This document shows positions 1-52,529 of a stretch of 52,529 nt of DNA, piece by piece (position 1 is the stretch's first letter; each line of letters starts with the position of its first letter). Below the pieces are notes generated by a model. It saw nothing but the letters and a program-made list of their open reading frames with translations. It ran no database searches and was not told where the DNA came from. The position numbers and the translations under genes are program-made. The stretch spans positions 1-52,529 of IMG/VR virus record IMGVR_UViG_3300028569_000046. One strand, 5' to 3'. Origin of the DNA: a virus.

Positions 1-269
1 GGTATGTGAATGGAAAAATTCACCGCGACGAAGGCCCCGCCTTCGTCGGTGCGGATGGCACCAAGGAATGGTGGTTGAACGGACAGCGGCATCGCACCGA
101 TGGTCCCGCAATCGAATGGGCGAATCGAGACAAGCTTTGGTATTTAAATTGGAAACATCTGTCCGAAGCAGAATTTTTAGCAGCGACGGCAACTGAAGTG
201 GTGCTTACACTTGACATGATTGCTGCCAAGTTTGGAGTGAATGTAAAAGATCTTAAAATCGCAAAATAA
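1..269 (+). CDS. DGPA-repeat protein, 5' end outside window
   Basis: The frame is open to the left edge of the window, so this is the C-terminal part of a longer protein and the GTG at 6 is not needed as a start. Two copies of a short repeat are visible: HRDEGPA followed by HRTDGPAIEW, with WWLNG and WYLNW between them. Repeats of this NGxxHRxDGPA kind, a MORN-like variant, are common in phage and bacterial proteins of unknown role. The last 35 residues are not repetitive and may form a small helical tail. The function is unknown. The gene lies 2 nt before the next ORF. Confidence 0.7.
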   Translation, partial: YVNGKIHRDEGPAFVGADGTKEWWLNGQRHRTDGPAIEWANRDKLWYLNWKHLSEAEFLAATATEVVLTLDMIAAKFGVNVKDLKIAK

Positions 270-271
270 TT

Positions 272-517
272 ATGAAACCAACAATCGGACTAATTCGGAC
301 ATCGCTTTGGAAAATGTACTATCGTATTTTTTACAAGCAAAACTATTCGCAAAAACTTTATAGCGCGATGCGTGTTACCAACAATGTAATTGATTCAACA
401 CACGGCAGAATTTCTCATTTTTACAACAGTAATGGAGAATGCGTAAGAGGTTGGCATAAACACATTAAGTTTAATGACACCTCAAATGTTCACCCACTTG
501 TTCGGCGCTATCAATAA
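272..517 (+). CDS. hypothetical protein (81 aa)
   Basis: The ORF begins ATGAAACCAACA two bases after the preceding stop, so it is probably cotranscribed with its neighbour. The product is small and basic, rich in Tyr, Arg and Lys near the N-terminus (MYYRIFYKQNYSQ), with no signal peptide or membrane segment. I do not recognise a family. Support rests on tight packing and codon use like that of neighbouring genes. Confidence 0.5.
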   Translation: MKPTIGLIRTSLWKMYYRIFYKQNYSQKLYSAMRVTNNVIDSTHGRISHFYNSNGECVRGWHKHIKFNDTSNVHPLVRRYQ

Positions 518-528
518 ACTTACAACGT

Positions 529-636
529 ATGAAACCGTTTATTAAAATTATTGTATTTGTCATTTGCTTTGCAAGTGTTGCGGTATTTCTTTCTTGCTTA
601 TTACTCGGCATATTGACATCCTATTGGACACTATGA
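529..636 (+). CDS. small membrane protein (35 aa)
   Basis: A short ORF starting ATGAAACCGTTT encodes a single hydrophobic helix covering most of its length (IIVFVICFASVAVFLSCLLL) after a Lys-containing N-terminus, ending SYWTL. It fills the gap between two real genes. Several other one-helix microproteins of this kind occur in the window. The function is unknown. It could act at the inner membrane, for example in superinfection exclusion or lysis timing, but nothing in the sequence decides this. Confidence 0.45.
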   Translation: MKPFIKIIVFVICFASVAVFLSCLLLGILTSYWTL

Positions 637-649
637 ACACAGTATCTAA

Positions 650-1468
650 ATGAGAACAATAATAAAAGAACAATATTTTACAAAACCAGAATTGGCTCGG
701 CGATGCGTTGATCGTGTAAAACAACACTATGATTTGGATTCGTTTTCTTTATTACTAGAACCATCGGCCGGCAACGGTTCATTTTATAGTTTACTCGATG
801 CCAATAAAACAATAGGATTGGATATTGAACCGTTGCATAATTCTGTTATTCGATCGGATTTCTTTTTGTGGGATTATTCAAACCGTACAAATGTTCTTTG
901 TATTGGCAATCCTCCATTTGGAAGAAGAGCTCAGATTGCAACCAAGTTTATTAACCATGCTGCAAAATTCAGCAGAGTCATTGCATTCATTTTGCCTCGG
1001 ACATTTAAAAAAGAAACATTTTACGATCGAATCGATAAATCATTTCATCTTGTTGACCAGTTTGATTGTGATGAATTTGTTTGTCCTGCTGGAAAGGAAA
1101 TAAAAATAAAATGTGTTTTTCAAATTTGGGAAAAGAGAGATACTTTTAGAAAATTTGAAAATAGAAAAATTAGTCACTGTGATTTTCTTCTAAGACATGC
1201 TCATATGTCAAAAATTTCCAAAGAAGAATTTGAGGAAATAAAATCAAATTTTGATTTTTCGATTCCGCAGGTTGGTAATTTTGAATTGCGCGATATTAAA
1301 ACCATTACCGGCGGAAGCCATTGGTTTGTTAAAGTGCATGATAAGAATAATATGAACGCGTTTGAAAATTTGGATTTTTCTTTTTTGGATAATGTAAACT
1401 TAAGCTTTAGCAGTATTTCCAGAAAAGATATTATTCAGGCATACGAAACAATAAAAACAAAACAATGA
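650..1468 (+). CDS. SAM-dependent N6-adenine-type methyltransferase
   Basis: This 272-residue protein has the two hallmark motifs of amino-methyltransferases. The SAM-binding motif I is LEPSAGNGSF at residues 36-45, followed by an acidic GLDIEP at 56-61. The catalytic motif IV is GNPPFG at 86-91. The order I then IV indicates a gamma-class or N6-adenine Rossmann MTase. The C-terminal part (residues 150-270) is probably the target-recognition region. No restriction endonuclease is adjacent, so it is probably an orphan enzyme that protects phage DNA, or possibly one acting on RNA. The stop overlaps the next start (ATGA). Family assignment is confident; substrate is inferred. Confidence 0.85.
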   Translation: MRTIIKEQYFTKPELARRCVDRVKQHYDLDSFSLLLEPSAGNGSFYSLLDANKTIGLDIEPLHNSVIRSDFFLWDYSNRTNVLCIGNPPFGRRAQIATKFINHAAKFSRVIAFILPRTFKKETFYDRIDKSFHLVDQFDCDEFVCPAGKEIKIKCVFQIWEKRDTFRKFENRKISHCDFLLRHAHMSKISKEEFEEIKSNFDFSIPQVGNFELRDIKTITGGSHWFVKVHDKNNMNAFENLDFSFLDNVNLSFSSISRKDIIQAYETIKTKQ

Positions 1469-1665
1469 GCAAGGAAGAACAATCTTTTATCCCAAAGCCA
1501 AATTCGCTTTGGCTTGTAAGTGTTGAATGCCGATACAATGTGGTTGCTGTGTGTGCTTCAGGCCGAGGATTTTACATTCCGGGACAGGAACCGTGCTGGC
1601 ACTTTGATCACGTGGACGAATGGATTCAGGAAATAGTTCCTCCGCCATATCCAGAGAGACAATAA
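1465..1665 (+). CDS. hypothetical protein (66 aa)
   Basis: The start codon overlaps the stop of the methyltransferase in an ATGA arrangement, implying translational coupling. The product has a central hydrophobic stretch (SLWLVSVECRYNVVAVCAS) and a Trp- and Pro-rich C-terminus ending PPPYPERQ. No family is recognised. Confidence 0.55.
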   Translation: MSKEEQSFIPKPNSLWLVSVECRYNVVAVCASGRGFYIPGQEPCWHFDHVDEWIQEIVPPPYPERQ

Positions 1666-1671
1666 AATAAT

Positions 1672-2103
1672 ATGAAAAACTATACAACAAGAAAATTTAT
1701 TGGTACACTGTCTGCTGTTTTTGCTGGACTGTCACTTGACATTCTTCAAGGCACCGAACAAAAGAGAAAATATAAAAAAATAAAGGCTCGCATTACATAC
1801 TATACGGCCGATAAAAAATATGGAGTGCGTGTTGCCGATCCAAAAACAAAATGTGCAACCGAAGGAGTGACTGTGGCTGCTCATACAAATTTTAAATTTG
1901 GATCTGCCATTTCAATTCCACGTCTTAAAGGCAAAATTGGGAACGGAAACTTTATTGTGCAAGACCGAGGATCCGCAGTAAATTCCAAAAAGGCCGCAGG
2001 CGGTCGTGGGTATGTGTTTGATGTATATGTAAAAAGCCACGCCAAACTCAAACAAATGGCAGAAACAATGCCAATGTGGATGGACGTGCACATCTACGAA
2101 TAA
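1672..2103 (+). CDS. 3D-domain (MltA/RlpA-like double-psi barrel) protein
   Basis: After an N-terminal hydrophobic stretch (residues 8-25) that could be an uncleaved anchor or signal, the 143-residue protein carries a double-psi beta-barrel of the 3D family. It has ARITYYTADKKYG near residue 40, GSAISIPRL, then VQDRGSAV with a following FDVYV, matching the conserved acidic D...D pattern. 3D and RlpA domains occur in lytic transglycosylases and other cell-wall enzymes. A periplasmic role on peptidoglycan, in lysis or exclusion, is therefore likely. It lies far from the holin/spanin genes, so its link to lysis is inferred. Signal-peptide cleavage is uncertain. Confidence 0.7.
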   Translation: MKNYTTRKFIGTLSAVFAGLSLDILQGTEQKRKYKKIKARITYYTADKKYGVRVADPKTKCATEGVTVAAHTNFKFGSAISIPRLKGKIGNGNFIVQDRGSAVNSKKAAGGRGYVFDVYVKSHAKLKQMAETMPMWMDVHIYE

Positions 2104-2106
2104 ATA
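2099..2106 (+). promoter_or_regulatory. late-promoter-like AATAAATA box
   Basis: AATAAATA lies 5 nt before the ATG of the next gene and overlaps the stop of the previous one. It matches the T4-group late box with a one-base change. At so short a distance the start codon would be at or near the transcript start, so promoter function is uncertain. Confidence 0.35.
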
Positions 2107-2111
2107 AAGCT

Positions 2112-2450
2112 ATGAATGATAAACAAACTGATACTACGGACAATGACGGCGGTTTCCGGAAACGACAACTAAGTGAAAGTTGTGGCTGGATGTTTTCTAG
2201 AAGAATTGAAGAAATTGGTTATAACCAAGAAATATCTCGTGAAATTTTCAAAAGTCCTAGAATGAAAACATTTGCTGTTTTTGATCCAAACCAGGACGTA
2301 TTGTTGCAGGAAGCTCAGGCCTACACAAACGGTCAGGCATATGACATTAGAGATCGTGTTTATGCATTGGCGGTTGCGGCAACCGTGGAATATTTTTTGA
2401 CTAATGGTGACGCAACGGCGTTGCCAAATTACAAGTTAAGTGCAGAGTGA
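2112..2450 (+). CDS. hypothetical protein (112 aa)
   Basis: The ATG at 2112 is preferred over an upstream in-frame ATG at 2076 that overlaps the 3D-domain gene. The product starts MNDKQTDTTDND, is acidic at the N-terminus, then has a mixed alpha pattern with AYDIRDRVYALAVAATVEYF near the C-terminus, probably a long helix. I do not recognise a family. A 9-bp palindrome directly follows the stop. Confidence 0.6.
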   Translation: MNDKQTDTTDNDGGFRKRQLSESCGWMFSRRIEEIGYNQEISREIFKSPRMKTFAVFDPNQDVLLQEAQAYTNGQAYDIRDRVYALAVAATVEYFLTNGDATALPNYKLSAE

Positions 2451-2469
2451 TTTAGACCTTAGGTCTAAA
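2451..2469. repeat. 9-bp palindrome, possible terminator stem or operator
   Basis: TTTAGACCT and AGGTCTAAA are perfect inverted repeats around a single T. There is no T-run after it, so it is a poor intrinsic terminator. It sits 25 bp upstream of the -35 of the next early promoter, where a regulator site would also be plausible. Confidence 0.5.
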
Positions 2470-2493
2470 CATATGCCATTTTGTCGAAAAAAG

Positions 2494-2525
2494 TTGTATA
2501 CAACTGCTGATTTTTATGGTAGAAT
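2494..2525 (+). promoter_or_regulatory. early sigma70-type promoter P1
   Basis: The -35 region TTGTATACA (hexamer 2497-2502) and the -10 TAGAAT (2520-2525, preceded by TATGG) are separated by 17 bp. Downstream is the leader GTAAGGAAACACCACAACA with an AAGGA ribosome binding site. The element is nearly identical to P10 near 18.9 kb. Confidence 0.85.
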
Positions 2526-2552
2526 AGTCCTGTAAGGAAACACCACAACATT

Positions 2553-2693
2553 ATGTCCACACAAGAAAAACAAAAGAAAGAAGAAATCAAAGACATCATC
2601 TTAAGTTACTGTGAAGGTATCCAGTGGGTAGAATTCTCGATAGATGATTTGAACGAGATGGTAGAGAAGATCATCGCTGTAAAAGGAACCTAG
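2553..2693 (+). CDS. small acidic/basic protein (46 aa) behind promoter P1
   Basis: The ATG follows the conserved promoter leader with its AAGGA site at good spacing. The product has a charged N-terminal helix (EKQKKEEIKDIILSYC) and a second amphipathic helix (IDDLNEMVEKII). This is a typical first gene of an early phage operon. The function is unknown; a small host-takeover factor is a reasonable guess. Confidence 0.65.
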   Translation: MSTQEKQKKEEIKDIILSYCEGIQWVEFSIDDLNEMVEKIIAVKGT

Positions 2694-2706
2694 TTACAAT
2701 AACGAC

Positions 2707-2895
2707 ATGAATAACATATCAGTAGGAGATATTTTTATGAGCGACTCCGAGCTTTACCGCGTAACGAATGTTCAAGAGTCCAAGATGTTTCCAGATGATC
2801 CATACTTTGAAGTTGACATATGGGTTGCAGGAAGCGGTTGGAAAGATCATGGTGACATTGATTTTTGTACAGTGAAATCAAATATAAAAAGTTAA
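2707..2895 (+). CDS. hypothetical protein (62 aa)
   Basis: The product begins MNNISVGDIFMSDSELYRV and reads as a small beta-rich domain (VGDIF...YRVTNV...YFEVDIWVAG...GDIDFCTV), like the SH3-like small proteins common in T4-type early regions. It lies 13 nt after the preceding gene. No specific family is assigned. Confidence 0.6.
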   Translation: MNNISVGDIFMSDSELYRVTNVQESKMFPDDPYFEVDIWVAGSGWKDHGDIDFCTVKSNIKS

Positions 2896-2941
2896 CCTTT
2901 TTTAAACAAACCGAACTGTAAAACCAAATCACATTTATTAC

Positions 2942-4024
2942 ATGAAACTTCCCGATACAGAACAATTTAATTTTAAAGATGTCACTGTTGCTGGTGACGA
3001 CTGTTGGTTAATCACACCAAAAGATATGTCGGTAAAGTGGACTGACGACAATGCGCGCTTTCGTTCTTGCATTGTCCGCAAATCCGATAACACCGTAGTG
3101 TCTCAAGGCTTTGGAAAATTTACCAACTTTGGAGAGCAGCCAAACTTTCAACCGTGGGAAGATTCATGGCCTGTAAAAGCTGTTCATAAGCTTGACGGCT
3201 CGTTGCTTATTGTTTCACGTCACAACGGAAAACTTGTTGTGAGTACTCGAGGAACGGTCGATGCTCGGATGCTGACCAACGGCCATGAAATTGACGGTTT
3301 AGTCATTCGGTATCCTGAAGTGTTTGACAATAATTTTTTAGACAATGGCTATTCGGTATTGCTGGAATGGACAAGTCCAACGCGCATTATTGTGCTGCGT
3401 GAACATAATGTCCCGACACTAACTTTGGTAGGCATGATCTTTAATAAGACTGCACAATACGTATCACAACAAAGTCTAGATGACGTTGCCAAATTGTGGT
3501 GCGTCGGTCGTCCGTCGCGCTACAACTACAACACAACGCAAGAATGTATTTCGGATGTGCAAAATTGGATTGGAAAAGAAGGTGTTGTGCTCTATTCTCC
3601 TGACGGTCAAACATTGAAGAAAATTAAGGCGTCTCATTATTGCCATTTGCATAAAGTTGCCGCCGGAATTTCCAATGTAAAATCAGTGATGGATTTGTTT
3701 TTGGCTTCTCCACGCTTTATCTGTGCAAATGATTTTTATGATTATGTTGTCAATACAACTGACTATGAGATTGCCGAGCGAATTCGCCCAGAAATTGAAA
3801 CAGTGGTGCAGGCATATAATTGCTATATTCAAAAACGCGATGCTATGATTGACTGGGCAAACTCATTGCGTGCGTATGACACTCGCCGAGAACAAGCGTA
3901 TGCAATAACACAACAATATGATGATTGGCGCAAGGCGCATTGCTTTAATATATTGTCCGAAAAACAAACTGACGACACCGTTGCGATTTTTTATGAATTG
4001 GAGCAAGTGAAAATTGAACCATAA
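2942..4024 (+). CDS. rnlA: RNA ligase, T4 Rnl1-like
   Basis: This 360-residue protein carries the nucleotidyltransferase motifs of ATP-dependent RNA ligases. The active-site Lys is in KLDG (K83-G86, motif I), preceded by GFGKFTNFGE at 56-65, which corresponds to the KFFN-E element of Rnl1. Motif IIIa is YSVLLEWTSPTRIIVL at about 137-152, motif IV is EGVVLY at 213, and motif V is KKIK at 226-229. The size is close to T4 Rnl1 (374 aa), and the C-terminal third is helical as in that enzyme. In T4 this ligase seals tRNAs cut by anticodon nucleases. A P-loop kinase and a HAD phosphatase lie a few kb downstream, suggesting a divided repair pathway. Confidence 0.85.
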   Translation: MKLPDTEQFNFKDVTVAGDDCWLITPKDMSVKWTDDNARFRSCIVRKSDNTVVSQGFGKFTNFGEQPNFQPWEDSWPVKAVHKLDGSLLIVSRHNGKLVVSTRGTVDARMLTNGHEIDGLVIRYPEVFDNNFLDNGYSVLLEWTSPTRIIVLREHNVPTLTLVGMIFNKTAQYVSQQSLDDVAKLWCVGRPSRYNYNTTQECISDVQNWIGKEGVVLYSPDGQTLKKIKASHYCHLHKVAAGISNVKSVMDLFLASPRFICANDFYDYVVNTTDYEIAERIRPEIETVVQAYNCYIQKRDAMIDWANSLRAYDTRREQAYAITQQYDDWRKAHCFNILSEKQTDDTVAIFYELEQVKIEP

Positions 4025-4027
4025 ATA
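4020..4027 (+). promoter_or_regulatory. late-promoter-like CATAAATA box
   Basis: CATAAATA lies 5 nt before the ATG at 4033 and overlaps the stop of the RNA ligase. It is the same arrangement as at 2099, 14645 and 17493. Promoter function is plausible but untested. Confidence 0.35.
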
Positions 4028-4032
4028 AAACT

Positions 4033-4290
4033 ATGAAAGCAACATTAGAATTTCAATTGCCCGAAGAAGATTATGAATATACGGCTGCCGTAAACGGCAC
4101 AAGAAGCTTGAGAGTGCTGGACGAACTGTTGAATGAACTGCGCACCGCACAAAAATACAACGGTGGTCATTTTCGTCAAGATGAAAACATTGACGAAAAT
4201 GTCAGACAGGCATGCGATCATTTAATAGATCAATTCAGAGAATATGTTTGGGCTCTTCGCACTGAATATGGCGTGCCAGACAATGATTGA
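4033..4290 (+). CDS. hypothetical protein (85 aa)
   Basis: An acidic, mostly helical small protein (RVLDELLNELRTAQKY; QACDHLIDQFREYVWALR). It follows the RNA ligase by 8 nt and could be cotranscribed with it. No family is recognised. Confidence 0.6.
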   Translation: MKATLEFQLPEEDYEYTAAVNGTRSLRVLDELLNELRTAQKYNGGHFRQDENIDENVRQACDHLIDQFREYVWALRTEYGVPDND

Positions 4291-4302
4291 AATTGAAGTG
4301 TG

Positions 4303-4310
4303 TATAAATA
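4303..4310 (+). promoter_or_regulatory. late promoter TATAAATA
   Basis: A perfect TATAAATA lies in the 27-nt gap between two genes, 7 nt before the ATG at 4318. This is the consensus late box of T4-like phages. Confidence 0.55.
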
Positions 4311-4317
4311 AACAAGT

Positions 4318-4647
4318 ATGAACAACAGCAATATTTTTCGCAAACAAGACGCACTATGTCACGCCGCAATGTCCGTTTTGGATCCATCATGTGTTCTTAA
4401 TGAAGAGACAAAATTCAAGTCAGGTCAAAAGGTGAAGATTAAGACCGTGGCAGACTACGGCCCGGTGTCCGCGGGAGAAGAGTTTGATGCAGTTTGGAAA
4501 CAAGTTGGCGGAATGCCAAATCAAATGCGCCTAGATATTGATTTTCGAGGATCTTATGCATTGAGACATCCATCAATTTTTTATAATGCCGCCACAAACG
4601 AGGTTGAAATGGACAAGCGATGGGAATTGATTGAGCCGACCGCATAG
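4318..4647 (+). CDS. hypothetical protein (109 aa)
   Basis: The product has a beta-rich middle (KSGQKVKIKTVADYGPVSAG) resembling an SH3/KOW-like barrel strand pattern, and ends WELIEPTA, a C-terminus common among small T4-like early proteins. The start is set by the TATAAATA box just upstream. The function is unknown. Confidence 0.6.
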   Translation: MNNSNIFRKQDALCHAAMSVLDPSCVLNEETKFKSGQKVKIKTVADYGPVSAGEEFDAVWKQVGGMPNQMRLDIDFRGSYALRHPSIFYNAATNEVEMDKRWELIEPTA

Positions 4648-4671
4648 GACGGTAAAAACTTGTTCACTTTT

Positions 4672-4703
4672 TTGTTTACAAATGTCATAAAGTATGGTAC
4701 AAT
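4672..4703 (+). promoter_or_regulatory. early promoter P2
   Basis: TTGTTTACA (hexamer 4675-4680) and TACAAT (4698-4703, preceded by TATGG) with a 17-bp spacer. It drives the 66-aa gene, the 68-aa gene and probably the tmRNA behind them. Confidence 0.8.
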
Positions 4704-4723
4704 AACTTTGTAACCAATACTTT

Positions 4724-4924
4724 ATGACTGAATCACTACACTGTAAACCTGTTAAACTCGAACTTGTTGGTCTTAACGGCAATGCCTATTCTCTTATGGG
4801 AGCATTCCAATCAGCGGCACGCCAGCAAGGACGCACAACTGAAGAAATCAAGGCGGTATTGGATGACTGCACGAGCAGCGACTACAATCATTTGCTCAGC
4901 GTTTTAGTACAACACACTCTATGA
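4724..4924 (+). CDS. conserved phage protein (66 aa)
   Basis: The product contains KLELVGLNGNAYSLMGAFQ followed by AARQQGRTTEEIKAVL and a DYNHLL element. This arrangement is familiar from small conserved proteins of many large phages, but no role is established to my knowledge. It sits right behind promoter P2, and its stop overlaps the next start. Confidence 0.7.
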   Translation: MTESLHCKPVKLELVGLNGNAYSLMGAFQSAARQQGRTTEEIKAVLDDCTSSDYNHLLSVLVQHTL

Positions 4925-5127
4925 ATACAGAAATTAATTATGCATCTCTTGCTGGTGCCTACAAAGGCACTATGCACGGATTAATCTACGCCTTAGTGCA
5001 AACCAATATCGTTCACCCAAACAAATATGATGAGCTCAGGGCCTTTATTACAAAGGAAATCGAGCGCATCGAATCAACATACGGCAAAGCTTCAATTTCA
5101 ACTGGGGGTGAAAAGGTTTCGACATGA
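4921..5127 (+). CDS. hypothetical protein (68 aa) running into the tmRNA
   Basis: The start overlaps the preceding stop (ATGA). The product is helical (TKEIERIESTYG near the C-terminus). Its last eight codons, including the stop at 5125-5127, lie inside the 5' acceptor and D-like region of the tmRNA. Transcription from P2 would therefore give one RNA carrying this mRNA and the tmRNA precursor, and processing at the tmRNA 5' end would cut the coding sequence. Confidence 0.55.
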   Translation: MNTEINYASLAGAYKGTMHGLIYALVQTNIVHPNKYDELRAFITKEIERIESTYGKASISTGGEKVST

Positions 5128-5428
5128 TAAGAAACACACCTATTGCAACACACAGTCTGCTTGACTTTAAAAGCGAAAAACAAAAGGCGAAAATAACCTT
5201 GCATTAGCTGCGTAAGCTACGTCCACTTTTTGACTCCTCTAAAAGATGTGGGCGACGACAGAGGATAGCTTTTTAGGCAAATCTAAAATAGGTTGAGTAC
5301 ACCAAACTATACTCTGGGGCACAACGTAGGTGCATAGCCGGCAAGCATGGCGAAAAAAGCTTGATATTGTTGTAGATTATAGATTGTTTGTATCGTGGAC
5401 TCGGGTTCAACTCCCGACACCTCCACCA
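5104..5428 (+). ncRNA. ssrA: transfer-messenger RNA (tmRNA), one-piece
   Basis: The 325-nt region has the tmRNA ends. The 5' GGGGGTG (5104-5110) pairs with CACCTCC (5418-5424), followed by discriminator A and an encoded CCA (5426-5428). A GGTTTCGACA element near the 5' end matches the conserved D-like region. A T-arm is formed by TCGGG, the loop TTCAACT, and CCCGA. Inside, an open frame ends GAA AAT AAC CTT GCA TTA GCT GCG TAA, giving a tag that ends ENNLALAA, the usual ALAA degradation signal. The resume codon is not certain; GGC at 5186 would give GENNLALAA, and an in-frame TAA at 5168 limits any upstream start. CCTCT/AGAGG and other stems follow the tag. The molecule would charge with Ala and rescue stalled ribosomes with SmpB. 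Confidence 0.9.
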
Positions 5429-5432
5429 TTTT

Positions 5433-5440
5433 AATAAATA
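5433..5440 (+). promoter_or_regulatory. late-promoter-like AATAAATA box
   Basis: AATAAATA lies 4 nt after the CCA end of the tmRNA and 24 nt before the next GTG start. The distance suits a late promoter with a short leader. Confidence 0.35.
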
Positions 5441-5464
5441 CAAAAAATCAAACATTTGCAATAC

Positions 5465-5629
5465 GTGAAAATTCTAAACAAAAAACCAATTACCTTTTGG
5501 ATCGAATATTTTTCATTGTGTAAAAAGAATGTATGTGTAATTGCAACGGAGTATAACTGTACTTTAAATGATTGTGTTGGAGAATCTTACTTTAAGTGCT
5601 TGTTTATGAGTAAACTGGAAAAAATATGA
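5465..5629 (+). CDS. Cys-rich hypothetical protein (54 aa)
   Basis: The ORF starts with GTG and its TGA overlaps the ATG of the metallophosphoesterase (ATGA), so it is probably translationally coupled. The product has five Cys (CKKNVC, NCTLNDC, KC), which is unusual for this window. No family is recognised. The start is uncertain because no clear ribosome binding site is visible. Confidence 0.45.
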   Translation: MKILNKKPITFWIEYFSLCKKNVCVIATEYNCTLNDCVGESYFKCLFMSKLEKI

Positions 5630-6378
5630 AAACAGAGGAAACAAACCCGGTCTATATAATTGGAGACATTCATGGACAATTTGCCAGATTAAAAAATTTG
5701 GTGTTTCAAAACAACATTAAGGATTGTACTTTAATTTGCGTAGGAGATTTTGGTATTGGATTTAAGCGCAAATATGGTGCTAATGTTGATGATTGTATTG
5801 TGCTTAACACTTTTTTTGCCAAGCGCAATATTGTCTTTATGACAATACGCGGCAATCATGATGATCCGATATTTTTTAATGACGCTGAAAAACGAATAAA
5901 TCTTAGCCACGTTAAATTACTTCCGGACTATTACAGTGAAACTATTAACGGCGAAAAGTTTTTGTTTGTAGGCGGTGCGGTTAGCATTGATCGACGATTG
6001 CGCGAAAACAATGTCAGCTATTGGAGCAACGAAGCTTTTGTGCTGGACACAAACCGCGTGACCGCATGTGATGTTCTTATTACACATTCGGCACCAAGTT
6101 GGGTTGGGCCATATGATAAAAGCGCCATAGCAAGCTGGACGCAAAAAGATGCATCGTTGTGGGAAGAGTGCATGCAGGAACGACAGGATCACAATGCATT
6201 AATCTCATTGTGTAAACCACGCAAATCTTATCACGGTCATTTTCATTGCAATGGTATGGCACATGCCGATGGCTGTTTGGCGACAATATTGAATATTGAA
6301 GAAATTAAAGAACACCGCTCCGATGCCGCCGAAAAAAACTCGGCGGAAAGACTCTTCAATCGCTTCGCACCATTTTAG
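5626..6378 (+). CDS. calcineurin-like metallophosphoesterase
   Basis: The 250-residue protein has the full metallophosphoesterase motif set in order: GDIHG (13-17), GDFG near 40, RGNHDD near 75, THSAP near 150 and HGHFH near 206. These residues ligate two metal ions and activate water for phosphoester hydrolysis. The substrate cannot be read from the sequence. Protein phosphates, nucleotides and cyclic phosphates are all possible. It starts inside the ATGA overlap with the preceding small gene. A second, shorter phosphoesterase lies at 14.7 kb. Confidence 0.85.
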   Translation: MKTEETNPVYIIGDIHGQFARLKNLVFQNNIKDCTLICVGDFGIGFKRKYGANVDDCIVLNTFFAKRNIVFMTIRGNHDDPIFFNDAEKRINLSHVKLLPDYYSETINGEKFLFVGGAVSIDRRLRENNVSYWSNEAFVLDTNRVTACDVLITHSAPSWVGPYDKSAIASWTQKDASLWEECMQERQDHNALISLCKPRKSYHGHFHCNGMAHADGCLATILNIEEIKEHRSDAAEKNSAERLFNRFAPF

Positions 6379-6382
6379 CATC

Positions 6383-6637
6383 ATGATTATAAAAACACAA
6401 CAAGCGAAATTTACATATTCTTCTTTTCGAGCAAAGATTCTTCGAAAGTGGGATTGGTGGATCTATTGTCGTGCGTTTCACAGTTTGCGCAGAATGGCAG
6501 CGGACAATCCAGGACTAACTTATCTTATGGAAGTTCAAATTCGAGAATGGAACGAAAAGTCGAAGATTACTCCGGCGCTTCAAAGCTCAGCCGAAGTCTT
6601 TCATGCTGCAATGCGTGATACGATTGCGCAAAAATAA
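6383..6637 (+). CDS. hypothetical protein (84 aa)
   Basis: The ATG at 6383, 4 nt after the phosphoesterase stop, is preferred over an in-frame ATG at 6296 inside that gene. The product is basic and Trp-rich (AKILRKWDWWIYCRAFHSL), then helical. The function is unknown. Confidence 0.55.
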   Translation: MIIKTQQAKFTYSSFRAKILRKWDWWIYCRAFHSLRRMAADNPGLTYLMEVQIREWNEKSKITPALQSSAEVFHAAMRDTIAQK

Positions 6638-6640
6638 TGG

Positions 6641-6668
6641 TTTACATTTTTCTATAATATGATACTAT
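6641..6668 (+). promoter_or_regulatory. early promoter P3
   Basis: TTTACA (6641-6646) and TACTAT (6663-6668, preceded by TATGA) with a 16-bp spacer. It follows the family pattern with a weaker -10, and precedes the gene starting at 6675 by only 6 nt. Confidence 0.55.
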
Positions 6669-6674
6669 AAAGAC

Positions 6675-7265
6675 ATGATTAATCATACATACATTTCATC
6701 GGATTTGACAAAACTGTTTAAAAAACCATCTTTAGTTTTTAACCAGTTCTTTCGCAGTGATTTGAAAAATAAAATTGAGGCATGGTTTAATCCTCGTCAA
6801 AAATGGTTAACACAAACAATTCCAAACACATGGTGCGATAAAGTGACTCTTATTCCGCATCTTCTGTTTGAATGTCTTGTTCATTATGTTGAACATGAAG
6901 AAGGACTTCAAGATCAAATTGACTGGTCACAAGATCTTAAAGACGGTCACGTGTCGCAACAATATCTTGATGCTATTATTAAGCGAGATAAAACACTTCG
7001 ATCGGCGTATAATTACATCAAGTTTGAGCGACCTATATTGCAACGCCAGCATGAAAATTCCTACCCAGAAACAATATCAGCAAACAAAGAGTGGTTTGTC
7101 GAAAATAAAGATGGACACTACATGATGAGAAGCTGCGAAGAGCTTTACGGCATGCCATACGAACAAGCATATGCTGAAACCAATCTTCTTGAAAAACTTA
7201 TAGCCAAAAAAGATATGATGACAATGAAAACAATCGTCAAATATCACGAACATTTGTGGACATGA
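6675..7265 (+). CDS. conserved phage protein (196 aa)
   Basis: The N-terminal half has the strongly patterned WFNPRQKWLTQTIPNTWCD and LIPHLLFECLVHYVEHE, which I associate with a conserved hypothetical family in many large phages. The C-terminus is helical with charged residues. No catalytic motif is visible. The stop overlaps the next start in ATGA form, so the downstream gene is coupled to it. Confidence 0.65.
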   Translation: MINHTYISSDLTKLFKKPSLVFNQFFRSDLKNKIEAWFNPRQKWLTQTIPNTWCDKVTLIPHLLFECLVHYVEHEEGLQDQIDWSQDLKDGHVSQQYLDAIIKRDKTLRSAYNYIKFERPILQRQHENSYPETISANKEWFVENKDGHYMMRSCEELYGMPYEQAYAETNLLEKLIAKKDMMTMKTIVKYHEHLWT

Positions 7266-7609
7266 AAAGATCAACAATTAATAGACTGCACCGTAAGCAA
7301 GATGCTCGCGTAGAAATTCTCAACAGACAAGTATTTTGTAAATTTTATGGTTTGCATAATATGACATTAGACGCTGCTATTAAAATTATACAACCGTATG
7401 GTGGTACAATTGCCGCGCAAATTGAATATTTGGATTGGCAAGATTGTCGTGATGGATATTTTGGCCCTGATAGAAGAAGTGGAAAAAATACCTATGGTTA
7501 CAAATCCGAAGAATCAATTCTAAACAATCTTCAATATATTTGTGATAGGTTTAATGCACAATTTCGCCTGCAGTGGGTACTCGATTTAATTAACAAAAAT
7601 TATGACTGA
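7262..7609 (+). CDS. hypothetical protein (115 aa)
   Basis: ATG 7262 overlaps the previous TGA and is preferred to the ATG at 7256. The product is basic at the N-terminus, then has AAIKIIQPYGGTIAAQIEYL and a Gly/Tyr-rich segment (DGYFGPDRRSGKNTYGY). No family is recognised. The stop overlaps the following small gene. Confidence 0.55.
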   Translation: MKRSTINRLHRKQDARVEILNRQVFCKFYGLHNMTLDAAIKIIQPYGGTIAAQIEYLDWQDCRDGYFGPDRRSGKNTYGYKSEESILNNLQYICDRFNAQFRLQWVLDLINKNYD

Positions 7610-7772
7610 ACAATACGAAACGCTAATAAAAACAATTGATGACGTAATGAGAATTACCACTCTTTTGTCAAAAACATGCAAGGAAAAAGAAAAATTTATG
7701 CCTGCAATTGATAGGCTGTTGGATCATCGAAATGCACTGACAAAACAAATGCAAATGCATAATAAATCTTAA
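7602..7772 (+). CDS. small helical protein (56 aa)
   Basis: The start overlaps the end of the preceding gene by 8 nt. The product is a predicted helical hairpin (YETLIKTIDDVMRITTLLSK; MPAIDRLLDHRNALTKQMQ). It is supported by gap filling and overlap only. The function is unknown. Confidence 0.5.
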   Translation: MTEQYETLIKTIDDVMRITTLLSKTCKEKEKFMPAIDRLLDHRNALTKQMQMHNKS

Positions 7773-7782
7773 TTTTACTAAA

Positions 7783-8325
7783 ATGATAAAACGAATATTT
7801 TTTGATCTTGATGAAACACTGCTGCACACCATAGTTGGAAATCATCCAAACCAAGAGTGCTACACGCATAAGGACAGTAGTAGAGAATCTTATTTTACAA
7901 TTTTTAGACCAGACGCAGTGCATCTTATTGAGTTTGCACGTGAACTTGTCGGAAAGGAAAACGTATATATTCTTACTGCCGCAACAAGATCGTATGCGCA
8001 TGAACTAAACAGTGCAGGAGGTTTTGATTTTGATCATGATCATATTTTTGCACGAGAAGATCAAGACCGTTATGCACACAAAGTTCAATTGGCCTACGGA
8101 TCGGACTACATTTATGCAGAAAATAAAGACATTGCAGATCCTGAAAATGTTCTGATTGACAATCTTCCAGAACGATACAATGCAGGCAAATGTAGTTTTA
8201 TTGGGATGCTTTCACAATATATCAAGGTCAGAGACTATTATGGAGCCAACGGCTCGTGGGTTGCTGCTGAAACAGAGCGCGTCAAAAATGATATTCGGGA
8301 ACTCTATGACCTGCCATCTTTATGA
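7783..8325 (+). CDS. HAD-superfamily phosphatase
   Basis: The 180-residue protein starts with the HAD catalytic motif FFDLDET (D8 nucleophile, D10 acid/base). Motif II is LTAATRS near 66, a Lys candidate follows in AHKVQ, and the acidic motif IV is VLIDNLPE near 122. This is the core layout of HAD phosphatases of the NIF/FCP or 5'-nucleotidase type, without a large cap domain. In T4 a HAD phosphatase domain is fused to polynucleotide kinase. Here a separate P-loop kinase lies 1.1 kb downstream, so a role in RNA end healing is possible but unproven. Confidence 0.8.
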   Translation: MIKRIFFDLDETLLHTIVGNHPNQECYTHKDSSRESYFTIFRPDAVHLIEFARELVGKENVYILTAATRSYAHELNSAGGFDFDHDHIFAREDQDRYAHKVQLAYGSDYIYAENKDIADPENVLIDNLPERYNAGKCSFIGMLSQYIKVRDYYGANGSWVAAETERVKNDIRELYDLPSL

Positions 8326-8435
8326 TTGTTATTTGTCTAATATGTTTTGTGCTTAGCATGATATATTCATGTGACGTGCTTGCCGTGGTATTTTTAAGTG
8401 TTGCGCTGATGCTGCTGATCGTTGAACTGTTATAA
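8322..8435 (+). CDS. small membrane protein (37 aa)
   Basis: The start overlaps the stop of the HAD gene (ATGA). Almost the whole product is hydrophobic, with two possible short helices (MIVICLICFVLSMIY and VLAVVFLSVALMLLIV). The function is unknown. It belongs to the group of one- or two-helix microproteins coupled to enzyme genes in this window. Confidence 0.5.
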   Translation: MIVICLICFVLSMIYSCDVLAVVFLSVALMLLIVELL

Positions 8436-8494
8436 GTGTGTTTTATTGGTGACCGGCCGATGCGCCCAAATAAAATGCATTTTGTTGAAAAAAG

Positions 8495-8526
8495 TTGTTT
8501 ACAAACGGCGATTTTTATGGTAGAAT
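8495..8526 (+). promoter_or_regulatory. early promoter P4
   Basis: TTGTTTACA (hexamer 8498-8503) and TAGAAT (8521-8526) with a 17-bp spacer. The upstream CATTTTGTTGAAAAAAG and downstream GTAAGGAAACACCACA are shared with P1, P10 and P11. Confidence 0.85.
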
Positions 8527-8550
8527 AGTCCCGTAAGGAAACACCACATT

Positions 8551-8705
8551 ATGAGCCTAGAAAAAGCAATATTGTAAAACAAGAAGGCGTTTGGGGTGAT
8601 CAACTCAATACAATTACCGAAGTAAAATATCCATTTGTTTGTGGTAATGCTCATTTAGGAAGAGTTGTTGGCAACGTTTTTGAGAATAGTGAACTCTTAA
8701 AATGA
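8551..8705 (+). pseudogene. frameshifted small gene behind promoter P4
   Basis: The ATG at 8551 follows the conserved leader and ribosome binding site but meets TAA after 8 codons. A shift to the -1 frame in the A5 run (8561-8565) opens a frame that continues SNIVKQEGVWGDQ... to TGA at 8703-8705. That TGA overlaps the ATG of the next gene in the usual ATGA way. The full product would be about 51 aa. Either one A has been lost (mutation or homopolymer sequencing error), or translation shifts frame here. The -1 frame has no ATG of its own. Confidence 0.55.
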
Positions 8706-9457
8706 AACAATACAGTATAGACATGACTAAAATCAAATTTACAGACGAACATCTCCATGTGATGATGACAGCTTTGGAAGTATATTCCAGATTGCGGGCA
8801 GGACAAATCAAAATTGCCATTGATACGGCATTTCGGGATGTAGGACTGTCTTGGAAAGAATCCGAATCCATTGAAAAATTCGTGAGAGGTATCCTGTATC
8901 CTGGACCGCCCGCTTTGAAATACGCGGGAAATGGAAGTTATTGCGACCAATACGGTCGCGCTTACAATAAGGACGGGACAATGGATGATAGCCGAATGAC
9001 ATATGAAGATAAAATTCGTTTGAAGCGGTCCGAATTACATGCTCCCTGTGGAGTAGGTCATGAACAAATGATTAAAGGCGGAGGTACGTTGGCATATGAA
9101 ATCTATTCCACATTGCGTCAATATGTGTCTCTAAAAAATAATGATGGCTATGAAGGTGCTGGCGTAAGTTATAGTAGCCCTTTACAAATCACGCAAATTC
9201 CTTTGCCAGTGATTGAAGGATTTTCCGCAGACAAGCGGTTTCTTATCAAAGGGAAGACCATTGTTGATCAACTGAATAACGCTCAAGAAACCAAAAATTA
9301 CACCAAAGTTTGGGATGTTGTACGAGAATATTTGGGACGAAAATATCCTGAGCTTGACGGCTATTCTCAAGCAAAAATTGAAAAAGAGGATAATCATTAT
9401 GTTGTAATTGTAACAGGAGCAAGAAAGAAAAGAGATGAAAAAAATAATTTTGCTTAG
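8702..9457 (+). CDS. hypothetical protein (251 aa)
   Basis: The product has an N-terminal helical region (DEHLHVMMTALEVYSRLRAG), a Gly/Pro-rich turn (YPGPPALKYAGNGSYC), a possible metal or Cys site (HAPCGVGHEQM) and a basic C-terminus ending ARKKRDEKNNFA. No family is recognised. It overlaps the kinase gene by 23 nt, so the two are probably coupled. Confidence 0.65.
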   Translation: MKQYSIDMTKIKFTDEHLHVMMTALEVYSRLRAGQIKIAIDTAFRDVGLSWKESESIEKFVRGILYPGPPALKYAGNGSYCDQYGRAYNKDGTMDDSRMTYEDKIRLKRSELHAPCGVGHEQMIKGGGTLAYEIYSTLRQYVSLKNNDGYEGAGVSYSSPLQITQIPLPVIEGFSADKRFLIKGKTIVDQLNNAQETKNYTKVWDVVREYLGRKYPELDGYSQAKIEKEDNHYVVIVTGARKKRDEKNNFA

Positions 9458-9839
9458 AGGCGCATCTGGGTGTGGTAAAAGTTCTGTGGCACAGCTTTTT
9501 GGTGGCGAAGTTGCGATTTGCACTGCCGATGATTACTTTTATGATTCATGGGGAAAATATAATTTCAATCCTGATCATCTATCAATCGCTCATAAACAAT
9601 GCCAAGAAAAATTTGTGTATGCTCTGGATAATCCAGACTTTGATACCGTTGTGGTGGCCAACACAAACACCAAAGAACAAGACTTTCAATTTTATGTTGC
9701 TGAAGCGGAAAAACGTGGTATCATGGTATTCTCGTTGGTAGTGGAAAAACGTCACAGTGGAGTCAACACTCATGAAACACCCGATCATGTGATTGATCGG
9801 CATGTAGAGAATATTAAAAATAGCTTGAAATTAAAATAA
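9435..9839 (+). CDS. P-loop kinase, polynucleotide-kinase-like
   Basis: The 134-residue protein begins MKKIILLRGASGCGKSS with a Walker A motif (G9-S16). It then has TADDYF (D32-D33 at the place of the catalytic Asp of T4 polynucleotide kinase), and VVVANTNTK near 75, comparable to the DTNLN segment of that enzyme. It matches only the kinase half of T4 Pnkp; the HAD phosphatase half is not fused. N4BP2-type kinases have the same layout, so RNA or DNA 5'-OH ends are the likely substrate. Together with the RNA ligase and HAD phosphatase nearby it could repair cleaved tRNA. Confidence 0.75.
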   Translation: MKKIILLRGASGCGKSSVAQLFGGEVAICTADDYFYDSWGKYNFNPDHLSIAHKQCQEKFVYALDNPDFDTVVVANTNTKEQDFQFYVAEAEKRGIMVFSLVVEKRHSGVNTHETPDHVIDRHVENIKNSLKLK

Positions 9840-9841
9840 TC

Positions 9842-9919
9842 ATGAACTCGGAAATGAAAGCAAATCCTGAAGAATACAATTATGAAAAGTGGGTGGATGA
9901 AAGAATCTGGCGATACTGA
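9842..9919 (+). CDS. microprotein (25 aa)
   Basis: A short ORF 2 nt after the kinase, MNSEMKANPEEYNYEKWVD then ERIWRY. The pattern resembles the start of small conserved phage proteins, but length alone makes it doubtful. Confidence 0.3.
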   Translation: MNSEMKANPEEYNYEKWVDERIWRY

Positions 9920-9961
9920 GCTTAAAATTGTTCAAAACCCTAAAAATTTTAATTTGGTTAT

Positions 9962-10240
9962 ATGAAATACAAACTAAACATATCCAATGGATGCACCGCA
10001 GGAGGACATTTAGAAGTCAATGATACCTCCTATTCCTGTGAAGACAAGCGTTACGAACTATCCGCAGAACCGCGCGAAAGCTTTCATAATGATTCGTTTG
10101 CGGAAATTCGGCGCATGTTTGATGATGGGGAAATCGGCGTAAATGATTTGGTGGAATTGCTCCATGTGGAGGATACTCATTATTCCGAGACTTGCGATCA
10201 ATGCGGCGACAATATGGTGACGACTTATTACGAATTTTAA
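9962..10240 (+). CDS. hypothetical protein with CxxC (92 aa)
   Basis: The product has a C-terminal CDQCGDN pair, with a third Cys near SYSCED, that could bind one metal ion or be redox active. Between them is an acidic helical region (FAEIRRMFDDGEIGVNDLVE). No family is recognised. It ends 2 nt before the next gene. Confidence 0.6.
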   Translation: MKYKLNISNGCTAGGHLEVNDTSYSCEDKRYELSAEPRESFHNDSFAEIRRMFDDGEIGVNDLVELLHVEDTHYSETCDQCGDNMVTTYYEF

Positions 10241-10242
10241 AT

Positions 10243-10536
10243 ATGAAAAAAGAAACACAGGCACTTGAAACACGTTCTCCGCAAGAGATTTTCCTCACCG
10301 CTTATCCGTGGGGATGCAGTTATCACAACGCTATTTTTGATAAAAGATTTGATCTGCTGCCCGAACATCAACAACAGATCATCAGAATGTTTTTCGGCTC
10401 TGGCTGCTACGGTGTGGCGGAAGCAATAGTGCTTTGGATGAACAGTATGGATTGTTCTGCGGGTGCAAGAGAAATGATTCTTGACTATCAAAACGAATAT
10501 GATAAACTGATGGACAAATATGAACAAAGAGCTTGA
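10243..10536 (+). CDS. hypothetical protein (97 aa)
   Basis: The ATG at 10243, 2 nt after the previous stop, is preferred to an internal ATG of the upstream gene. The product is helical, with FLTAYPWGCSYHNAIFDKRF and an amphipathic C-terminus (MILDYQNEYDKLMDKYEQR). The function is unknown. Confidence 0.6.
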   Translation: MKKETQALETRSPQEIFLTAYPWGCSYHNAIFDKRFDLLPEHQQQIIRMFFGSGCYGVAEAIVLWMNSMDCSAGAREMILDYQNEYDKLMDKYEQRA

Positions 10537-10687
10537 AGAAACACTAAAGTCATTTTGGACAATTGATTCGACGCAACCGTTAAATCTTGATTCATTGAAC
10601 GAAAGTGAAAAGAAAATATGTGACGATATCTTACGTGCGGCAGAAGTTATGAGAGAAAATGTTAAACGATTTTTCTCACATTCTTAA
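10520..10687 (+). CDS. hypothetical helical protein (55 aa)
   Basis: The start lies inside the end of the preceding gene (17-nt overlap). The product begins MNKELEETLKSFWTIDS and has a second helix (KKICDDILRAAEVMRENVKR). Overlap and coding pattern support it. The function is unknown. Confidence 0.5.
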   Translation: MNKELEETLKSFWTIDSTQPLNLDSLNESEKKICDDILRAAEVMRENVKRFFSHS

Positions 10688-10697
10688 TACAATAAAT

Positions 10698-10708
10698 TAT
10701 GATACAAT
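10698..10708 (+). promoter_or_regulatory. early promoter P5 (extended -10 only)
   Basis: TATGATACAAT matches the extended -10 of the family (hexamer TACAAT at 10703-10708), but no TTTACA is found 17 bp upstream. It precedes the 10731 gene with a short CTTGTAACACTACCACACT leader like the others. Confidence 0.5.
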
Positions 10709-10730
10709 AATCTTGTAACACTACCACACT

Positions 10731-10988
10731 ATGAAACTGATCGCAAAACAACTACATCCAGTCGAAACTCCAACCTTTACCGTTGGTCAAGAAATCATTC
10801 TCGTGGAGTGGATCTTTGATGGTCGTACTTCAATTCGCAGGCTTTATGCGCTGACCGTTACCAAAGTTAATCACACCACTTTGATCGCAGTTGATAGGAG
10901 GGGCAACGAGTGCAGTGTTGATCCTCGTACCGATAAACTTACCACTCGTGAGGAGATTATAAAAAATGCTCTTGCAGAAATCAACTGA
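10731..10988 (+). CDS. hypothetical beta-rich protein (85 aa)
   Basis: The product reads as a small beta barrel (FTVGQEIILVEWIFDG; LYALTVTKVNHTTLIAVDR) followed by a helix (TREEIIKNALAEI), like the small SH3-like early proteins of T4-type phages. Its start is placed by promoter P5. The function is unknown. Confidence 0.6.
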   Translation: MKLIAKQLHPVETPTFTVGQEIILVEWIFDGRTSIRRLYALTVTKVNHTTLIAVDRRGNECSVDPRTDKLTTREEIIKNALAEIN

Positions 10989-10994
10989 ACAGCT

Positions 10995-11093
10995 ATGATT
11001 ACCGAATTCTTTTCACTTTGGACGCTATTTGGCTGTTTAATACTGGCCGTAGGAATTATAATACTAACATCAACAGATAACTTTCCAGAATAA
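10995..11093 (+). CDS. small membrane protein (32 aa)
   Basis: One hydrophobic helix (LFGCLILAVGIIILTS) flanked by short polar ends. It lies 6 nt after the preceding gene. The function is unknown. Confidence 0.45.
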   Translation: MITEFFSLWTLFGCLILAVGIIILTSTDNFPE

Positions 11094-11103
11094 AAAATAA
11101 AAT

Positions 11104-11349
11104 ATGAATGTAGAATTTGCAAGACTAGAAGACAATATGATTCAGTTTGAATGTACTGATTATGATGGAACAGTGTATGGTGTATCCGACACACTCCAAG
11201 ACGGAGCCGTCGTAGATACATTGGTAGTAGATATGGAAACATACGATGAAATTCAGGACAGTGAGCTTTTTAAGCGCATTGTCTCTGCTCGAGCCGAATA
11301 TATAAATGACAACACTGATATTCAAAACGCAATCAGCACGTTTGTCTAA
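11104..11349 (+). CDS. hypothetical acidic protein (81 aa)
   Basis: A strongly acidic product (FECTDYDGTVYGVSDTLQDG; VVDMETYDEIQDSELF) with alternating strand and helix. No family is recognised. An acidic DNA-mimic role is conceivable but not supported further. Confidence 0.6.
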   Translation: MNVEFARLEDNMIQFECTDYDGTVYGVSDTLQDGAVVDTLVVDMETYDEIQDSELFKRIVSARAEYINDNTDIQNAISTFV

Positions 11350-11360
11350 GATTTAATTTT

Positions 11361-11636
11361 ATGATCATACCAATCACGAAAAACATCCATTTCGGAGCGA
11401 CTCTTGCAAGCCGAACCACCAATGAAAAGTTTGAGCAATGGGAACTTGAAGCACATACTCGACCTAGATTTGGGCGCAACTGGTGGTTTTGGTGGCCGAC
11501 GCTTAGAACAAACGGCGGGCGTTTCAGATCGTACGAAAATACTGACATCGACTTTCATTGGTTGTGTTTGTCCATGTTGATCACAGCGCATTCCTGGAAA
11601 TGTCCGACGAACAGTCACAACCTAAACACTCATTAA
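11361..11636 (+). CDS. hypothetical Trp-rich protein (91 aa)
   Basis: The product has a cluster of aromatics (RNWWFWWPTLRTNGGRF) and ITKNIHFGATL at the N-terminus. This looks like a beta-sheet protein of small size. No signal peptide is seen. The function is unknown. Its stop lies 4 nt before the next ATG. Confidence 0.5.
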   Translation: MIIPITKNIHFGATLASRTTNEKFEQWELEAHTRPRFGRNWWFWWPTLRTNGGRFRSYENTDIDFHWLCLSMLITAHSWKCPTNSHNLNTH

Positions 11637-11640
11637 CACC

Positions 11641-11997
11641 ATGAAACAAATCCACAATACTCCGCACGCCCGAGCGGTGCTAAATACATTTGATGGGGTG
11701 GCACGTGAATTTGTCACTGACTTGGTTGACCGTGCCGAGGAATTAGAGCGTATGCTTAACGAGGCTTTGAAAAAGGTCGCTTCTGAAGATACTGGTCGCG
11801 CTATGGCCAAGTTGCTGCTGCAACGCGATGAAGCGCGGAAGGCTTGGTATGAAATGCATTCGAGCTTTGAACGCAGTCGGGACGAAGTTGAAAAGTTAAT
11901 CCGCGAGCGCGACGCTTTAAAAGCACTGCTGACCAAGGAGCAAGGCGCAACAAGCCTTGGGATGATAGTATCGCAAAATATTTCTCAAAATACGTGA
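11641..11997 (+). CDS. coiled-coil protein (118 aa)
   Basis: The ATG follows AACACC. Residues 25-100 are a long charged helix with heptad character (EELERMLNEALKKV; SRDEVEKLIRERDALKALL). This suggests a dimeric coiled coil. No catalytic or DNA-binding motif is visible. Confidence 0.6.
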   Translation: MKQIHNTPHARAVLNTFDGVAREFVTDLVDRAEELERMLNEALKKVASEDTGRAMAKLLLQRDEARKAWYEMHSSFERSRDEVEKLIRERDALKALLTKEQGATSLGMIVSQNISQNT

Positions 11998-12051
11998 CAA
12001 GTGATCTTTAAAATTCATAGCTCTCCAACCAACAACAATAATAATACAAAT

Positions 12052-12291
12052 ATGATGATACAATGCAATACAACGGACGCGTTACAAACAGCACACACTG
12101 CTTTTGAAGGCAATAACTTTAAGTTTGATTTTTATAAAGATCTGAAAACACTCAAGTTTTTTACAAAGGAAGCTTTGGACAATGCGGTTTTTCTAATTCA
12201 AACACTCGGTCTAAAAAATGACACAGACTTTCAAATTGTGCCTCATTTTGACTATGACAATCCTTCGATTTATGCACCTGGAAAGCTCTGA
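12052..12291 (+). CDS. hypothetical protein (79 aa)
   Basis: The ATG at 12052 is preferred to a GTG at 12001, because the extra residues would be a low-complexity Asn run. The product has FKFDFYKDLKTLKFFTKEAL, a helix, and ends IYAPGKL. The function is unknown. Confidence 0.5.
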   Translation: MMIQCNTTDALQTAHTAFEGNNFKFDFYKDLKTLKFFTKEALDNAVFLIQTLGLKNDTDFQIVPHFDYDNPSIYAPGKL

Positions 12292-12301
12292 GGTTTTTAT
12301 G

Positions 12302-12309
12302 TATAAATA
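12302..12309 (+). promoter_or_regulatory. late promoter TATAAATA
   Basis: A perfect late box in a 72-nt gap, 54 nt before the next ATG. This spacing leaves room for a normal leader. Confidence 0.65.
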
Positions 12310-12363
12310 ATTTTAGTAATACTACAATGGTATTACCAAACCAAAACACAAACACACAAAACA

Positions 12364-12633
12364 ATGAATAATAAAAACGCATATGAAATCCGCCTGGAAG
12401 TATTAAGTCTCGCTCACAGCGATTCTTGGAATACGTATCACGAAAAGTTGAATGTTCTTAGAGAACAAGATCAACGCGCAATGGAAGATTATTACAGAAA
12501 GAGGGACGCGAATATATCCACTCCGTTGCCTATGCTTTCATTTACCGCTGCGGCAATTGAAGCGCATATTCCGTCGCCAGCAGATATTAAAGCTCGTGCA
12601 GCAGAACTTTACAGTTTTGTAGAAGGAGTATAA
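12364..12633 (+). CDS. conserved small phage protein (89 aa)
   Basis: The product starts MNNKNAYEIRLEVLSLAHSD, an arrangement (NAYEIR-x2-L-x2-A) that I recognise from conserved small proteins of T4-like phages without a known role. The C-terminal part is helical (SPADIKARAAELYSFVE). It is driven by the late box at 12302, unlike its early-type neighbours. Confidence 0.65.
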   Translation: MNNKNAYEIRLEVLSLAHSDSWNTYHEKLNVLREQDQRAMEDYYRKRDANISTPLPMLSFTAAAIEAHIPSPADIKARAAELYSFVEGV

Positions 12634-12640
12634 GAAACAT

Positions 12641-12694
12641 AAGATGGAGTTTCTATAGAAATTCTTTTTGTTTCAATTGTAGAAACTCCATCTT
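12641..12694. repeat. 15-bp perfect inverted repeat at converging gene ends
   Basis: AAGATGGAGTTTCTA (12641-12655) and TAGAAACTCCATCTT (12680-12694) are exact inverted repeats around a 24-nt spacer. They lie where the 89-aa gene and the minus-strand glycosyltransferase converge, and they include the last 14 codons of the latter. There is no T-run, so a factor-independent terminator is not certain. Confidence 0.75.
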
Positions 12695-13510
12695 AAAACA
12701 TTTCAATTTATAAGATTGTAATGGAACATCATTGATCCAGGATGCACTGTTACTAAAACCACTGCCCCACCAATGATATGCATTGGTAAATTGATGGATT
12801 TTATCACTGTTGGTCATAATAAAATAATCGGCCAGTGTTCCGGCCACATCACCGTTTCCCACTGTAAGGTGTGTCGTTGCGCCGTTGGTTGTGTATAATC
12901 CAAATTTTTTTGCAATTAAGTTTTTAATTGCTGTGCTATCGGATAATACAATAATGTGTTTATTTGAACCTTTTCTTATGTGTGTAATCGTTTTACCAAT
13001 TTCATCATATAATCTTTCAATGACATTTCTTTTTAAAGCTCCACCAAAAGCAACAGGATCACCTGTTCTTATGTGAATTGTTTCGTATGAAGCCATGTTA
13101 AAAGAAGGATGGCATACACTTGAAATTTTATCTTGCAAAAGATCATTTGGGATCATACTGTTTCTTACAAAAGTTTTACAGTCCTGCGATATTGGAAAAG
13201 TTTGAAATGCATTACAATATGTTCTTAGCACCTTACCTTTGCGGTAATGCTTTTTGATCTTATTCCACAATTCCAAAGTGGAGCGTAATTCATCTTCATA
13301 CACATCAATAAGATCAATGGATTTTTGTGCACCACTTTCACTTGATTCTTCGTGACCTTTTAAATATGCACCCATTGGATGTTGTGAAAAATCAACGTCA
13401 AAAGGAATGTTCTTTTCGGCGCAAACTTGGTGCAATGCTATATTGCCTCTAATAAAATCGCCCAAACCCATTCCATTGATTGGTCGTGTTTTGTATGTAT
13501 TGATTATCAC
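12653..13510 (-). CDS. fucosyltransferase-like glycosyltransferase
   Basis: This is the only minus-strand gene in the accessory region. The 285-residue product has an N-terminal GMGLGDFIRG loop (14-23) and the HIRTGD element (146-151). HxRxGD is the donor-site motif of GDP-fucose-type enzymes of families GT11/GT23 and NodZ. A second conserved stretch, IIVLSDS, lies near 187. It could modify host surface glycans, a base or a virion protein; no substrate is evident. A late box lies 4 nt upstream of the GTG start, so the start or leader is unusual. Isolation and opposite strand suggest it came in as a separate unit. Confidence 0.65.
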   Translation of the reverse strand: MIINTYKTRPINGMGLGDFIRGNIALHQVCAEKNIPFDVDFSQHPMGAYLKGHEESSESGAQKSIDLIDVYEDELRSTLELWNKIKKHYRKGKVLRTYCNAFQTFPISQDCKTFVRNSMIPNDLLQDKISSVCHPSFNMASYETIHIRTGDPVAFGGALKRNVIERLYDEIGKTITHIRKGSNKHIIVLSDSTAIKNLIAKKFGLYTTNGATTHLTVGNGDVAGTLADYFIMTNSDKIHQFTNAYHWWGSGFSNSASWINDVPLQSYKLKCFKMEFLQLKQKEFL

Positions 13511-13514
13511 ATTT

Positions 13515-13522
13515 TATTTATA
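13515..13522 (-). promoter_or_regulatory. late promoter TATAAATA (minus strand)
   Basis: A perfect late box on the minus strand, 4 nt before the GTG of the glycosyltransferase. It lies back to back with early promoter P6 on the plus strand. Confidence 0.6.
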
Positions 13523-13536
13523 GTAAACTCATTTTG

Positions 13537-13568
13537 TTGTTTACAAACGCCAAAAAATATGGTAGAAT
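13537..13568 (+). promoter_or_regulatory. early promoter P6
   Basis: TTGTTTACA (hexamer 13540-13545) and TAGAAT (13563-13568) with a 17-bp spacer, preceded by CATTTTG. The start codon GTG lies only 6 nt after the -10, so the transcript would be leaderless or nearly so. Confidence 0.8.
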
Positions 13569-13574
13569 ATTGAC

Positions 13575-13745
13575 GTGAAAGAACATTATGGCATTTTTAA
13601 GAAAGGCGACTCCCGCGTAGTTTTTGCTGGGCGACAAGAAGTCGTACAACGTGCATACGACTGTTTAAAAGACTGTTTCTACTTTACCGCAGGAACAGCC
13701 AAAGCTCGTGAGGATGCGTTTCCTTATTACATTAAACAACTTTAA
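13575..13745 (+). CDS. hypothetical protein (56 aa), GTG start
   Basis: The GTG frame is open for 57 codons. A nearby ATG (13588) in another frame stops after ten codons. The product is MKEHYGIFKKGDSRVVFAG then a helix with two Cys and AKAREDAFPYYIKQL. It lies 5 nt before uvsE. The function is unknown. Confidence 0.55.
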   Translation: MKEHYGIFKKGDSRVVFAGRQEVVQRAYDCLKDCFYFTAGTAKAREDAFPYYIKQL

Positions 13746-13750
13746 GCATT

Positions 13751-14653
13751 ATGAAACTCGGATTGGTATGTATTAGCGAAATTCTTAAAGCAAATGAAAA
13801 AATTGCATTTAAGACAATGACGCGCAAAAGCTTTAACAGCATGGATCGCAATACGGCAATTGCAATTTTAAGTTCTCGCATATTGCACAACACAATTGTG
13901 GTGCGTCAAATTATTGCGCATCTTTCCAATGTTGGAATAAGTCATTACAGAATAAGCAGCTGTATGTTCCCGTTGGTTACGGATCCTTCATTGCAATTAT
14001 CTTATGCTGATCTGCCAGACATTGATGCTATTAAAAACAATTTGGAAAGTGCAGGATCACTTGCGAGGCAATGCAACATATCATTAAGTTGCCACCCAGA
14101 TCAATTTAATGTCCTTGCCAGCTACAATCCAAGTGTTGTGGAAAAAACAATTGTTGAATTAAATCATCAATCATATGTCCTTGATCTAATGGGTTGCGCG
14201 CAAGACTTATCTTCTCCAATGTGTTTACATCTTAATCGTGCTCCAGACTTTAAACGAGAAAGTTTGGAACAATACAAAGCACGATTTTTGACCAATTTGT
14301 CATGCTGCAGTGATGGTGTTCGTGCACGTCTTGTGTTGGAAAATGAAGATAAATCATTTTGGAATTGCCGCAATTTGTATGAACATTTTTCTGATGTCCG
14401 AGCATTGGTGTATGATAACTTACACGATGCTTGTAATCCATCGTGCGAAATGGAAAATATTATACAATTGTTTCGAGATACTTGGGCACAATATGTTCCG
14501 GTATTTCATTGGAGCGAAGGCATAAACGGATCGCGAGCGCATTGTGATCGTGCATCACACGTACCATCTTGTGTAACGGAAAATCTTGATTGTACATGGG
14601 AAGTGGAATTAAAAGCAAAGGATTTTGCTATACTGGAAATTTTAAATAAATAA
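13751..14653 (+). CDS. uvsE: UV damage endonuclease (UvsE/UvdE family)
   Basis: A 300-residue TIM-barrel endonuclease. It starts KLGLVCISE and carries the family signatures: HYRISSCMFP (65-74), CHPDQFN (114-120), VLENED (195-200), YDNLHDACNP (221-230) with ligands D222 and H225, HWSEG (253-257), H270 and E286 near the end. These are the metal ligands of the three-metal site. The enzyme nicks DNA 5' of UV photoproducts, giving the phage its own excision repair. The length matches bacterial and phage UvsE. It is followed 4 nt later by a phosphoesterase. Confidence 0.9.
   Translation: MKLGLVCISEILKANEKIAFKTMTRKSFNSMDRNTAIAILSSRILHNTIVVRQIIAHLSNVGISHYRISSCMFPLVTDPSLQLSYADLPDIDAIKNNLESAGSLARQCNISLSCHPDQFNVLASYNPSVVEKTIVELNHQSYVLDLMGCAQDLSSPMCLHLNRAPDFKRESLEQYKARFLTNLSCCSDGVRARLVLENEDKSFWNCRNLYEHFSDVRALVYDNLHDACNPSCEMENIIQLFRDTWAQYVPVFHWSEGINGSRAHCDRASHVPSCVTENLDCTWEVELKAKDFAILEILNK
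14645..14652 (+). promoter_or_regulatory. late-promoter-like AATAAATA box
   Basis: AATAAATA lies 5 nt before the ATG at 14658 and within the last codons of uvsE. It has the same spacing as at 2099, 4020 and 17493. Confidence 0.3.
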
Positions 14654-14657
14654 AGAT

Positions 14658-15176
14658 ATGAGCGTATATTTCATCGGAGACCCGCACCTAGGACACCGCA
14701 ACATTGCAAAGTTTCGACCTTTTGTAACTTCAACAGAGCACAACACACAATTGTTTCTTGACAGTTGGCATAAAACCATTAGGAAAAATGACATTGTTTA
14801 CTTTATGGGTGATGCTGCATTTGATAAAGAATCATTGGATTTGATTGGTAACCTGCGTGCCCGAAAGATTCTTATTAAAGGTAACCATGATAACATGGTA
14901 TCAACGGTGGATCAAGCCGCAGTATTTGAAGAAATTCATGGAATGCTTAAATACAAAGGAATGTGGCTGACGCACTGCCCAATACATCCGGATGAAATGC
15001 GTGGTCGCAAATGTAACATTCATGGCCATGTGCACAACAAAAGCATAATGAAAGGTTACGGTCCATGGAAGCGTCCTGACCGTAAATACATTAATACCTG
15101 CGTAGACGTTGTTTATCCAAAATATGGTACTATGTTTCTAAACTTGGAAGAAGTAAAAAGAATAATTAATTTGTAA
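14658..15176 (+). CDS. small metallophosphoesterase
   Basis: The 172-residue protein has the motifs GDPHLGH (7-13), FMGDAAF near 50, KGNHDN near 74, THCPIHP near 104 and HGHVH near 121, the compact phosphoesterase set of the YfcE type. It should hydrolyse phosphodiesters or phosphomonoesters with two metals. It directly follows uvsE and could process repair intermediates, but general nucleotide substrates are equally possible. Confidence 0.85.
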   Translation: MSVYFIGDPHLGHRNIAKFRPFVTSTEHNTQLFLDSWHKTIRKNDIVYFMGDAAFDKESLDLIGNLRARKILIKGNHDNMVSTVDQAAVFEEIHGMLKYKGMWLTHCPIHPDEMRGRKCNIHGHVHNKSIMKGYGPWKRPDRKYINTCVDVVYPKYGTMFLNLEEVKRIINL

Positions 15177-15188
15177 ATTTGATTTTTG

Positions 15189-15196
15189 TATAAATA
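15189..15196 (+). promoter_or_regulatory. late promoter TATAAATA of the lysis cassette
   Basis: A perfect late box in the gap before the holin-like gene, 48 nt upstream of its ATG. Late expression of lysis genes is expected. Confidence 0.7.
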
Positions 15197-15244
15197 CCAT
15201 TGATGATGCCATGTCGGTATCAGTAACAACAACAACACAAATAT

Positions 15245-15439
15245 ATGGACATACTACTTAATTTTATTTCTGAACAATCATGGTTTGGTATTGTAACTGC
15301 AGCTATTGCTCTTGCAAGTGCAATTGCAGCTGCGACACCTACACCAAAACCTGGAACTGTTCTTGCCAAATTGTACACCGTCATTGATTTTCTCGCTCTT
15401 AATATTGGTAATGCAAAGGATGATGGTACGAAAAAATGA
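15245..15439 (+). CDS. holin-like membrane protein (64 aa)
   Basis: The product has one hydrophobic helix (FGIVTAAIALASAIAAATP, residues 14-32) and then a polar C-terminal domain with TPTPKPG. Length, position directly before the spanin pair, and the late promoter suggest a holin or holin-like pore former. I know similar small proteins in T4-like phages annotated only as hypothetical, so the assignment is by context. The stop overlaps the i-spanin start. Confidence 0.55.
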   Translation: MDILLNFISEQSWFGIVTAAIALASAIAAATPTPKPGTVLAKLYTVIDFLALNIGNAKDDGTKK

Positions 15440-15669
15440 ACACGCTAAGTTTGTTTTTGGTTGCCATAACCGAACTTGCTGTACAGTATGGTGCTTATCT
15501 TAAAAGCAAAAGAGAAAATGAAATCGACAAAATTGAAGATGAAATTGATGCTCTCGCTGCTGATGGCAGTCCTGCTAGCAAATTGCGGATTGAACGGTTG
15601 GCCAAAAGAATCAAACGAAAGAGCGAACGGCTCAAATCTTTACACTCCGGAAACAGTAACATTAGTTGA
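15436..15669 (+). CDS. inner-membrane spanin (Rz-like)
   Basis: An N-terminal hydrophobic segment (LSLFLVAITELAVQYGAYL) acts as a signal anchor. It is followed by a highly charged coiled-coil region (ENEIDKIEDEIDALAAD; RIERLAKRIKRKSERLKSL). This is the layout of Rz-type i-spanins. The o-spanin gene begins inside it in another frame. Together the two would fuse the inner and outer membranes at the end of lysis. Known Rz proteins are longer, so this is a compact version. Confidence 0.7.
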   Translation: MNTLSLFLVAITELAVQYGAYLKSKRENEIDKIEDEIDALAADGSPASKLRIERLAKRIKRKSERLKSLHSGNSNIS

Positions 15670-15778
15670 AGGTATATCGTACCAATTTAAAGAAGGAGTG
15701 TTAATTGGTCGCGATGGAGAAAAATACCACAACGATTACAGCTATCGTAGAGCAATAATTATTGGTTCATACAAATAA
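15539..15778 (+). CDS. outer-membrane lipoprotein spanin (Rz1-like)
   Basis: The ORF lies in the +1 frame of the i-spanin gene and extends past its end. It starts MKLMLSLLMAVLLANC, a lipoprotein signal with lipobox LLANC and acylation at Cys16. The mature part is about 64 residues. Overlapping Rz/Rz1-type gene pairs are a hallmark of Gram-negative phage lysis. Only 131 nt are shared, so the pair is overlapping rather than fully embedded. Confidence 0.75.
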   Translation: MKLMLSLLMAVLLANCGLNGWPKESNERANGSNLYTPETVTLVEGISYQFKEGVLIGRDGEKYHNDYSYRRAIIIGSYK

Positions 15779-15800
15779 TTATCAAAATTCTACAAACTTA

Positions 15801-15839
15801 AAACCAAGAGGTACTTTATCCTCTTGGTTTTTTGTTTAA
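15801..15839 (+). terminator. intrinsic terminator after the lysis genes
   Basis: AAACCAAGAGG (15801-15811) pairs perfectly with CCTCTTGGTTT (15820-15830) around an 8-nt loop, followed by a T-rich tail (TTTTTTGTTT). It ends the lysis operon. Confidence 0.9.
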
Positions 15840-15850
15840 TACTTCTACAA

Positions 15851-15858
15851 TATAAATA
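15851..15858 (+). promoter_or_regulatory. late promoter TATAAATA
   Basis: A perfect late box right after the terminator, 6 nt before the ATG at 15865. Confidence 0.6.
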
Positions 15859-15864
15859 AACATT

Positions 15865-16098
15865 ATGTCTATAACATCACAATATCGAAAAATGTATCAA
15901 TCTCAAAGTCTTAAGGAAGGTGTATCTTATCAAGACATAAATGACGTTCTTAAAAACTTTCAAGATAAAGTTTTGGATCCTTTTATTTTGGATAAGGATC
16001 TCAATCAAGAACTTGTACTTCAATTGAAGGACATATATGATACAATGGATAAATTAATAAAAGGTGATCTTTTGGAATTAAGAAAAGGTGAACAATAA
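15865..16098 (+). CDS. helical hypothetical protein (77 aa)
   Basis: The product is mostly helical (YQDINDVLKNFQDKVLDPF; DIYDTMDKLIKGDLLELRK) and acidic. The late box upstream suggests a late protein, possibly a minor virion or assembly factor. No family is recognised. Confidence 0.6.
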   Translation: MSITSQYRKMYQSQSLKEGVSYQDINDVLKNFQDKVLDPFILDKDLNQELVLQLKDIYDTMDKLIKGDLLELRKGEQ

Positions 16099-16107
16099 TA
16101 CATTTTG

Positions 16108-16138
16108 TTGTTTACATACTTTTGAAATTTGATATAAT
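16108..16138 (+). promoter_or_regulatory. early promoter P7
   Basis: TTGTTTACA (hexamer 16111-16116) and TATAAT (16133-16138) with a 16-bp spacer, preceded by CATTTTG. No convincing gene follows before P8. Confidence 0.75.
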
Positions 16139-16140
16139 AA

Positions 16141-16300
16141 TATTAAGGTCTTAAAGGCGCCATAATGGCTTGACCTTGTTTTGTTATAAAACAAACATTA
16201 AAAGTACCGAAGGTTCCCGAAGGGATGACAAATGTGTGTATGATTCCTTCTATGGTAGGATTGGATGGTAATTTCCAACCGTAAAAAACCTTAAAATTTT
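16141..16300 (+). other. transcribed region without clear gene, possible small RNA
   Basis: Between promoters P7 and P8 there is no coding frame I trust on the + strand; only a 19-codon ATG frame is seen at about 16227. AAGGTC near the start pairs with GACCTT about 20 nt later. A second inverted element, TACCGAAGGTTCCCGAAGGGA, follows. It could be a small RNA or an eroded gene. Confidence 0.3.
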
Positions 16301-16330
16301 GTTTACAACCGCGGTAAAGTATGGTAGAAT
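16299..16330 (+). promoter_or_regulatory. early promoter P8
   Basis: TTGTTTACA (hexamer 16302-16307) and TAGAAT (16325-16330) with a 17-bp spacer. The next ATG is 9 nt downstream, so the leader is very short. Confidence 0.85.
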
Positions 16331-16339
16331 AGTACCGTA

Positions 16340-16651
16340 ATGACCGCCTACCCTTTGGAAGATTCACTCCGTTCTCGTAAGACTCCTATTTTTGGAGTCC
16401 GTGAAAAGACCTACGGAAAAACTCACGATGTCTATACAGGTGCACCATGCATTTGGTCCGCCGACAGAGGCGCAACTCATACGCTTTATTGCGGTGAAAC
16501 TGAAGGGCCGTTTCGGCGTCCTGGTACTGGAACGCGTCCTGCTCGGCTTCTTAAAACGGTTCTTTATGTAGGAACTGATGAAGAAAATGATGCAATTGTT
16601 TGGGAAAAATGGCACATTCAAACACTTTGGACCTTTGCTAACGACAAATAA
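16340..16651 (+). CDS. hypothetical protein (103 aa)
   Basis: The product has a basic N-terminal half (LRSRKTPIFGVREKTYGKTH), a middle with CIWSADRGATHTLYCGET, and ends LWTFANDK. No family is recognised. It stands alone between promoters P8 and P9, so it is a single-gene unit. Confidence 0.6.
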   Translation: MTAYPLEDSLRSRKTPIFGVREKTYGKTHDVYTGAPCIWSADRGATHTLYCGETEGPFRRPGTGTRPARLLKTVLYVGTDEENDAIVWEKWHIQTLWTFANDK

Positions 16652-16661
16652 TTGAAAAAAG

Positions 16662-16693
16662 ATGTTTACAGCTGCCATAGAATATGGTAGAAT
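16662..16693 (+). promoter_or_regulatory. early promoter P9
   Basis: ATGTTTACA (hexamer 16665-16670) and TAGAAT (16688-16693) with a 17-bp spacer. The leader GTAAGGAAATACCACAACATT matches P1. Confidence 0.85.
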
Positions 16694-16720
16694 ATCTTTG
16701 TAAGGAAATACCACAACATT

Positions 16721-17110
16721 ATGCACACACGTTCAACAATCTCAATTCAAACATCGGAAGATGCCATCCGCACCATTTATTGTCATTATGATGGTTACCT
16801 AAGTCACGTCGGCGCAATGCTGCATACATATTACAATACTGAAGAAAAGGCCAATGCACTAATTGACCTTGGAGATCTTTCCAGTCTTGATAAAAATATG
16901 ACGCCTGATCCAGATGCACGTCACAGCTTTGATCATAAGCAAACAGATGTGGTTGTAGCATATCATCGTGACCGCGGTGAAGCACTACACATTGACCGAT
17001 CCGTTTCAATTCATGAGATTGACAGTCAAGAGTATAACTACATTTTTAAGGACGGTGCATGGTACTATTGGACCAATGACACCAGGAAGCTTCAACTTCT
17101 TACATTTTAA
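16721..17110 (+). CDS. conserved phage protein (129 aa)
   Basis: The product begins MHTRSTISIQTSEDAIRTIY, then CHYDGYLSHVGAMLHTYYN, LIDLGDLSSL and VVAYHRDRGEAL. I recognise this motif series from a family found in many phages and mobile elements and annotated as hypothetical. A Cys/His/Asp cluster near residue 21 (CHYDGY) may be functional. It is the first gene behind promoter P9. Confidence 0.7.
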   Translation: MHTRSTISIQTSEDAIRTIYCHYDGYLSHVGAMLHTYYNTEEKANALIDLGDLSSLDKNMTPDPDARHSFDHKQTDVVVAYHRDRGEALHIDRSVSIHEIDSQEYNYIFKDGAWYYWTNDTRKLQLLTF

Positions 17111-17114
17111 AAGT

Positions 17115-17264
17115 ATGTCAAACGAACAATCTGAAATGAAAATTGGTGATATTATTGTAGGTGTCATTGTGTTTTTGCCTTCAATACTACTATTGTTATT
17201 TTCTCTGACCATTCTTGCCGGAATGATTACAGCGCTCGTAAAATTGATCACAATTTGGTTTTAA
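17115..17264 (+). CDS. small membrane protein (49 aa)
   Basis: A start 4 nt after the preceding gene gives MSNEQSEMKIGDIIVG and one long or two short hydrophobic helices (VIVFLPSILLLLFSLTILAG). The function is unknown. It is one of several coupled membrane microproteins here. Confidence 0.5.
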   Translation: MSNEQSEMKIGDIIVGVIVFLPSILLLLFSLTILAGMITALVKLITIWF

Positions 17265-17266
17265 TC

Positions 17267-17491
17267 GTGCACGTTCACCGACATTTTAAAACTATTGATG
17301 ATACATTGTTTCTTATAAACATATCATACCAATCGGATGATTCAATGATTGTTTTAAGCAATTTTACAATGCACTCAATAGTCGACAACATTGTCGGTCC
17401 TAATATTGTAAAAAAAGAGCTGAAAGATTTTGACGCGCTGGCCTTGTCTAATATTTTTGACATACTAATAGGCGATGGCGCATTAAGTTAA
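17267..17491 (+). CDS. hypothetical protein (74 aa), GTG start
   Basis: A GTG 2 nt after the previous stop is taken as the start; a TTG at 17255 inside the previous gene is an alternative. The product is acidic at the C-terminus (LKDFDALALSNIFDILIGD). No family is recognised. Confidence 0.45.
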   Translation: MHVHRHFKTIDDTLFLINISYQSDDSMIVLSNFTMHSIVDNIVGPNIVKKELKDFDALALSNIFDILIGDGALS

Positions 17492-17492
17492 C

Positions 17493-17500
17493 AATAAATA
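17493..17500 (+). promoter_or_regulatory. late-promoter-like AATAAATA box
   Basis: AATAAATA lies 5 nt before an ATG (17506) in a short intergenic gap. Confidence 0.35.
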
Positions 17501-17505
17501 AACTT

Positions 17506-17577
17506 ATGATATTTAAAACATACATTAAAGAAGGTTATAACAAAATACTATATAACATATATGAGAAACGCAGTTGA
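17506..17577 (+). CDS. possible microprotein (23 aa)
   Basis: ATGATATTTAAAACA begins a 23-codon frame (MIFKTYIKEGYNKILYNIYE). It overlaps the next gene start by 17 nt. It could be a leader peptide controlling that gene, or chance. Confidence 0.25.
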   Translation: MIFKTYIKEGYNKILYNIYEKRS

Positions 17578-17902
17578 CTACGAACACGGATTGGATCGAA
17601 AAAAAGTAGATCTTTCACCATCAACACTTGGCGGTTTTATGGAAGAACCGGATCAAATTGATGAAATTGACTTGTGGAAAAAAGAATGGACAGGAATGCC
17701 CGAATATGAAGAAGGTGAATATGTCTATAAAAGTATTCGCGTTCATTTTAACAATGAAGAAGATTATCTTGAGTTTTGCAATCTTATTGGACAACCAAAT
17801 ATGACTCTTAAAACAAAGAGCATTTGGCATCCTGCACAAGTGCGCGGCAAAAATTCATTGCTGCGATGGATTGATGGGGAGCAAGAAGATCAACTACCGT
17901 AA
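17561..17902 (+). CDS. conserved phage protein (113 aa)
   Basis: The N-terminal half is acidic. The C-terminal part (VHFNNEEDYLEFCNLIGQP then LKTKSIWHP) resembles a conserved module in large phages whose members read EEDY...LIGQ...KSIWxP, seen next to DNA-modification and nucleotide genes. It directly precedes the TAGT glycosyltransferase with 4 nt between them, so the two probably act together. Confidence 0.6.
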   Translation: MRNAVDYEHGLDRKKVDLSPSTLGGFMEEPDQIDEIDLWKKEWTGMPEYEEGEYVYKSIRVHFNNEEDYLEFCNLIGQPNMTLKTKSIWHPAQVRGKNSLLRWIDGEQEDQLP

Positions 17903-17906
17903 AGTT

Positions 17907-18812
17907 ATGAACCCACAATATCCTGTCTATATTATTTCCAAAGGTCGTGCTGATAGTCGAGTGACAAGTAGGTCGCTTGAACATATGAAAGTGCCATACA
18001 GCATTGTCATTGAACCGCAGGAATATGAAGCATATGCTGCTGTAATTGATCCTAAGAAAATTTTGGTTCTTCCGTTTAGCAACCATGGACTAGGTTCTGG
18101 ACCTGCTCGCAACTGGTGTTGGGAACATGCCAAAAGCTTAGGCTTTAAGCGCCATTGGTTAATGGACGATAACATTAACCGGTTTTACAGATTGCACAAA
18201 GGTCGCAGAATTATAGCCGAAAGTGGAACCATGTTTAAAGTGATGGAAGATTTTGTTGATCGGTATGAAAATGTGCCATTGGCAGGATTACAATACACAT
18301 TCTTTTGTGTTGATGGTTTTAAATATCCTGCATTTGCTGTAAACCGAAGAATCTTTTCCTGCATGCTTATTGAAAATGATGCTCCGTTTCGATGGAGAGG
18401 CAAATACAATGAGGACGTTGATCTTTCACTTCAAGTGCTTAAAGCAGGGCAATGCACAATATTGTTTAATGCGTTTCTGCAAATGAAAATGGCAACGCAA
18501 ACAGTCAAAGGTGGTAATACCGAAGAACTATACGGTAAAGGAAAAGCGGAAAACGGCAAAGGAACATTGGATAAATCTCAGCTGCTTGTCAATATGCATC
18601 CCGAACATGCAAAAATTGTTTGGCGCTACGGACGTTGGCATCACCATGTTGACTATGGCACATTGGTACACAATAAGCTTATTAAAAGAACCGACATTGA
18701 AATTCCTACCGGTGTTAATACTTATGGCATGAAACTTGTTGAAAGACCGTCTTGGGTCGGTATTAATGATAAGCCTAAAAAGACAAAGGTGACAAAAAAG
18801 AAAAAGGCGTGA
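17907..18812 (+). CDS. TAGT-type DNA-base glycosyltransferase (GT-A fold)
   Basis: The 301-residue product starts MNPQYPVYIISKGRADSRVT (ATG 17907, 4 nt after the preceding stop). It continues IVIEPQEYEAYAAVID, LPFSNHGLGSGPARNWCWEH and HWLMDDNI, the signature series of the TET/JBP-associated glycosyltransferases. The DD in HWLMDDN is the metal/donor motif of the GT-A fold, and NEDVDLSLQ near 170 is the likely catalytic acidic stretch. Family members glycosylate oxidised or hydroxymethylated bases in phage DNA. No TET/JBP oxygenase or cytosine MTase is in this window, so the acceptor base is unknown. The Lys-rich tail may bind DNA. Confidence 0.8.
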   Translation: MNPQYPVYIISKGRADSRVTSRSLEHMKVPYSIVIEPQEYEAYAAVIDPKKILVLPFSNHGLGSGPARNWCWEHAKSLGFKRHWLMDDNINRFYRLHKGRRIIAESGTMFKVMEDFVDRYENVPLAGLQYTFFCVDGFKYPAFAVNRRIFSCMLIENDAPFRWRGKYNEDVDLSLQVLKAGQCTILFNAFLQMKMATQTVKGGNTEELYGKGKAENGKGTLDKSQLLVNMHPEHAKIVWRYGRWHHHVDYGTLVHNKLIKRTDIEIPTGVNTYGMKLVERPSWVGINDKPKKTKVTKKKKA

Positions 18813-18897
18813 GATTTGCGAATTATGTGCGTCATCCAGCAATTTTGGCGCCAATTTCTGTCTAAAGCCGAAAAAAAGTGCATTTTGTTGAAAAAAG

Positions 18898-18929
18898 TTG
18901 TTTACAACTGCTGATTTTTATGGTAGAAT
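18898..18929 (+). promoter_or_regulatory. early promoter P10
   Basis: TTGTTTACA (hexamer 18901-18906) and TAGAAT (18924-18929) with a 17-bp spacer. From CATTTTG upstream to ACCACAAC downstream it is almost identical to P1, which is 16 kb away. Confidence 0.9.
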
Positions 18930-18953
18930 AGTCCTGTAAGGAAACACCACAAC

Positions 18954-19133
18954 ATGAACAACTACCCGACTCACGAAGAAATCGCCGCTCGAATATTGAC
19001 TCTTGTCAACGGTAACTTGAACTGCCCATGCGCACACAATCGCGAAAACCTGAATGACATTATTGTAGACTTGCAACGGTATCGCGAGAGCATTCCGACC
19101 GTGAGTGATTATGTGGAAAAAAATCTGCTCTGA
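18954..19133 (+). CDS. hypothetical protein (59 aa)
   Basis: The ATG follows the conserved P10 leader. The product is MNNYPTHEEIAARILTLVNG then a CPCAH pair and a helix. No family is recognised. Confidence 0.6.
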   Translation: MNNYPTHEEIAARILTLVNGNLNCPCAHNRENLNDIIVDLQRYRESIPTVSDYVEKNLL

Positions 19134-19173
19134 TTATTACAACAAAAACAAACAAAACAACAAAACGTATATT

Positions 19174-19584
19174 ATGAAACTAAACGATAAAGCACAAAAG
19201 ACATTGGAAATGCTACTTGCCGGTGGCGATGGTAAACCTAAAGCAGGTGGAATTGTATTTGGAACTACGGTAATTTACAATGCCGGGCGTGCCGCTGGAA
19301 TGAAATTCCGAGAAATTCAGGAAACTTTTATGACAGATGCTCTTAAAGTTGGCTATGGCAAATATGATTTGGTTGCTCTTAAACTGTTAAGTGAGTTTAA
19401 GACCGAAACATGTGCCGCGCCAAAACAACTTGCCGCAAAGAAAGTGGCAACCAAAGGTAAGCAAAAACCTCTTACCAAGGAGGAAAAATATCAAAAAATG
19501 CTTGAAGCTTCCGCGGACTGGGAGGTTGTATATTGTGCCGAAACGGAAGAAGCACGGGAAAAAGCAGAACAAATGTTTGAATGA
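19174..19584 (+). CDS. hypothetical basic protein (136 aa)
   Basis: The ATG at 19174 is preferred to an ATG at 19105 inside the upstream gene. The N-terminal 70 residues look like a compact domain (GGIVFGTTVIYNAGRAAGMK). The middle is Ala/Lys-rich (AKKVATKGKQKPLTKEEKYQ) and the C-terminus an acidic helix. It could bind nucleic acid. The function is unknown. Confidence 0.6.
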   Translation: MKLNDKAQKTLEMLLAGGDGKPKAGGIVFGTTVIYNAGRAAGMKFREIQETFMTDALKVGYGKYDLVALKLLSEFKTETCAAPKQLAAKKVATKGKQKPLTKEEKYQKMLEASADWEVVYCAETEEAREKAEQMFE

Positions 19585-19600
19585 AAGTTTTGAGGTTTTC

Positions 19601-19822
19601 ATGGAAGAAAAGATTAAAAGGATTATATCGGACTATCTTATTATTGATAGTTCAGAAATTTCCTCTGATCAAACATTTGCAAATCTAGGATTAGATTCGC
19701 TTGATATGGTGGAAATATTTCTTAAGATTGAAGACGAATTTGATATTGAAATCGGAGATGATGATTCTGATAAAATTCGCACCATAAGTTCTCTGGTCCA
19801 ATATTTAGAAAATTATGAGTGA
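19601..19822 (+). CDS. acpP: acyl carrier protein
   Basis: The 73-residue product has the four-helix ACP pattern and the phosphopantetheine site LGLDSLDMVE, with Ser33 as the attachment residue. It is acidic throughout, as expected. Size equals bacterial AcpP. No acyltransferase or fatty-acid gene lies nearby. It could divert host acyl metabolism, alter membranes, or serve an ACP-dependent acylation. It overlaps the exonuclease gene by 8 nt. The start ATG at 19601 lies 16 nt after the preceding stop. Confidence 0.9.
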   Translation: MEEKIKRIISDYLIIDSSEISSDQTFANLGLDSLDMVEIFLKIEDEFDIEIGDDDSDKIRTISSLVQYLENYE

Positions 19823-20423
19823 GGATATAAAATACCACGGCTACAAATATTGTTTTATTGATGTTGAAACTACAGGTCTTGACCGCAAGCTGCATAATAT
19901 TTTCCAAATTAGCGGAGTCGTTCTTGATTCCAACCTTAAGGAAATTGAAAGCTTTGACCTTAAGTTTAAACCGCACAGTTTGGAACATACTGAGCAAGGT
20001 GCGCTGGATGCCACAGGAATGACAATTGACGATTTGATTGCATTGCCTATGAAGTCACACGAAGCATATCAAGAGCTTATTAAAATATTGTCACGCCATG
20101 TCAATAAATTTGACAAAAAAGATAAAATGCATTTTGTTGCATACAATGCATCTTTTGACGGCGACTTTATGCGTGAATTTTTCGCAAAACATAATGATGC
20201 ATATTTTGGTTCATGGTTTTGGAATCCGCCGATTTGTGTAATGCTCGCGGCCGCTTGGTTTACTCAACGTGTGCGTGGAGCATTTCCCAACTTTAAATTG
20301 GGAACATTATGTCAATGCTCTGAAGTTGGATGGGATGAATCGCGAGCTCATGATGCGCAATATGACATTCGACAAACGGTCGGACTATTCCGATACTTAC
20401 ACGAGAATTTGTGCACATTATGA
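19815..20423 (+). CDS. DnaQ-like DEDDh 3'-5' exonuclease
   Basis: The 202-residue protein has the three exonuclease motifs. FIDVETTGLD carries D16 and E18 (Exo I). AYNASFDGDFM near 111 is Exo II. HDAQYDIRQT near 178 has the His and Asp of Exo III (DEDDh). This is the proofreading/RNase T-type fold. The gene begins within the end of the ACP gene. The substrate could be DNA ends or RNA; the main phage polymerase is not in this window. Confidence 0.85.
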   Translation: MSEDIKYHGYKYCFIDVETTGLDRKLHNIFQISGVVLDSNLKEIESFDLKFKPHSLEHTEQGALDATGMTIDDLIALPMKSHEAYQELIKILSRHVNKFDKKDKMHFVAYNASFDGDFMREFFAKHNDAYFGSWFWNPPICVMLAAAWFTQRVRGAFPNFKLGTLCQCSEVGWDESRAHDAQYDIRQTVGLFRYLHENLCTL

Positions 20424-20599
20424 AAATATTAGTATCAGGGAAAAATGGCAAACCTAAGATACGTACCGAGATTTGCATGTTTGTGTTTGAAGCATCTGAA
20501 GCAAAATATGTGAATGATCAGCGAGATGGAGACGCATATGTTGTACAATGTCCGGAATGTGAAGCATCTTTGTGGGTTGCCGCCAAATTTTTCCGCTAA
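20420..20599 (+). CDS. small protein with a CPEC motif (59 aa)
   Basis: The start overlaps the exonuclease stop (ATGA). The product begins MKILVSGKNGKPKIRTEI and ends with VQCPECEASLWVAAKFF, so a single CxxC is present. It may be a half zinc ribbon. The function is unknown. Confidence 0.55.
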   Translation: MKILVSGKNGKPKIRTEICMFVFEASEAKYVNDQRDGDAYVVQCPECEASLWVAAKFFR

Positions 20600-20650
20600 G
20601 TTTGTATACAGGCTATAGAATCTGAAATATTTTCATTTTGTTGAAAAAAG

Positions 20651-20682
20651 TTGTTTACAAACGCGGCAAAGTATGGTAGAAT
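20651..20682 (+). promoter_or_regulatory. early promoter P11
   Basis: TTGTTTACA (hexamer 20654-20659) and TAGAAT (20677-20682) with a 17-bp spacer, in the full CATTTTGTTGAAAAAAG...GTAAGGAAACACCACA context. Confidence 0.9.
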
Positions 20683-20706
20683 AGTCACGTAAGGAAACAC
20701 CACACC

Positions 20707-21141
20707 ATGACCAACACCACTCTATCAGCCCACCTCGCCTCACTCAATGCAGTAACTCTTGCCTGGGTTGCTGAGGATTCGGATAAATACCGCGCCGCAT
20801 TCACCTACACTGAGGATCTGTCCTATTGGAATGAGATTGGTGTTTTTACGGTGGAAGACTTTCAACGCAACGAACTTGAATCAACCGTGTGGGACCTGTA
20901 CAAAAGCGTGCATGGAGTCCGCCCTCGCTTCATGGACTTCAAGTCCATGACTGTCGCGGATCTTGAGGAAACCATTGCCAGTCTTAACGATACTGCCGAA
21001 TGGCAAGCCGAAATGGAAGAAAAATATGCTGCTCAACAAAAGATTGAGGATGCTTGGCAGGCCGAAGTGGACGCGCACGAAGCCACTCTTTGCATCCCAG
21101 GTGAATTGCAATTCATCCGTGGAACCTGGGCAGTAGCTTAA
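20707..21141 (+). CDS. conserved phage protein (144 aa)
   Basis: The product contains LESTVWDLYKSVHGVRPR then MDFKSMTVADLEETIASL. I recognise this as a conserved motif of small proteins in many large lytic phages, function unknown. The C-terminal half is a charged helix. It is first behind P11. Confidence 0.65.
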   Translation: MTNTTLSAHLASLNAVTLAWVAEDSDKYRAAFTYTEDLSYWNEIGVFTVEDFQRNELESTVWDLYKSVHGVRPRFMDFKSMTVADLEETIASLNDTAEWQAEMEEKYAAQQKIEDAWQAEVDAHEATLCIPGELQFIRGTWAVA

Positions 21142-21155
21142 CATTATACAATATT

Positions 21156-21446
21156 ATGAAAACATCTAAAATTATGAGTACAAATAAATTGATTATGAAA
21201 AAGGACAAGGATTACACTATTCTAAATAATGCAGGTGAGGAAGTGATTGTCCGAGGACGCAATGCACGAGAAGCTCTTGGTGTCTTTATGAAACGCGGTC
21301 GCTTTGGATTAGGAGCTGCATGGAGCATGACACGCCAAAAAGATGGATGGATCGTTGTCGCTCCATCATCTTCCAAAACTTTGGAACGTACATACTACAA
21401 AATGCGCGAAACACAATATGATCCTTCAATGAAACAATCATTCTAA
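21156..21446 (+). CDS. hypothetical protein (96 aa)
   Basis: The first ATG is at 21156; an internal Met at 21174 is an alternative start. The product is basic with YTILNNAGEEVIVRGRNARE and a mixed alpha/beta pattern. No family is recognised. Confidence 0.55.
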   Translation: MKTSKIMSTNKLIMKKDKDYTILNNAGEEVIVRGRNAREALGVFMKRGRFGLGAAWSMTRQKDGWIVVAPSSSKTLERTYYKMRETQYDPSMKQSF

Positions 21447-21447
21447 T

Positions 21448-21594
21448 ATGTCAACGTTACCATTTATTTTTATAGGAGTTGTTTTTACAATTGCGGTTGT
21501 ATCAATCATTTTAACACACTCTATTCTTTCACAATCAAAAAAGCATGATGCTCAAGTTGCAGAATTGCTTAAACAACGTAACAAAACAAAATGA
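21448..21594 (+). CDS. small membrane protein (48 aa)
   Basis: One N-terminal hydrophobic helix (LPFIFIGVVFTIAVVSIIL) is followed by a charged helix (KKHDAQVAELLKQRNK). The stop overlaps the next start (ATGA). Confidence 0.5.
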   Translation: MSTLPFIFIGVVFTIAVVSIILTHSILSQSKKHDAQVAELLKQRNKTK

Positions 21595-22175
21595 GTAAAA
21601 TATTTCTTATTCGTCACGCCGAAAGTGAAGGCAATGTTGACAAAAGCGTGTATTATGAAAAACACGATAGTGAAATTTGCATTACCGAACACGGCCGAGC
21701 TCAAGCACAAGAATGTTCGGATTTGTTGGTAAGTTTAGTATGCGCCAACGCTGTTGAAATTTATACAAGTTCTTATGTTCGGGCGCGTCAAACGTCTGCA
21801 TATGTCTTTGACGCTTTATCCAGCAATGGTAATGTTGTATCATTGCAGGAAAACCCATTGTTGCGCGAACGTGACTGGGGAAGTTTACGCGATATTGTGG
21901 ACAATCGCCACCTTAAAAAGGAAGCTCATTTTAATTTTTACTATCGTCCTGATAAAGGTGAAAGTTATGCAGATGCACACTTGCGGGTATACTCATTTTT
22001 TACTCATCTGCGTTGCATCAGACAACAAAATAGTTCCACCAATGATGTTGTAATTGTATCACATGGCGAATGGATCCGTTTGGCTCTTATGTATCTTGAT
22101 GGATTTGGAGTTGAGCATTTTGCCAAACATCGCAAAAATCCAAAAAACGCAAGTATTATTGAAAGAAACCTTTAA
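21591..22175 (+). CDS. histidine phosphatase (phosphoglycerate mutase-like)
   Basis: The 194-residue protein has the RHG active site: IRHAESEGN (R8-H9 nucleophile), TSSYVRARQTS (second Arg), the catalytic Glu region LLRERDWG, and VSHGEW (second His). This is the full catalytic set of the superfamily. Substrates range from sugar phosphates to nucleotides and protein phosphates; context gives no clue. It is translationally coupled to the small membrane protein upstream. Confidence 0.85.
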   Translation: MSKIFLIRHAESEGNVDKSVYYEKHDSEICITEHGRAQAQECSDLLVSLVCANAVEIYTSSYVRARQTSAYVFDALSSNGNVVSLQENPLLRERDWGSLRDIVDNRHLKKEAHFNFYYRPDKGESYADAHLRVYSFFTHLRCIRQQNSSTNDVVIVSHGEWIRLALMYLDGFGVEHFAKHRKNPKNASIIERNL

Positions 22176-22178
22176 AAC

Positions 22179-22210
22179 TTGTTTACAAAAGCGAAAAATT
22201 ATTGTATAAT
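22179..22210 (+). promoter_or_regulatory. early promoter P12
   Basis: TTGTTTACA (hexamer 22182-22187) and a perfect TATAAT (22205-22210) with a 17-bp spacer. It drives the small SH3-like protein and probably the downstream replication genes. Confidence 0.85.
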
Positions 22211-22225
22211 ATGATTACACAACAA

Positions 22226-22483
22226 ATGATAACACAAAATCTTAAAAGCATTTTAAACGAATCGTACACTCCGGTGCATGTTTCATTTACAAAAATTGAC
22301 GGCACAATTCGCAATATGGAATGTACAACAAATCTTGATTTGATTCCAGTTGAATTTCATCCAAAACAAAAAGAATCGACAGTCGTTCCAAACGATAAAG
22401 TTATTCGAGTATTTGATCTTGAGAATGACGGATGGAGGTCTTTTCTCGCTGATAATGTTATCAGTTTTGAACCTGTTGCATAA
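22226..22483 (+). CDS. SH3 beta-barrel-like small phage protein (85 aa)
   Basis: The start at 22226 is chosen because the earlier ATG at 22211 would lie before the expected transcription start of P12. The product has VHVSFTKIDGTIRNMECT, DLIPVEF and VIRVFDLENDGWRSFLADN. This pattern is familiar from small phage SH3-fold proteins (FTK-DG-xR, VFDxE..WRSF). Their role is unknown, possibly DNA or protein binding. Confidence 0.65.
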   Translation: MITQNLKSILNESYTPVHVSFTKIDGTIRNMECTTNLDLIPVEFHPKQKESTVVPNDKVIRVFDLENDGWRSFLADNVISFEPVA

Positions 22484-22487
22484 GAAT

Positions 22488-23714
22488 ATGAGTGTATTTA
22501 AAGCTGGAAGAGTAATTGCTGGAGACAGCAAATGGACTGGAGATGAGCCGGATTGGCATGGATGGGAACAGTGGACCGTCCAGCGATTCTTTCAAGTGCG
22601 ATCCAGAGCGTTAAATTTTTACAACTATTACCTTGATTCTTCTTCAATGAAACCTATGGTTCTTGAATGGATGAAAAAAAACGGTTATACCAAGGATGAA
22701 ATCTTATCCATTAAAGAAGCACCACCGTATGCTCTTCCTTCCACTGTGGGAAAATTGGTGCGATGTTTGGAACGAGGTATGCCTTCAATGCACCCTGGAG
22801 CGGTTGAACATTTTGCTTCACTTCCTTTTCACGATGAAGACAATCCTCCAATTCCAAAAAATGATCAAGGTTGTGTGCATAATTACATTCATGGTGCATT
22901 AAAAACTTTAAAACAGGCCAAACAAGTTTCGGCTGAGGAAATTCTAACAGTCGCACCTAAAGCTTATGTTCCGTCACCGTTGGAGCGTATTAAAAAGAAT
23001 GTTGAAAAAGATATTATCGCTCCTCTTGATTCCTTGCTTGACGATTGGGGTGATACATCCAAAACACCTCCTACATTGGATCTTATTGGTTACCTACGAG
23101 ACAATAAAGTTCCTGCTCAAGGGTGCAAATTTATTCTTGATTGGCTTCATAGATACCATGAAGAATATAATGGTGCTCTTAAAAAAACTGATTCACAATT
23201 TGTTGAAGGTTATTCATATTTGTCAAAACCATCATTGCGCAAAATTGTAAAAATTCTCGAGGATTTTATCTTTGATGTTCAAAGTCACGCCAAGATTAAA
23301 AACAACTCACGCAAACCTAGAGTTAAAAAAGTTAAAAATGCGGACAAACAAGTGGCGCGACTTCAATATCAAACCAACAGTGCCGAATATAACATTGACA
23401 GTATTAATCCTGCGCGGATTCCTACATCGCAAAGATTGTACACTTTTAATACAAAAACAAGACAATTGAATGTATATTATGCATCCGGGTCTTCTGGGTT
23501 TGCTGTTCAAGGAACTACCGTAAAAATGTATGATACTGAATCCAGCTTTGGCACAACGTTGCGCAAACCTAAGGATATTCTTGCCGGCATTCTTGGCGCA
23601 ACGCCTAAAAAACTTGATAAAATTTTCGATGGCGTGACACTTAAAAAGAAAAAGGTAAACGGTCGAATTAATACGCAAACAATAATTCTTAAAGTAATCG
23701 AAAACCGAATCTAA
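22488..23714 (+). CDS. conserved protein of unknown function (408 aa)
   Basis: The ATG at 22488, 4 nt after the preceding stop, is preferred to an in-frame ATG at 22350 inside the upstream gene. The N-terminus (GDEPDWHGWEQWTVQRFFQ) and MKPMVLEWMKKNGYTKDEI suggest a structured globular domain. The middle is helical, and the region around 280-300 is rich in Lys/Arg. It ends exactly where gp33 begins and may be linked to replication or late transcription. I cannot name it. Confidence 0.55.
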   Translation: MSVFKAGRVIAGDSKWTGDEPDWHGWEQWTVQRFFQVRSRALNFYNYYLDSSSMKPMVLEWMKKNGYTKDEILSIKEAPPYALPSTVGKLVRCLERGMPSMHPGAVEHFASLPFHDEDNPPIPKNDQGCVHNYIHGALKTLKQAKQVSAEEILTVAPKAYVPSPLERIKKNVEKDIIAPLDSLLDDWGDTSKTPPTLDLIGYLRDNKVPAQGCKFILDWLHRYHEEYNGALKKTDSQFVEGYSYLSKPSLRKIVKILEDFIFDVQSHAKIKNNSRKPRVKKVKNADKQVARLQYQTNSAEYNIDSINPARIPTSQRLYTFNTKTRQLNVYYASGSSGFAVQGTTVKMYDTESSFGTTLRKPKDILAGILGATPKKLDKIFDGVTLKKKKVNGRINTQTIILKVIENRI

Positions 23715-23953
23715 TGCAAACAGAAAATTTAAATCTTAATATTATTACAAAACAAGATTTTGCCATGGCCATTGAAAAATTGGTAAAGGCAAAAGAAATG
23801 TCATACGTTGAAGCGATTATACATTATTGTGATGCCAATACTCTTGATCCTGTTGATATTTCCAAACTTTGTGTAGGAAGTCTTAAAGACAAGCTTGAGG
23901 CCGAAGCGCAGCGCAATAATTTATTGCCCAAATCATCTTATTCTTTGTTTTGA
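23714..23953 (+). CDS. 33: late-transcription co-activator gp33
   Basis: The 79-residue product (AMAIEKLVKAKEMSYVEAII then HYCDANTLDPVDIS and LKDKLEAEAQRNNLLP) matches gp33 of T4-like phages. It bridges the sliding clamp and RNA polymerase for late transcription, and the C-terminal SSYSLF may be the clamp-binding tail. Position directly before gene 59, as in T4, supports this. Overlap of 4 nt with gene 59. The sigma-like partner gp55 is outside the window. Confidence 0.75.
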   Translation: MQTENLNLNIITKQDFAMAIEKLVKAKEMSYVEAIIHYCDANTLDPVDISKLCVGSLKDKLEAEAQRNNLLPKSSYSLF

Positions 23954-24585
23954 TAAACTTAAGCACAGAAACAAACGCCAGTCCTTTTGAAGTATGGAGC
24001 ATCTATACGGCGATGTGTTTGCACTTTAAAAAAGGATCAAGTTATGATGCCTTTAAATTTAATTTTAAAGGCCCAAGACTTAAAAAGGAAACATTTTTGG
24101 CTCATAAAAACCGATATGAGTTTGAAAAATTGGCAAGAGCATATCCCAAAAAGAATGATTTGATTCTTTATTTTTTATCCAACCTTTTGGCAAATAAGAC
24201 TTGGATAAATAATATGACCAGAAATACTTATGATGAATACCTTGGATCAATACAGTCAATGCAATATGTTTTTAAAAGCGATATGAATGTGCTGCGCCAA
24301 CATTGTGATAATTTTGATGATGCATTCGCGCCACAATGTGCAGGGGAAATTCCTGTTATATATAAGTTATATCAATCAGATGCCATTTGTTTAAACACGT
24401 TGGCTGTGCTTGATACTTTGGTTCAATACACTTTAACAATAGGCAAAAAATGCAATGATCCGCTTGGAATAATATCCGACATATCTTTTAAAATTGCCAA
24501 ATATAAACCTTTTCTTCGTTCAGAAATGAATGTTGAAAAATACAAAAATATTATAATAAGTTTGTTTACAGCAGTAAATAAATGA
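23950..24585 (+). CDS. 59: DNA helicase loader gp59
   Basis: The 211-residue protein starts with TTG overlapping the stop of gene 33. It has the gp59 pattern: PFEVWSIYTAMCLHF near the N-terminus, FEKLARAYPKKNDLILYFLS and NLLANKTWINNM, then a helical C-terminal domain. gp59 loads the gp41 helicase onto gp32-covered DNA. Length equals T4 gp59 (217 aa). Promoter P13 for gene 32 lies within its 3' end. Confidence 0.85.
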   Translation: MINLSTETNASPFEVWSIYTAMCLHFKKGSSYDAFKFNFKGPRLKKETFLAHKNRYEFEKLARAYPKKNDLILYFLSNLLANKTWINNMTRNTYDEYLGSIQSMQYVFKSDMNVLRQHCDNFDDAFAPQCAGEIPVIYKLYQSDAICLNTLAVLDTLVQYTLTIGKKCNDPLGIISDISFKIAKYKPFLRSEMNVEKYKNIIISLFTAVNK

Positions 24586-24593
24586 TGTATAAT
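24562..24593 (+). promoter_or_regulatory. early promoter P13 of gene 32
   Basis: TTGTTTACA (hexamer 24565-24570) and TATAAT (24588-24593) with a 17-bp spacer. The -35 lies inside gene 59. The transcript would have a leader of about 60 nt before gene 32, long enough for autoregulation as in T4. Confidence 0.85.
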
Positions 24594-24660
24594 ATTCTAA
24601 TGGTGGTAATTCCACTGCAACAAAACAACAATACAAAACAAATAATACACTGTAAATACT

Positions 24661-25566
24661 ATGTCATTCGAAACACTGAAACAAAATCGTTCCGCCGCAA
24701 TTGATAAACTTGTCAATGCCGCTGAAAAAGTAGCTGGTGGTGCAACAAAATCCTATGGCGATGATCGTCTGTGGAGCCCAGCAGTTGATAAAGCCGGAAA
24801 CGGTTATGCAATTCTTCGTTTTCTTCCTGCAAAAGAAGGAGAAGATCTACCATGGGTCCGTTTCTGGGACCATGGATTTAAAGGACTGACCGGGCGTTGG
24901 TACATCGAAAACAGTCTAACCTCAATCGGTCAACCTGATCCTGTCAGCGAAGCAAACAGTTTGCTTTGGAACAGTGGTGTTGAATCCGATAAGGAAATTG
25001 CTCGTGATCGCAAACGCCGACTGCATTACATTGTTAATGCTCTTGTAATTAGTGATCCAGCAAATCCTCAAAATGAAGGTAAGGTTGTCCTATACAAATT
25101 TGGTAAGAAAATCTTTGACAAAATCATGGATATTATGCAACCACAATTTCAAGATGAACAACCTATCAATCCATTTGATTTTTGGACTGGTACCAATTTC
25201 AAACTTAAAATTCGCAATGTTGAAGGTTATCGGAACTATGATAAATCCGAATTTGACAAACCGAGTGAATTGTTTGACGGCGACGAAGCACGTTTGGAAG
25301 AAATTTACGGCAAGCTTTATTCGCTTTCCGAATTTATTGATCCAGCAAACTATAAGAGTTATGCAGACCTTAAGCGCAAACTTATTGAAGTTATTGGTGC
25401 TGATGCCGCAGGAGCAACTGTTGACCATAAACCTGTTTATGAAAACACTCACGTGTCGACAAATGTTACGGCTGAGGCTCCATCACTTCCAACCGCAGGT
25501 GACGATTCATCTGAAGAAGAAGAAGATGATTCGTTAAGCTATTTTGCAAAACTTGCACAAAGCTAA
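24661..25566 (+). CDS. 32: single-stranded DNA-binding protein gp32
   Basis: The 301-residue protein has the gp32 OB core (YAILRFLPAKEGEDLPWVRF; VISDPANPQNEGKVVLYKFG; INPFDFWTGTNFKLKI), a basic N-terminal domain and the acidic C-terminal tail (DDSSEEEEDDSLSYFAKLAQ) used for protein contacts. The whole protein has no Cys, so the zinc site of T4 gp32 is absent, as I recall for cyanophage relatives. It coats ssDNA for replication and recombination and recruits gp59. It is followed by a strong terminator. Confidence 0.95.
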   Translation: MSFETLKQNRSAAIDKLVNAAEKVAGGATKSYGDDRLWSPAVDKAGNGYAILRFLPAKEGEDLPWVRFWDHGFKGLTGRWYIENSLTSIGQPDPVSEANSLLWNSGVESDKEIARDRKRRLHYIVNALVISDPANPQNEGKVVLYKFGKKIFDKIMDIMQPQFQDEQPINPFDFWTGTNFKLKIRNVEGYRNYDKSEFDKPSELFDGDEARLEEIYGKLYSLSEFIDPANYKSYADLKRKLIEVIGADAAGATVDHKPVYENTHVSTNVTAEAPSLPTAGDDSSEEEEDDSLSYFAKLAQS

Positions 25567-25587
25567 GAATAATTAAAATCCAAAAGG

Positions 25588-25628
25588 TGGCGGCACGATA
25601 AATAAATTCGTGCCGCCATTTTTCTTTT
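25588..25628 (+). terminator. intrinsic terminator after gene 32, late box in the loop
   Basis: TGGCGGCACGA (25588-25598) pairs with TCGTGCCGCCA (25608-25618), followed by TTTTTCTTTT. The loop and stem edge contain GATAAATA (25597-25604), a late-promoter-type box 24 nt before the next gene. Confidence 0.95.
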
Positions 25629-25895
25629 ATGAAACACATCGAAGTTTATAGCATTTATAATTGTTTGGATTGCAGTAAATACCACCGCTTGGTGGAATAT
25701 TTTTGCGCTCTTCGAGATGATGTAACTTATTCGATTATTGACATTGATAACGAACGTAATTTTGAAATGATTATGGCCAAAAAACTGACACATATTCCAT
25801 CAACATTAATATATGAAGATGGCGTATTGGTCCGACAAGCAGGAAAAATACTGTCACACATTGAACTGTTTGACTTGGTATACGGTCTGGAATAA
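25629..25895 (+). CDS. thioredoxin/glutaredoxin-like protein (88 aa)
   Basis: The product begins MKHIEVYSIYNCLDCSKYHR, placing a CLDC redox motif (C12, C15) after the first strand. It later has THIPSTLIYEDGVLVRQAGK, the cis-Pro strand of the thioredoxin fold. It would reduce a disulfide or support ribonucleotide reductase. It converges tail to tail with the PAAR gene without a gap. The ATG lies right behind the gene 32 terminator. Confidence 0.75.
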   Translation: MKHIEVYSIYNCLDCSKYHRLVEYFCALRDDVTYSIIDIDNERNFEMIMAKKLTHIPSTLIYEDGVLVRQAGKILSHIELFDLVYGLE

Positions 25896-26156
25896 CTACG
25901 CGGCTGATATATCAACAGAACCTGTTGCAATGTGGCCACAACTTGCGGAGTCACCTTGGCGTACAACACCAAGACCGTTTATAAACACTGATCCACTGGA
26001 TTGGATCATGGTAACATTGGAATGGCCGCCATGATTTTTTACAAGTGCTCCTTGCAGCACAGCTTCGGCGCCATTAATATACACTTGGCATGATGCAACG
26101 TTGGACAATATTAATCCTCCCGCGGTATCAATTCCTATTCGTGAAATTTTTGGCAT
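25896..26156 (-). CDS. PAAR-repeat spike tip protein
   Basis: The 86-residue product has the PAAR layout: GGHSNVTMIQSSGSVFINGL, VVRQGDSASCGHIATGS, with His and Cys for one metal. It should cap the beta-helix needle of the baseplate spike, like T4 gp5.4, and pierce the outer membrane. It ends the minus-strand hub operon and lies 2 nt after the tape-measure gene. Confidence 0.9.
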   Translation of the reverse strand: MPKISRIGIDTAGGLILSNVASCQVYINGAEAVLQGALVKNHGGHSNVTMIQSSGSVFINGLGVVRQGDSASCGHIATGSVDISAA

Positions 26157-26158
26157 GA

Positions 26159-28360
26159 TTATTGAGCTGTAAACATTCCGCTTCCGCTTGCCGTAATAAT
26201 AGGAGCATTTACAGAACCGTTGTTGTTTACGTTGCTTGACGTTGAACTGTTATTGGTAATATTACCACCAGTATTATTGTTAATAATAACCACAGGTGCC
26301 GCGGCAGTGGAACCAGCATTTCCCAATTGTGTTCCTACCGTTGGTGGTTTTGATTGGATTCCTTTTTGTAATAGTACAGCAGTTTCTTTTGATTGTTCTG
26401 ATTCCTTAAGGCCGTTAACAATTTGAATTAATGGTGCACCAGGTTTTATGGATTCACTTAAGCTTTTAAGTTTATCATATGGTATTTGATCCAGGACGGA
26501 TAATTTACCGTCAAGTTGCGACAGTGCATTTAATGCAACCACAAGTATATTAAGTCCTTCAGCGAAGGCTTTAATACCTGTAGGATCAAGTGCGTCCAGC
26601 CCTTTAAACTTATCAGCCAATGTTTCAAGAATATCAAGTTCAGAAGTAAAACCTGCCAATGTTTTCAGTCCGTTGGCCAGGTCGCGGACACCCATACCAA
26701 GAATACTTAAGTTATAACCGTGTTTGGCCAATTTAATAAGTTGTTCAATAGGACTGTCACTTCCAATACTTAGTATTTTACCAATTAAGTTTCCGATACC
26801 TGAAACAACTTGTGTTCCGGCAAACGCAACAAGAGCACCAGATAACGCCAATATACCTTTCGATGCGGATATTAAATCATCACCTTTTAGATCTTTTATT
26901 GATTTGTTAAATGTTTTTAAAAATTTTGATATTGTATCATCTTTACCTATGGCCAATTTTAAAGCAAAAATACCCGCGGAAAATGGTATTAAACCTAATG
27001 CAGCTTTTATTAAATTGAAGTAACTTAGTTTAGCAACACCTTCACCGAAGGATGTTAACGCGGCACCGCTTTTTTCGATTGTATCCCATTTTACGGTACT
27101 TAATAGCATCATACCTAATGCAAATGGAATGCTGGCAATTGCTCCAGCAATCATTGCAGGAATTGCTAGTGTTAAAATGCCGCCGCCGAGGCCAAGAGCT
27201 TTTAATGCTTCGTATATTCCATCAAAACCTTTCCAGTTTACAGCACCTAATATTGTCATACCTGCGGCAAATGGTATCAAAGATAAACCTACTAAAGCTA
27301 AAGCCCCCACGCCGGTTAAAATACCCGCCCCTACAGTTGCCATAATCACTCCAATTACAGCCAATGTACCTACCATTGCGAGTAATGCCAGGCCGGCTTT
27401 TCCAAGCGTAGGCCACTCAATATCTGCAAATAACCTTAAGCTTAACGCGGCCAGTCCTAATGAAGCACCAACAATGGCCAAAGCAGCAGCACCCTGTATT
27501 GCTTCTTTGGCAAATTTTGATAAAAGCGCCACCGAACTCATCAAAGCAACCAATGTTCCTGCGCCAGTTATAATTGCATCCGTTGGCATGTCTGCAAATA
27601 ATTTTAAAGATAGAGCGGCCAGTCCTAATGAAGCAGCAACTATTAGTAATGAAACCGAGGCTTTAAGCAATGTATTACCTATTTGTTTAAGTGCTTCGGC
27701 GAGTTTTCCCATAACTTCACCCATTTTTTCAAACATTTGATCGTTTCCAGCAAAAATACCTCCTATTTCCGACAATGAAGTTGTAATTTTCTTTAAAAAG
27801 ATTGTGCTGATGAAAACTGAAGTCCATTTTATTTTTGCAAAAGATGATAGTCCATCTCCTATAAGTTTTAATGGCGTACCAAATGTCTTTGCGAATCTTT
27901 TAAAAGGTATTAGTGCATTTATATTTTCGTTACTTCCTAAAACAGCTCCTATTGTTTTAAATCGGTCCGCAAATGTTTGTAATAAAAATGTTCCTTTTAA
28001 TGCTTTCATCCAAGGAATTTCAGCAAATCTTGTCGTTGCAACGCTGTAATCATCCACCAATTCAATTATTGCACTGGATTTATTAACATCATCAATATTC
28101 ATGGAATTTAATGAGTCCATGAATATTTGCATTCCCGCCACCGATTTTCTAATCAGCCCAGGAGCCAAACCAAAAGTCAAACCTTTTGCAATGTCCGTAA
28201 GTTTTGGTATTTTAAATCCAGCAAAAGGATCATTTTTATTTGCACCACTTGTGGCATTAAACTTGGCTGCAATTTTTTGCAAATAACCGCCATCTTTTGA
28301 AGATGCTAATTGCGCTGAAATTTGAGCTAATAAAGTAGTATCTGTTTTTGATGACGACAT
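26159..28360 (-). CDS. tail tape-measure protein (gp29-like)
   Basis: The 733-residue protein has many repeated hydrophobic segments (VSLLIVAASLGLAALSLKL and AAALAIVGASLGLAALSLRL are near copies), Gly/Ala-rich helices, and an Asn- and Ser-rich C-terminus with VVIINNNTGGNITNNSS. This pattern and its position behind the gp26/gp51-like chaperone pair identify a tape-measure protein. It is longer than T4 gp29 (590 aa), so the tail should be somewhat longer. The start ATG follows an AATAAATA box by 6 nt. Repeats make internal duplication likely. Confidence 0.8.
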   Translation of the reverse strand: MSSSKTDTTLLAQISAQLASSKDGGYLQKIAAKFNATSGANKNDPFAGFKIPKLTDIAKGLTFGLAPGLIRKSVAGMQIFMDSLNSMNIDDVNKSSAIIELVDDYSVATTRFAEIPWMKALKGTFLLQTFADRFKTIGAVLGSNENINALIPFKRFAKTFGTPLKLIGDGLSSFAKIKWTSVFISTIFLKKITTSLSEIGGIFAGNDQMFEKMGEVMGKLAEALKQIGNTLLKASVSLLIVAASLGLAALSLKLFADMPTDAIITGAGTLVALMSSVALLSKFAKEAIQGAAALAIVGASLGLAALSLRLFADIEWPTLGKAGLALLAMVGTLAVIGVIMATVGAGILTGVGALALVGLSLIPFAAGMTILGAVNWKGFDGIYEALKALGLGGGILTLAIPAMIAGAIASIPFALGMMLLSTVKWDTIEKSGAALTSFGEGVAKLSYFNLIKAALGLIPFSAGIFALKLAIGKDDTISKFLKTFNKSIKDLKGDDLISASKGILALSGALVAFAGTQVVSGIGNLIGKILSIGSDSPIEQLIKLAKHGYNLSILGMGVRDLANGLKTLAGFTSELDILETLADKFKGLDALDPTGIKAFAEGLNILVVALNALSQLDGKLSVLDQIPYDKLKSLSESIKPGAPLIQIVNGLKESEQSKETAVLLQKGIQSKPPTVGTQLGNAGSTAAAPVVIINNNTGGNITNNSSTSSNVNNNGSVNAPIITASGSGMFTAQ

Positions 28361-28365
28361 ATATA

Positions 28366-28548
28366 CTATTTATTATTTTTTTGCTTTAATTCTTCTTCCT
28401 TAATATAGTTTGATAATAAGCTGACATAAATTTCCCTCTCCCATGGCAACATGCCTTCAAGCTCGCTTAAACTGTATTTGTGATGTTGCATTAAAGCAAA
28501 ATTAGTTTGATAGTAATTTGCCAATGATTCATGCGAGAGGCTTATACG
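28366..28548 (-). CDS. 51: gp51-like hub assembly extension, made by -1 frameshift
   Basis: In the -1 frame relative to gene 26, 60 codons run from the slip site to TAG at 28366. The product SLANYYQTNFALMQHHKYSL then SELEGMLPWEREIYVSLL is the gp51-type sequence of T4-like phages. The conserved part begins before its first ATG, and no good start codon with a ribosome binding site exists (a TTG at about 28524 is the only one). It is therefore probably translated as a gp26-gp51 fusion. The gene ends 5 nt before the tape-measure start. Confidence 0.65.
   Translation of the reverse strand, partial: RISLSHESLANYYQTNFALMQHHKYSLSELEGMLPWEREIYVSLLSNYIKEEELKQKNNK
28367..28374 (-). promoter_or_regulatory. 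late-promoter-like AATAAATA box
   Basis: AATAAATA on the minus strand, 6 nt before the ATG of the tape-measure gene and within the last codons of the gp51-like frame. Confidence 0.4.
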
Positions 28549-29249
28549 AAAAAAGACTGAGTTCCAGAAATATTAATAGTGTTGTCGTGTGCGCAACTTT
28601 TACATTTAAAGCTTACATCTTTTTGAACCTTAGGTGTTGATTCAATAAAGCTTTCAATTTTGGACATTTGCGCACGTGTCAATGAATTGATAAATGTAGT
28701 TAATTCCGCTGGTGTTGATTTATCACCAGGATAAACAGTGTCTGCATCAAAAATGGATTCGATTGAAGCCATAACCACATTGTTGATAATTTCACTTTGC
28801 GGTTTTTTATCATCTGCAAGCAATGCCATATCCTTAACACGAATGTGACGCAAATTGATACCAACGGTATCCGTCAACATTACGGTTTTGGATGCCTTAG
28901 GATCAATTTTAACTTCAATTTCATCAATAACAATGCTGACAGGATTTGGTGTTTTACATTCTGAACATTCCAAATTTATCTCGGTAATTTCACCGATACT
29001 TTTAGAGCGAAGCTTTAAGAAAATATATTCAAGGTCATAACTTGTAATACTGTTAATATCAAGTTTTTCAAATGTACATGCACGAATAATTTCCTTCATT
29101 GCGGAAAACATTTGGATTGAATCATTTGATTCTTGTGCGATTAGTAGTATTTTTTCCTCCTTAACAAGAAATGGACGATATTCTACAATTTTACCTGTTG
29201 AAGGAATTGCGACGGTATATTTTGACGATTCTAGGATTGGTAATGGCAT
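28542..29249 (-). CDS. 26: baseplate hub/assembly protein gp26
   Basis: The 235-residue protein matches gp26 of T4-like phages. It has PFLVKEEKILLIAQES at the N-terminus, LTRAQMSKIESFIESTPKV near residue 190, and two CxxC pairs (CSEC at 95-98, CKSC at 216-219) forming a zinc ribbon. T4 gp26 is required for hub assembly. The gene ends in TCT TTT TTC GTA TAA, a perfect -1 slip site right before the stop, and the gp51-like frame continues beyond. It follows the tail-tube-like gene by 47 nt. Confidence 0.85.
   Translation of the reverse strand: MPLPILESSKYTVAIPSTGKIVEYRPFLVKEEKILLIAQESNDSIQMFSAMKEIIRACTFEKLDINSITSYDLEYIFLKLRSKSIGEITEINLECSECKTPNPVSIVIDEIEVKIDPKASKTVMLTDTVGINLRHIRVKDMALLADDKKPQSEIINNVVMASIESIFDADTVYPGDKSTPAELTTFINSLTRAQMSKIESFIESTPKVQKDVSFKCKSCAHDNTINISGTQSFFV
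28548..28554 (-). promoter_or_regulatory. slippery heptamer T TTT TTC
   Basis: On the minus strand T(28554) TTT TTC(28548) is in the X XXY YYZ register of gene 26, two codons before its stop. A -1 slip joins gp26 to the gp51-like frame. Confidence 0.7.
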
Positions 29250-29296
29250 AATGTATTATTTTGTTGTATATTATATATGGTAAAATTTAAAATCAT

Positions 29297-29887
29297 TTAA
29301 GCAAACGCTGACGGTAGATTTGTAGGGTTGTTTGTGGCCGGTGTGTCTGAAGGAACATTAATATCACCACGGTAACTAATTATTGGCACCCAAATATTAT
29401 ATGTAAAATCTACGGTTAATTTTTGCGTGGCGTTGGTTTGTGAATTATCCAATTCAACAGCACTCACAGATACTGGATATGCATCTATTAATTTGACTCC
29501 ATACACATCCTGATCCTTTTCATCAAGTTGAAAAATTTCTATTGTTGTTTTAAATGTAGAATCATAAGATATAAAATAATCAGGATCAACAATTCTATTT
29601 AACCATTGATCAAAAATTTTCTTAACATAATAATCATTTGTCAGATGAAAAACAACACTAACATCTTCATTTGCAAAACCTGTAGGTATTTTTATAGGAT
29701 TGCGATATGAACTAAATTCAAATGATTGAATTGTTTTGCTTGGAAATGACGCACTTTCACATAACAATGAAAGTGCACGCCCATTATCAGGAAATGCTGT
29801 TTCTGCTATTTCTATTCTAAAACGATTCTTTTTGGCAACTCCACCCTTTTGCTTAATTAATGCTACAAACTGTGCTATATTATCCAT
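29297..29887 (-). CDS. 54: tail-tube family protein, probably baseplate tube initiator gp54
   Basis: The 196-residue protein (KNRFRIEIAETAFPDNGRAL; CESASFPSKTIQSFEF; YRNPIKIPTGFANEDVSVVF; FDQWLNRIVDP) has the tube fold shared by gp19 and gp54. Position in the hub cluster next to genes 26, 4 and 48 favours gp54, which starts tube growth. gp19 usually lies next to the sheath gene, which is not in this window. Sequence alone does not separate them. A late box precedes it. Confidence 0.75.
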   Translation of the reverse strand: MDNIAQFVALIKQKGGVAKKNRFRIEIAETAFPDNGRALSLLCESASFPSKTIQSFEFSSYRNPIKIPTGFANEDVSVVFHLTNDYYVKKIFDQWLNRIVDPDYFISYDSTFKTTIEIFQLDEKDQDVYGVKLIDAYPVSVSAVELDNSQTNATQKLTVDFTYNIWVPIISYRGDINVPSDTPATNNPTNLPSAFA

Positions 29888-29907
29888 AATTGTAGAAAGT
29901 CCCTAAG

Positions 29908-30387
29908 CTATTTATAAACAATTTTACCAGGTTTCTTTTGCGCTTCTTTAAGCAATAAAACAATGCCTAATGATCGTAATGTATCTTCATGCCATACTTC
30001 AAATGTCCAACCTTTATCTTTTGCATATGATGCTGCGGCTTCCCATTTGGAAATATTTTTAGCATATTTCATAACCTCAAATAAAAATGCTTTTGTCTTT
30101 GCTTTTCTTTTAGGTTCTATTGTTTCCTTTTTAGGTTTGATTTCAATAAGATATGTCGCTCCATTTTTAAATGTAACTTTTAAATCAGGAAAATACAAAT
30201 GTTTTCTGTTATCTGTTCGGCATACATACGGAACAATTACTTCTTCACTGCTCCATTTTACCACATGGTCATTGTTATCCAACCAACGGAATGTTTGTCG
30301 TTCCCACAATGATCTGTATTCAATACGCATTGGGTTACCTTCATATTTTGAAATATTTTTTGGTGTAAATCTACCTTTGTATGTCAT
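29908..30387 (-). CDS. 4: head completion nuclease gp4
   Basis: The start at 30387 gives MTYKGRFTPKNISKYEGNP, the standard N-terminus of gp4 (T4 gp4/50/65); an ATG 18 nt further upstream would lie at the predicted transcription start. The 159-residue protein has the TnsA-like PD-(D/E)XK site: RSLWERQTF, YFPDLKV, and IEIKPKKE. gp4 finishes the head after DNA packaging. It is divergent from gene 48 and has its own late promoter. Confidence 0.9.
   Translation of the reverse strand: MTYKGRFTPKNISKYEGNPMRIEYRSLWERQTFRWLDNNDHVVKWSSEEVIVPYVCRTDNRKHLYFPDLKVTFKNGATYLIEIKPKKETIEPKRKAKTKAFLFEVMKYAKNISKWEAAASYAKDKGWTFEVWHEDTLRSLGIVLLLKEAQKKPGKIVYK
29909..29916 (-). promoter_or_regulatory. late promoter TATAAATA for gene 54
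   Basis: TATAAATA on the minus strand overlaps the stop codon of gene 4 and lies 21 nt before the ATG of gene 54. Confidence 0.7.
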
Positions 30388-30394
30388 ATAAATA
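30387..30394 (+). promoter_or_regulatory. late promoter TATAAATA for gene 48
   Basis: A perfect late box on the + strand, 19 nt before the ATG of gene 48. It overlaps the start codon of gene 4 on the other strand. Confidence 0.8.
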
Positions 30395-30406
30395 ACCTTA
30401 TACAAC

Positions 30407-30414
30407 TATTTATA
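30407..30414 (-). promoter_or_regulatory. late promoter TATAAATA for gene 4
   Basis: A perfect late box on the - strand, 19 nt before the ATG of gene 4. It abuts the start codon of gene 48. Together with the + strand box it forms TATAAATA-N12-TATTTATA. Confidence 0.8.
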
Positions 30415-31418
30415 TGGCATCACCGTTAATATATCCTTTGGAATTAAGAGGCACAAATAGACCTATGATGCGCATGAAATGCGGCAAGCCTAATGTTCCT
30501 AAAGTAAGTTCTACATCTGTAGGGCAGTCTGCTGGTATTAATCCAATTGAAATTTACGTTCCTATTCCCGTGGGGCTTACTTTTGATGATGGTGCATCAT
30601 ATAATGATGCTGAGCTTAATATTTTTGGTGGTTTGGCAATGAACGCTGCTCGAAATATAAGCGCCGGAACAGCTGCTGGTGGTCTTGACGGAGCGTTGAA
30701 AGGTGCATTAAAAACAGGCCAAGACGCGCTTGGTTCCGTTGGAACAAGAGATATTGTTGCAGGTGTGATAAAGGCTGCTTCAATTGGTGGAGTTGATAGT
30801 GAAATTACATCCGGTGTGGCCATTGGTATGGGAACAACATTAAATAAGAATGTTGTAACAGAATTTACTGGCGTTGGTACAAGAAATTTTTCCTTTACTT
30901 TCAAATTTGTATCCAAAAGCGAAGAAGAAACACTTGTTATTAAAAATATTATTGAAACATTTAGATCAAATTTATACCCAATAGGTAATTTTATTTCGTT
31001 GCAATATCCTCCCACATGGAATATACAATTTTTAAACGGTGTAAGTGGAGATGATATTCCGTATCTACCTAAAATATTTGAATGCTATCTTAAAGGTTTA
31101 TCGAGTAATTTTAATCCGAGCGCAAATGTATGGAGACGAGGCGGTTCTCCAATTGAAACGGATGTAACAGTTCAATTTATCGAATCACGTGCATTAACAT
31201 ATGAAGATATTAAAAGTTTAGAAGCAAGAGCATTCCAGGAAGGTGATTTTGCACGACTGTATGGAGGTGGAAATGAAAAAGCTATCAGAGATATAATTAA
31301 AAGTTCTGCAACAACATCTACCACCGTAACTCCTCAGACCGAGACCCGTGATGCTGAGCGAAAACCAATAGCTCCCGCTGGCTATCGCTATGATATGGAT
31401 CCTGCGGGCCTGCAGTAG
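30414..31418 (+). CDS. 48: baseplate tail-tube cap gp48
   Basis: The 334-residue protein has the gp48 pattern: PLELRGTNRPMMRMKC near the start, GTRNFSFTFKFVSKSEEE, ISLQYPPTWNIQFLNG and IFECYLKGLSSNFNPSANVW. gp48 joins the baseplate to the tail tube together with gp54. The last 30 residues are Thr/Pro-rich and encoded by unusually GC-rich DNA. A -1 frame continues for 20 more codons after the stop, so the C-terminus may be truncated by one lost base. Confidence 0.9.
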   Translation: MASPLIYPLELRGTNRPMMRMKCGKPNVPKVSSTSVGQSAGINPIEIYVPIPVGLTFDDGASYNDAELNIFGGLAMNAARNISAGTAAGGLDGALKGALKTGQDALGSVGTRDIVAGVIKAASIGGVDSEITSGVAIGMGTTLNKNVVTEFTGVGTRNFSFTFKFVSKSEEETLVIKNIIETFRSNLYPIGNFISLQYPPTWNIQFLNGVSGDDIPYLPKIFECYLKGLSSNFNPSANVWRRGGSPIETDVTVQFIESRALTYEDIKSLEARAFQEGDFARLYGGGNEKAIRDIIKSSATTSTTVTPQTETRDAERKPIAPAGYRYDMDPAGLQ

Positions 31419-31474
31419 GACCTGGACTCGGCACCGACCCTAATGCTTATAACCTGACCGACCTCTTCAAATAA
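31409..31474 (+). other. possible lost C-terminal end of gene 48 in the -1 frame
   Basis: From CCT at 31409 the -1 frame reads PAVGPGLGTDPNAYNLTDLF, then K and TAA at 31472-31474. It reads like a natural continuation of gp48 and uses the same GC-rich codons. One added G in the GGG run at 31406-31408 would join it to gp48. Confidence 0.4.
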
Positions 31475-31486
31475 TAGTTAAAAATT

Positions 31487-33538
31487 ATGTCTGTAAATTA
31501 TTTTAATAAATTCCCAAAAGTATTATTTGATGTTAATAATGATGGTAACTTTTCCATTCTTACCGATATTACAAAAACCGTTGACATTAATACGTTTGAT
31601 AATGATAGTGTAACATATTATACATTTCAAGAAATTGGCGACGGCGAAAGACCTGATAGTCTTTCTTATCGTCTTTATGGTACACCGCAATACTATTGGA
31701 CATTTTTTGTAATAAATGATAGTCTTAAAGCAGGGTTAAGCAATGCATGGCCGTTGAACAGTCACGCGTTTGAAAATATGATGGCCAATGAGTATGATGT
31801 TTATAGTGCAATTACATTTTATCCTATATTACACGCACCTGGTACATTGGATTCAAATGGATTTTTATCATCGGATAATGCTGTAAATAAGCGATCAGAT
31901 TTTTCCTTTGTTCCATTGGTACCAATTAATAATTTGTTAACATCTGTGGATGATCAAGATCAATATTTGCCATATTTGCGTTTGGTTCCCGCCACAGGTG
32001 ATGCACCACCATCCGCAAAAATATTAAAATATGACAGTGCCACGTGCCAACTTGTTGTTTATGATATTCGTGATAATGTTAAAACAAGTGTGCATATTAC
32101 CAACGGCGGCTCAGGCTATGCGCCTACACCGCCAGTGTCATTTGGTGCCGCACCAACTGGCGGTACCACCGCAACAGGTATCGCGGTTGTAGGATCTGAC
32201 AGAAAGGTTTCATCGGTGTTTGTAACAAATCCAGGATCAGGGTATGTCACACCTCCGTCTGTTACAGTTTCATCCGAATACGCAAGCTTAAATATATTTA
32301 GAACAAAAAACATAGGGTCGTTTTTTAGCCCACTGATAGTACCGGATACTGATAATCCGCCAACGGCCATCCTTCGATCGCGCATACCAGGCGCCGCAGG
32401 AAACAATATTAGAATTAAATTTAATGGATTTTCTGGTGGGCTGCATCTCGCCCCATTGCCATTGGCGAGTGTTACATCGGTTGTTGTTTCGGGAACAGAC
32501 ATTACAGTAAATTATTCACCAACTCAAAGTGCTTTAACTCCAGCTGTGGTAAAGGCCGCGTTGGAGGCCAACACTCAAGCAAATACTTTGGTCGAACTGA
32601 TTATTCAACCTATTAATTCTGGGCAATTTGGAACTCCCGCATCTTTCTGGCCAAATGTTTTTACTTCTTTTTCGGGTGAATTTACCACCTGTAATGTGGC
32701 GATTGATTCGCAAGGAAGTGTAATAAGTGTTAATGTTGTAACAAATTCCGATACATTATATTTGCCAGCGCCGACTGTAACATTTGGTTCAGCACCATCA
32801 GGTGGTACTACCGCAACAGGTATTGCAGTAGTAGACTCGGGAGGAAGTGTAACGTCAGTTGTTATAACAAATCCTGGATCCGGATACGTCACAAACCCTA
32901 CTGTCACATTTGGAGCAGCACCGGCAGGTGGTATTACAGCAACTGGAACGTGTGATGTTTCCAAACCTGTAATCTCCAGAGAATCGCTATTAAACGCCGA
33001 AAGCTTTAAACTGTTATGGATTAATCCATACAATCAAATTACGCAAACCGATGCATTTAATGCCAATGAAGCTCTTAAAGCACGATTTGTCACAGCCGCT
33101 TTGACATATTTTGAACCTATTGATAGATATTATTATCCCGGCCGAGTTTCAGACCCTTCGAATAATACGGATCCGACTTACGACAATAGTACTATAGGGC
33201 GGGAAAGATATATTTTTGATAAAAACTATTTAAAGGTTCCCAATTCCAATTCAAAAGTTTATTCATGGGAACTTTATAGAAATGCAACGGCTCAATATAC
33301 ATCAACTCAAACAGTAACTGTTGACGGTGAAACTGTAACAACAACAATTCCCGTTTCGGTGTATGATGTATTGTATCCGCGCAATGATACGCCTGATACG
33401 CCCCCACCACCAATTGGTGTTTTAAGTTTTTATGAAAAAGAAGAAAATGCCAATAGTGATAAAAGAAACATTAAAGTAATAAGACCTGAGGTTATTAATA
33501 GATTTTCAAAAACTTATTTTGATTTGTTAAATACATAA
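31487..33538 (+). CDS. 53: baseplate wedge gp53, enlarged by repeated beta modules
   Basis: Residues 1-105 (YFNKFPKVLFDVNN; TYYTFQEIGDGERPDSLSYR; LYGTPQYYWTFFVINDSL) and the C-terminal 180 residues (KLLWINPYNQI; FDKNYLKVPNSNSKVYSWEL) match gp53. T4 gp53 has only 196 aa. Here about 400 residues are inserted. They contain three GSGY modules (ITNGGSGYAPTPPVSFGAAP; VTNPGSGYVTPPSVTV; ITNPGSGYVTNPTVTFGAAP) and a GAAGNNIRIKFNGFSGG domain. These may decorate the baseplate or bind the host. Confidence 0.8.
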   Translation: MSVNYFNKFPKVLFDVNNDGNFSILTDITKTVDINTFDNDSVTYYTFQEIGDGERPDSLSYRLYGTPQYYWTFFVINDSLKAGLSNAWPLNSHAFENMMANEYDVYSAITFYPILHAPGTLDSNGFLSSDNAVNKRSDFSFVPLVPINNLLTSVDDQDQYLPYLRLVPATGDAPPSAKILKYDSATCQLVVYDIRDNVKTSVHITNGGSGYAPTPPVSFGAAPTGGTTATGIAVVGSDRKVSSVFVTNPGSGYVTPPSVTVSSEYASLNIFRTKNIGSFFSPLIVPDTDNPPTAILRSRIPGAAGNNIRIKFNGFSGGLHLAPLPLASVTSVVVSGTDITVNYSPTQSALTPAVVKAALEANTQANTLVELIIQPINSGQFGTPASFWPNVFTSFSGEFTTCNVAIDSQGSVISVNVVTNSDTLYLPAPTVTFGSAPSGGTTATGIAVVDSGGSVTSVVITNPGSGYVTNPTVTFGAAPAGGITATGTCDVSKPVISRESLLNAESFKLLWINPYNQITQTDAFNANEALKARFVTAALTYFEPIDRYYYPGRVSDPSNNTDPTYDNSTIGRERYIFDKNYLKVPNSNSKVYSWELYRNATAQYTSTQTVTVDGETVTTTIPVSVYDVLYPRNDTPDTPPPPIGVLSFYEKEENANSDKRNIKVIRPEVINRFSKTYFDLLNT

Positions 33539-33542
33539 AGCT

Positions 33543-34922
33543 ATGGCGTATGATGATACAGTGGTGCGAAATACACCAAAAGGAGCAATTGGTGAAGATA
33601 ACATATACCAAAACGTACCAGGTACATTTTATGTTCAACAAATGCTCATACAAAATCAAAAAGGTGTTGTTGTAGACTTACGCCCGTTGGTAACAAGTTT
33701 CTCATTGACTGAAGAATTATTCAGTCCTGTTATTATGTTTAATGCTCGCATACGAGATAATATTAATTTCTTTGAAGATTTTGCAATTAGCGGACAGGAA
33801 ATAATACATCTTATTGTGTATAAACCAAATAATGACAAAACCGCCGTTAACAAAATTGACATTAAATTTTTTGTTAAGGAATATCCAAATTATGTTAAAA
33901 CACCGCAATCAAGTGTACAAGAATATGATTTGATTGCCATTTCCGATTTTGGTTATTTGTCATTGCTAAAAAGAATAAGTCGCAGTGTAAAAGGTAATGT
34001 TGTTGATAGTATTGTAAAGATATTTGAAAAAGATCTTAATGTTAAAACCACAATTGTGTCACAACCGTGTACATCATCATTTGATGGAGTGCTTGTAATT
34101 CAAAGTCCTCTTAAAGCAATTGAATGGTTGCGACAAAAAGCATATGATTCGGAAGGATCACCGTTTTTCATTTTTCCAAGAATAGGTTCACCAAATATTA
34201 TTATTACATCGCTTGCAAACCTTTTTAGGAAAAAAGTGTATAAGGAATACAACTATAGACCTTATGCCAACGGTACTGGTCCAAGCAGTAAAGAGGCATA
34301 TATGGAGGCTGTTAAAAAAATTATAGATGTAAAAAGTAACATAAAGTTGGATAAGTTAAAACAAGCAAATGAAGGTGCTTTTGCCAGTAAAACGGTTGTT
34401 ACAGATTATGCTAAAAAATCATTTTTTGAAATAATATTTAACCGAGATAAAGATACAAAATTAAAAGCAAATAAGCTTCTTGAAAATTCACCGTGGGGTA
34501 AAACTCTTAATTTTATTATTAACGGTATAACAAGTCCGCCAGAACAGTTGACAGATATTGCTGATGCGAGTCGTACTACAATATCAACAAATACCAATAG
34601 TAATTCCAGCGGTAATCCAAACAGTTCCACTTTGCTGTCGGAAAGTTTAGGACGACTTAAATCATATTTGTCAAACATGGAAACATTAAATCATCAAATG
34701 GAAGTATACGGTGATTTTAATTTAAATCCAGGCCGCAAAATTGTAATTAATATTCCAAAATCTTGTAACCTTGAAGAATACAAAAAGAAAATTAATACTG
34801 GTCTTGAGGATGACAACGATGTTGACGAAGCACTTTCCGGTACTTATATGGTTGCGGTTGCCGTTCATACATTTTCCGACGGCGTGTATACAACATCAGC
34901 CAAAATAATGAAAGATCAATAA
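33543..34922 (+). CDS. 27: baseplate hub protein gp27
   Basis: The 459-residue protein has the hub pattern: QMLIQNQKGVVVDLRPLV, FSLTEELFSPVIMFNARIRD, GQEIIHLIVYKP and the conserved FVKEYPNYVKTPQSSVQEYD, then SPLKAIEWLRQKAYDSEGSP. It forms the trimeric hub cylinder that holds gp5. It lies between gp53 and gp5. T4 gp27 has 391 aa; the extra residues are a low-complexity linker (TISTNTNSNSSGNPNSSTLL). Confidence 0.85.
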   Translation: MAYDDTVVRNTPKGAIGEDNIYQNVPGTFYVQQMLIQNQKGVVVDLRPLVTSFSLTEELFSPVIMFNARIRDNINFFEDFAISGQEIIHLIVYKPNNDKTAVNKIDIKFFVKEYPNYVKTPQSSVQEYDLIAISDFGYLSLLKRISRSVKGNVVDSIVKIFEKDLNVKTTIVSQPCTSSFDGVLVIQSPLKAIEWLRQKAYDSEGSPFFIFPRIGSPNIIITSLANLFRKKVYKEYNYRPYANGTGPSSKEAYMEAVKKIIDVKSNIKLDKLKQANEGAFASKTVVTDYAKKSFFEIIFNRDKDTKLKANKLLENSPWGKTLNFIINGITSPPEQLTDIADASRTTISTNTNSNSSGNPNSSTLLSESLGRLKSYLSNMETLNHQMEVYGDFNLNPGRKIVINIPKSCNLEEYKKKINTGLEDDNDVDEALSGTYMVAVAVHTFSDGVYTTSAKIMKDQ

Positions 34923-34925
34923 AGT

Positions 34926-35918
34926 ATGACAATTACAACATGGTTTACAGCAGTTGTTGAAGATGTATCAGATCCTACAAACAGCGGTCGTGTGCGCATC
35001 CGTTGCCTAGGTTTTCATAATGATGATAAGGCGGAACTTCCCACCGAAGATTTGCCGTGGGCCACATGTTTATTGCCTGTGACTAGTGCAAGTATATTAG
35101 GTGTTGGTATTAGTGCAACCGGGTTGGTTCCTGGAAGTTGGGTATTTGGATTTTTCCGTGATGGAGCTGAAATGCAAGATCCGGTAGTATTAAGCAGTAT
35201 CGCATCTTCTTCTGATGTTGTTGGTTATGATAATGGGCTTGGTGCATTTGACGGTGTTGGGTTTAAAGATCCTTATGGTTCATATGGCTTAGGCGGTGGG
35301 TATGATATTCCAGGTGCAGCGACCAGTGGTGCGCAAAGTGGAGGTCTTTCAACTTATGGAGGTTTTGCAGTAGGTCAAAGTGGCGTTTTATCTTCGATGG
35401 AAAATCCTCCTCCACCACCAAATGTTGCGGGTGGTGTACGAGAAAAATTAGTAGCAATTGCAAAAAGCAGAATTGGTAATACATACGAAACATCGAAACA
35501 TCAAGGACCTGGAATTGCTGAATTGTGGAGCTCCACAACCTTTCCCGGTGGTTATAGTGCTCGTCAGCCATGGTGTGCCGCATTTGCATCTTGGTGTGTT
35601 CAACAAACTGGAGTATTACCTGATGATATTAGACCAAAAAGTGCGGCCGCGTTTCGTGGTGGTGGTTATGAATCTTGGGCGCGATCAAACCCTTCGGTTG
35701 CAAAACTTATAGTAAACCCAAGAACAATTAATGCAGGAGATCTTGTTATATTTAGTTTTAGCCACATTGGTGTTGCATCAACAAATAGTGACTCAAACGG
35801 TTCTTTTAAATGCGTTGAAGGTAATACAAGGTCCGCAGGAAGCAGAAAAGGTAATGGTGTTTACGAAAAAACAAGATCAATTAAAAGCGTGCGAAGTGTT
35901 GCAGCTTTTATTATTTAA
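34926..35918 (+). CDS. 5: baseplate hub lysin gp5 N-part: OB fold plus CHAP-like amidase
   Basis: Residues 1-95 are the gp5/VgrG-type OB fold (SGRVRIRCLGF; ELPTEDLPWATCLLPVTSAS; LVPGSWVFGFFRDGAEMQDP). A Gly/Ser-rich linker follows to about 170. Residues 175-330 form a CHAP/NlpC-type domain with QPWCAAFASWC (Cys217), SHIGVAS (His280) and VEGNT (Asn300). T4 gp5 has a lysozyme domain here, so the phage uses a different peptidoglycan enzyme. The beta-helix needle is encoded by the next gene. Confidence 0.85.
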   Translation: MTITTWFTAVVEDVSDPTNSGRVRIRCLGFHNDDKAELPTEDLPWATCLLPVTSASILGVGISATGLVPGSWVFGFFRDGAEMQDPVVLSSIASSSDVVGYDNGLGAFDGVGFKDPYGSYGLGGGYDIPGAATSGAQSGGLSTYGGFAVGQSGVLSSMENPPPPPNVAGGVREKLVAIAKSRIGNTYETSKHQGPGIAELWSSTTFPGGYSARQPWCAAFASWCVQQTGVLPDDIRPKSAAAFRGGGYESWARSNPSVAKLIVNPRTINAGDLVIFSFSHIGVASTNSDSNGSFKCVEGNTRSAGSRKGNGVYEKTRSIKSVRSVAAFII

Positions 35919-35924
35919 TAAATA
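35917..35924 (+). promoter_or_regulatory. late-promoter-like AATAAATA box
   Basis: AATAAATA overlaps the stop of gene 5 and lies 8 nt before the ATG of the needle gene. Confidence 0.4.
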
Positions 35925-35932
35925 CCAATACT

Positions 35933-36715
35933 ATGGCAAATGAATGGTCAGCTCCGGTGGCTAAAGGTGATTCGGTTTATCCTTACAACAGTGTAACTCA
36001 AACAAGAGCAGGTCACATTTTTGAAGTTGATGATACTCTTGGCAATGAACGAATATACCGTAAACACAAATCAGGTACAAGCGAAGAAATTAACGCAAAC
36101 GGTGAGCACACGCTGACAATTCTTGCCAATGGTTATAGAGTTGTGCTGGGTGATGATCATATGACTGTTAGCGGCAATGTGCAAATTACTGTAATGGGTG
36201 ATTGCAACACTGTTGTCAATGGCAATTATAATGTTGAAGTTAATGGTGATTATAATGAAACAATAAAGGGAACCAAAAGAACAAAAGTCGGAGCTCAAAT
36301 GCTTGCAGAAGTGACTGATGAGTATGCAATGAATATTGGCGGCGCTCAAAAAATTACAGTTCAAGGTGACCATAAACATACTGTAAACGGTGCAAGCGAA
36401 ACTTTTATAGGCGCGAGCAATAAATTGGAAATTCATGGCAACAGCAAAAGTGATGTTTATGGCGCCAATGAAATTACTGTTACAGGTGATAATAATACTC
36501 TTATAATAGGGTCAAATAAAACTGTCGCAAATCAAACCATATGGAGAAGTGCACAAGGAACGATAATTTCCGCAGGTTCATCTTTGGTTACAACAAGCAC
36601 TGGCGCAACAACAATTAACAGTGCAAACTTTACAAGTAAAAGCAAAGGTTCAACAACACTTGACAGTTCCGGTGCTGTTCAAATTAAAGGATCAACAATC
36701 AATTTGGATAATTAA
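35933..36715 (+). CDS. beta-helix spike needle (gp5 C-terminal domain as separate gene)
   Basis: The 260-residue protein is made of short repeats typical of the gp5C/VgrG triple beta-helix (VTVMGD, VVNGNYNVEVNGDYNE, ITVQGDHKHTVNGASETF, LEIHGNSKSDVYGANEI). The N-terminus (VAKGDSVYPYNSVTQTRAGH then FEVDDTLGNERI) matches the segment that enters the needle. It should sit under the OB domain of gp5 and carry the PAAR tip. In T4 this is one protein that is cut after assembly. Confidence 0.85.
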   Translation: MANEWSAPVAKGDSVYPYNSVTQTRAGHIFEVDDTLGNERIYRKHKSGTSEEINANGEHTLTILANGYRVVLGDDHMTVSGNVQITVMGDCNTVVNGNYNVEVNGDYNETIKGTKRTKVGAQMLAEVTDEYAMNIGGAQKITVQGDHKHTVNGASETFIGASNKLEIHGNSKSDVYGANEITVTGDNNTLIIGSNKTVANQTIWRSAQGTIISAGSSLVTTSTGATTINSANFTSKSKGSTTLDSSGAVQIKGSTINLDN

Positions 36716-36717
36716 AT

Positions 36718-38628
36718 ATGGCCGTAACAATAACAACTCAACCGGTCAATTCTACCGTAGTTAAAAACCGAACAAATACACTTAGTGTATTTGCAACAAC
36801 AACTTCAGGTACATTAAATTACGATTGGTATGAAGACACCACAGTTGATGTTTTGCTACAAAGTGGAACATCGGCATCATTTACTCCGTTGCCATTAACA
36901 TTATCAAAAAGTTATTATGTTAAGGTATCAAGCAGCGCAGCACCAACAGTTTTTGTCACAAGCAATAGTGTAACAATTACAGTAATTGATCCGCCTGTAA
37001 TAAGCACTGAACCGTCGTCCGTAAATGTAAGAACAGGAGAAAGTGCAACATTATCAGTTGTCGTTGCACCAACGCCAAATCTTACTCCATATTCCTATCA
37101 ATGGTATCTTGGTTCTTCAGGTCTTAATGATAACCCTATTGTTGGTGCGACAAGTGCGTCATACACAAAGACCAATGTTCAAGAATCTTTTACTGCTTGG
37201 GTGCGAGTGTCAACGGCGGCCGATTATGTAAATTCAAACGGTGCACGTGTTACTGTAACAGAACCGTTATTTAATGATGACGAGGAAATTCGTCAACAAA
37301 AAAATGATGCATTAAGCGGTACTTTTGCGTCTGGTGACATGGATTCCATACTTTCATATTTTCCATTGGAATCAATAAATGCATTATCGCAAGCACAATC
37401 GTTGGCAGATTGCGCCAAAAATATTCCAAATCGTTTGATGGAAATGGCAATAAAATTTGCCACAGAAAAAGCTGAAAGCGCTTTAAGAGATTCCACTGGT
37501 CTTATATTTGAAGACTTACAACGGTTAAAGGATAGTTATGATAGAGTTCAAAAGATTGTAGAATACATTCAAAATTTTAACCTAAAAGAGCTTACATTGT
37601 TGGGTGCACTAAATGCACTACGATCATACACGGGAATTGATTTAATAGAAAAAACAAACAAGATAATAGATGATTTTGCCGCGGTAAGTGGTATATCAGG
37701 TATTGTTGAACAAGCATTAAATTCTGATTTTTGTAAGGTGACAAATTATAGTCTTGACGGTAAACCGCTTCCTGCTCTTACAAATATTCCATTGGGTGTT
37801 CCACCGTCAAGTGTAAGCGGTGTTGCAATTCCTGTAGGCACCGCAGAATATGATTCGGCTCCAAAAGATGAATATGATTCATTTACATTTCAATTAAAAG
37901 AATACACTGAAACTGATCAAACAGTATCGGCGTCTTATAGTGGAACAGATCAAGAAAATTATGTTTCGAGCATATCATATTTGCATACCATCGCGCTTGC
38001 ATATCATGATAAAATTGCCAAAACAGTTGATGATTCCAAAGATGCGGCATATCGCGCCGAATTTGATACATCAATAGCAAATACCGCGGCACAACATCCG
38101 TCCTGGTCAAATGATATTCTTACAGATTTTAATAATAGAGGAACAATAATATCTGATGTTATCTCTCGTAATGCACAAGTTATAAGAAACTTTTATACGC
38201 CAAGCGGATCGGGAGATTGGTTACCATGGTACATGAGTGCATACGGTCACGTCAAAGCAGATGACGGATCAACGTTGGACGCGACAACTGCGGATGATAT
38301 AGCATCAGGCAAAATTAAAGAAGAATGGCAATATTTGGGAAACAGAAACAACAAACTTGTAAAAGGTACAAGTGTTGCATCCAATTATTTTAAACACGGA
38401 ACTGTTCTTGATATAAGATTTGCCGACACAAAAGCACCTGTGGGAAGCGGCCGAGTACGAGTTGATGATACTGGAGGAATGTCCAAAAATGTACTTGATT
38501 ATTTTGTTGCTGGAGATACAATGTTGAAAAAACAAATTACAAGTGGTTCGAAAAACCAAGGGGGAAAAACAAAACCATCATATACAACACCTATTGAAAT
38601 AAGAATCGTAAGCGGAGGTCCTAAATAA
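36718..38628 (+). CDS. baseplate-associated protein with Ig-like domains and 3D-like C-terminus
   Basis: Residues 1-185 hold two Ig-like domains (VTITTQPVNSTVVKNRTNTL; VISTEPSSVNVRTGESATLS then YQWYLGSSGL). The centre is helical (EEIRQQKNDALSGTF; DLQRLKDSYDRVQKIVEYIQ). The C-terminal 200 residues contain EWQYLGNRNNKLVKGTSVAS, LDIRFADTKAPVGSGRVRVD and DTGGMSKNVLDYF, resembling the 3D/double-psi-barrel fold. It lies between the needle and gp25, so it is probably a structural hub or wedge partner, perhaps with a role on peptidoglycan. I do not recognise a T4 orthologue. Confidence 0.65.
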   Translation: MAVTITTQPVNSTVVKNRTNTLSVFATTTSGTLNYDWYEDTTVDVLLQSGTSASFTPLPLTLSKSYYVKVSSSAAPTVFVTSNSVTITVIDPPVISTEPSSVNVRTGESATLSVVVAPTPNLTPYSYQWYLGSSGLNDNPIVGATSASYTKTNVQESFTAWVRVSTAADYVNSNGARVTVTEPLFNDDEEIRQQKNDALSGTFASGDMDSILSYFPLESINALSQAQSLADCAKNIPNRLMEMAIKFATEKAESALRDSTGLIFEDLQRLKDSYDRVQKIVEYIQNFNLKELTLLGALNALRSYTGIDLIEKTNKIIDDFAAVSGISGIVEQALNSDFCKVTNYSLDGKPLPALTNIPLGVPPSSVSGVAIPVGTAEYDSAPKDEYDSFTFQLKEYTETDQTVSASYSGTDQENYVSSISYLHTIALAYHDKIAKTVDDSKDAAYRAEFDTSIANTAAQHPSWSNDILTDFNNRGTIISDVISRNAQVIRNFYTPSGSGDWLPWYMSAYGHVKADDGSTLDATTADDIASGKIKEEWQYLGNRNNKLVKGTSVASNYFKHGTVLDIRFADTKAPVGSGRVRVDDTGGMSKNVLDYFVAGDTMLKKQITSGSKNQGGKTKPSYTTPIEIRIVSGGPK

Positions 38629-38643
38629 CCGCTAACTTTTTTG

Positions 38644-38651
38644 TATAAATA
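38644..38651 (+). promoter_or_regulatory. late promoter TATAAATA for gene 25
   Basis: A perfect box 8 nt before the ATG of gene 25 in a short intergenic gap. Confidence 0.65.
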
Positions 38652-38659
38652 GTAATGTA

Positions 38660-39097
38660 ATGAGTTTGAAACTTTCAGATTTTAATGAACGCGGTAAAAA
38701 ATCCAGTAATATTTCGCGAGGAAATGTATACAGTGATTTGGATTTATCATTCAATGTTCACCCTACAACAAATGATATAAAACCTGTTCTTGATATTGCC
38801 GCTGTTAAAAATTCCATTAGTAATCTTGTTCAAACAAGTTTTCTTGAGCGACCGTTTCATCCAGAAATTGGCGCAGGTATAAGAGCATTACTATTTGAAC
38901 CAGTAGATTTATTTACGGCATTATCATTAAAAGATACCATTACAACCGTAATTAGTGAATTTGAACCGCGAGTTAAAAATGTTACAGTTCAAATTCAAGA
39001 TGATAGTGAAAGAAACGCATACGTTATTACAATAGGATTTGTTGTTTTTAACAACCGCAATGAACAATTTGAATTGTATTTAAGCAGATTAAGATAA
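38660..39097 (+). CDS. 25: baseplate wedge gp25
   Basis: The 145-residue protein has the gp25/GpW pattern: DIAAVKNSISNLVQTSFLER, PFHPEIGAGIRALLFEP and YVITIGFVVFNNRNEQFELY. gp25 links the baseplate wedge to the sheath. T4 gp25 has 132 aa. It is followed 5 nt later by gene 6, which it contacts. Confidence 0.95.
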   Translation: MSLKLSDFNERGKKSSNISRGNVYSDLDLSFNVHPTTNDIKPVLDIAAVKNSISNLVQTSFLERPFHPEIGAGIRALLFEPVDLFTALSLKDTITTVISEFEPRVKNVTVQIQDDSERNAYVITIGFVVFNNRNEQFELYLSRLR

Positions 39098-39102
39098 AAA
39101 AT

Positions 39103-41061
39103 ATGGCAAATTTACAAAAACGCTTGGACGTTACCGAATTGGATTTTGATAGCATCAAATCCAATCTTATAACTTATTTTAAAAATACCGAACCATTTAA
39201 AGATTATGATTATTCAGGATCTGGATTAAATCAATTGTTGGATGTATTGTCATATAACACGCATTATAATGCCATGTTGGCACACACTGCTGTCAACGAA
39301 AGCTTTATTGATACAGCTCAATTAAGAAGCAGCGTTGTTTCAAATGCCAAACTTTTAGGATATGTTCCACGAAGCAAAACGGCGCCATCAATTAATGTTA
39401 AAGTTGAATTTGGTATGGCAACAAGCCCCCCTAATCCTAATACATACATTACATTACCAAGAGGATCTAATTTTAAAACAACCTACGGTGATGATTCGTA
39501 CATTTATACAACATTGGATGATCACAAATTGGAAATTGATGCATCATCAAGATATACAGGCACTAATATTTTATTAAGAGAAGGTTCATTAAGAAGAAAC
39601 AGATTTGCTCTTTCAAATTCCAATGATAAAAACGTATATCAAATTGATGATGACAACATTGATATAAGCACAATGATTGTACGTGTGTACGACCACGTGA
39701 ACGCTTCATCATTCGAAGTATATAGAAATTTTACAACGCTTCAATTAACCAATGAGTCAAACTTGGCCGTTGCATCGATTTATTTTCTTTCTGAGAATGC
39801 ATACGGTAAATATCAAATATCATTTAGTAACACAGGAACATTTGGCAAAAGACCGCCAAATTTGGGAATTGTTGAAATTGAATATTTAACAACAACAGGT
39901 TCATCATCCAACGGTGCAAAAACTTTTAAATATGTAGGACCTACAATTCTTTATGCATCATCACAATCAAACGTGACAGCAATGTCTACAATTGATGCCA
40001 ACGGAACTGTCGTTTTTGAAAAATCGTTTGGTGGCAATGAAAAAGAAAGTATTGATAGTATCCGATTAAGCGCACCTGCATCATTTGTTACACAAAACAG
40101 AGCTGTAACAGCAAACGATTATAAATCATTAATTTATTCTAATTTTTCAATTGCAAAAAGTATTGCAGTATGGGGCGGTGAAAATAATGTTCCTCCACAA
40201 TACGGAAATGTTTACATAAGTATTCAACCGCAAACGGAAGAAGAAAATGGTGTAACTCTTACTCCGGGTGAAAAACAAGCAGTATTGAATTTTTTGGATT
40301 CTAAAAAAATATTATCCATATCTCCTGTGTTGGTAGATCCGCAACGTATTACACTTGTTCTTGATGTTCTTTTTAAATACAATAACAACCTTAGTGTACT
40401 TTCAAAAAATCAATTGGAAAATAAAGTATATAATGTTATTGATGCCTTTAATCGTGATTATTTGGATTCATTCGAAAAGGTATTTAGACATTCGACATTA
40501 TTACAATCAATTGATACTAGTGATCTTGCAATTCTTAACAGTTTGGTTCGAGTATTTGTATCCAAAAAAATTGATATTAAATCGGAACAAACAATCAACA
40601 ATCAAACATTACAACCTGAAAGAATTGTAGTAGATTTTGGTACACCTCTTACAGTATTGGACGGTAAAACAATTGCGGCGTTTCAAGGCTATTCATATAG
40701 AGGAAGAACAATTTATCTTGGAGATGAACCGTCCAATGTTGCAAACATTAGGAATATTTTCAAATATACATTGGAAAATGGCTCTGTCAGTAAATTTAAA
40801 AATGTTAATGGAATTGAGGATCGTCCTATTGGCACCATAGATTTGGACGCTGGAATATTAACACTTGATTCTTTGGAAGCAGATGATGATGTTACCGTAT
40901 ACATTGATGTAATTCCAGAGTCAAATGACGTTGCACCAAAACGCAATCAAGTGCTTACCATTGATATGGATCGTCTAAGCCTTACAGCCGACGTTGACAT
41001 TATTGCTTCCGGCGGATCAAGCCGAGCAGTTGATTATCAATCATTTTCACGCGAAAGATAA
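39103..41061 (+). CDS. 6: baseplate wedge gp6
   Basis: The 652-residue protein matches gp6 (LDFDSIKSNLITYFKNTEPF; DYSGSGLNQLLDVLSYNTHY; NAMLAHTAVNESFIDTAQLR). T4 gp6 has 660 aa. It forms the inner ring of the baseplate with gp25 and gp53. The stop is 3 nt before the next gene. Confidence 0.95.
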   Translation: MANLQKRLDVTELDFDSIKSNLITYFKNTEPFKDYDYSGSGLNQLLDVLSYNTHYNAMLAHTAVNESFIDTAQLRSSVVSNAKLLGYVPRSKTAPSINVKVEFGMATSPPNPNTYITLPRGSNFKTTYGDDSYIYTTLDDHKLEIDASSRYTGTNILLREGSLRRNRFALSNSNDKNVYQIDDDNIDISTMIVRVYDHVNASSFEVYRNFTTLQLTNESNLAVASIYFLSENAYGKYQISFSNTGTFGKRPPNLGIVEIEYLTTTGSSSNGAKTFKYVGPTILYASSQSNVTAMSTIDANGTVVFEKSFGGNEKESIDSIRLSAPASFVTQNRAVTANDYKSLIYSNFSIAKSIAVWGGENNVPPQYGNVYISIQPQTEEENGVTLTPGEKQAVLNFLDSKKILSISPVLVDPQRITLVLDVLFKYNNNLSVLSKNQLENKVYNVIDAFNRDYLDSFEKVFRHSTLLQSIDTSDLAILNSLVRVFVSKKIDIKSEQTINNQTLQPERIVVDFGTPLTVLDGKTIAAFQGYSYRGRTIYLGDEPSNVANIRNIFKYTLENGSVSKFKNVNGIEDRPIGTIDLDAGILTLDSLEADDDVTVYIDVIPESNDVAPKRNQVLTIDMDRLSLTADVDIIASGGSSRAVDYQSFSRER

Positions 41062-41064
41062 AAA

Positions 41065-42252
41065 ATGTTATTCAGTATAGCCAACGCCACACCAAGAAAT
41101 GTTGAAAGCTATGGAGTAAACACTCTGTTGCCTGAAACTATTCGTGGTAATGCCGAAAAGTTGGTCCAATTTTTGGACGAATATTATAATTATTTAAACA
41201 GTGTCGGCGGCCCGTCGTTGGAAATAAGCAGTGTTTTATTGAATAAAGATTTGGATATTGTTTCACTGAAATATCTTGATTCAATTCAAAATCTTATTGC
41301 CTCAAATGTTCCCAATTCTCGAGTTCTTGATCGTGTATCATTATATAAAATAATTGTAAAATACTACAACAGCAGAGGTAGTGAAGATAATATTCTTACA
41401 CTATTTAAAATACTGTTTAACGAAACTGCCAGCATTCGTTATCCTAAGGAGCTTTTATTTGAACCGTCGAGTTCACCCGAAAAATCCTTTCCGTCTCATA
41501 CATCAAAAATTCAAGACAGTTATTATTGGCAGCACTTTTCATATGTAGTTCGCGCATCACTTGATACCTCATTATGGTCTGATGCATTTAATAATTTTAT
41601 GCACCCAGCGGGTCTTAAAATGTTTTATGAGCTTGCAGTTCAATTATTTGCACCAAACACTTTTGATTCCAAAAAAATACCAACTTTTAATATTGTTGAT
41701 GACAATACAGATTGGATCAAACGGTTGGAGCTGACTTATCCTGGTCAACATACACCAATATATCAACCTGGTTGGATACGCGAATTGCTTCTTAGGTTTC
41801 TTTTTCAAGCGGATTCACGACCTGTCGGTTGGCCGCATGTTTCAACAGAACAAGCATATTTTATTCTTGCGGTATTAACAATTATTATTCAATCCAGCAA
41901 TAGTAGAAATTCTCTTGTTCGCGCTGATTATGATTATCATGGCTTTAAATTTATTGACGAATGTACTTTAAAGGACTGTGGATTTCTAAATAAAACAATA
42001 TTTGAAGCAAATGAACCGTACAGCGAAACCAACGGTTGTAAGTTTTTAAACCTTTCAACATATATTACATCAGGAATTGTAATATTTAATGGAAATTATG
42101 CATTGACACTTAACGGTAAGGCGCTAACATTTGATAATGGTTCGGACCAATCTCCTGTGCTGACATTTAATGCTGAACCGCACAACACGTTGCTGCATCA
42201 AAACCGTGAATATGCACAATTCCAAGATCGCGATTATATACAATTAGGATAA
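41065..42252 (+). CDS. baseplate wedge protein, gp7-like by position
   Basis: The 395-residue protein has ETIRGNAEKLVQFLDEYYNY, RVLDRVSLYKIIVKYYNSRG, KIQDSYYWQHFSYVVRAS and FNNFMHPAGLKMFYEL. I recognise this set from conserved structural proteins of cyanophage-like myoviruses. The place after gene 6 suggests gp7, but T4 gp7 is much longer (1032 aa), so the assignment is tentative. The C-terminus is a beta-rich segment. Confidence 0.5.
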   Translation: MLFSIANATPRNVESYGVNTLLPETIRGNAEKLVQFLDEYYNYLNSVGGPSLEISSVLLNKDLDIVSLKYLDSIQNLIASNVPNSRVLDRVSLYKIIVKYYNSRGSEDNILTLFKILFNETASIRYPKELLFEPSSSPEKSFPSHTSKIQDSYYWQHFSYVVRASLDTSLWSDAFNNFMHPAGLKMFYELAVQLFAPNTFDSKKIPTFNIVDDNTDWIKRLELTYPGQHTPIYQPGWIRELLLRFLFQADSRPVGWPHVSTEQAYFILAVLTIIIQSSNSRNSLVRADYDYHGFKFIDECTLKDCGFLNKTIFEANEPYSETNGCKFLNLSTYITSGIVIFNGNYALTLNGKALTFDNGSDQSPVLTFNAEPHNTLLHQNREYAQFQDRDYIQLG

Positions 42253-42260
42253 TATAAATA
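42253..42260 (+). promoter_or_regulatory. late promoter TATAAATA
   Basis: A perfect box 8 nt before the ATG of the RCC1-repeat fibre. Confidence 0.65.
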
Positions 42261-42268
42261 CAACATAT

Positions 42269-44704
42269 ATGCATTTAGGAAATTCAAAAACTGTTACAGA
42301 ACTTAGTTCAATTGGATCTGCCGCTTTGGCCGCTGATGATCTTTTCACTTTTGTTGATGTATCCGATACAACATTTGCTCCAACTGGTACCAATAAGAAA
42401 ATTACTTCCACAAAATTGGCAAGTGAAATTATTGCTTTGGCTGATGATTTAAGCGCGATTACAGGGCCAGTGGGACCTAAAGGCGATACGGGGCTTACGG
42501 GAGCTAAAGGTGATAAAGGTGATACGGGGCTTAAAGGTGATACAGGTGCTTCGGGAACAGTCACTGTTGACGAAACAACAATAGTAAAGGATCCTACTTC
42601 TGGTATACTTTCGGTTGGAGTTATAGCTGAAGCTAATATCGGAACAGATGCTGTAAATACAAATGCAATAATCAATGATGGTGTTACATTTGATAAAATT
42701 CAAAATATCAATGCAAATCAAATTTTAGGAAGAAGAACTTCCGGATCAGGAAACGTTGAATTGCTTAACCTTGATACCAATTTATCAAACCCAATATCTG
42801 GTCATTCCAGTGTGCCTACATCAACTGCGATTCAAAATTATCTTAATACAAATAGTAATCCATGGGGCACATTTGGTGGTAATAGTGTAAACGCCGCTGT
42901 TTCGACTCGATCAATTGATACAGCAATTGCGACAATTACATTAACTGCTCATGGTTTTGTCAATGGTAATAACATTGTTGTAACCACACCATATCCATCG
43001 ACGGGAACAGCAATTATTCCTGTGGGAACATACGCTGTTACCAAAACAAATGATAATGTTTTTACAATACCGACCGTTAGCACTGCTGCTATTGATTCCG
43101 CTGGTGTCATCGAAATTGAAAGAAATCCTAATGGAATTGAAAGAGCGACAAGTTCATTTTACCGCACCGTATCTTTTATTTCAAAAAATGGAGGATTGTA
43201 CTCCGGTGGTTATGGAGGAGGGGAATCAATCCAAGGGCCAAACAATAATGCAACATATATTGGAGAGCATCGCCCGTTAATGGTTCCGTTGGCTTCTGGT
43301 GAAAAAATAGTAAACATTTATTCAGGTGGTATTGATGATCCATCAATGTATTTACTTACAGACGCCGGAAATGTATATTCAAGTGGTTATAACGGTTACG
43401 GTCAATTAGGAGTTGGAGACGCCGTTGATAGAACTACATTTCAGAAAATAACAACATTTCCATTTGGCGATCCTGTTGTTTGGTTTTCCCCAATGTCTGG
43501 TATAGCACGGAATGCAATTTCTTGCGGTGCAGTTACTGCAAGCGGTAAACTTTATATGTGGGGCTTTGGTGATGATCAATCATTAGGTCTTGGTAATTCT
43601 AATAATTATTATACTCCTCAACGAGTTGTCACAGCCAAGTTTGAAAAAGCCTTAGTTGGAGCTCGAAGTGCTGGTACTGCATTTGCAACAATTACATTGA
43701 CAGCACACGGTTTGCAGACAGGTGATAATATTGATGTAACAAAGGCATTTTCAACAATTATTCCTACGCGAACATACGCTGTTACCAGAACGGACGCTGA
43801 TACTTTTACAATACCAACTGTTTCCACCACTGCTGCTATTACAAATACAACATCGCCCGCTCTGCCTAATAGTATCGACTATACAGCATTAACAACCAAT
43901 ATAAGTTTTAGAAAGGTTTTTACACATGCCCATCATAATTTTTCATATGCCATAGACAACAATAATAAAGTTTATTCATGTGGTTATAACAATGTCGGAC
44001 AATTAGGTCATGGAGACGCGATTCGAAGAAACCTTTTTACTTTGGTTCCAGGCAGACTTGCTGACGATATATTATTATCGCACGGTGACTATAGATCCTC
44101 CGCATATATTATACGCAGCGGTGAAATATGGTCTTGCGGATATAACGCTTACGGTCAATTGGGACGCGGTGATAATTTTAATAAAAGTACCTTTGGACAA
44201 ATAAATTTGGGAAACGGTAATACTTGTGCACAACTTTCATTGGGTGGTTGGAATGGAACAAATGTGATTTGTAGACAAACCAATGGAGCAGTAAAAACAT
44301 GGGGCTATAACGCTAACGGCCAATTAGGTACCAATAATACCACAGATCAAAATACTCCTGAAACACCAATAGGTTTTACAGGAACCGCATTAAAAGTAGA
44401 AACACATGATAATTATACTGTCACGGCAATTCTTAAAAGTGATGGTACAATTTGGACAACTGGTTATAACGGTTACGGCCAATGCGGTCGCGGTGACAAT
44501 GAAACAAAAAAGTCCTTTGGGCAAATAATAATGGATGGTAATTTAAGCTTTAAAGACATATCACTTTTTGGATACAATAGTGGAACCGTTCTTGTTGCAG
44601 TTGATCAAAATGATAATTTGTGGGGTGCGGGATATGCCGGAGACTATATGTTAGGTTTGGATCTTACAAATTCTACCATTCTTAGAAAAATTTCAATCGT
44701 ATAA
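42269..44704 (+). CDS. tail fibre with collagen-like stalk and RCC1-type propeller
   Basis: The 811-residue protein has an N-terminal attachment region, a collagen-like Gly-x-y run at residues 66-96 (GPVGPKGDTGLTGAKGDKGD onward), a linker, and from about residue 300 to the end RCC1-type repeats: YSSGYNGYGQLGVGD, YSCGYNNVGQLGHGD, WSCGYNAYGQLGRGD, WTTGYNGYGQCGRGD. Two copies of an ATITLTAHG module interrupt them. The repeats should form a beta-propeller, probably the receptor-binding head of a trimeric fibre. It lies between gp7-like and gp8, a place for wedge-bound fibres. Confidence 0.8.
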   Translation: MHLGNSKTVTELSSIGSAALAADDLFTFVDVSDTTFAPTGTNKKITSTKLASEIIALADDLSAITGPVGPKGDTGLTGAKGDKGDTGLKGDTGASGTVTVDETTIVKDPTSGILSVGVIAEANIGTDAVNTNAIINDGVTFDKIQNINANQILGRRTSGSGNVELLNLDTNLSNPISGHSSVPTSTAIQNYLNTNSNPWGTFGGNSVNAAVSTRSIDTAIATITLTAHGFVNGNNIVVTTPYPSTGTAIIPVGTYAVTKTNDNVFTIPTVSTAAIDSAGVIEIERNPNGIERATSSFYRTVSFISKNGGLYSGGYGGGESIQGPNNNATYIGEHRPLMVPLASGEKIVNIYSGGIDDPSMYLLTDAGNVYSSGYNGYGQLGVGDAVDRTTFQKITTFPFGDPVVWFSPMSGIARNAISCGAVTASGKLYMWGFGDDQSLGLGNSNNYYTPQRVVTAKFEKALVGARSAGTAFATITLTAHGLQTGDNIDVTKAFSTIIPTRTYAVTRTDADTFTIPTVSTTAAITNTTSPALPNSIDYTALTTNISFRKVFTHAHHNFSYAIDNNNKVYSCGYNNVGQLGHGDAIRRNLFTLVPGRLADDILLSHGDYRSSAYIIRSGEIWSCGYNAYGQLGRGDNFNKSTFGQINLGNGNTCAQLSLGGWNGTNVICRQTNGAVKTWGYNANGQLGTNNTTDQNTPETPIGFTGTALKVETHDNYTVTAILKSDGTIWTTGYNGYGQCGRGDNETKKSFGQIIMDGNLSFKDISLFGYNSGTVLVAVDQNDNLWGAGYAGDYMLGLDLTNSTILRKISIV

Positions 44705-44706
44705 CA

Positions 44707-44714
44707 TATAAATA
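44707..44714 (+). promoter_or_regulatory. late promoter TATAAATA for gene 8
   Basis: A perfect box 5 nt before the ATG of the gp8-like gene and just after the fibre stop. Confidence 0.65.
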
Positions 44715-44719
44715 GTACT

Positions 44720-46126
44720 ATGTCAGCAATTATAACAGAAAACTTTCGCAGAAATAATACACGATTATTTTTAAACGATATATCAGCTCGAACAAATGGT
44801 AAATATTACCTTGGTATTGGTAAACAGGATCGTTGGGATAATGATGAAGAAAATATAAATTTCAGCGTTCCTGTTGCCGTAGGTACACAAGCGGATGCGT
44901 TGGAAGTACTTAATAATCTTAGTACTTTGGTTTCTTTAAATGCCTTAACAGGTGTTGGAAGAGTTATACCGGCCGTGGCTTGGAAAAGTGGTAATACATA
45001 TCAAACTTACAGCTCATACAACAATGAGACTTTTTATCCGTCGGGTAATTTACAACCATGTTATGTTACTATAAACGGAGCAATCTTCCTATGCATTAAA
45101 GCTGGATCAAGCATGTCGACCGTTCAACCTACAGTTCAATCATCCAAATACGCACCATTTACTTTAAGTGGTGATGGTTATACATGGGTTTTGGTCCAAG
45201 AAACGCCAAATACACAAATTGTCAGAACCAATACATTTACTGATATTCGTACTACAAAATTAACTGGAACCGAAGAAATCAATTCAATCACACAATGCGG
45301 AGGTGTTGTTACCGGTTTTACCATTATTGATGGAGGCGAAGGATATACTACCACAGGATCTGTTTTGAAATTAAGAGTAAATGATGGTTTTACTTCTACT
45401 AATCGCAGCACAACAAGTGTAACTTTAAATTTTACCGTTGGTACAGATGGAGCGATTAACAGTGTATCTTTTCCTCCAGGTTGGCCCGCATACAGCGGAA
45501 CAAGAACAAATGCGGCAATAGGCGCATTATTTGCATCAATTGAATTTACTGGAAGTGGAAGTGGAGCAAAAATTGTTCCTACAATAGCTCCACCCAAAGG
45601 TTTTGCATATGATCCATCGGCCGTAATGCCTTCATGGTTTGCTGGTCTTTCAATAAGTCTCGATGATAGTATTTCAGGTGATAACTTTTATTCGCGTTAT
45701 AGACAAATATCAATTGTCAAAAACCCTACAGTTGCATCTGGACAAGAAAGTGCAGGAACATTAAATGCATTAAAATATATTAATTTTCCTGATACTACTG
45801 ATGTTGACAGTTTGTCTGTTGATAATAATTCTTCTGTTTTAAAAAATGCAGCCGGTGAAGTAATAGGATATGCCGATAAATTAATTACAACAACGGGTGC
45901 AAAAAAATTATATTTTCATCAAAACTTAAGCAGCGGATATAGAGAACTACCACAAAGTGGATTTATTGAGGTTGGTTCTGGTTCTACCGAATATGTTTAT
46001 ACTTCTATAAATAATGGTGAGTTTATAAACGACGGTAATGCCGAAGTATTATTTACTGAAAATCGTTCATTTATTACACGCGCTTCTGGTCAAACCGAAG
46101 ATTTAATTCTTATAATTCAATTCTAA
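44720..46126 (+). CDS. 8: baseplate wedge gp8
   Basis: The 468-residue protein starts MSAIITENFRRNNTRLFLND and has YYLGIGKQDRWDNDEENINF, the gp8 N-terminus of T4-like phages. T4 gp8 has 334 aa. The middle holds a module with ITQCGGVVTGFTIIDGGEGY that resembles the GSGY modules of gp53. It forms part of the wedge with gp6 and gp7. The stop TAA overlaps the next ATG by one base. Confidence 0.75.
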   Translation: MSAIITENFRRNNTRLFLNDISARTNGKYYLGIGKQDRWDNDEENINFSVPVAVGTQADALEVLNNLSTLVSLNALTGVGRVIPAVAWKSGNTYQTYSSYNNETFYPSGNLQPCYVTINGAIFLCIKAGSSMSTVQPTVQSSKYAPFTLSGDGYTWVLVQETPNTQIVRTNTFTDIRTTKLTGTEEINSITQCGGVVTGFTIIDGGEGYTTTGSVLKLRVNDGFTSTNRSTTSVTLNFTVGTDGAINSVSFPPGWPAYSGTRTNAAIGALFASIEFTGSGSGAKIVPTIAPPKGFAYDPSAVMPSWFAGLSISLDDSISGDNFYSRYRQISIVKNPTVASGQESAGTLNALKYINFPDTTDVDSLSVDNNSSVLKNAAGEVIGYADKLITTTGAKKLYFHQNLSSGYRELPQSGFIEVGSGSTEYVYTSINNGEFINDGNAEVLFTENRSFITRASGQTEDLILIIQF

Positions 46127-49100
46127 TGCCAATAACAACAAAAACCGTAAGTTATTACGATGACTTTTCCCAAAAATATCCACCAGAAGATTCAAACGGA
46201 AAATCACCAGATGATAAAAATTATCTTCGTATTCTTTTTAAACCTGGGTATAGTGTCCAGGTAAGAGAATTAAATCAAATGCAGTCCATACTGCAATCAC
46301 AAATTGATAAATTTGGTGCAAGTGTTTGGAAAGATGGAGTTGCGGTAATCGGAGGAAATGCCACATTTGACAATAATATTTCAGCAATTGATGTATCAGC
46401 TGATTCAGGAACAACTTTAACATCTGATGATGTAGGCACTATAACATCTGTTGAAACAACAATTGTCAACTCTACTGGTAATGAGCACTTAACCGCTGAT
46501 GTTATAGGTTATAAGCAAAAGGGTGGTGGTGTTTACACTCTTTACGTTCGATATAAAAATTCCGTTACATTAACAGCCGATCTATCAAACGTTGAAACAT
46601 TCAGCGATGGAGCAGTTCTCGAAGCAAAAAGTAATTCAAGTGATGTTACTACTCTCAATTTGGTTGTTAACGGATCGGCAAAATTTGCGGCAGGTGTATT
46701 TCTTGATAAAGGATTATTTTTCACCAAAGGATGTTTTGTCGCAACTCCAGCACAAAGTGTTTTTATTGACAAGCTTACCGGCGTTGATGAAAAAATAAAC
46801 GGTTCGGGTAGATTGTTCGTTTATGAAAAAGAAATTTCAGCAAATGACGATTCAGCGTTGTATGACAACGCAAATGATACTTTAAACTTTAAAGCTCCAG
46901 GCGCCGATCGTTATGCTATTGATTTAACATTAAGATTTTTAGCAGTAACAAGTACTTCATCAGATTCAGATTCAATATCACTTATTACAGTTGTTGATAA
47001 CCGAGTTGTTGAAGCAGTTCGTGATCGCTATACATCGCTTGATCGTGAATTGGCCAAACGTACATTTGAAGAATCTGGTAATTATGCTTTAAATCCATTT
47101 AAGTTGGAATTAAAAGAATGCTTTAAAGATACTTCAGAAACATATCGTCTTGGAAGATATGTTTCAACCGAACTTACTGGTGCGGGTATTACAGGTACAA
47201 CGACTGAAGACCGAGAAGCGGTAGCCAAAGAAAAATATCATATTGGAGTTGATTCGAGTATTGCATATGTTGACGGTTTTAGAGTTGAACCTTCTTCCAA
47301 AACTGAATTGTTGTCTGATAAAGCACGTACCGCTTTTCCTGAAGAAGAAACTGAATATATTGACATTAATGTGCGTGCTGATATTGGAAGCTATGTTGTA
47401 GGCACATTTGCCGAAAGTTCATCTTTGCCTAATATTCAAATATCAAACGAAACTTACAACATTGGCGTTGATAAAACTATTATTGGTAATATTAATGAAG
47501 TTTCTACCGCTAACGGTATTCTAAAACTTGATAATGTATCTGATCTTTCGGTCGGAATGCCTGTCACAGGATCAATATTTACTTCTAATACAACAATAAC
47601 TGAAATAAACAGAGCGGCGAATACTATAACGGTATCTGGACCTTTAGAATTATCATCAGCTGTTACAGCAAATGTGGCAGTTCGAACTGGTACTCGTATT
47701 GCAACAATTACTGAACCTAATCACGGTTTGGTTACAGGTAATATTGTTTATGTTACAACCGCACTTGGCGCTACAATTCCAATAGGAACATATGGTGTAA
47801 CAGTTATTGATATTGATAAATTTACAATATTAACATCTGATAGTACTGCTATTACCGGCGGTGGCGGTGGTGCCACAATTGCTTATAAAGCAATTGCAGC
47901 CAATACTGCTGCAACTTTTGCCAGCGGTACCGCTAAAATAAGAGCTGTTGAACCAAATTTTGGATCAACTTATAGATTTTATTTGTATGACATTGTTTCT
48001 TCTTTTAATGTTTCAAACATTAATCGTATTAGAAAAACTGGATCACCTGGTGTCACTATTATCGTAACAACTCCTATTACGGCAACAAATTCTAATACAA
48101 ATATATTTGCACTTCCTTATACTGCAATCAAAGATGTTGATGCTGGTGTTGAATATAATACATTATTGTTTAGAAGCGGAACAGTAGCAGTAGGAGACAC
48201 CACAGTTACAATATCCGATATTCCAACTGGTCATACACTCGCTGAAACAAGTCCTGGTGCATTTATTCTTACAATAAACGGAGTAATAACTTCTATAACA
48301 AATGTTACGGATGGACCTACTCCAGTAATCACATTTGAGCCGCCCGTCGGCTCCGCACCCGTGAATTTCAACTGTATAATTCCCGCAACTGTTGTATCCA
48401 ATGCTATTTCAAAAACATCAACGGCGGTGGTCAATACACCTAAGGTGGGAACAGCTGCAGTCGATAATGTATTTACACTACCACACGCTCAAATTATTGC
48501 ATCATCTCTGGTGGTAAAATATAACAGCAGTGATACTCTTACCGGTGCAAAAACAATAACATCTGATTGCACGATTGTTGATGATGGTCAAAGAGATAAT
48601 TATCTTACCAATGTTAAAGTACAATATAATGGTACCAAAACAACTTTAGATAGTTCCGATTATTTCTTTTTCTCTTATAATTACTTGGCGAATAACACAA
48701 CCACAGGTTTTTCCACAGTAAATTCATATCCGTCAACAGTATCTTACAGCGACATTCCTTCTTATAAAGGAGTTCGTTTAACCGATGTTATTGATTTCAG
48801 ACCTGTACTTCTTTCGGATGCGACTGCATTAACAACTCTTACAATTCTAAATCCAGGAAGTTTAATACAATGTGGTGTAAGATATTATCTACCTAAAATT
48901 GACAAAGTTGTTGTAGGTAACAATAATAAAATTTCTGTTATTCAAGGTGTTCCAAGTTTAAATCCAATTGAACCTGTCACTCCGGATAATACAATGGCTC
49001 TTTATACATTGGACATTCCTGCATACACTCATAATGTTTCTGATATTGCCGTTAACTACATTAATAACAGACGATATACAATGCGTGATATTGGTTCACT

Positions 49101-51651
49101 CGACCAAAGAATCAGCAATGTAGAATACTATACGGCATTATCATTATTGGAAAAATCAGCAAATGATAAATCCATTGGTGACGCATTTAATGCATCACGT
49201 TTTAAAAATGGTATTATTGTAGATGCCTTTGTTGATTTTAATAGCGCCGATACAAATAACGGCGCATACAATGCTTCAATTGATCGCGCACAAGGAATAT
49301 TGCGTCCAGCATTTTCAACATCTCGTATAGATTTAAAACCGATTATTGTTAATGGTGTGAGCGTTAATACCAATAGTGCAACATTGGAATATACCGAAAC
49401 ACCATACATTACACAAGAATATGCAAGTGAGAGTGAAAGTGTAAATCCTTACGACATTGCAACATATGTTGGAACACTTGAACTGTCACCAAGCAGTGAT
49501 GAATGGCAAGAAACAAAACAAAATGTTACCAATAATTTAGATCTTAATACTGCATCAACATTTACCGATTTGGGCACAGTTTGGGGTGAATGGACATTTT
49601 TGAAACGTGTCCGTAAAGGATATTTGGTTGAAAGAACAGGACTTAATAGAGTATTGCAAATTGATGCGGTTGCAACCGAAACAATTAACAATATTAACAT
49701 TACAATTATACCGTTTATAAGATCACGAAAAATATATTTTTCGGCGACAAACTTAAAACCTAATACGGTTGTATATCCGTTTTTTGATAATATCGGTGTT
49801 GCATCATTTGTTAAACAAACTGACAATTCCAATCCTTATGTGTCATGGCAAAACAGAACTGATGGTGAGGCGCTTTATACCGGACAAACTTCCCTTGTAG
49901 GAAGCAATGGATTAAAAACAGATGCTGCGGGAAACTTACAAGGTATATTTGTTATTCCTAATAATGAATCGTTGAAATTTAAAAGTGGTTCAAAACAATT
50001 TAAACTTTCCGATAACATTTCCAATAACACAAATAGTGAAACGACTTATGCCGTGGCAAATTATACGGCCGCTGCATCAACAAAAACAGTTGATTCCACT
50101 CTTACTACAACTCGAGTTCCAAAAATCGTTGAACGAAATATTCGAGAAGAAAAAAAGATTCATAGAGATCCGCTTGCTCAAAGTTTCTTAATTGATGACA
50201 TTCAAAGTCCTTCTGGTGTTTTTCTTTCAAGTGTTGAACTTTACTTTGAAAATAAAAGTGAAACCTTACCTGTAAATGTAGCAATTGTTACAATGGAAAA
50301 TGGTTATCCTTCTCAAAATATTGTTCCATTTTCAGAAGTAACATTAACACCATATACTGTGGTGGATGGTGTGTATACTACAAATGAACTTGTAAAAACT
50401 TCAAACGATGCATCAATTGCTACAAAATTTGAATTTTCCGATCCTGTATATCTTAATCCAGGAAATGAATATGCATTGGTTGTAACATCAAATGATTCAT
50501 CCTATAGAGCTTTTGTTTCACGTGTCGGTGGTAATAATATTCCTAACGGTCGAAGAATTGATAAAAATCCTTATTCAGGTGTGCTGTTTATGAGTGCCAA
50601 CTCAAGTACATGGACTGCCAATCAAAACCGAGATTTAAAATTTAAATTAAATCGCGCATTATTTGATAACAGTTTTGGAGGTTCAATAACATTTAAAACT
50701 GAAGCTGGAGTTGGTGTACAAAGTATAACAATGATCGATATTGGTGCAGGATATACAGTTGCGCCAGGTGTAACATTTGATGCACCACCGACCGGAGGAA
50801 CAATTGCCACTGGAACTGCGATTTTTGATTCGGTTACAGGAACTGTAACAGGTGTAAAAATAACTAATGCTGGTTCAGGATATACAAGTGCACCAGGTAT
50901 AACATTTGGTGATCCAACTTCTGGTACGACAGCAACAGGAACTGTAAATTTGATTTCAATTCCAATCAGCACATTTAACCTTACGCAAAATAATATCGAA
51001 CCGTATGCAACAAATGTTGATAATCAAAATAAAGCAACGGTAATTTTCAATACCTTAACACTTAACAGTGCTTATAATGTATCACCTGACGTTGATTACA
51101 ATTTAAATTCAACTTATAGCATTACATCAAGTAATAAAGATTCAGTAACATTAGTTACCGATTTTGCATCAAGTAATGATTATGTAAGTCCATTAATTGA
51201 TCTTGATAATGTATCATTACTTGCCGTTTCCAATATTATTGGTACTCCATCATCACTACTTGATGGAGCAACTGATACAGAAACACTGGCTGATGCAGGA
51301 AACGGTTTATCTCGTTACATTACTCGCACTGTTGATCTTAATCAGCCTGCGGATCGACTAAGTGTATTTGTTGACATTAATAGACCATCCGCTGGTTCAT
51401 ACATTAAAATATATGCCAAAACAAATAATGTTTGGAGTGAAATGATTCCAGCCAGTGTAAAATCCAATAGTAATCCACAAAATGAAATTCCTATTTCCGC
51501 AGACTCATCGGCCTACTCCGAAGTTGAATATACATACATATCAACTGGCACGTTTGAAAGTTTTGCTGTAAAAATTGTTTTTGTATCTGATGTAATCTAT
51601 ACTCCAACAACTGTACGAAACTTCCGCGCCATAGCAACCAGTGGTATATAA
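46126..51651 (+). CDS. large baseplate/fibre protein, DUF4815-like N-terminus
   Basis: The 1841-residue protein begins with DFSQKYPPEDSNG, NYLRILFKPGYSVQVRELNQ and MQSILQSQIDKFG, the DUF4815 pattern of T4-like baseplate proteins, and may take the place of gp10. Inside are an IATITEPNHG module near 525 and two GSGY-type modules near 1530-1610 (IDIGAGYTVAPGVTFDAPPT; ITNAGSGYTSAPGITFGDP). The region HRDPLAQSFLIDDIQSPSGV and FLSSVELYFENKSETLPVNV near 1345-1380 is a conserved C-terminal domain of these proteins. It is the largest gene here and should form the wedge periphery. Confidence 0.75.
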   Translation: MPITTKTVSYYDDFSQKYPPEDSNGKSPDDKNYLRILFKPGYSVQVRELNQMQSILQSQIDKFGASVWKDGVAVIGGNATFDNNISAIDVSADSGTTLTSDDVGTITSVETTIVNSTGNEHLTADVIGYKQKGGGVYTLYVRYKNSVTLTADLSNVETFSDGAVLEAKSNSSDVTTLNLVVNGSAKFAAGVFLDKGLFFTKGCFVATPAQSVFIDKLTGVDEKINGSGRLFVYEKEISANDDSALYDNANDTLNFKAPGADRYAIDLTLRFLAVTSTSSDSDSISLITVVDNRVVEAVRDRYTSLDRELAKRTFEESGNYALNPFKLELKECFKDTSETYRLGRYVSTELTGAGITGTTTEDREAVAKEKYHIGVDSSIAYVDGFRVEPSSKTELLSDKARTAFPEEETEYIDINVRADIGSYVVGTFAESSSLPNIQISNETYNIGVDKTIIGNINEVSTANGILKLDNVSDLSVGMPVTGSIFTSNTTITEINRAANTITVSGPLELSSAVTANVAVRTGTRIATITEPNHGLVTGNIVYVTTALGATIPIGTYGVTVIDIDKFTILTSDSTAITGGGGGATIAYKAIAANTAATFASGTAKIRAVEPNFGSTYRFYLYDIVSSFNVSNINRIRKTGSPGVTIIVTTPITATNSNTNIFALPYTAIKDVDAGVEYNTLLFRSGTVAVGDTTVTISDIPTGHTLAETSPGAFILTINGVITSITNVTDGPTPVITFEPPVGSAPVNFNCIIPATVVSNAISKTSTAVVNTPKVGTAAVDNVFTLPHAQIIASSLVVKYNSSDTLTGAKTITSDCTIVDDGQRDNYLTNVKVQYNGTKTTLDSSDYFFFSYNYLANNTTTGFSTVNSYPSTVSYSDIPSYKGVRLTDVIDFRPVLLSDATALTTLTILNPGSLIQCGVRYYLPKIDKVVVGNNNKISVIQGVPSLNPIEPVTPDNTMALYTLDIPAYTHNVSDIAVNYINNRRYTMRDIGSLDQRISNVEYYTALSLLEKSANDKSIGDAFNASRFKNGIIVDAFVDFNSADTNNGAYNASIDRAQGILRPAFSTSRIDLKPIIVNGVSVNTNSATLEYTETPYITQEYASESESVNPYDIATYVGTLELSPSSDEWQETKQNVTNNLDLNTASTFTDLGTVWGEWTFLKRVRKGYLVERTGLNRVLQIDAVATETINNINITIIPFIRSRKIYFSATNLKPNTVVYPFFDNIGVASFVKQTDNSNPYVSWQNRTDGEALYTGQTSLVGSNGLKTDAAGNLQGIFVIPNNESLKFKSGSKQFKLSDNISNNTNSETTYAVANYTAAASTKTVDSTLTTTRVPKIVERNIREEKKIHRDPLAQSFLIDDIQSPSGVFLSSVELYFENKSETLPVNVAIVTMENGYPSQNIVPFSEVTLTPYTVVDGVYTTNELVKTSNDASIATKFEFSDPVYLNPGNEYALVVTSNDSSYRAFVSRVGGNNIPNGRRIDKNPYSGVLFMSANSSTWTANQNRDLKFKLNRALFDNSFGGSITFKTEAGVGVQSITMIDIGAGYTVAPGVTFDAPPTGGTIATGTAIFDSVTGTVTGVKITNAGSGYTSAPGITFGDPTSGTTATGTVNLISIPISTFNLTQNNIEPYATNVDNQNKATVIFNTLTLNSAYNVSPDVDYNLNSTYSITSSNKDSVTLVTDFASSNDYVSPLIDLDNVSLLAVSNIIGTPSSLLDGATDTETLADAGNGLSRYITRTVDLNQPADRLSVFVDINRPSAGSYIKIYAKTNNVWSEMIPASVKSNSNPQNEIPISADSSAYSEVEYTYISTGTFESFAVKIVFVSDVIYTPTTVRNFRAIATSGI

Positions 51652-51655
51652 TAAA

Positions 51656-51913
51656 GTGAAATTAAAAGTACAAAATGCTCCAAATTTGGAAAGAGATACG
51701 CGCAGTAATGCAATTGTAAATACCGATACCGATGGTTATTTGCGGCTTATGCAAAAAGGCAAAGAACAAAGAGAAGCTCAACAAAGATTGGAAAAATTGG
51801 AACGTGAGGTATTTCAAATGAAAGAAATGCAAGTTCAAACAAATACGTTGTTACAAAACCTTATAAATAGTATTACTTCAAATAATAAAGCATATGCCTA
51901 TAACAAATACTGA
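51656..51913 (+). CDS. small coiled-coil structural protein (85 aa)
   Basis: A GTG at 51656, 4 nt after the previous stop, is taken as the start; a GTG at 51641 overlaps the previous gene. The product has NTDTDGYLRLMQKGKEQRE, then a coiled coil (QRLEKLEREVFQMKEMQVQ). Similar small proteins sit between fibre genes in cyanophage relatives. It overlaps the next gene by 20 nt. Confidence 0.6.
   Translation: MKLKVQNAPNLERDTRSNAIVNTDTDGYLRLMQKGKEQREAQQRLEKLEREVFQMKEMQVQTNTLLQNLINSITSNNKAYAYNKY
51862..51869 (+). promoter_or_regulatory. late promoter TATAAATA inside the coiled-coil gene
   Basis: A perfect box within coding sequence, 24 nt before the ATG of the last fibre gene. The position fits a promoter for that gene. 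Confidence 0.5.
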
Positions 51914-52529
51914 TGAATTTATCTCTTACACTTCTTTTAACAGCAGCGGGGGAATTGCAACATCTGATACATTTAACACATGGAGAAAAAAGACCAATGG
52001 CATTATTAATGCTCTTGACAGTATTAGCGTAGCAAATGTTGACCCCGGTCAACTTTCACTTGGAGCTCCAACTTGGAATTCAAGTGGTGATTTGTCAACA
52101 TATTTGTCAACAGGTGGTGTTCTTGGTTCATTTACAGCAAGTGTAATTACCTGTGGCAGCATTAATACAGGATCCAGCGGCAATATTATTACTGGAAATG
52201 TAACAACAAATACCGTAAAAAGTATCAGTCTTACTTCGCGAAGTTTAACACTGGCTGAAGGAACAGGATTGATAAATACCAATGGCGCAATTCAAGCAAA
52301 TTCGCTTGCCATTGGATCATCCAATAACAAATTTACGGTAAGTTCGGCCGGTGCAGTTGTCAGTGCAAGTACAATCGCAGGAACAAGTTTAAAAGTTGGA
52401 GGAAGCGACACTCCCGCGACAGGTGCCGTGAATGCATCATCATTGGCCATTGGATCGTCCAACAGTGAATTTACAGTAAGCACAAGCGGTGCGGTTGTAG
52501 GAAGCAGTTTACATGTTGGTTCCGGTTTG
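51894..52529 (+). CDS. tail fibre protein, 3' end outside window
   Basis: The frame starts ATGCCTATAACAAAT and stays open to the window edge (212 codons). It has SDTFNTWRKKTNGIINALDS, the N-terminus typical of T4-like fibre and structural proteins of cyanophages, then LSLGAPTWNSSGDLSTYLST. From about residue 120, repeats appear (SLAIGSSNNKFTVSSAGAVV and SLAIGSSNSEFTVSTSGAVV). It is probably a long repetitive fibre of which only the start is seen. Confidence 0.75.
   Translation, partial: MPITNTDEFISYTSFNSSGGIATSDTFNTWRKKTNGIINALDSISVANVDPGQLSLGAPTWNSSGDLSTYLSTGGVLGSFTASVITCGSINTGSSGNIITGNVTTNTVKSISLTSRSLTLAEGTGLINTNGAIQANSLAIGSSNNKFTVSSAGAVVSASTIAGTSLKVGGSDTPATGAVNASSLAIGSSNSEFTVSTSGAVVGSSLHVGSGL

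Follow-up and report, generated by a model that had tools for sequence, protein, structure and literature searches.

A putative programmed -1 frameshift linking gp26 to a gp51 domain as a tail assembly chaperone pair in a T4-like phage

In the present study, genes 26 and 51 of a T4-like phage appear to be one recoded gene, from which a programmed -1 frameshift would yield gp26 and the fused protein gp26-51 as a tail assembly chaperone pair, a reading to which we give a probability of about 0.92. The analysis concerns the window, that is, the whole stretch of 52,529 nucleotides of IMG/VR record IMGVR_UViG_3300028569_000046, which is clearly T4-like. The arrangement of the reading frames, its conservation, the lack of a credible start codon for the gp51 domain and the gene order around the junction are read directly from the DNA. 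The occurrence and the efficiency of the frameshift are what we infer from these features, and a chaperone function is probable from the position of the genes, the pattern of their products and the published assignment. The features concerned, all on the minus strand, are as follows.

28542-29249, minus strand: gp26, the putative short tail assembly chaperone (TAC-N), 235 aa, counting the two Phe residues of the slip; the range includes the stop codon
28548-28554, minus strand: slippery heptamer T_TTT_TTC, with TTT in the P site and TTC in the A site and predicted tandem -1 re-pairing on TTT TTT
28542-28544, minus strand: zero-frame stop TAA of gp26, with one sense codon (GTA) between heptamer and stop
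28366-28548, minus strand: -1 frame extension, the gp51 domain or putative TAC-C, 60 residues plus stop
28573-28575, minus strand: last -1 frame stop (TAA) before the heptamer, 18 nt upstream, which bounds the shift region
26159-28360, minus strand: tape-measure-like protein, 733 aa, matching phrog_4372 (tail length tape measure, E=1.5e-11)
29297-29887, minus strand: tail tube protein upstream of gp26, matching phrog_3629 (tail tube, E=7.2e-37)

Gene 26 ends in CAG TCT TTT TTC GTA TAA, and the heptamer (28554-28548) lies in the gp26 frame, as the initial annotation had noticed when proposing a -1 slip at this site. The coding part of the -1 frame runs from 28548 to 28369 and is closed by a stop at 28368-28366, so that the predicted junction peptide would read SFF followed by RISLSHESLANYYQTNFALMQHHKYSLSELEGMLPWEREIYVSLLSNYIKEEELKQKNNK, the start of the 60-residue extension. 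Such a site is rare in the window, where an in-frame T_TTT_TTN was found only 8 times in approximately 15,000 codons of ORFs that start with ATG and are 100 aa or longer, counted on both strands and with spurious ORFs included.

The junction was compared with 80 IMG/VR relatives, giving 81 junctions together with the window (best-segment identity 31-58%). The loci were picked by peptide patterns and similarity to the fused protein, and the invariance of the motif NFALMQHH is therefore partly a product of selection; frame relation and heptamer were not selection criteria. In all 81 junctions the gp51 domain is encoded in the -1 frame with respect to gp26, and never in frame 0 or +1. The sequence T_TTT_TTN in the gp26 frame is present in 80 of these (79 of the 80 relatives and the window), the single exception being locus L036, where T_GTT_TTC replaces T_TTT_TTC. 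Removal of junctions at least 85% identical left a non-redundant set of 53, to which all fractions of 53 below refer and from which L036, without the run of six Ts, was left out. The six Ts are invariant in this set, the seventh base of the heptamer is C, T or A, and T_TTT_TTG was seen in two rhizobial phages. The codon preceding the slip varies (AGT, AAT, GAT, TCT, GCT, GGT, TTT) and ends in T in every case, which, together with the variable last base, fits the rules for slippery sites. A zero-frame stop follows 0-1 codons past the heptamer in 43/53, and, as background, T_TTT_TTY accounts for only 15 of the 255 remaining Phe-Phe pairs (5.9%) encoded by long ORFs at these loci. Every aligned relative conserves the extension (55-79% identical to that of the window), the nearest relative found being 57% identical to the phage of the window; a tape-measure-size ORF follows the junction in most loci with enough flanking sequence. 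Beyond the IMG/VR set, T_TTT_TTN is present at the junction in 11 of the 13 non-T-even isolates checked, namely Melnitz-1, two cyanophages, two Rhizobium/Agrobacterium phages, phiM9, two Vibrio phages, Aeromonas AsFcp_4, Stenotrophomonas BUCT608 and Cronobacter LPCS28. Thus, the alignment of other T4-like phages suggested at the outset agrees with the proposed shift site.

The identity of the two parts is supported by profile searches. The fused protein matches PF12322 (T4_baseplate) with 180 bits (curated cut-off 24.5; E=7.1e-53) over protein residues 10-235 and profile positions 3-219 of 219, a full-domain match. Separately, gp26 matches phrog_150 (baseplate hub, E=4.8e-70), and the extension alone, over residues 2-57 of a 58-aa query, matches phrog_634 (baseplate hub assembly catalyst, i.e. 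gp51) at E=2e-27, confirming the earlier impression that the 60 residues resemble gp51. An AlphaFold2 model of gp26 (pLDDT 88.9) found mostly gp26-type baseplate hub proteins among its best named viral matches in BFVD, with E down to 6e-21. The same model had no significant match in the PDB, the HK97 chaperone 2ob9 appearing at E=5.5 (probability 0.10, TM 0.42 of the target), and no solved relatives of gp26 were found by sequence. The tape-measure-like ORF begins 5 nt past the end of the -1 frame, in agreement with the statement that the pair directly precedes the tape-measure gene, and its 733-aa product is presumed to be the client of the chaperones. Upstream of gp26 lie the tail tube protein and a gp4-type head-closure protein. 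Elsewhere in the window, a baseplate-wedge-type protein (31487-33538, plus strand) is enlarged to 683 aa and contains repeats resembling GSGYVTPPSVTF, with matches to phrog_460 and to further virion proteins, and an ORF at 17871-18812 (plus strand) matches beta-glucosyl-HMC-alpha-glucosyltransferase (phrog_842, E=2.2e-48), hinting that the phage DNA may contain modified cytosines.

The place of the shift and the lack of a separate start for the gp51 domain are given by the frames themselves. In 22/53 junctions a stop closes the -1 frame no more than 15 nt before the heptamer, and therefore the shift must occur at or very near the heptamer; in seven of the 53 the open -1 frame starts exactly there. 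Conservation of the extension begins with an LSH motif at residue 4, about three residues past the slip and ahead of any credible start codon. In the window, the first ATG of the -1 frame is 57 nt past the slip, within the conserved part, and the one TTG, at +24, is also inside it; the first ATG lies at least 51 nt downstream in 39/53 junctions. The Shine-Dalgarno (SD) pairing of putative gp51 starts is -1.08 kcal/mol, compared with -2.21 for random 20-mers and -5.92 for gp26 starts. Late ATG codons, conservation from residue 4 and weak SD pairing at the candidate starts together make a stand-alone gp51 not credible in the lineage of the window, and a separate start was rejected for the window because its -1 frame has no credible start codon. 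The observation that the conserved part of gp51 starts upstream of any ATG, made from the window alone, is thereby borne out.

Despite these results, gp51 might be translated on its own as a short protein, either through re-initiation past the stop of gp26 or from an internal start other than ATG, without any fusion. GenBank records mostly annotate gp51 as a short gene of its own, and in several lineages (Vibrio phages VP03, F86 and K361, Rhizobium phage N34, Agrobacterium phage Atu_ph04, Stenotrophomonas phage BUCT608 and Sinorhizobium phage phiM9) a -1 frame ATG overlaps the gp26 stop as TAATG or TGATG, as in coupled re-initiation. However, the TAATG overlap occurs in only 2/53 junctions, the ATG and TTG of the window fall inside a domain whose conservation reaches the slip, re-initiation leaves the invariant T6 unexplained, and the gp51 of T4 is naturally joined to a gp26-like N-terminus; we therefore regard this explanation as quite improbable. 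Re-initiation and frameshifting may also coexist. An ATG overlaps the gp26 stop in 6 of the 11 isolates that keep the heptamer (L084, L085, L086, L089, L090 and L097, with TGATG or TAATG), and in these six a free C-domain might also arise by coupled re-initiation, giving possibly three products, short, long and free C-domain, from the same junction. In Vibrio phage K361 (L092, 4530-4610), the gp26-51 junction has the TAATG stop-start overlap and no T6 heptamer, and a switch from frameshifting to coupled re-initiation is possible. In Serratia phage KNP4 (L095, Ackermannviridae), a homologous pair in the -1 relation carries G_GTT_TTC, a site deduced from the two reading frames and which we take to be the T7 gene 10 slip sequence.

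The frame could also be changed by the polymerase rather than by the ribosome, through transcriptional slippage on the T run. Runs of 7-9 Ts are indeed present in 24/53 junctions, but the other 29, the window included, have only six Ts, usually not enough for the polymerase to slip efficiently; moreover, the run starts in the phase of the heptamer and -1 is the sole frame relation seen, so that this explanation deserves very little credence. Since homopolymers are prone to error, a sequencing or assembly indel in the T run of an ordinary in-frame fusion gene was also considered. That reading is already contradicted, since the -1 arrangement is repeated in 80 other contigs and in deposited isolate genomes of several families and no in-frame version was seen at the gp26-51 junction, and its probability is negligible.

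Stimulatory elements around the programmed -1 frameshift were sought on both sides of the heptamer. Folding of the downstream RNA, recommended as a check at the outset, gave a negative answer: among relatives there were 2 consensus pairs and no covariation, the window had a non-significant z=-0.25, and a stem-loop or pseudoknot stimulator was rejected on these grounds. The group mean folding z of -1.17 for nt 12-72 fell to about -0.6, against a background of about -0.3, under more cautious normalisation. Upstream, the relatives have an SD-like purine run (e.g. GAGGGT, AAAGGA) about 10-15 nt before the heptamer, with a pairing of -5.64 compared with -4.76 (sd 0.18) under a synonymous null, and none of 200 simulations was as strong. 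The window has TCTGGA (-3.3) at the corresponding site and no strong SD-like element, and the same holds for its nearest relatives, L002, L003 and L016, which also show little SD at their gene starts. Gene starts in the window are A/T-rich and show hardly any SD pairing (average -1.36 kcal/mol for 33 ORF starts), in contrast to those of most relatives, a pattern that suggests a host not reliant on SD sites, possibly one of the Bacteroidota. It is conceivable, although we hold it only tentatively, that in this lineage an ancestral SD-like stimulator has decayed and that the shift runs on the bare heptamer and adjacent stop, or on an undescribed host-specific stimulator. The idea of SD loss rests on few loci, because overall the strength of SD at the slip does not correlate significantly with the use of SD at gene starts (Spearman 0.22, p=0.12). 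The window also encodes a tmRNA (5104-5428, plus strand; Rfam RF00023, 97.5 bits, full length), which is unusual for a phage and is a clue to the host group. Its tag peptide, GENNLALAA, presumably resembles Bacteroidota tags and would then be in keeping with a host indifferent to SD sites.

Herein, we propose that most ribosomes would stop at the gp26 TAA and release the short chaperone TAC-N of 235 aa, and that a minority would re-pair one base back on T_TTT_TTC, with the P-site tRNA-Phe on UUU and the A-site tRNA-Phe moving from UUC to UUU, to give the long gp26-51 product, TAC-NC, of about 294 aa. If the pair works like lambda G/GT, the tape-measure protein, whose gene comes next, would be coated by many copies of the short form and few of the long one, the C-domain would recruit tail-tube subunits, and both chaperones would depart before completion of the virion.

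The T4 group seems to have reached the same pair by another route. T4 gp26 and gp51 both match PF12322 (8.8e-64 and 3.9e-52). Over the 282 positions of phrog_150, gp26 covers 14-235, ending where the slip would be, and gp51 covers 13-280 including the C-domain; a full-length gp51 bearing the C-domain was also found in Aeromonas phage Aes012 and Klebsiella phage Shinkou. Judging from these alignments, T4 gp51 corresponds to the entire gp26-51 fusion, of which it is a full-length paralogue encoded in a single frame. This coverage, short for gp26 and long for gp51, indicates that the T4 group encodes the two forms as two genes and that others frameshift. The initial annotation had taken a separate gp51 with its own start in relatives as counting against the shift; T4 does have such a gene, yet as a paralogue of the fusion it favours the short/long reading. 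These results support the view that gp26 and gp51, the classic hub catalysts of T4, are a duplicated pair of tape-measure chaperones, one short and one long, and the contrast between recoding and gene duplication is a natural one that can be tested in laboratory phages. They also suggest that gp51 is routinely mis-annotated as a tiny stand-alone gene in the very common marine and freshwater T4-like phages. In cyanophages, for example, gp51 was described as about 20% of normal length and lacking the first approximately 200 residues, and a frameshift was not mentioned (Sullivan et al. 2010, PMC3037559).

Among known systems, phage P2 E / E+E' and T7 gene 10A/10B use -1 frameshifts on T-rich sites; the P2 proteins belong to a different sequence family, and T7 gene 10 is a capsid gene. 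The abstract of Vladimirov, Gautam and Davidson reportedly names T4 genes 26 and 51 and describes frameshifting as conserved in several T4-like groups. T4 itself shares PF12322 in gp26 and gp51 with the window, gp51 carrying the C-domain in frame, and differs in having two genes on opposite strands and no heptamer, gene 26 ending in GAG TTC TTT GAG TTA CTA TAA. The likeness to lambda G/GT would lie in a short product and a -1 extended long product of one gene, acting on the tape-measure protein; in lambda, G and GT are both absent from the mature virion. The difference is a tRNA-Lys slip in lambda (PMC5009743) as opposed to T_TTT_TTC here. Comparison with solved tail chaperones gave no sequence match and no significant fold match. 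Several features of a G/GT-type pair are present in the window, namely an in-frame heptamer at the end of the short gene, an open overlapping -1 frame, conservation in relatives and a position upstream of the tape-measure gene; the analogy drawn by the initial annotation holds, with a chaperone function likely. An earlier review held G/T frameshifting to be widely conserved except in T4 (PMC5009743). According to the passages citing Vladimirov et al. 2022, poly-T slippery sequences are known in T4-like TAC-N genes (phage Adele paper, PMC12846349), and some members of the T4-like group have, in place of frameshifting, a short chaperone gene and a second, long fused one (PRFect paper, PMC10885494). 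The 2022 study itself reportedly assigns the T4-like tail assembly chaperone pair to gp26 (TAC-N) and gp51 or gp26-51 (TAC-NC), the same genes as here (Vladimirov, Gautam and Davidson, Virology 566:9-15, 2022). On that account, the frameshifted gp26-51 is correct but not new in kind, having been described for T4-like phages in 2022, and the phage of the window is a distant further member of these chaperone pairs, with weak SD use.
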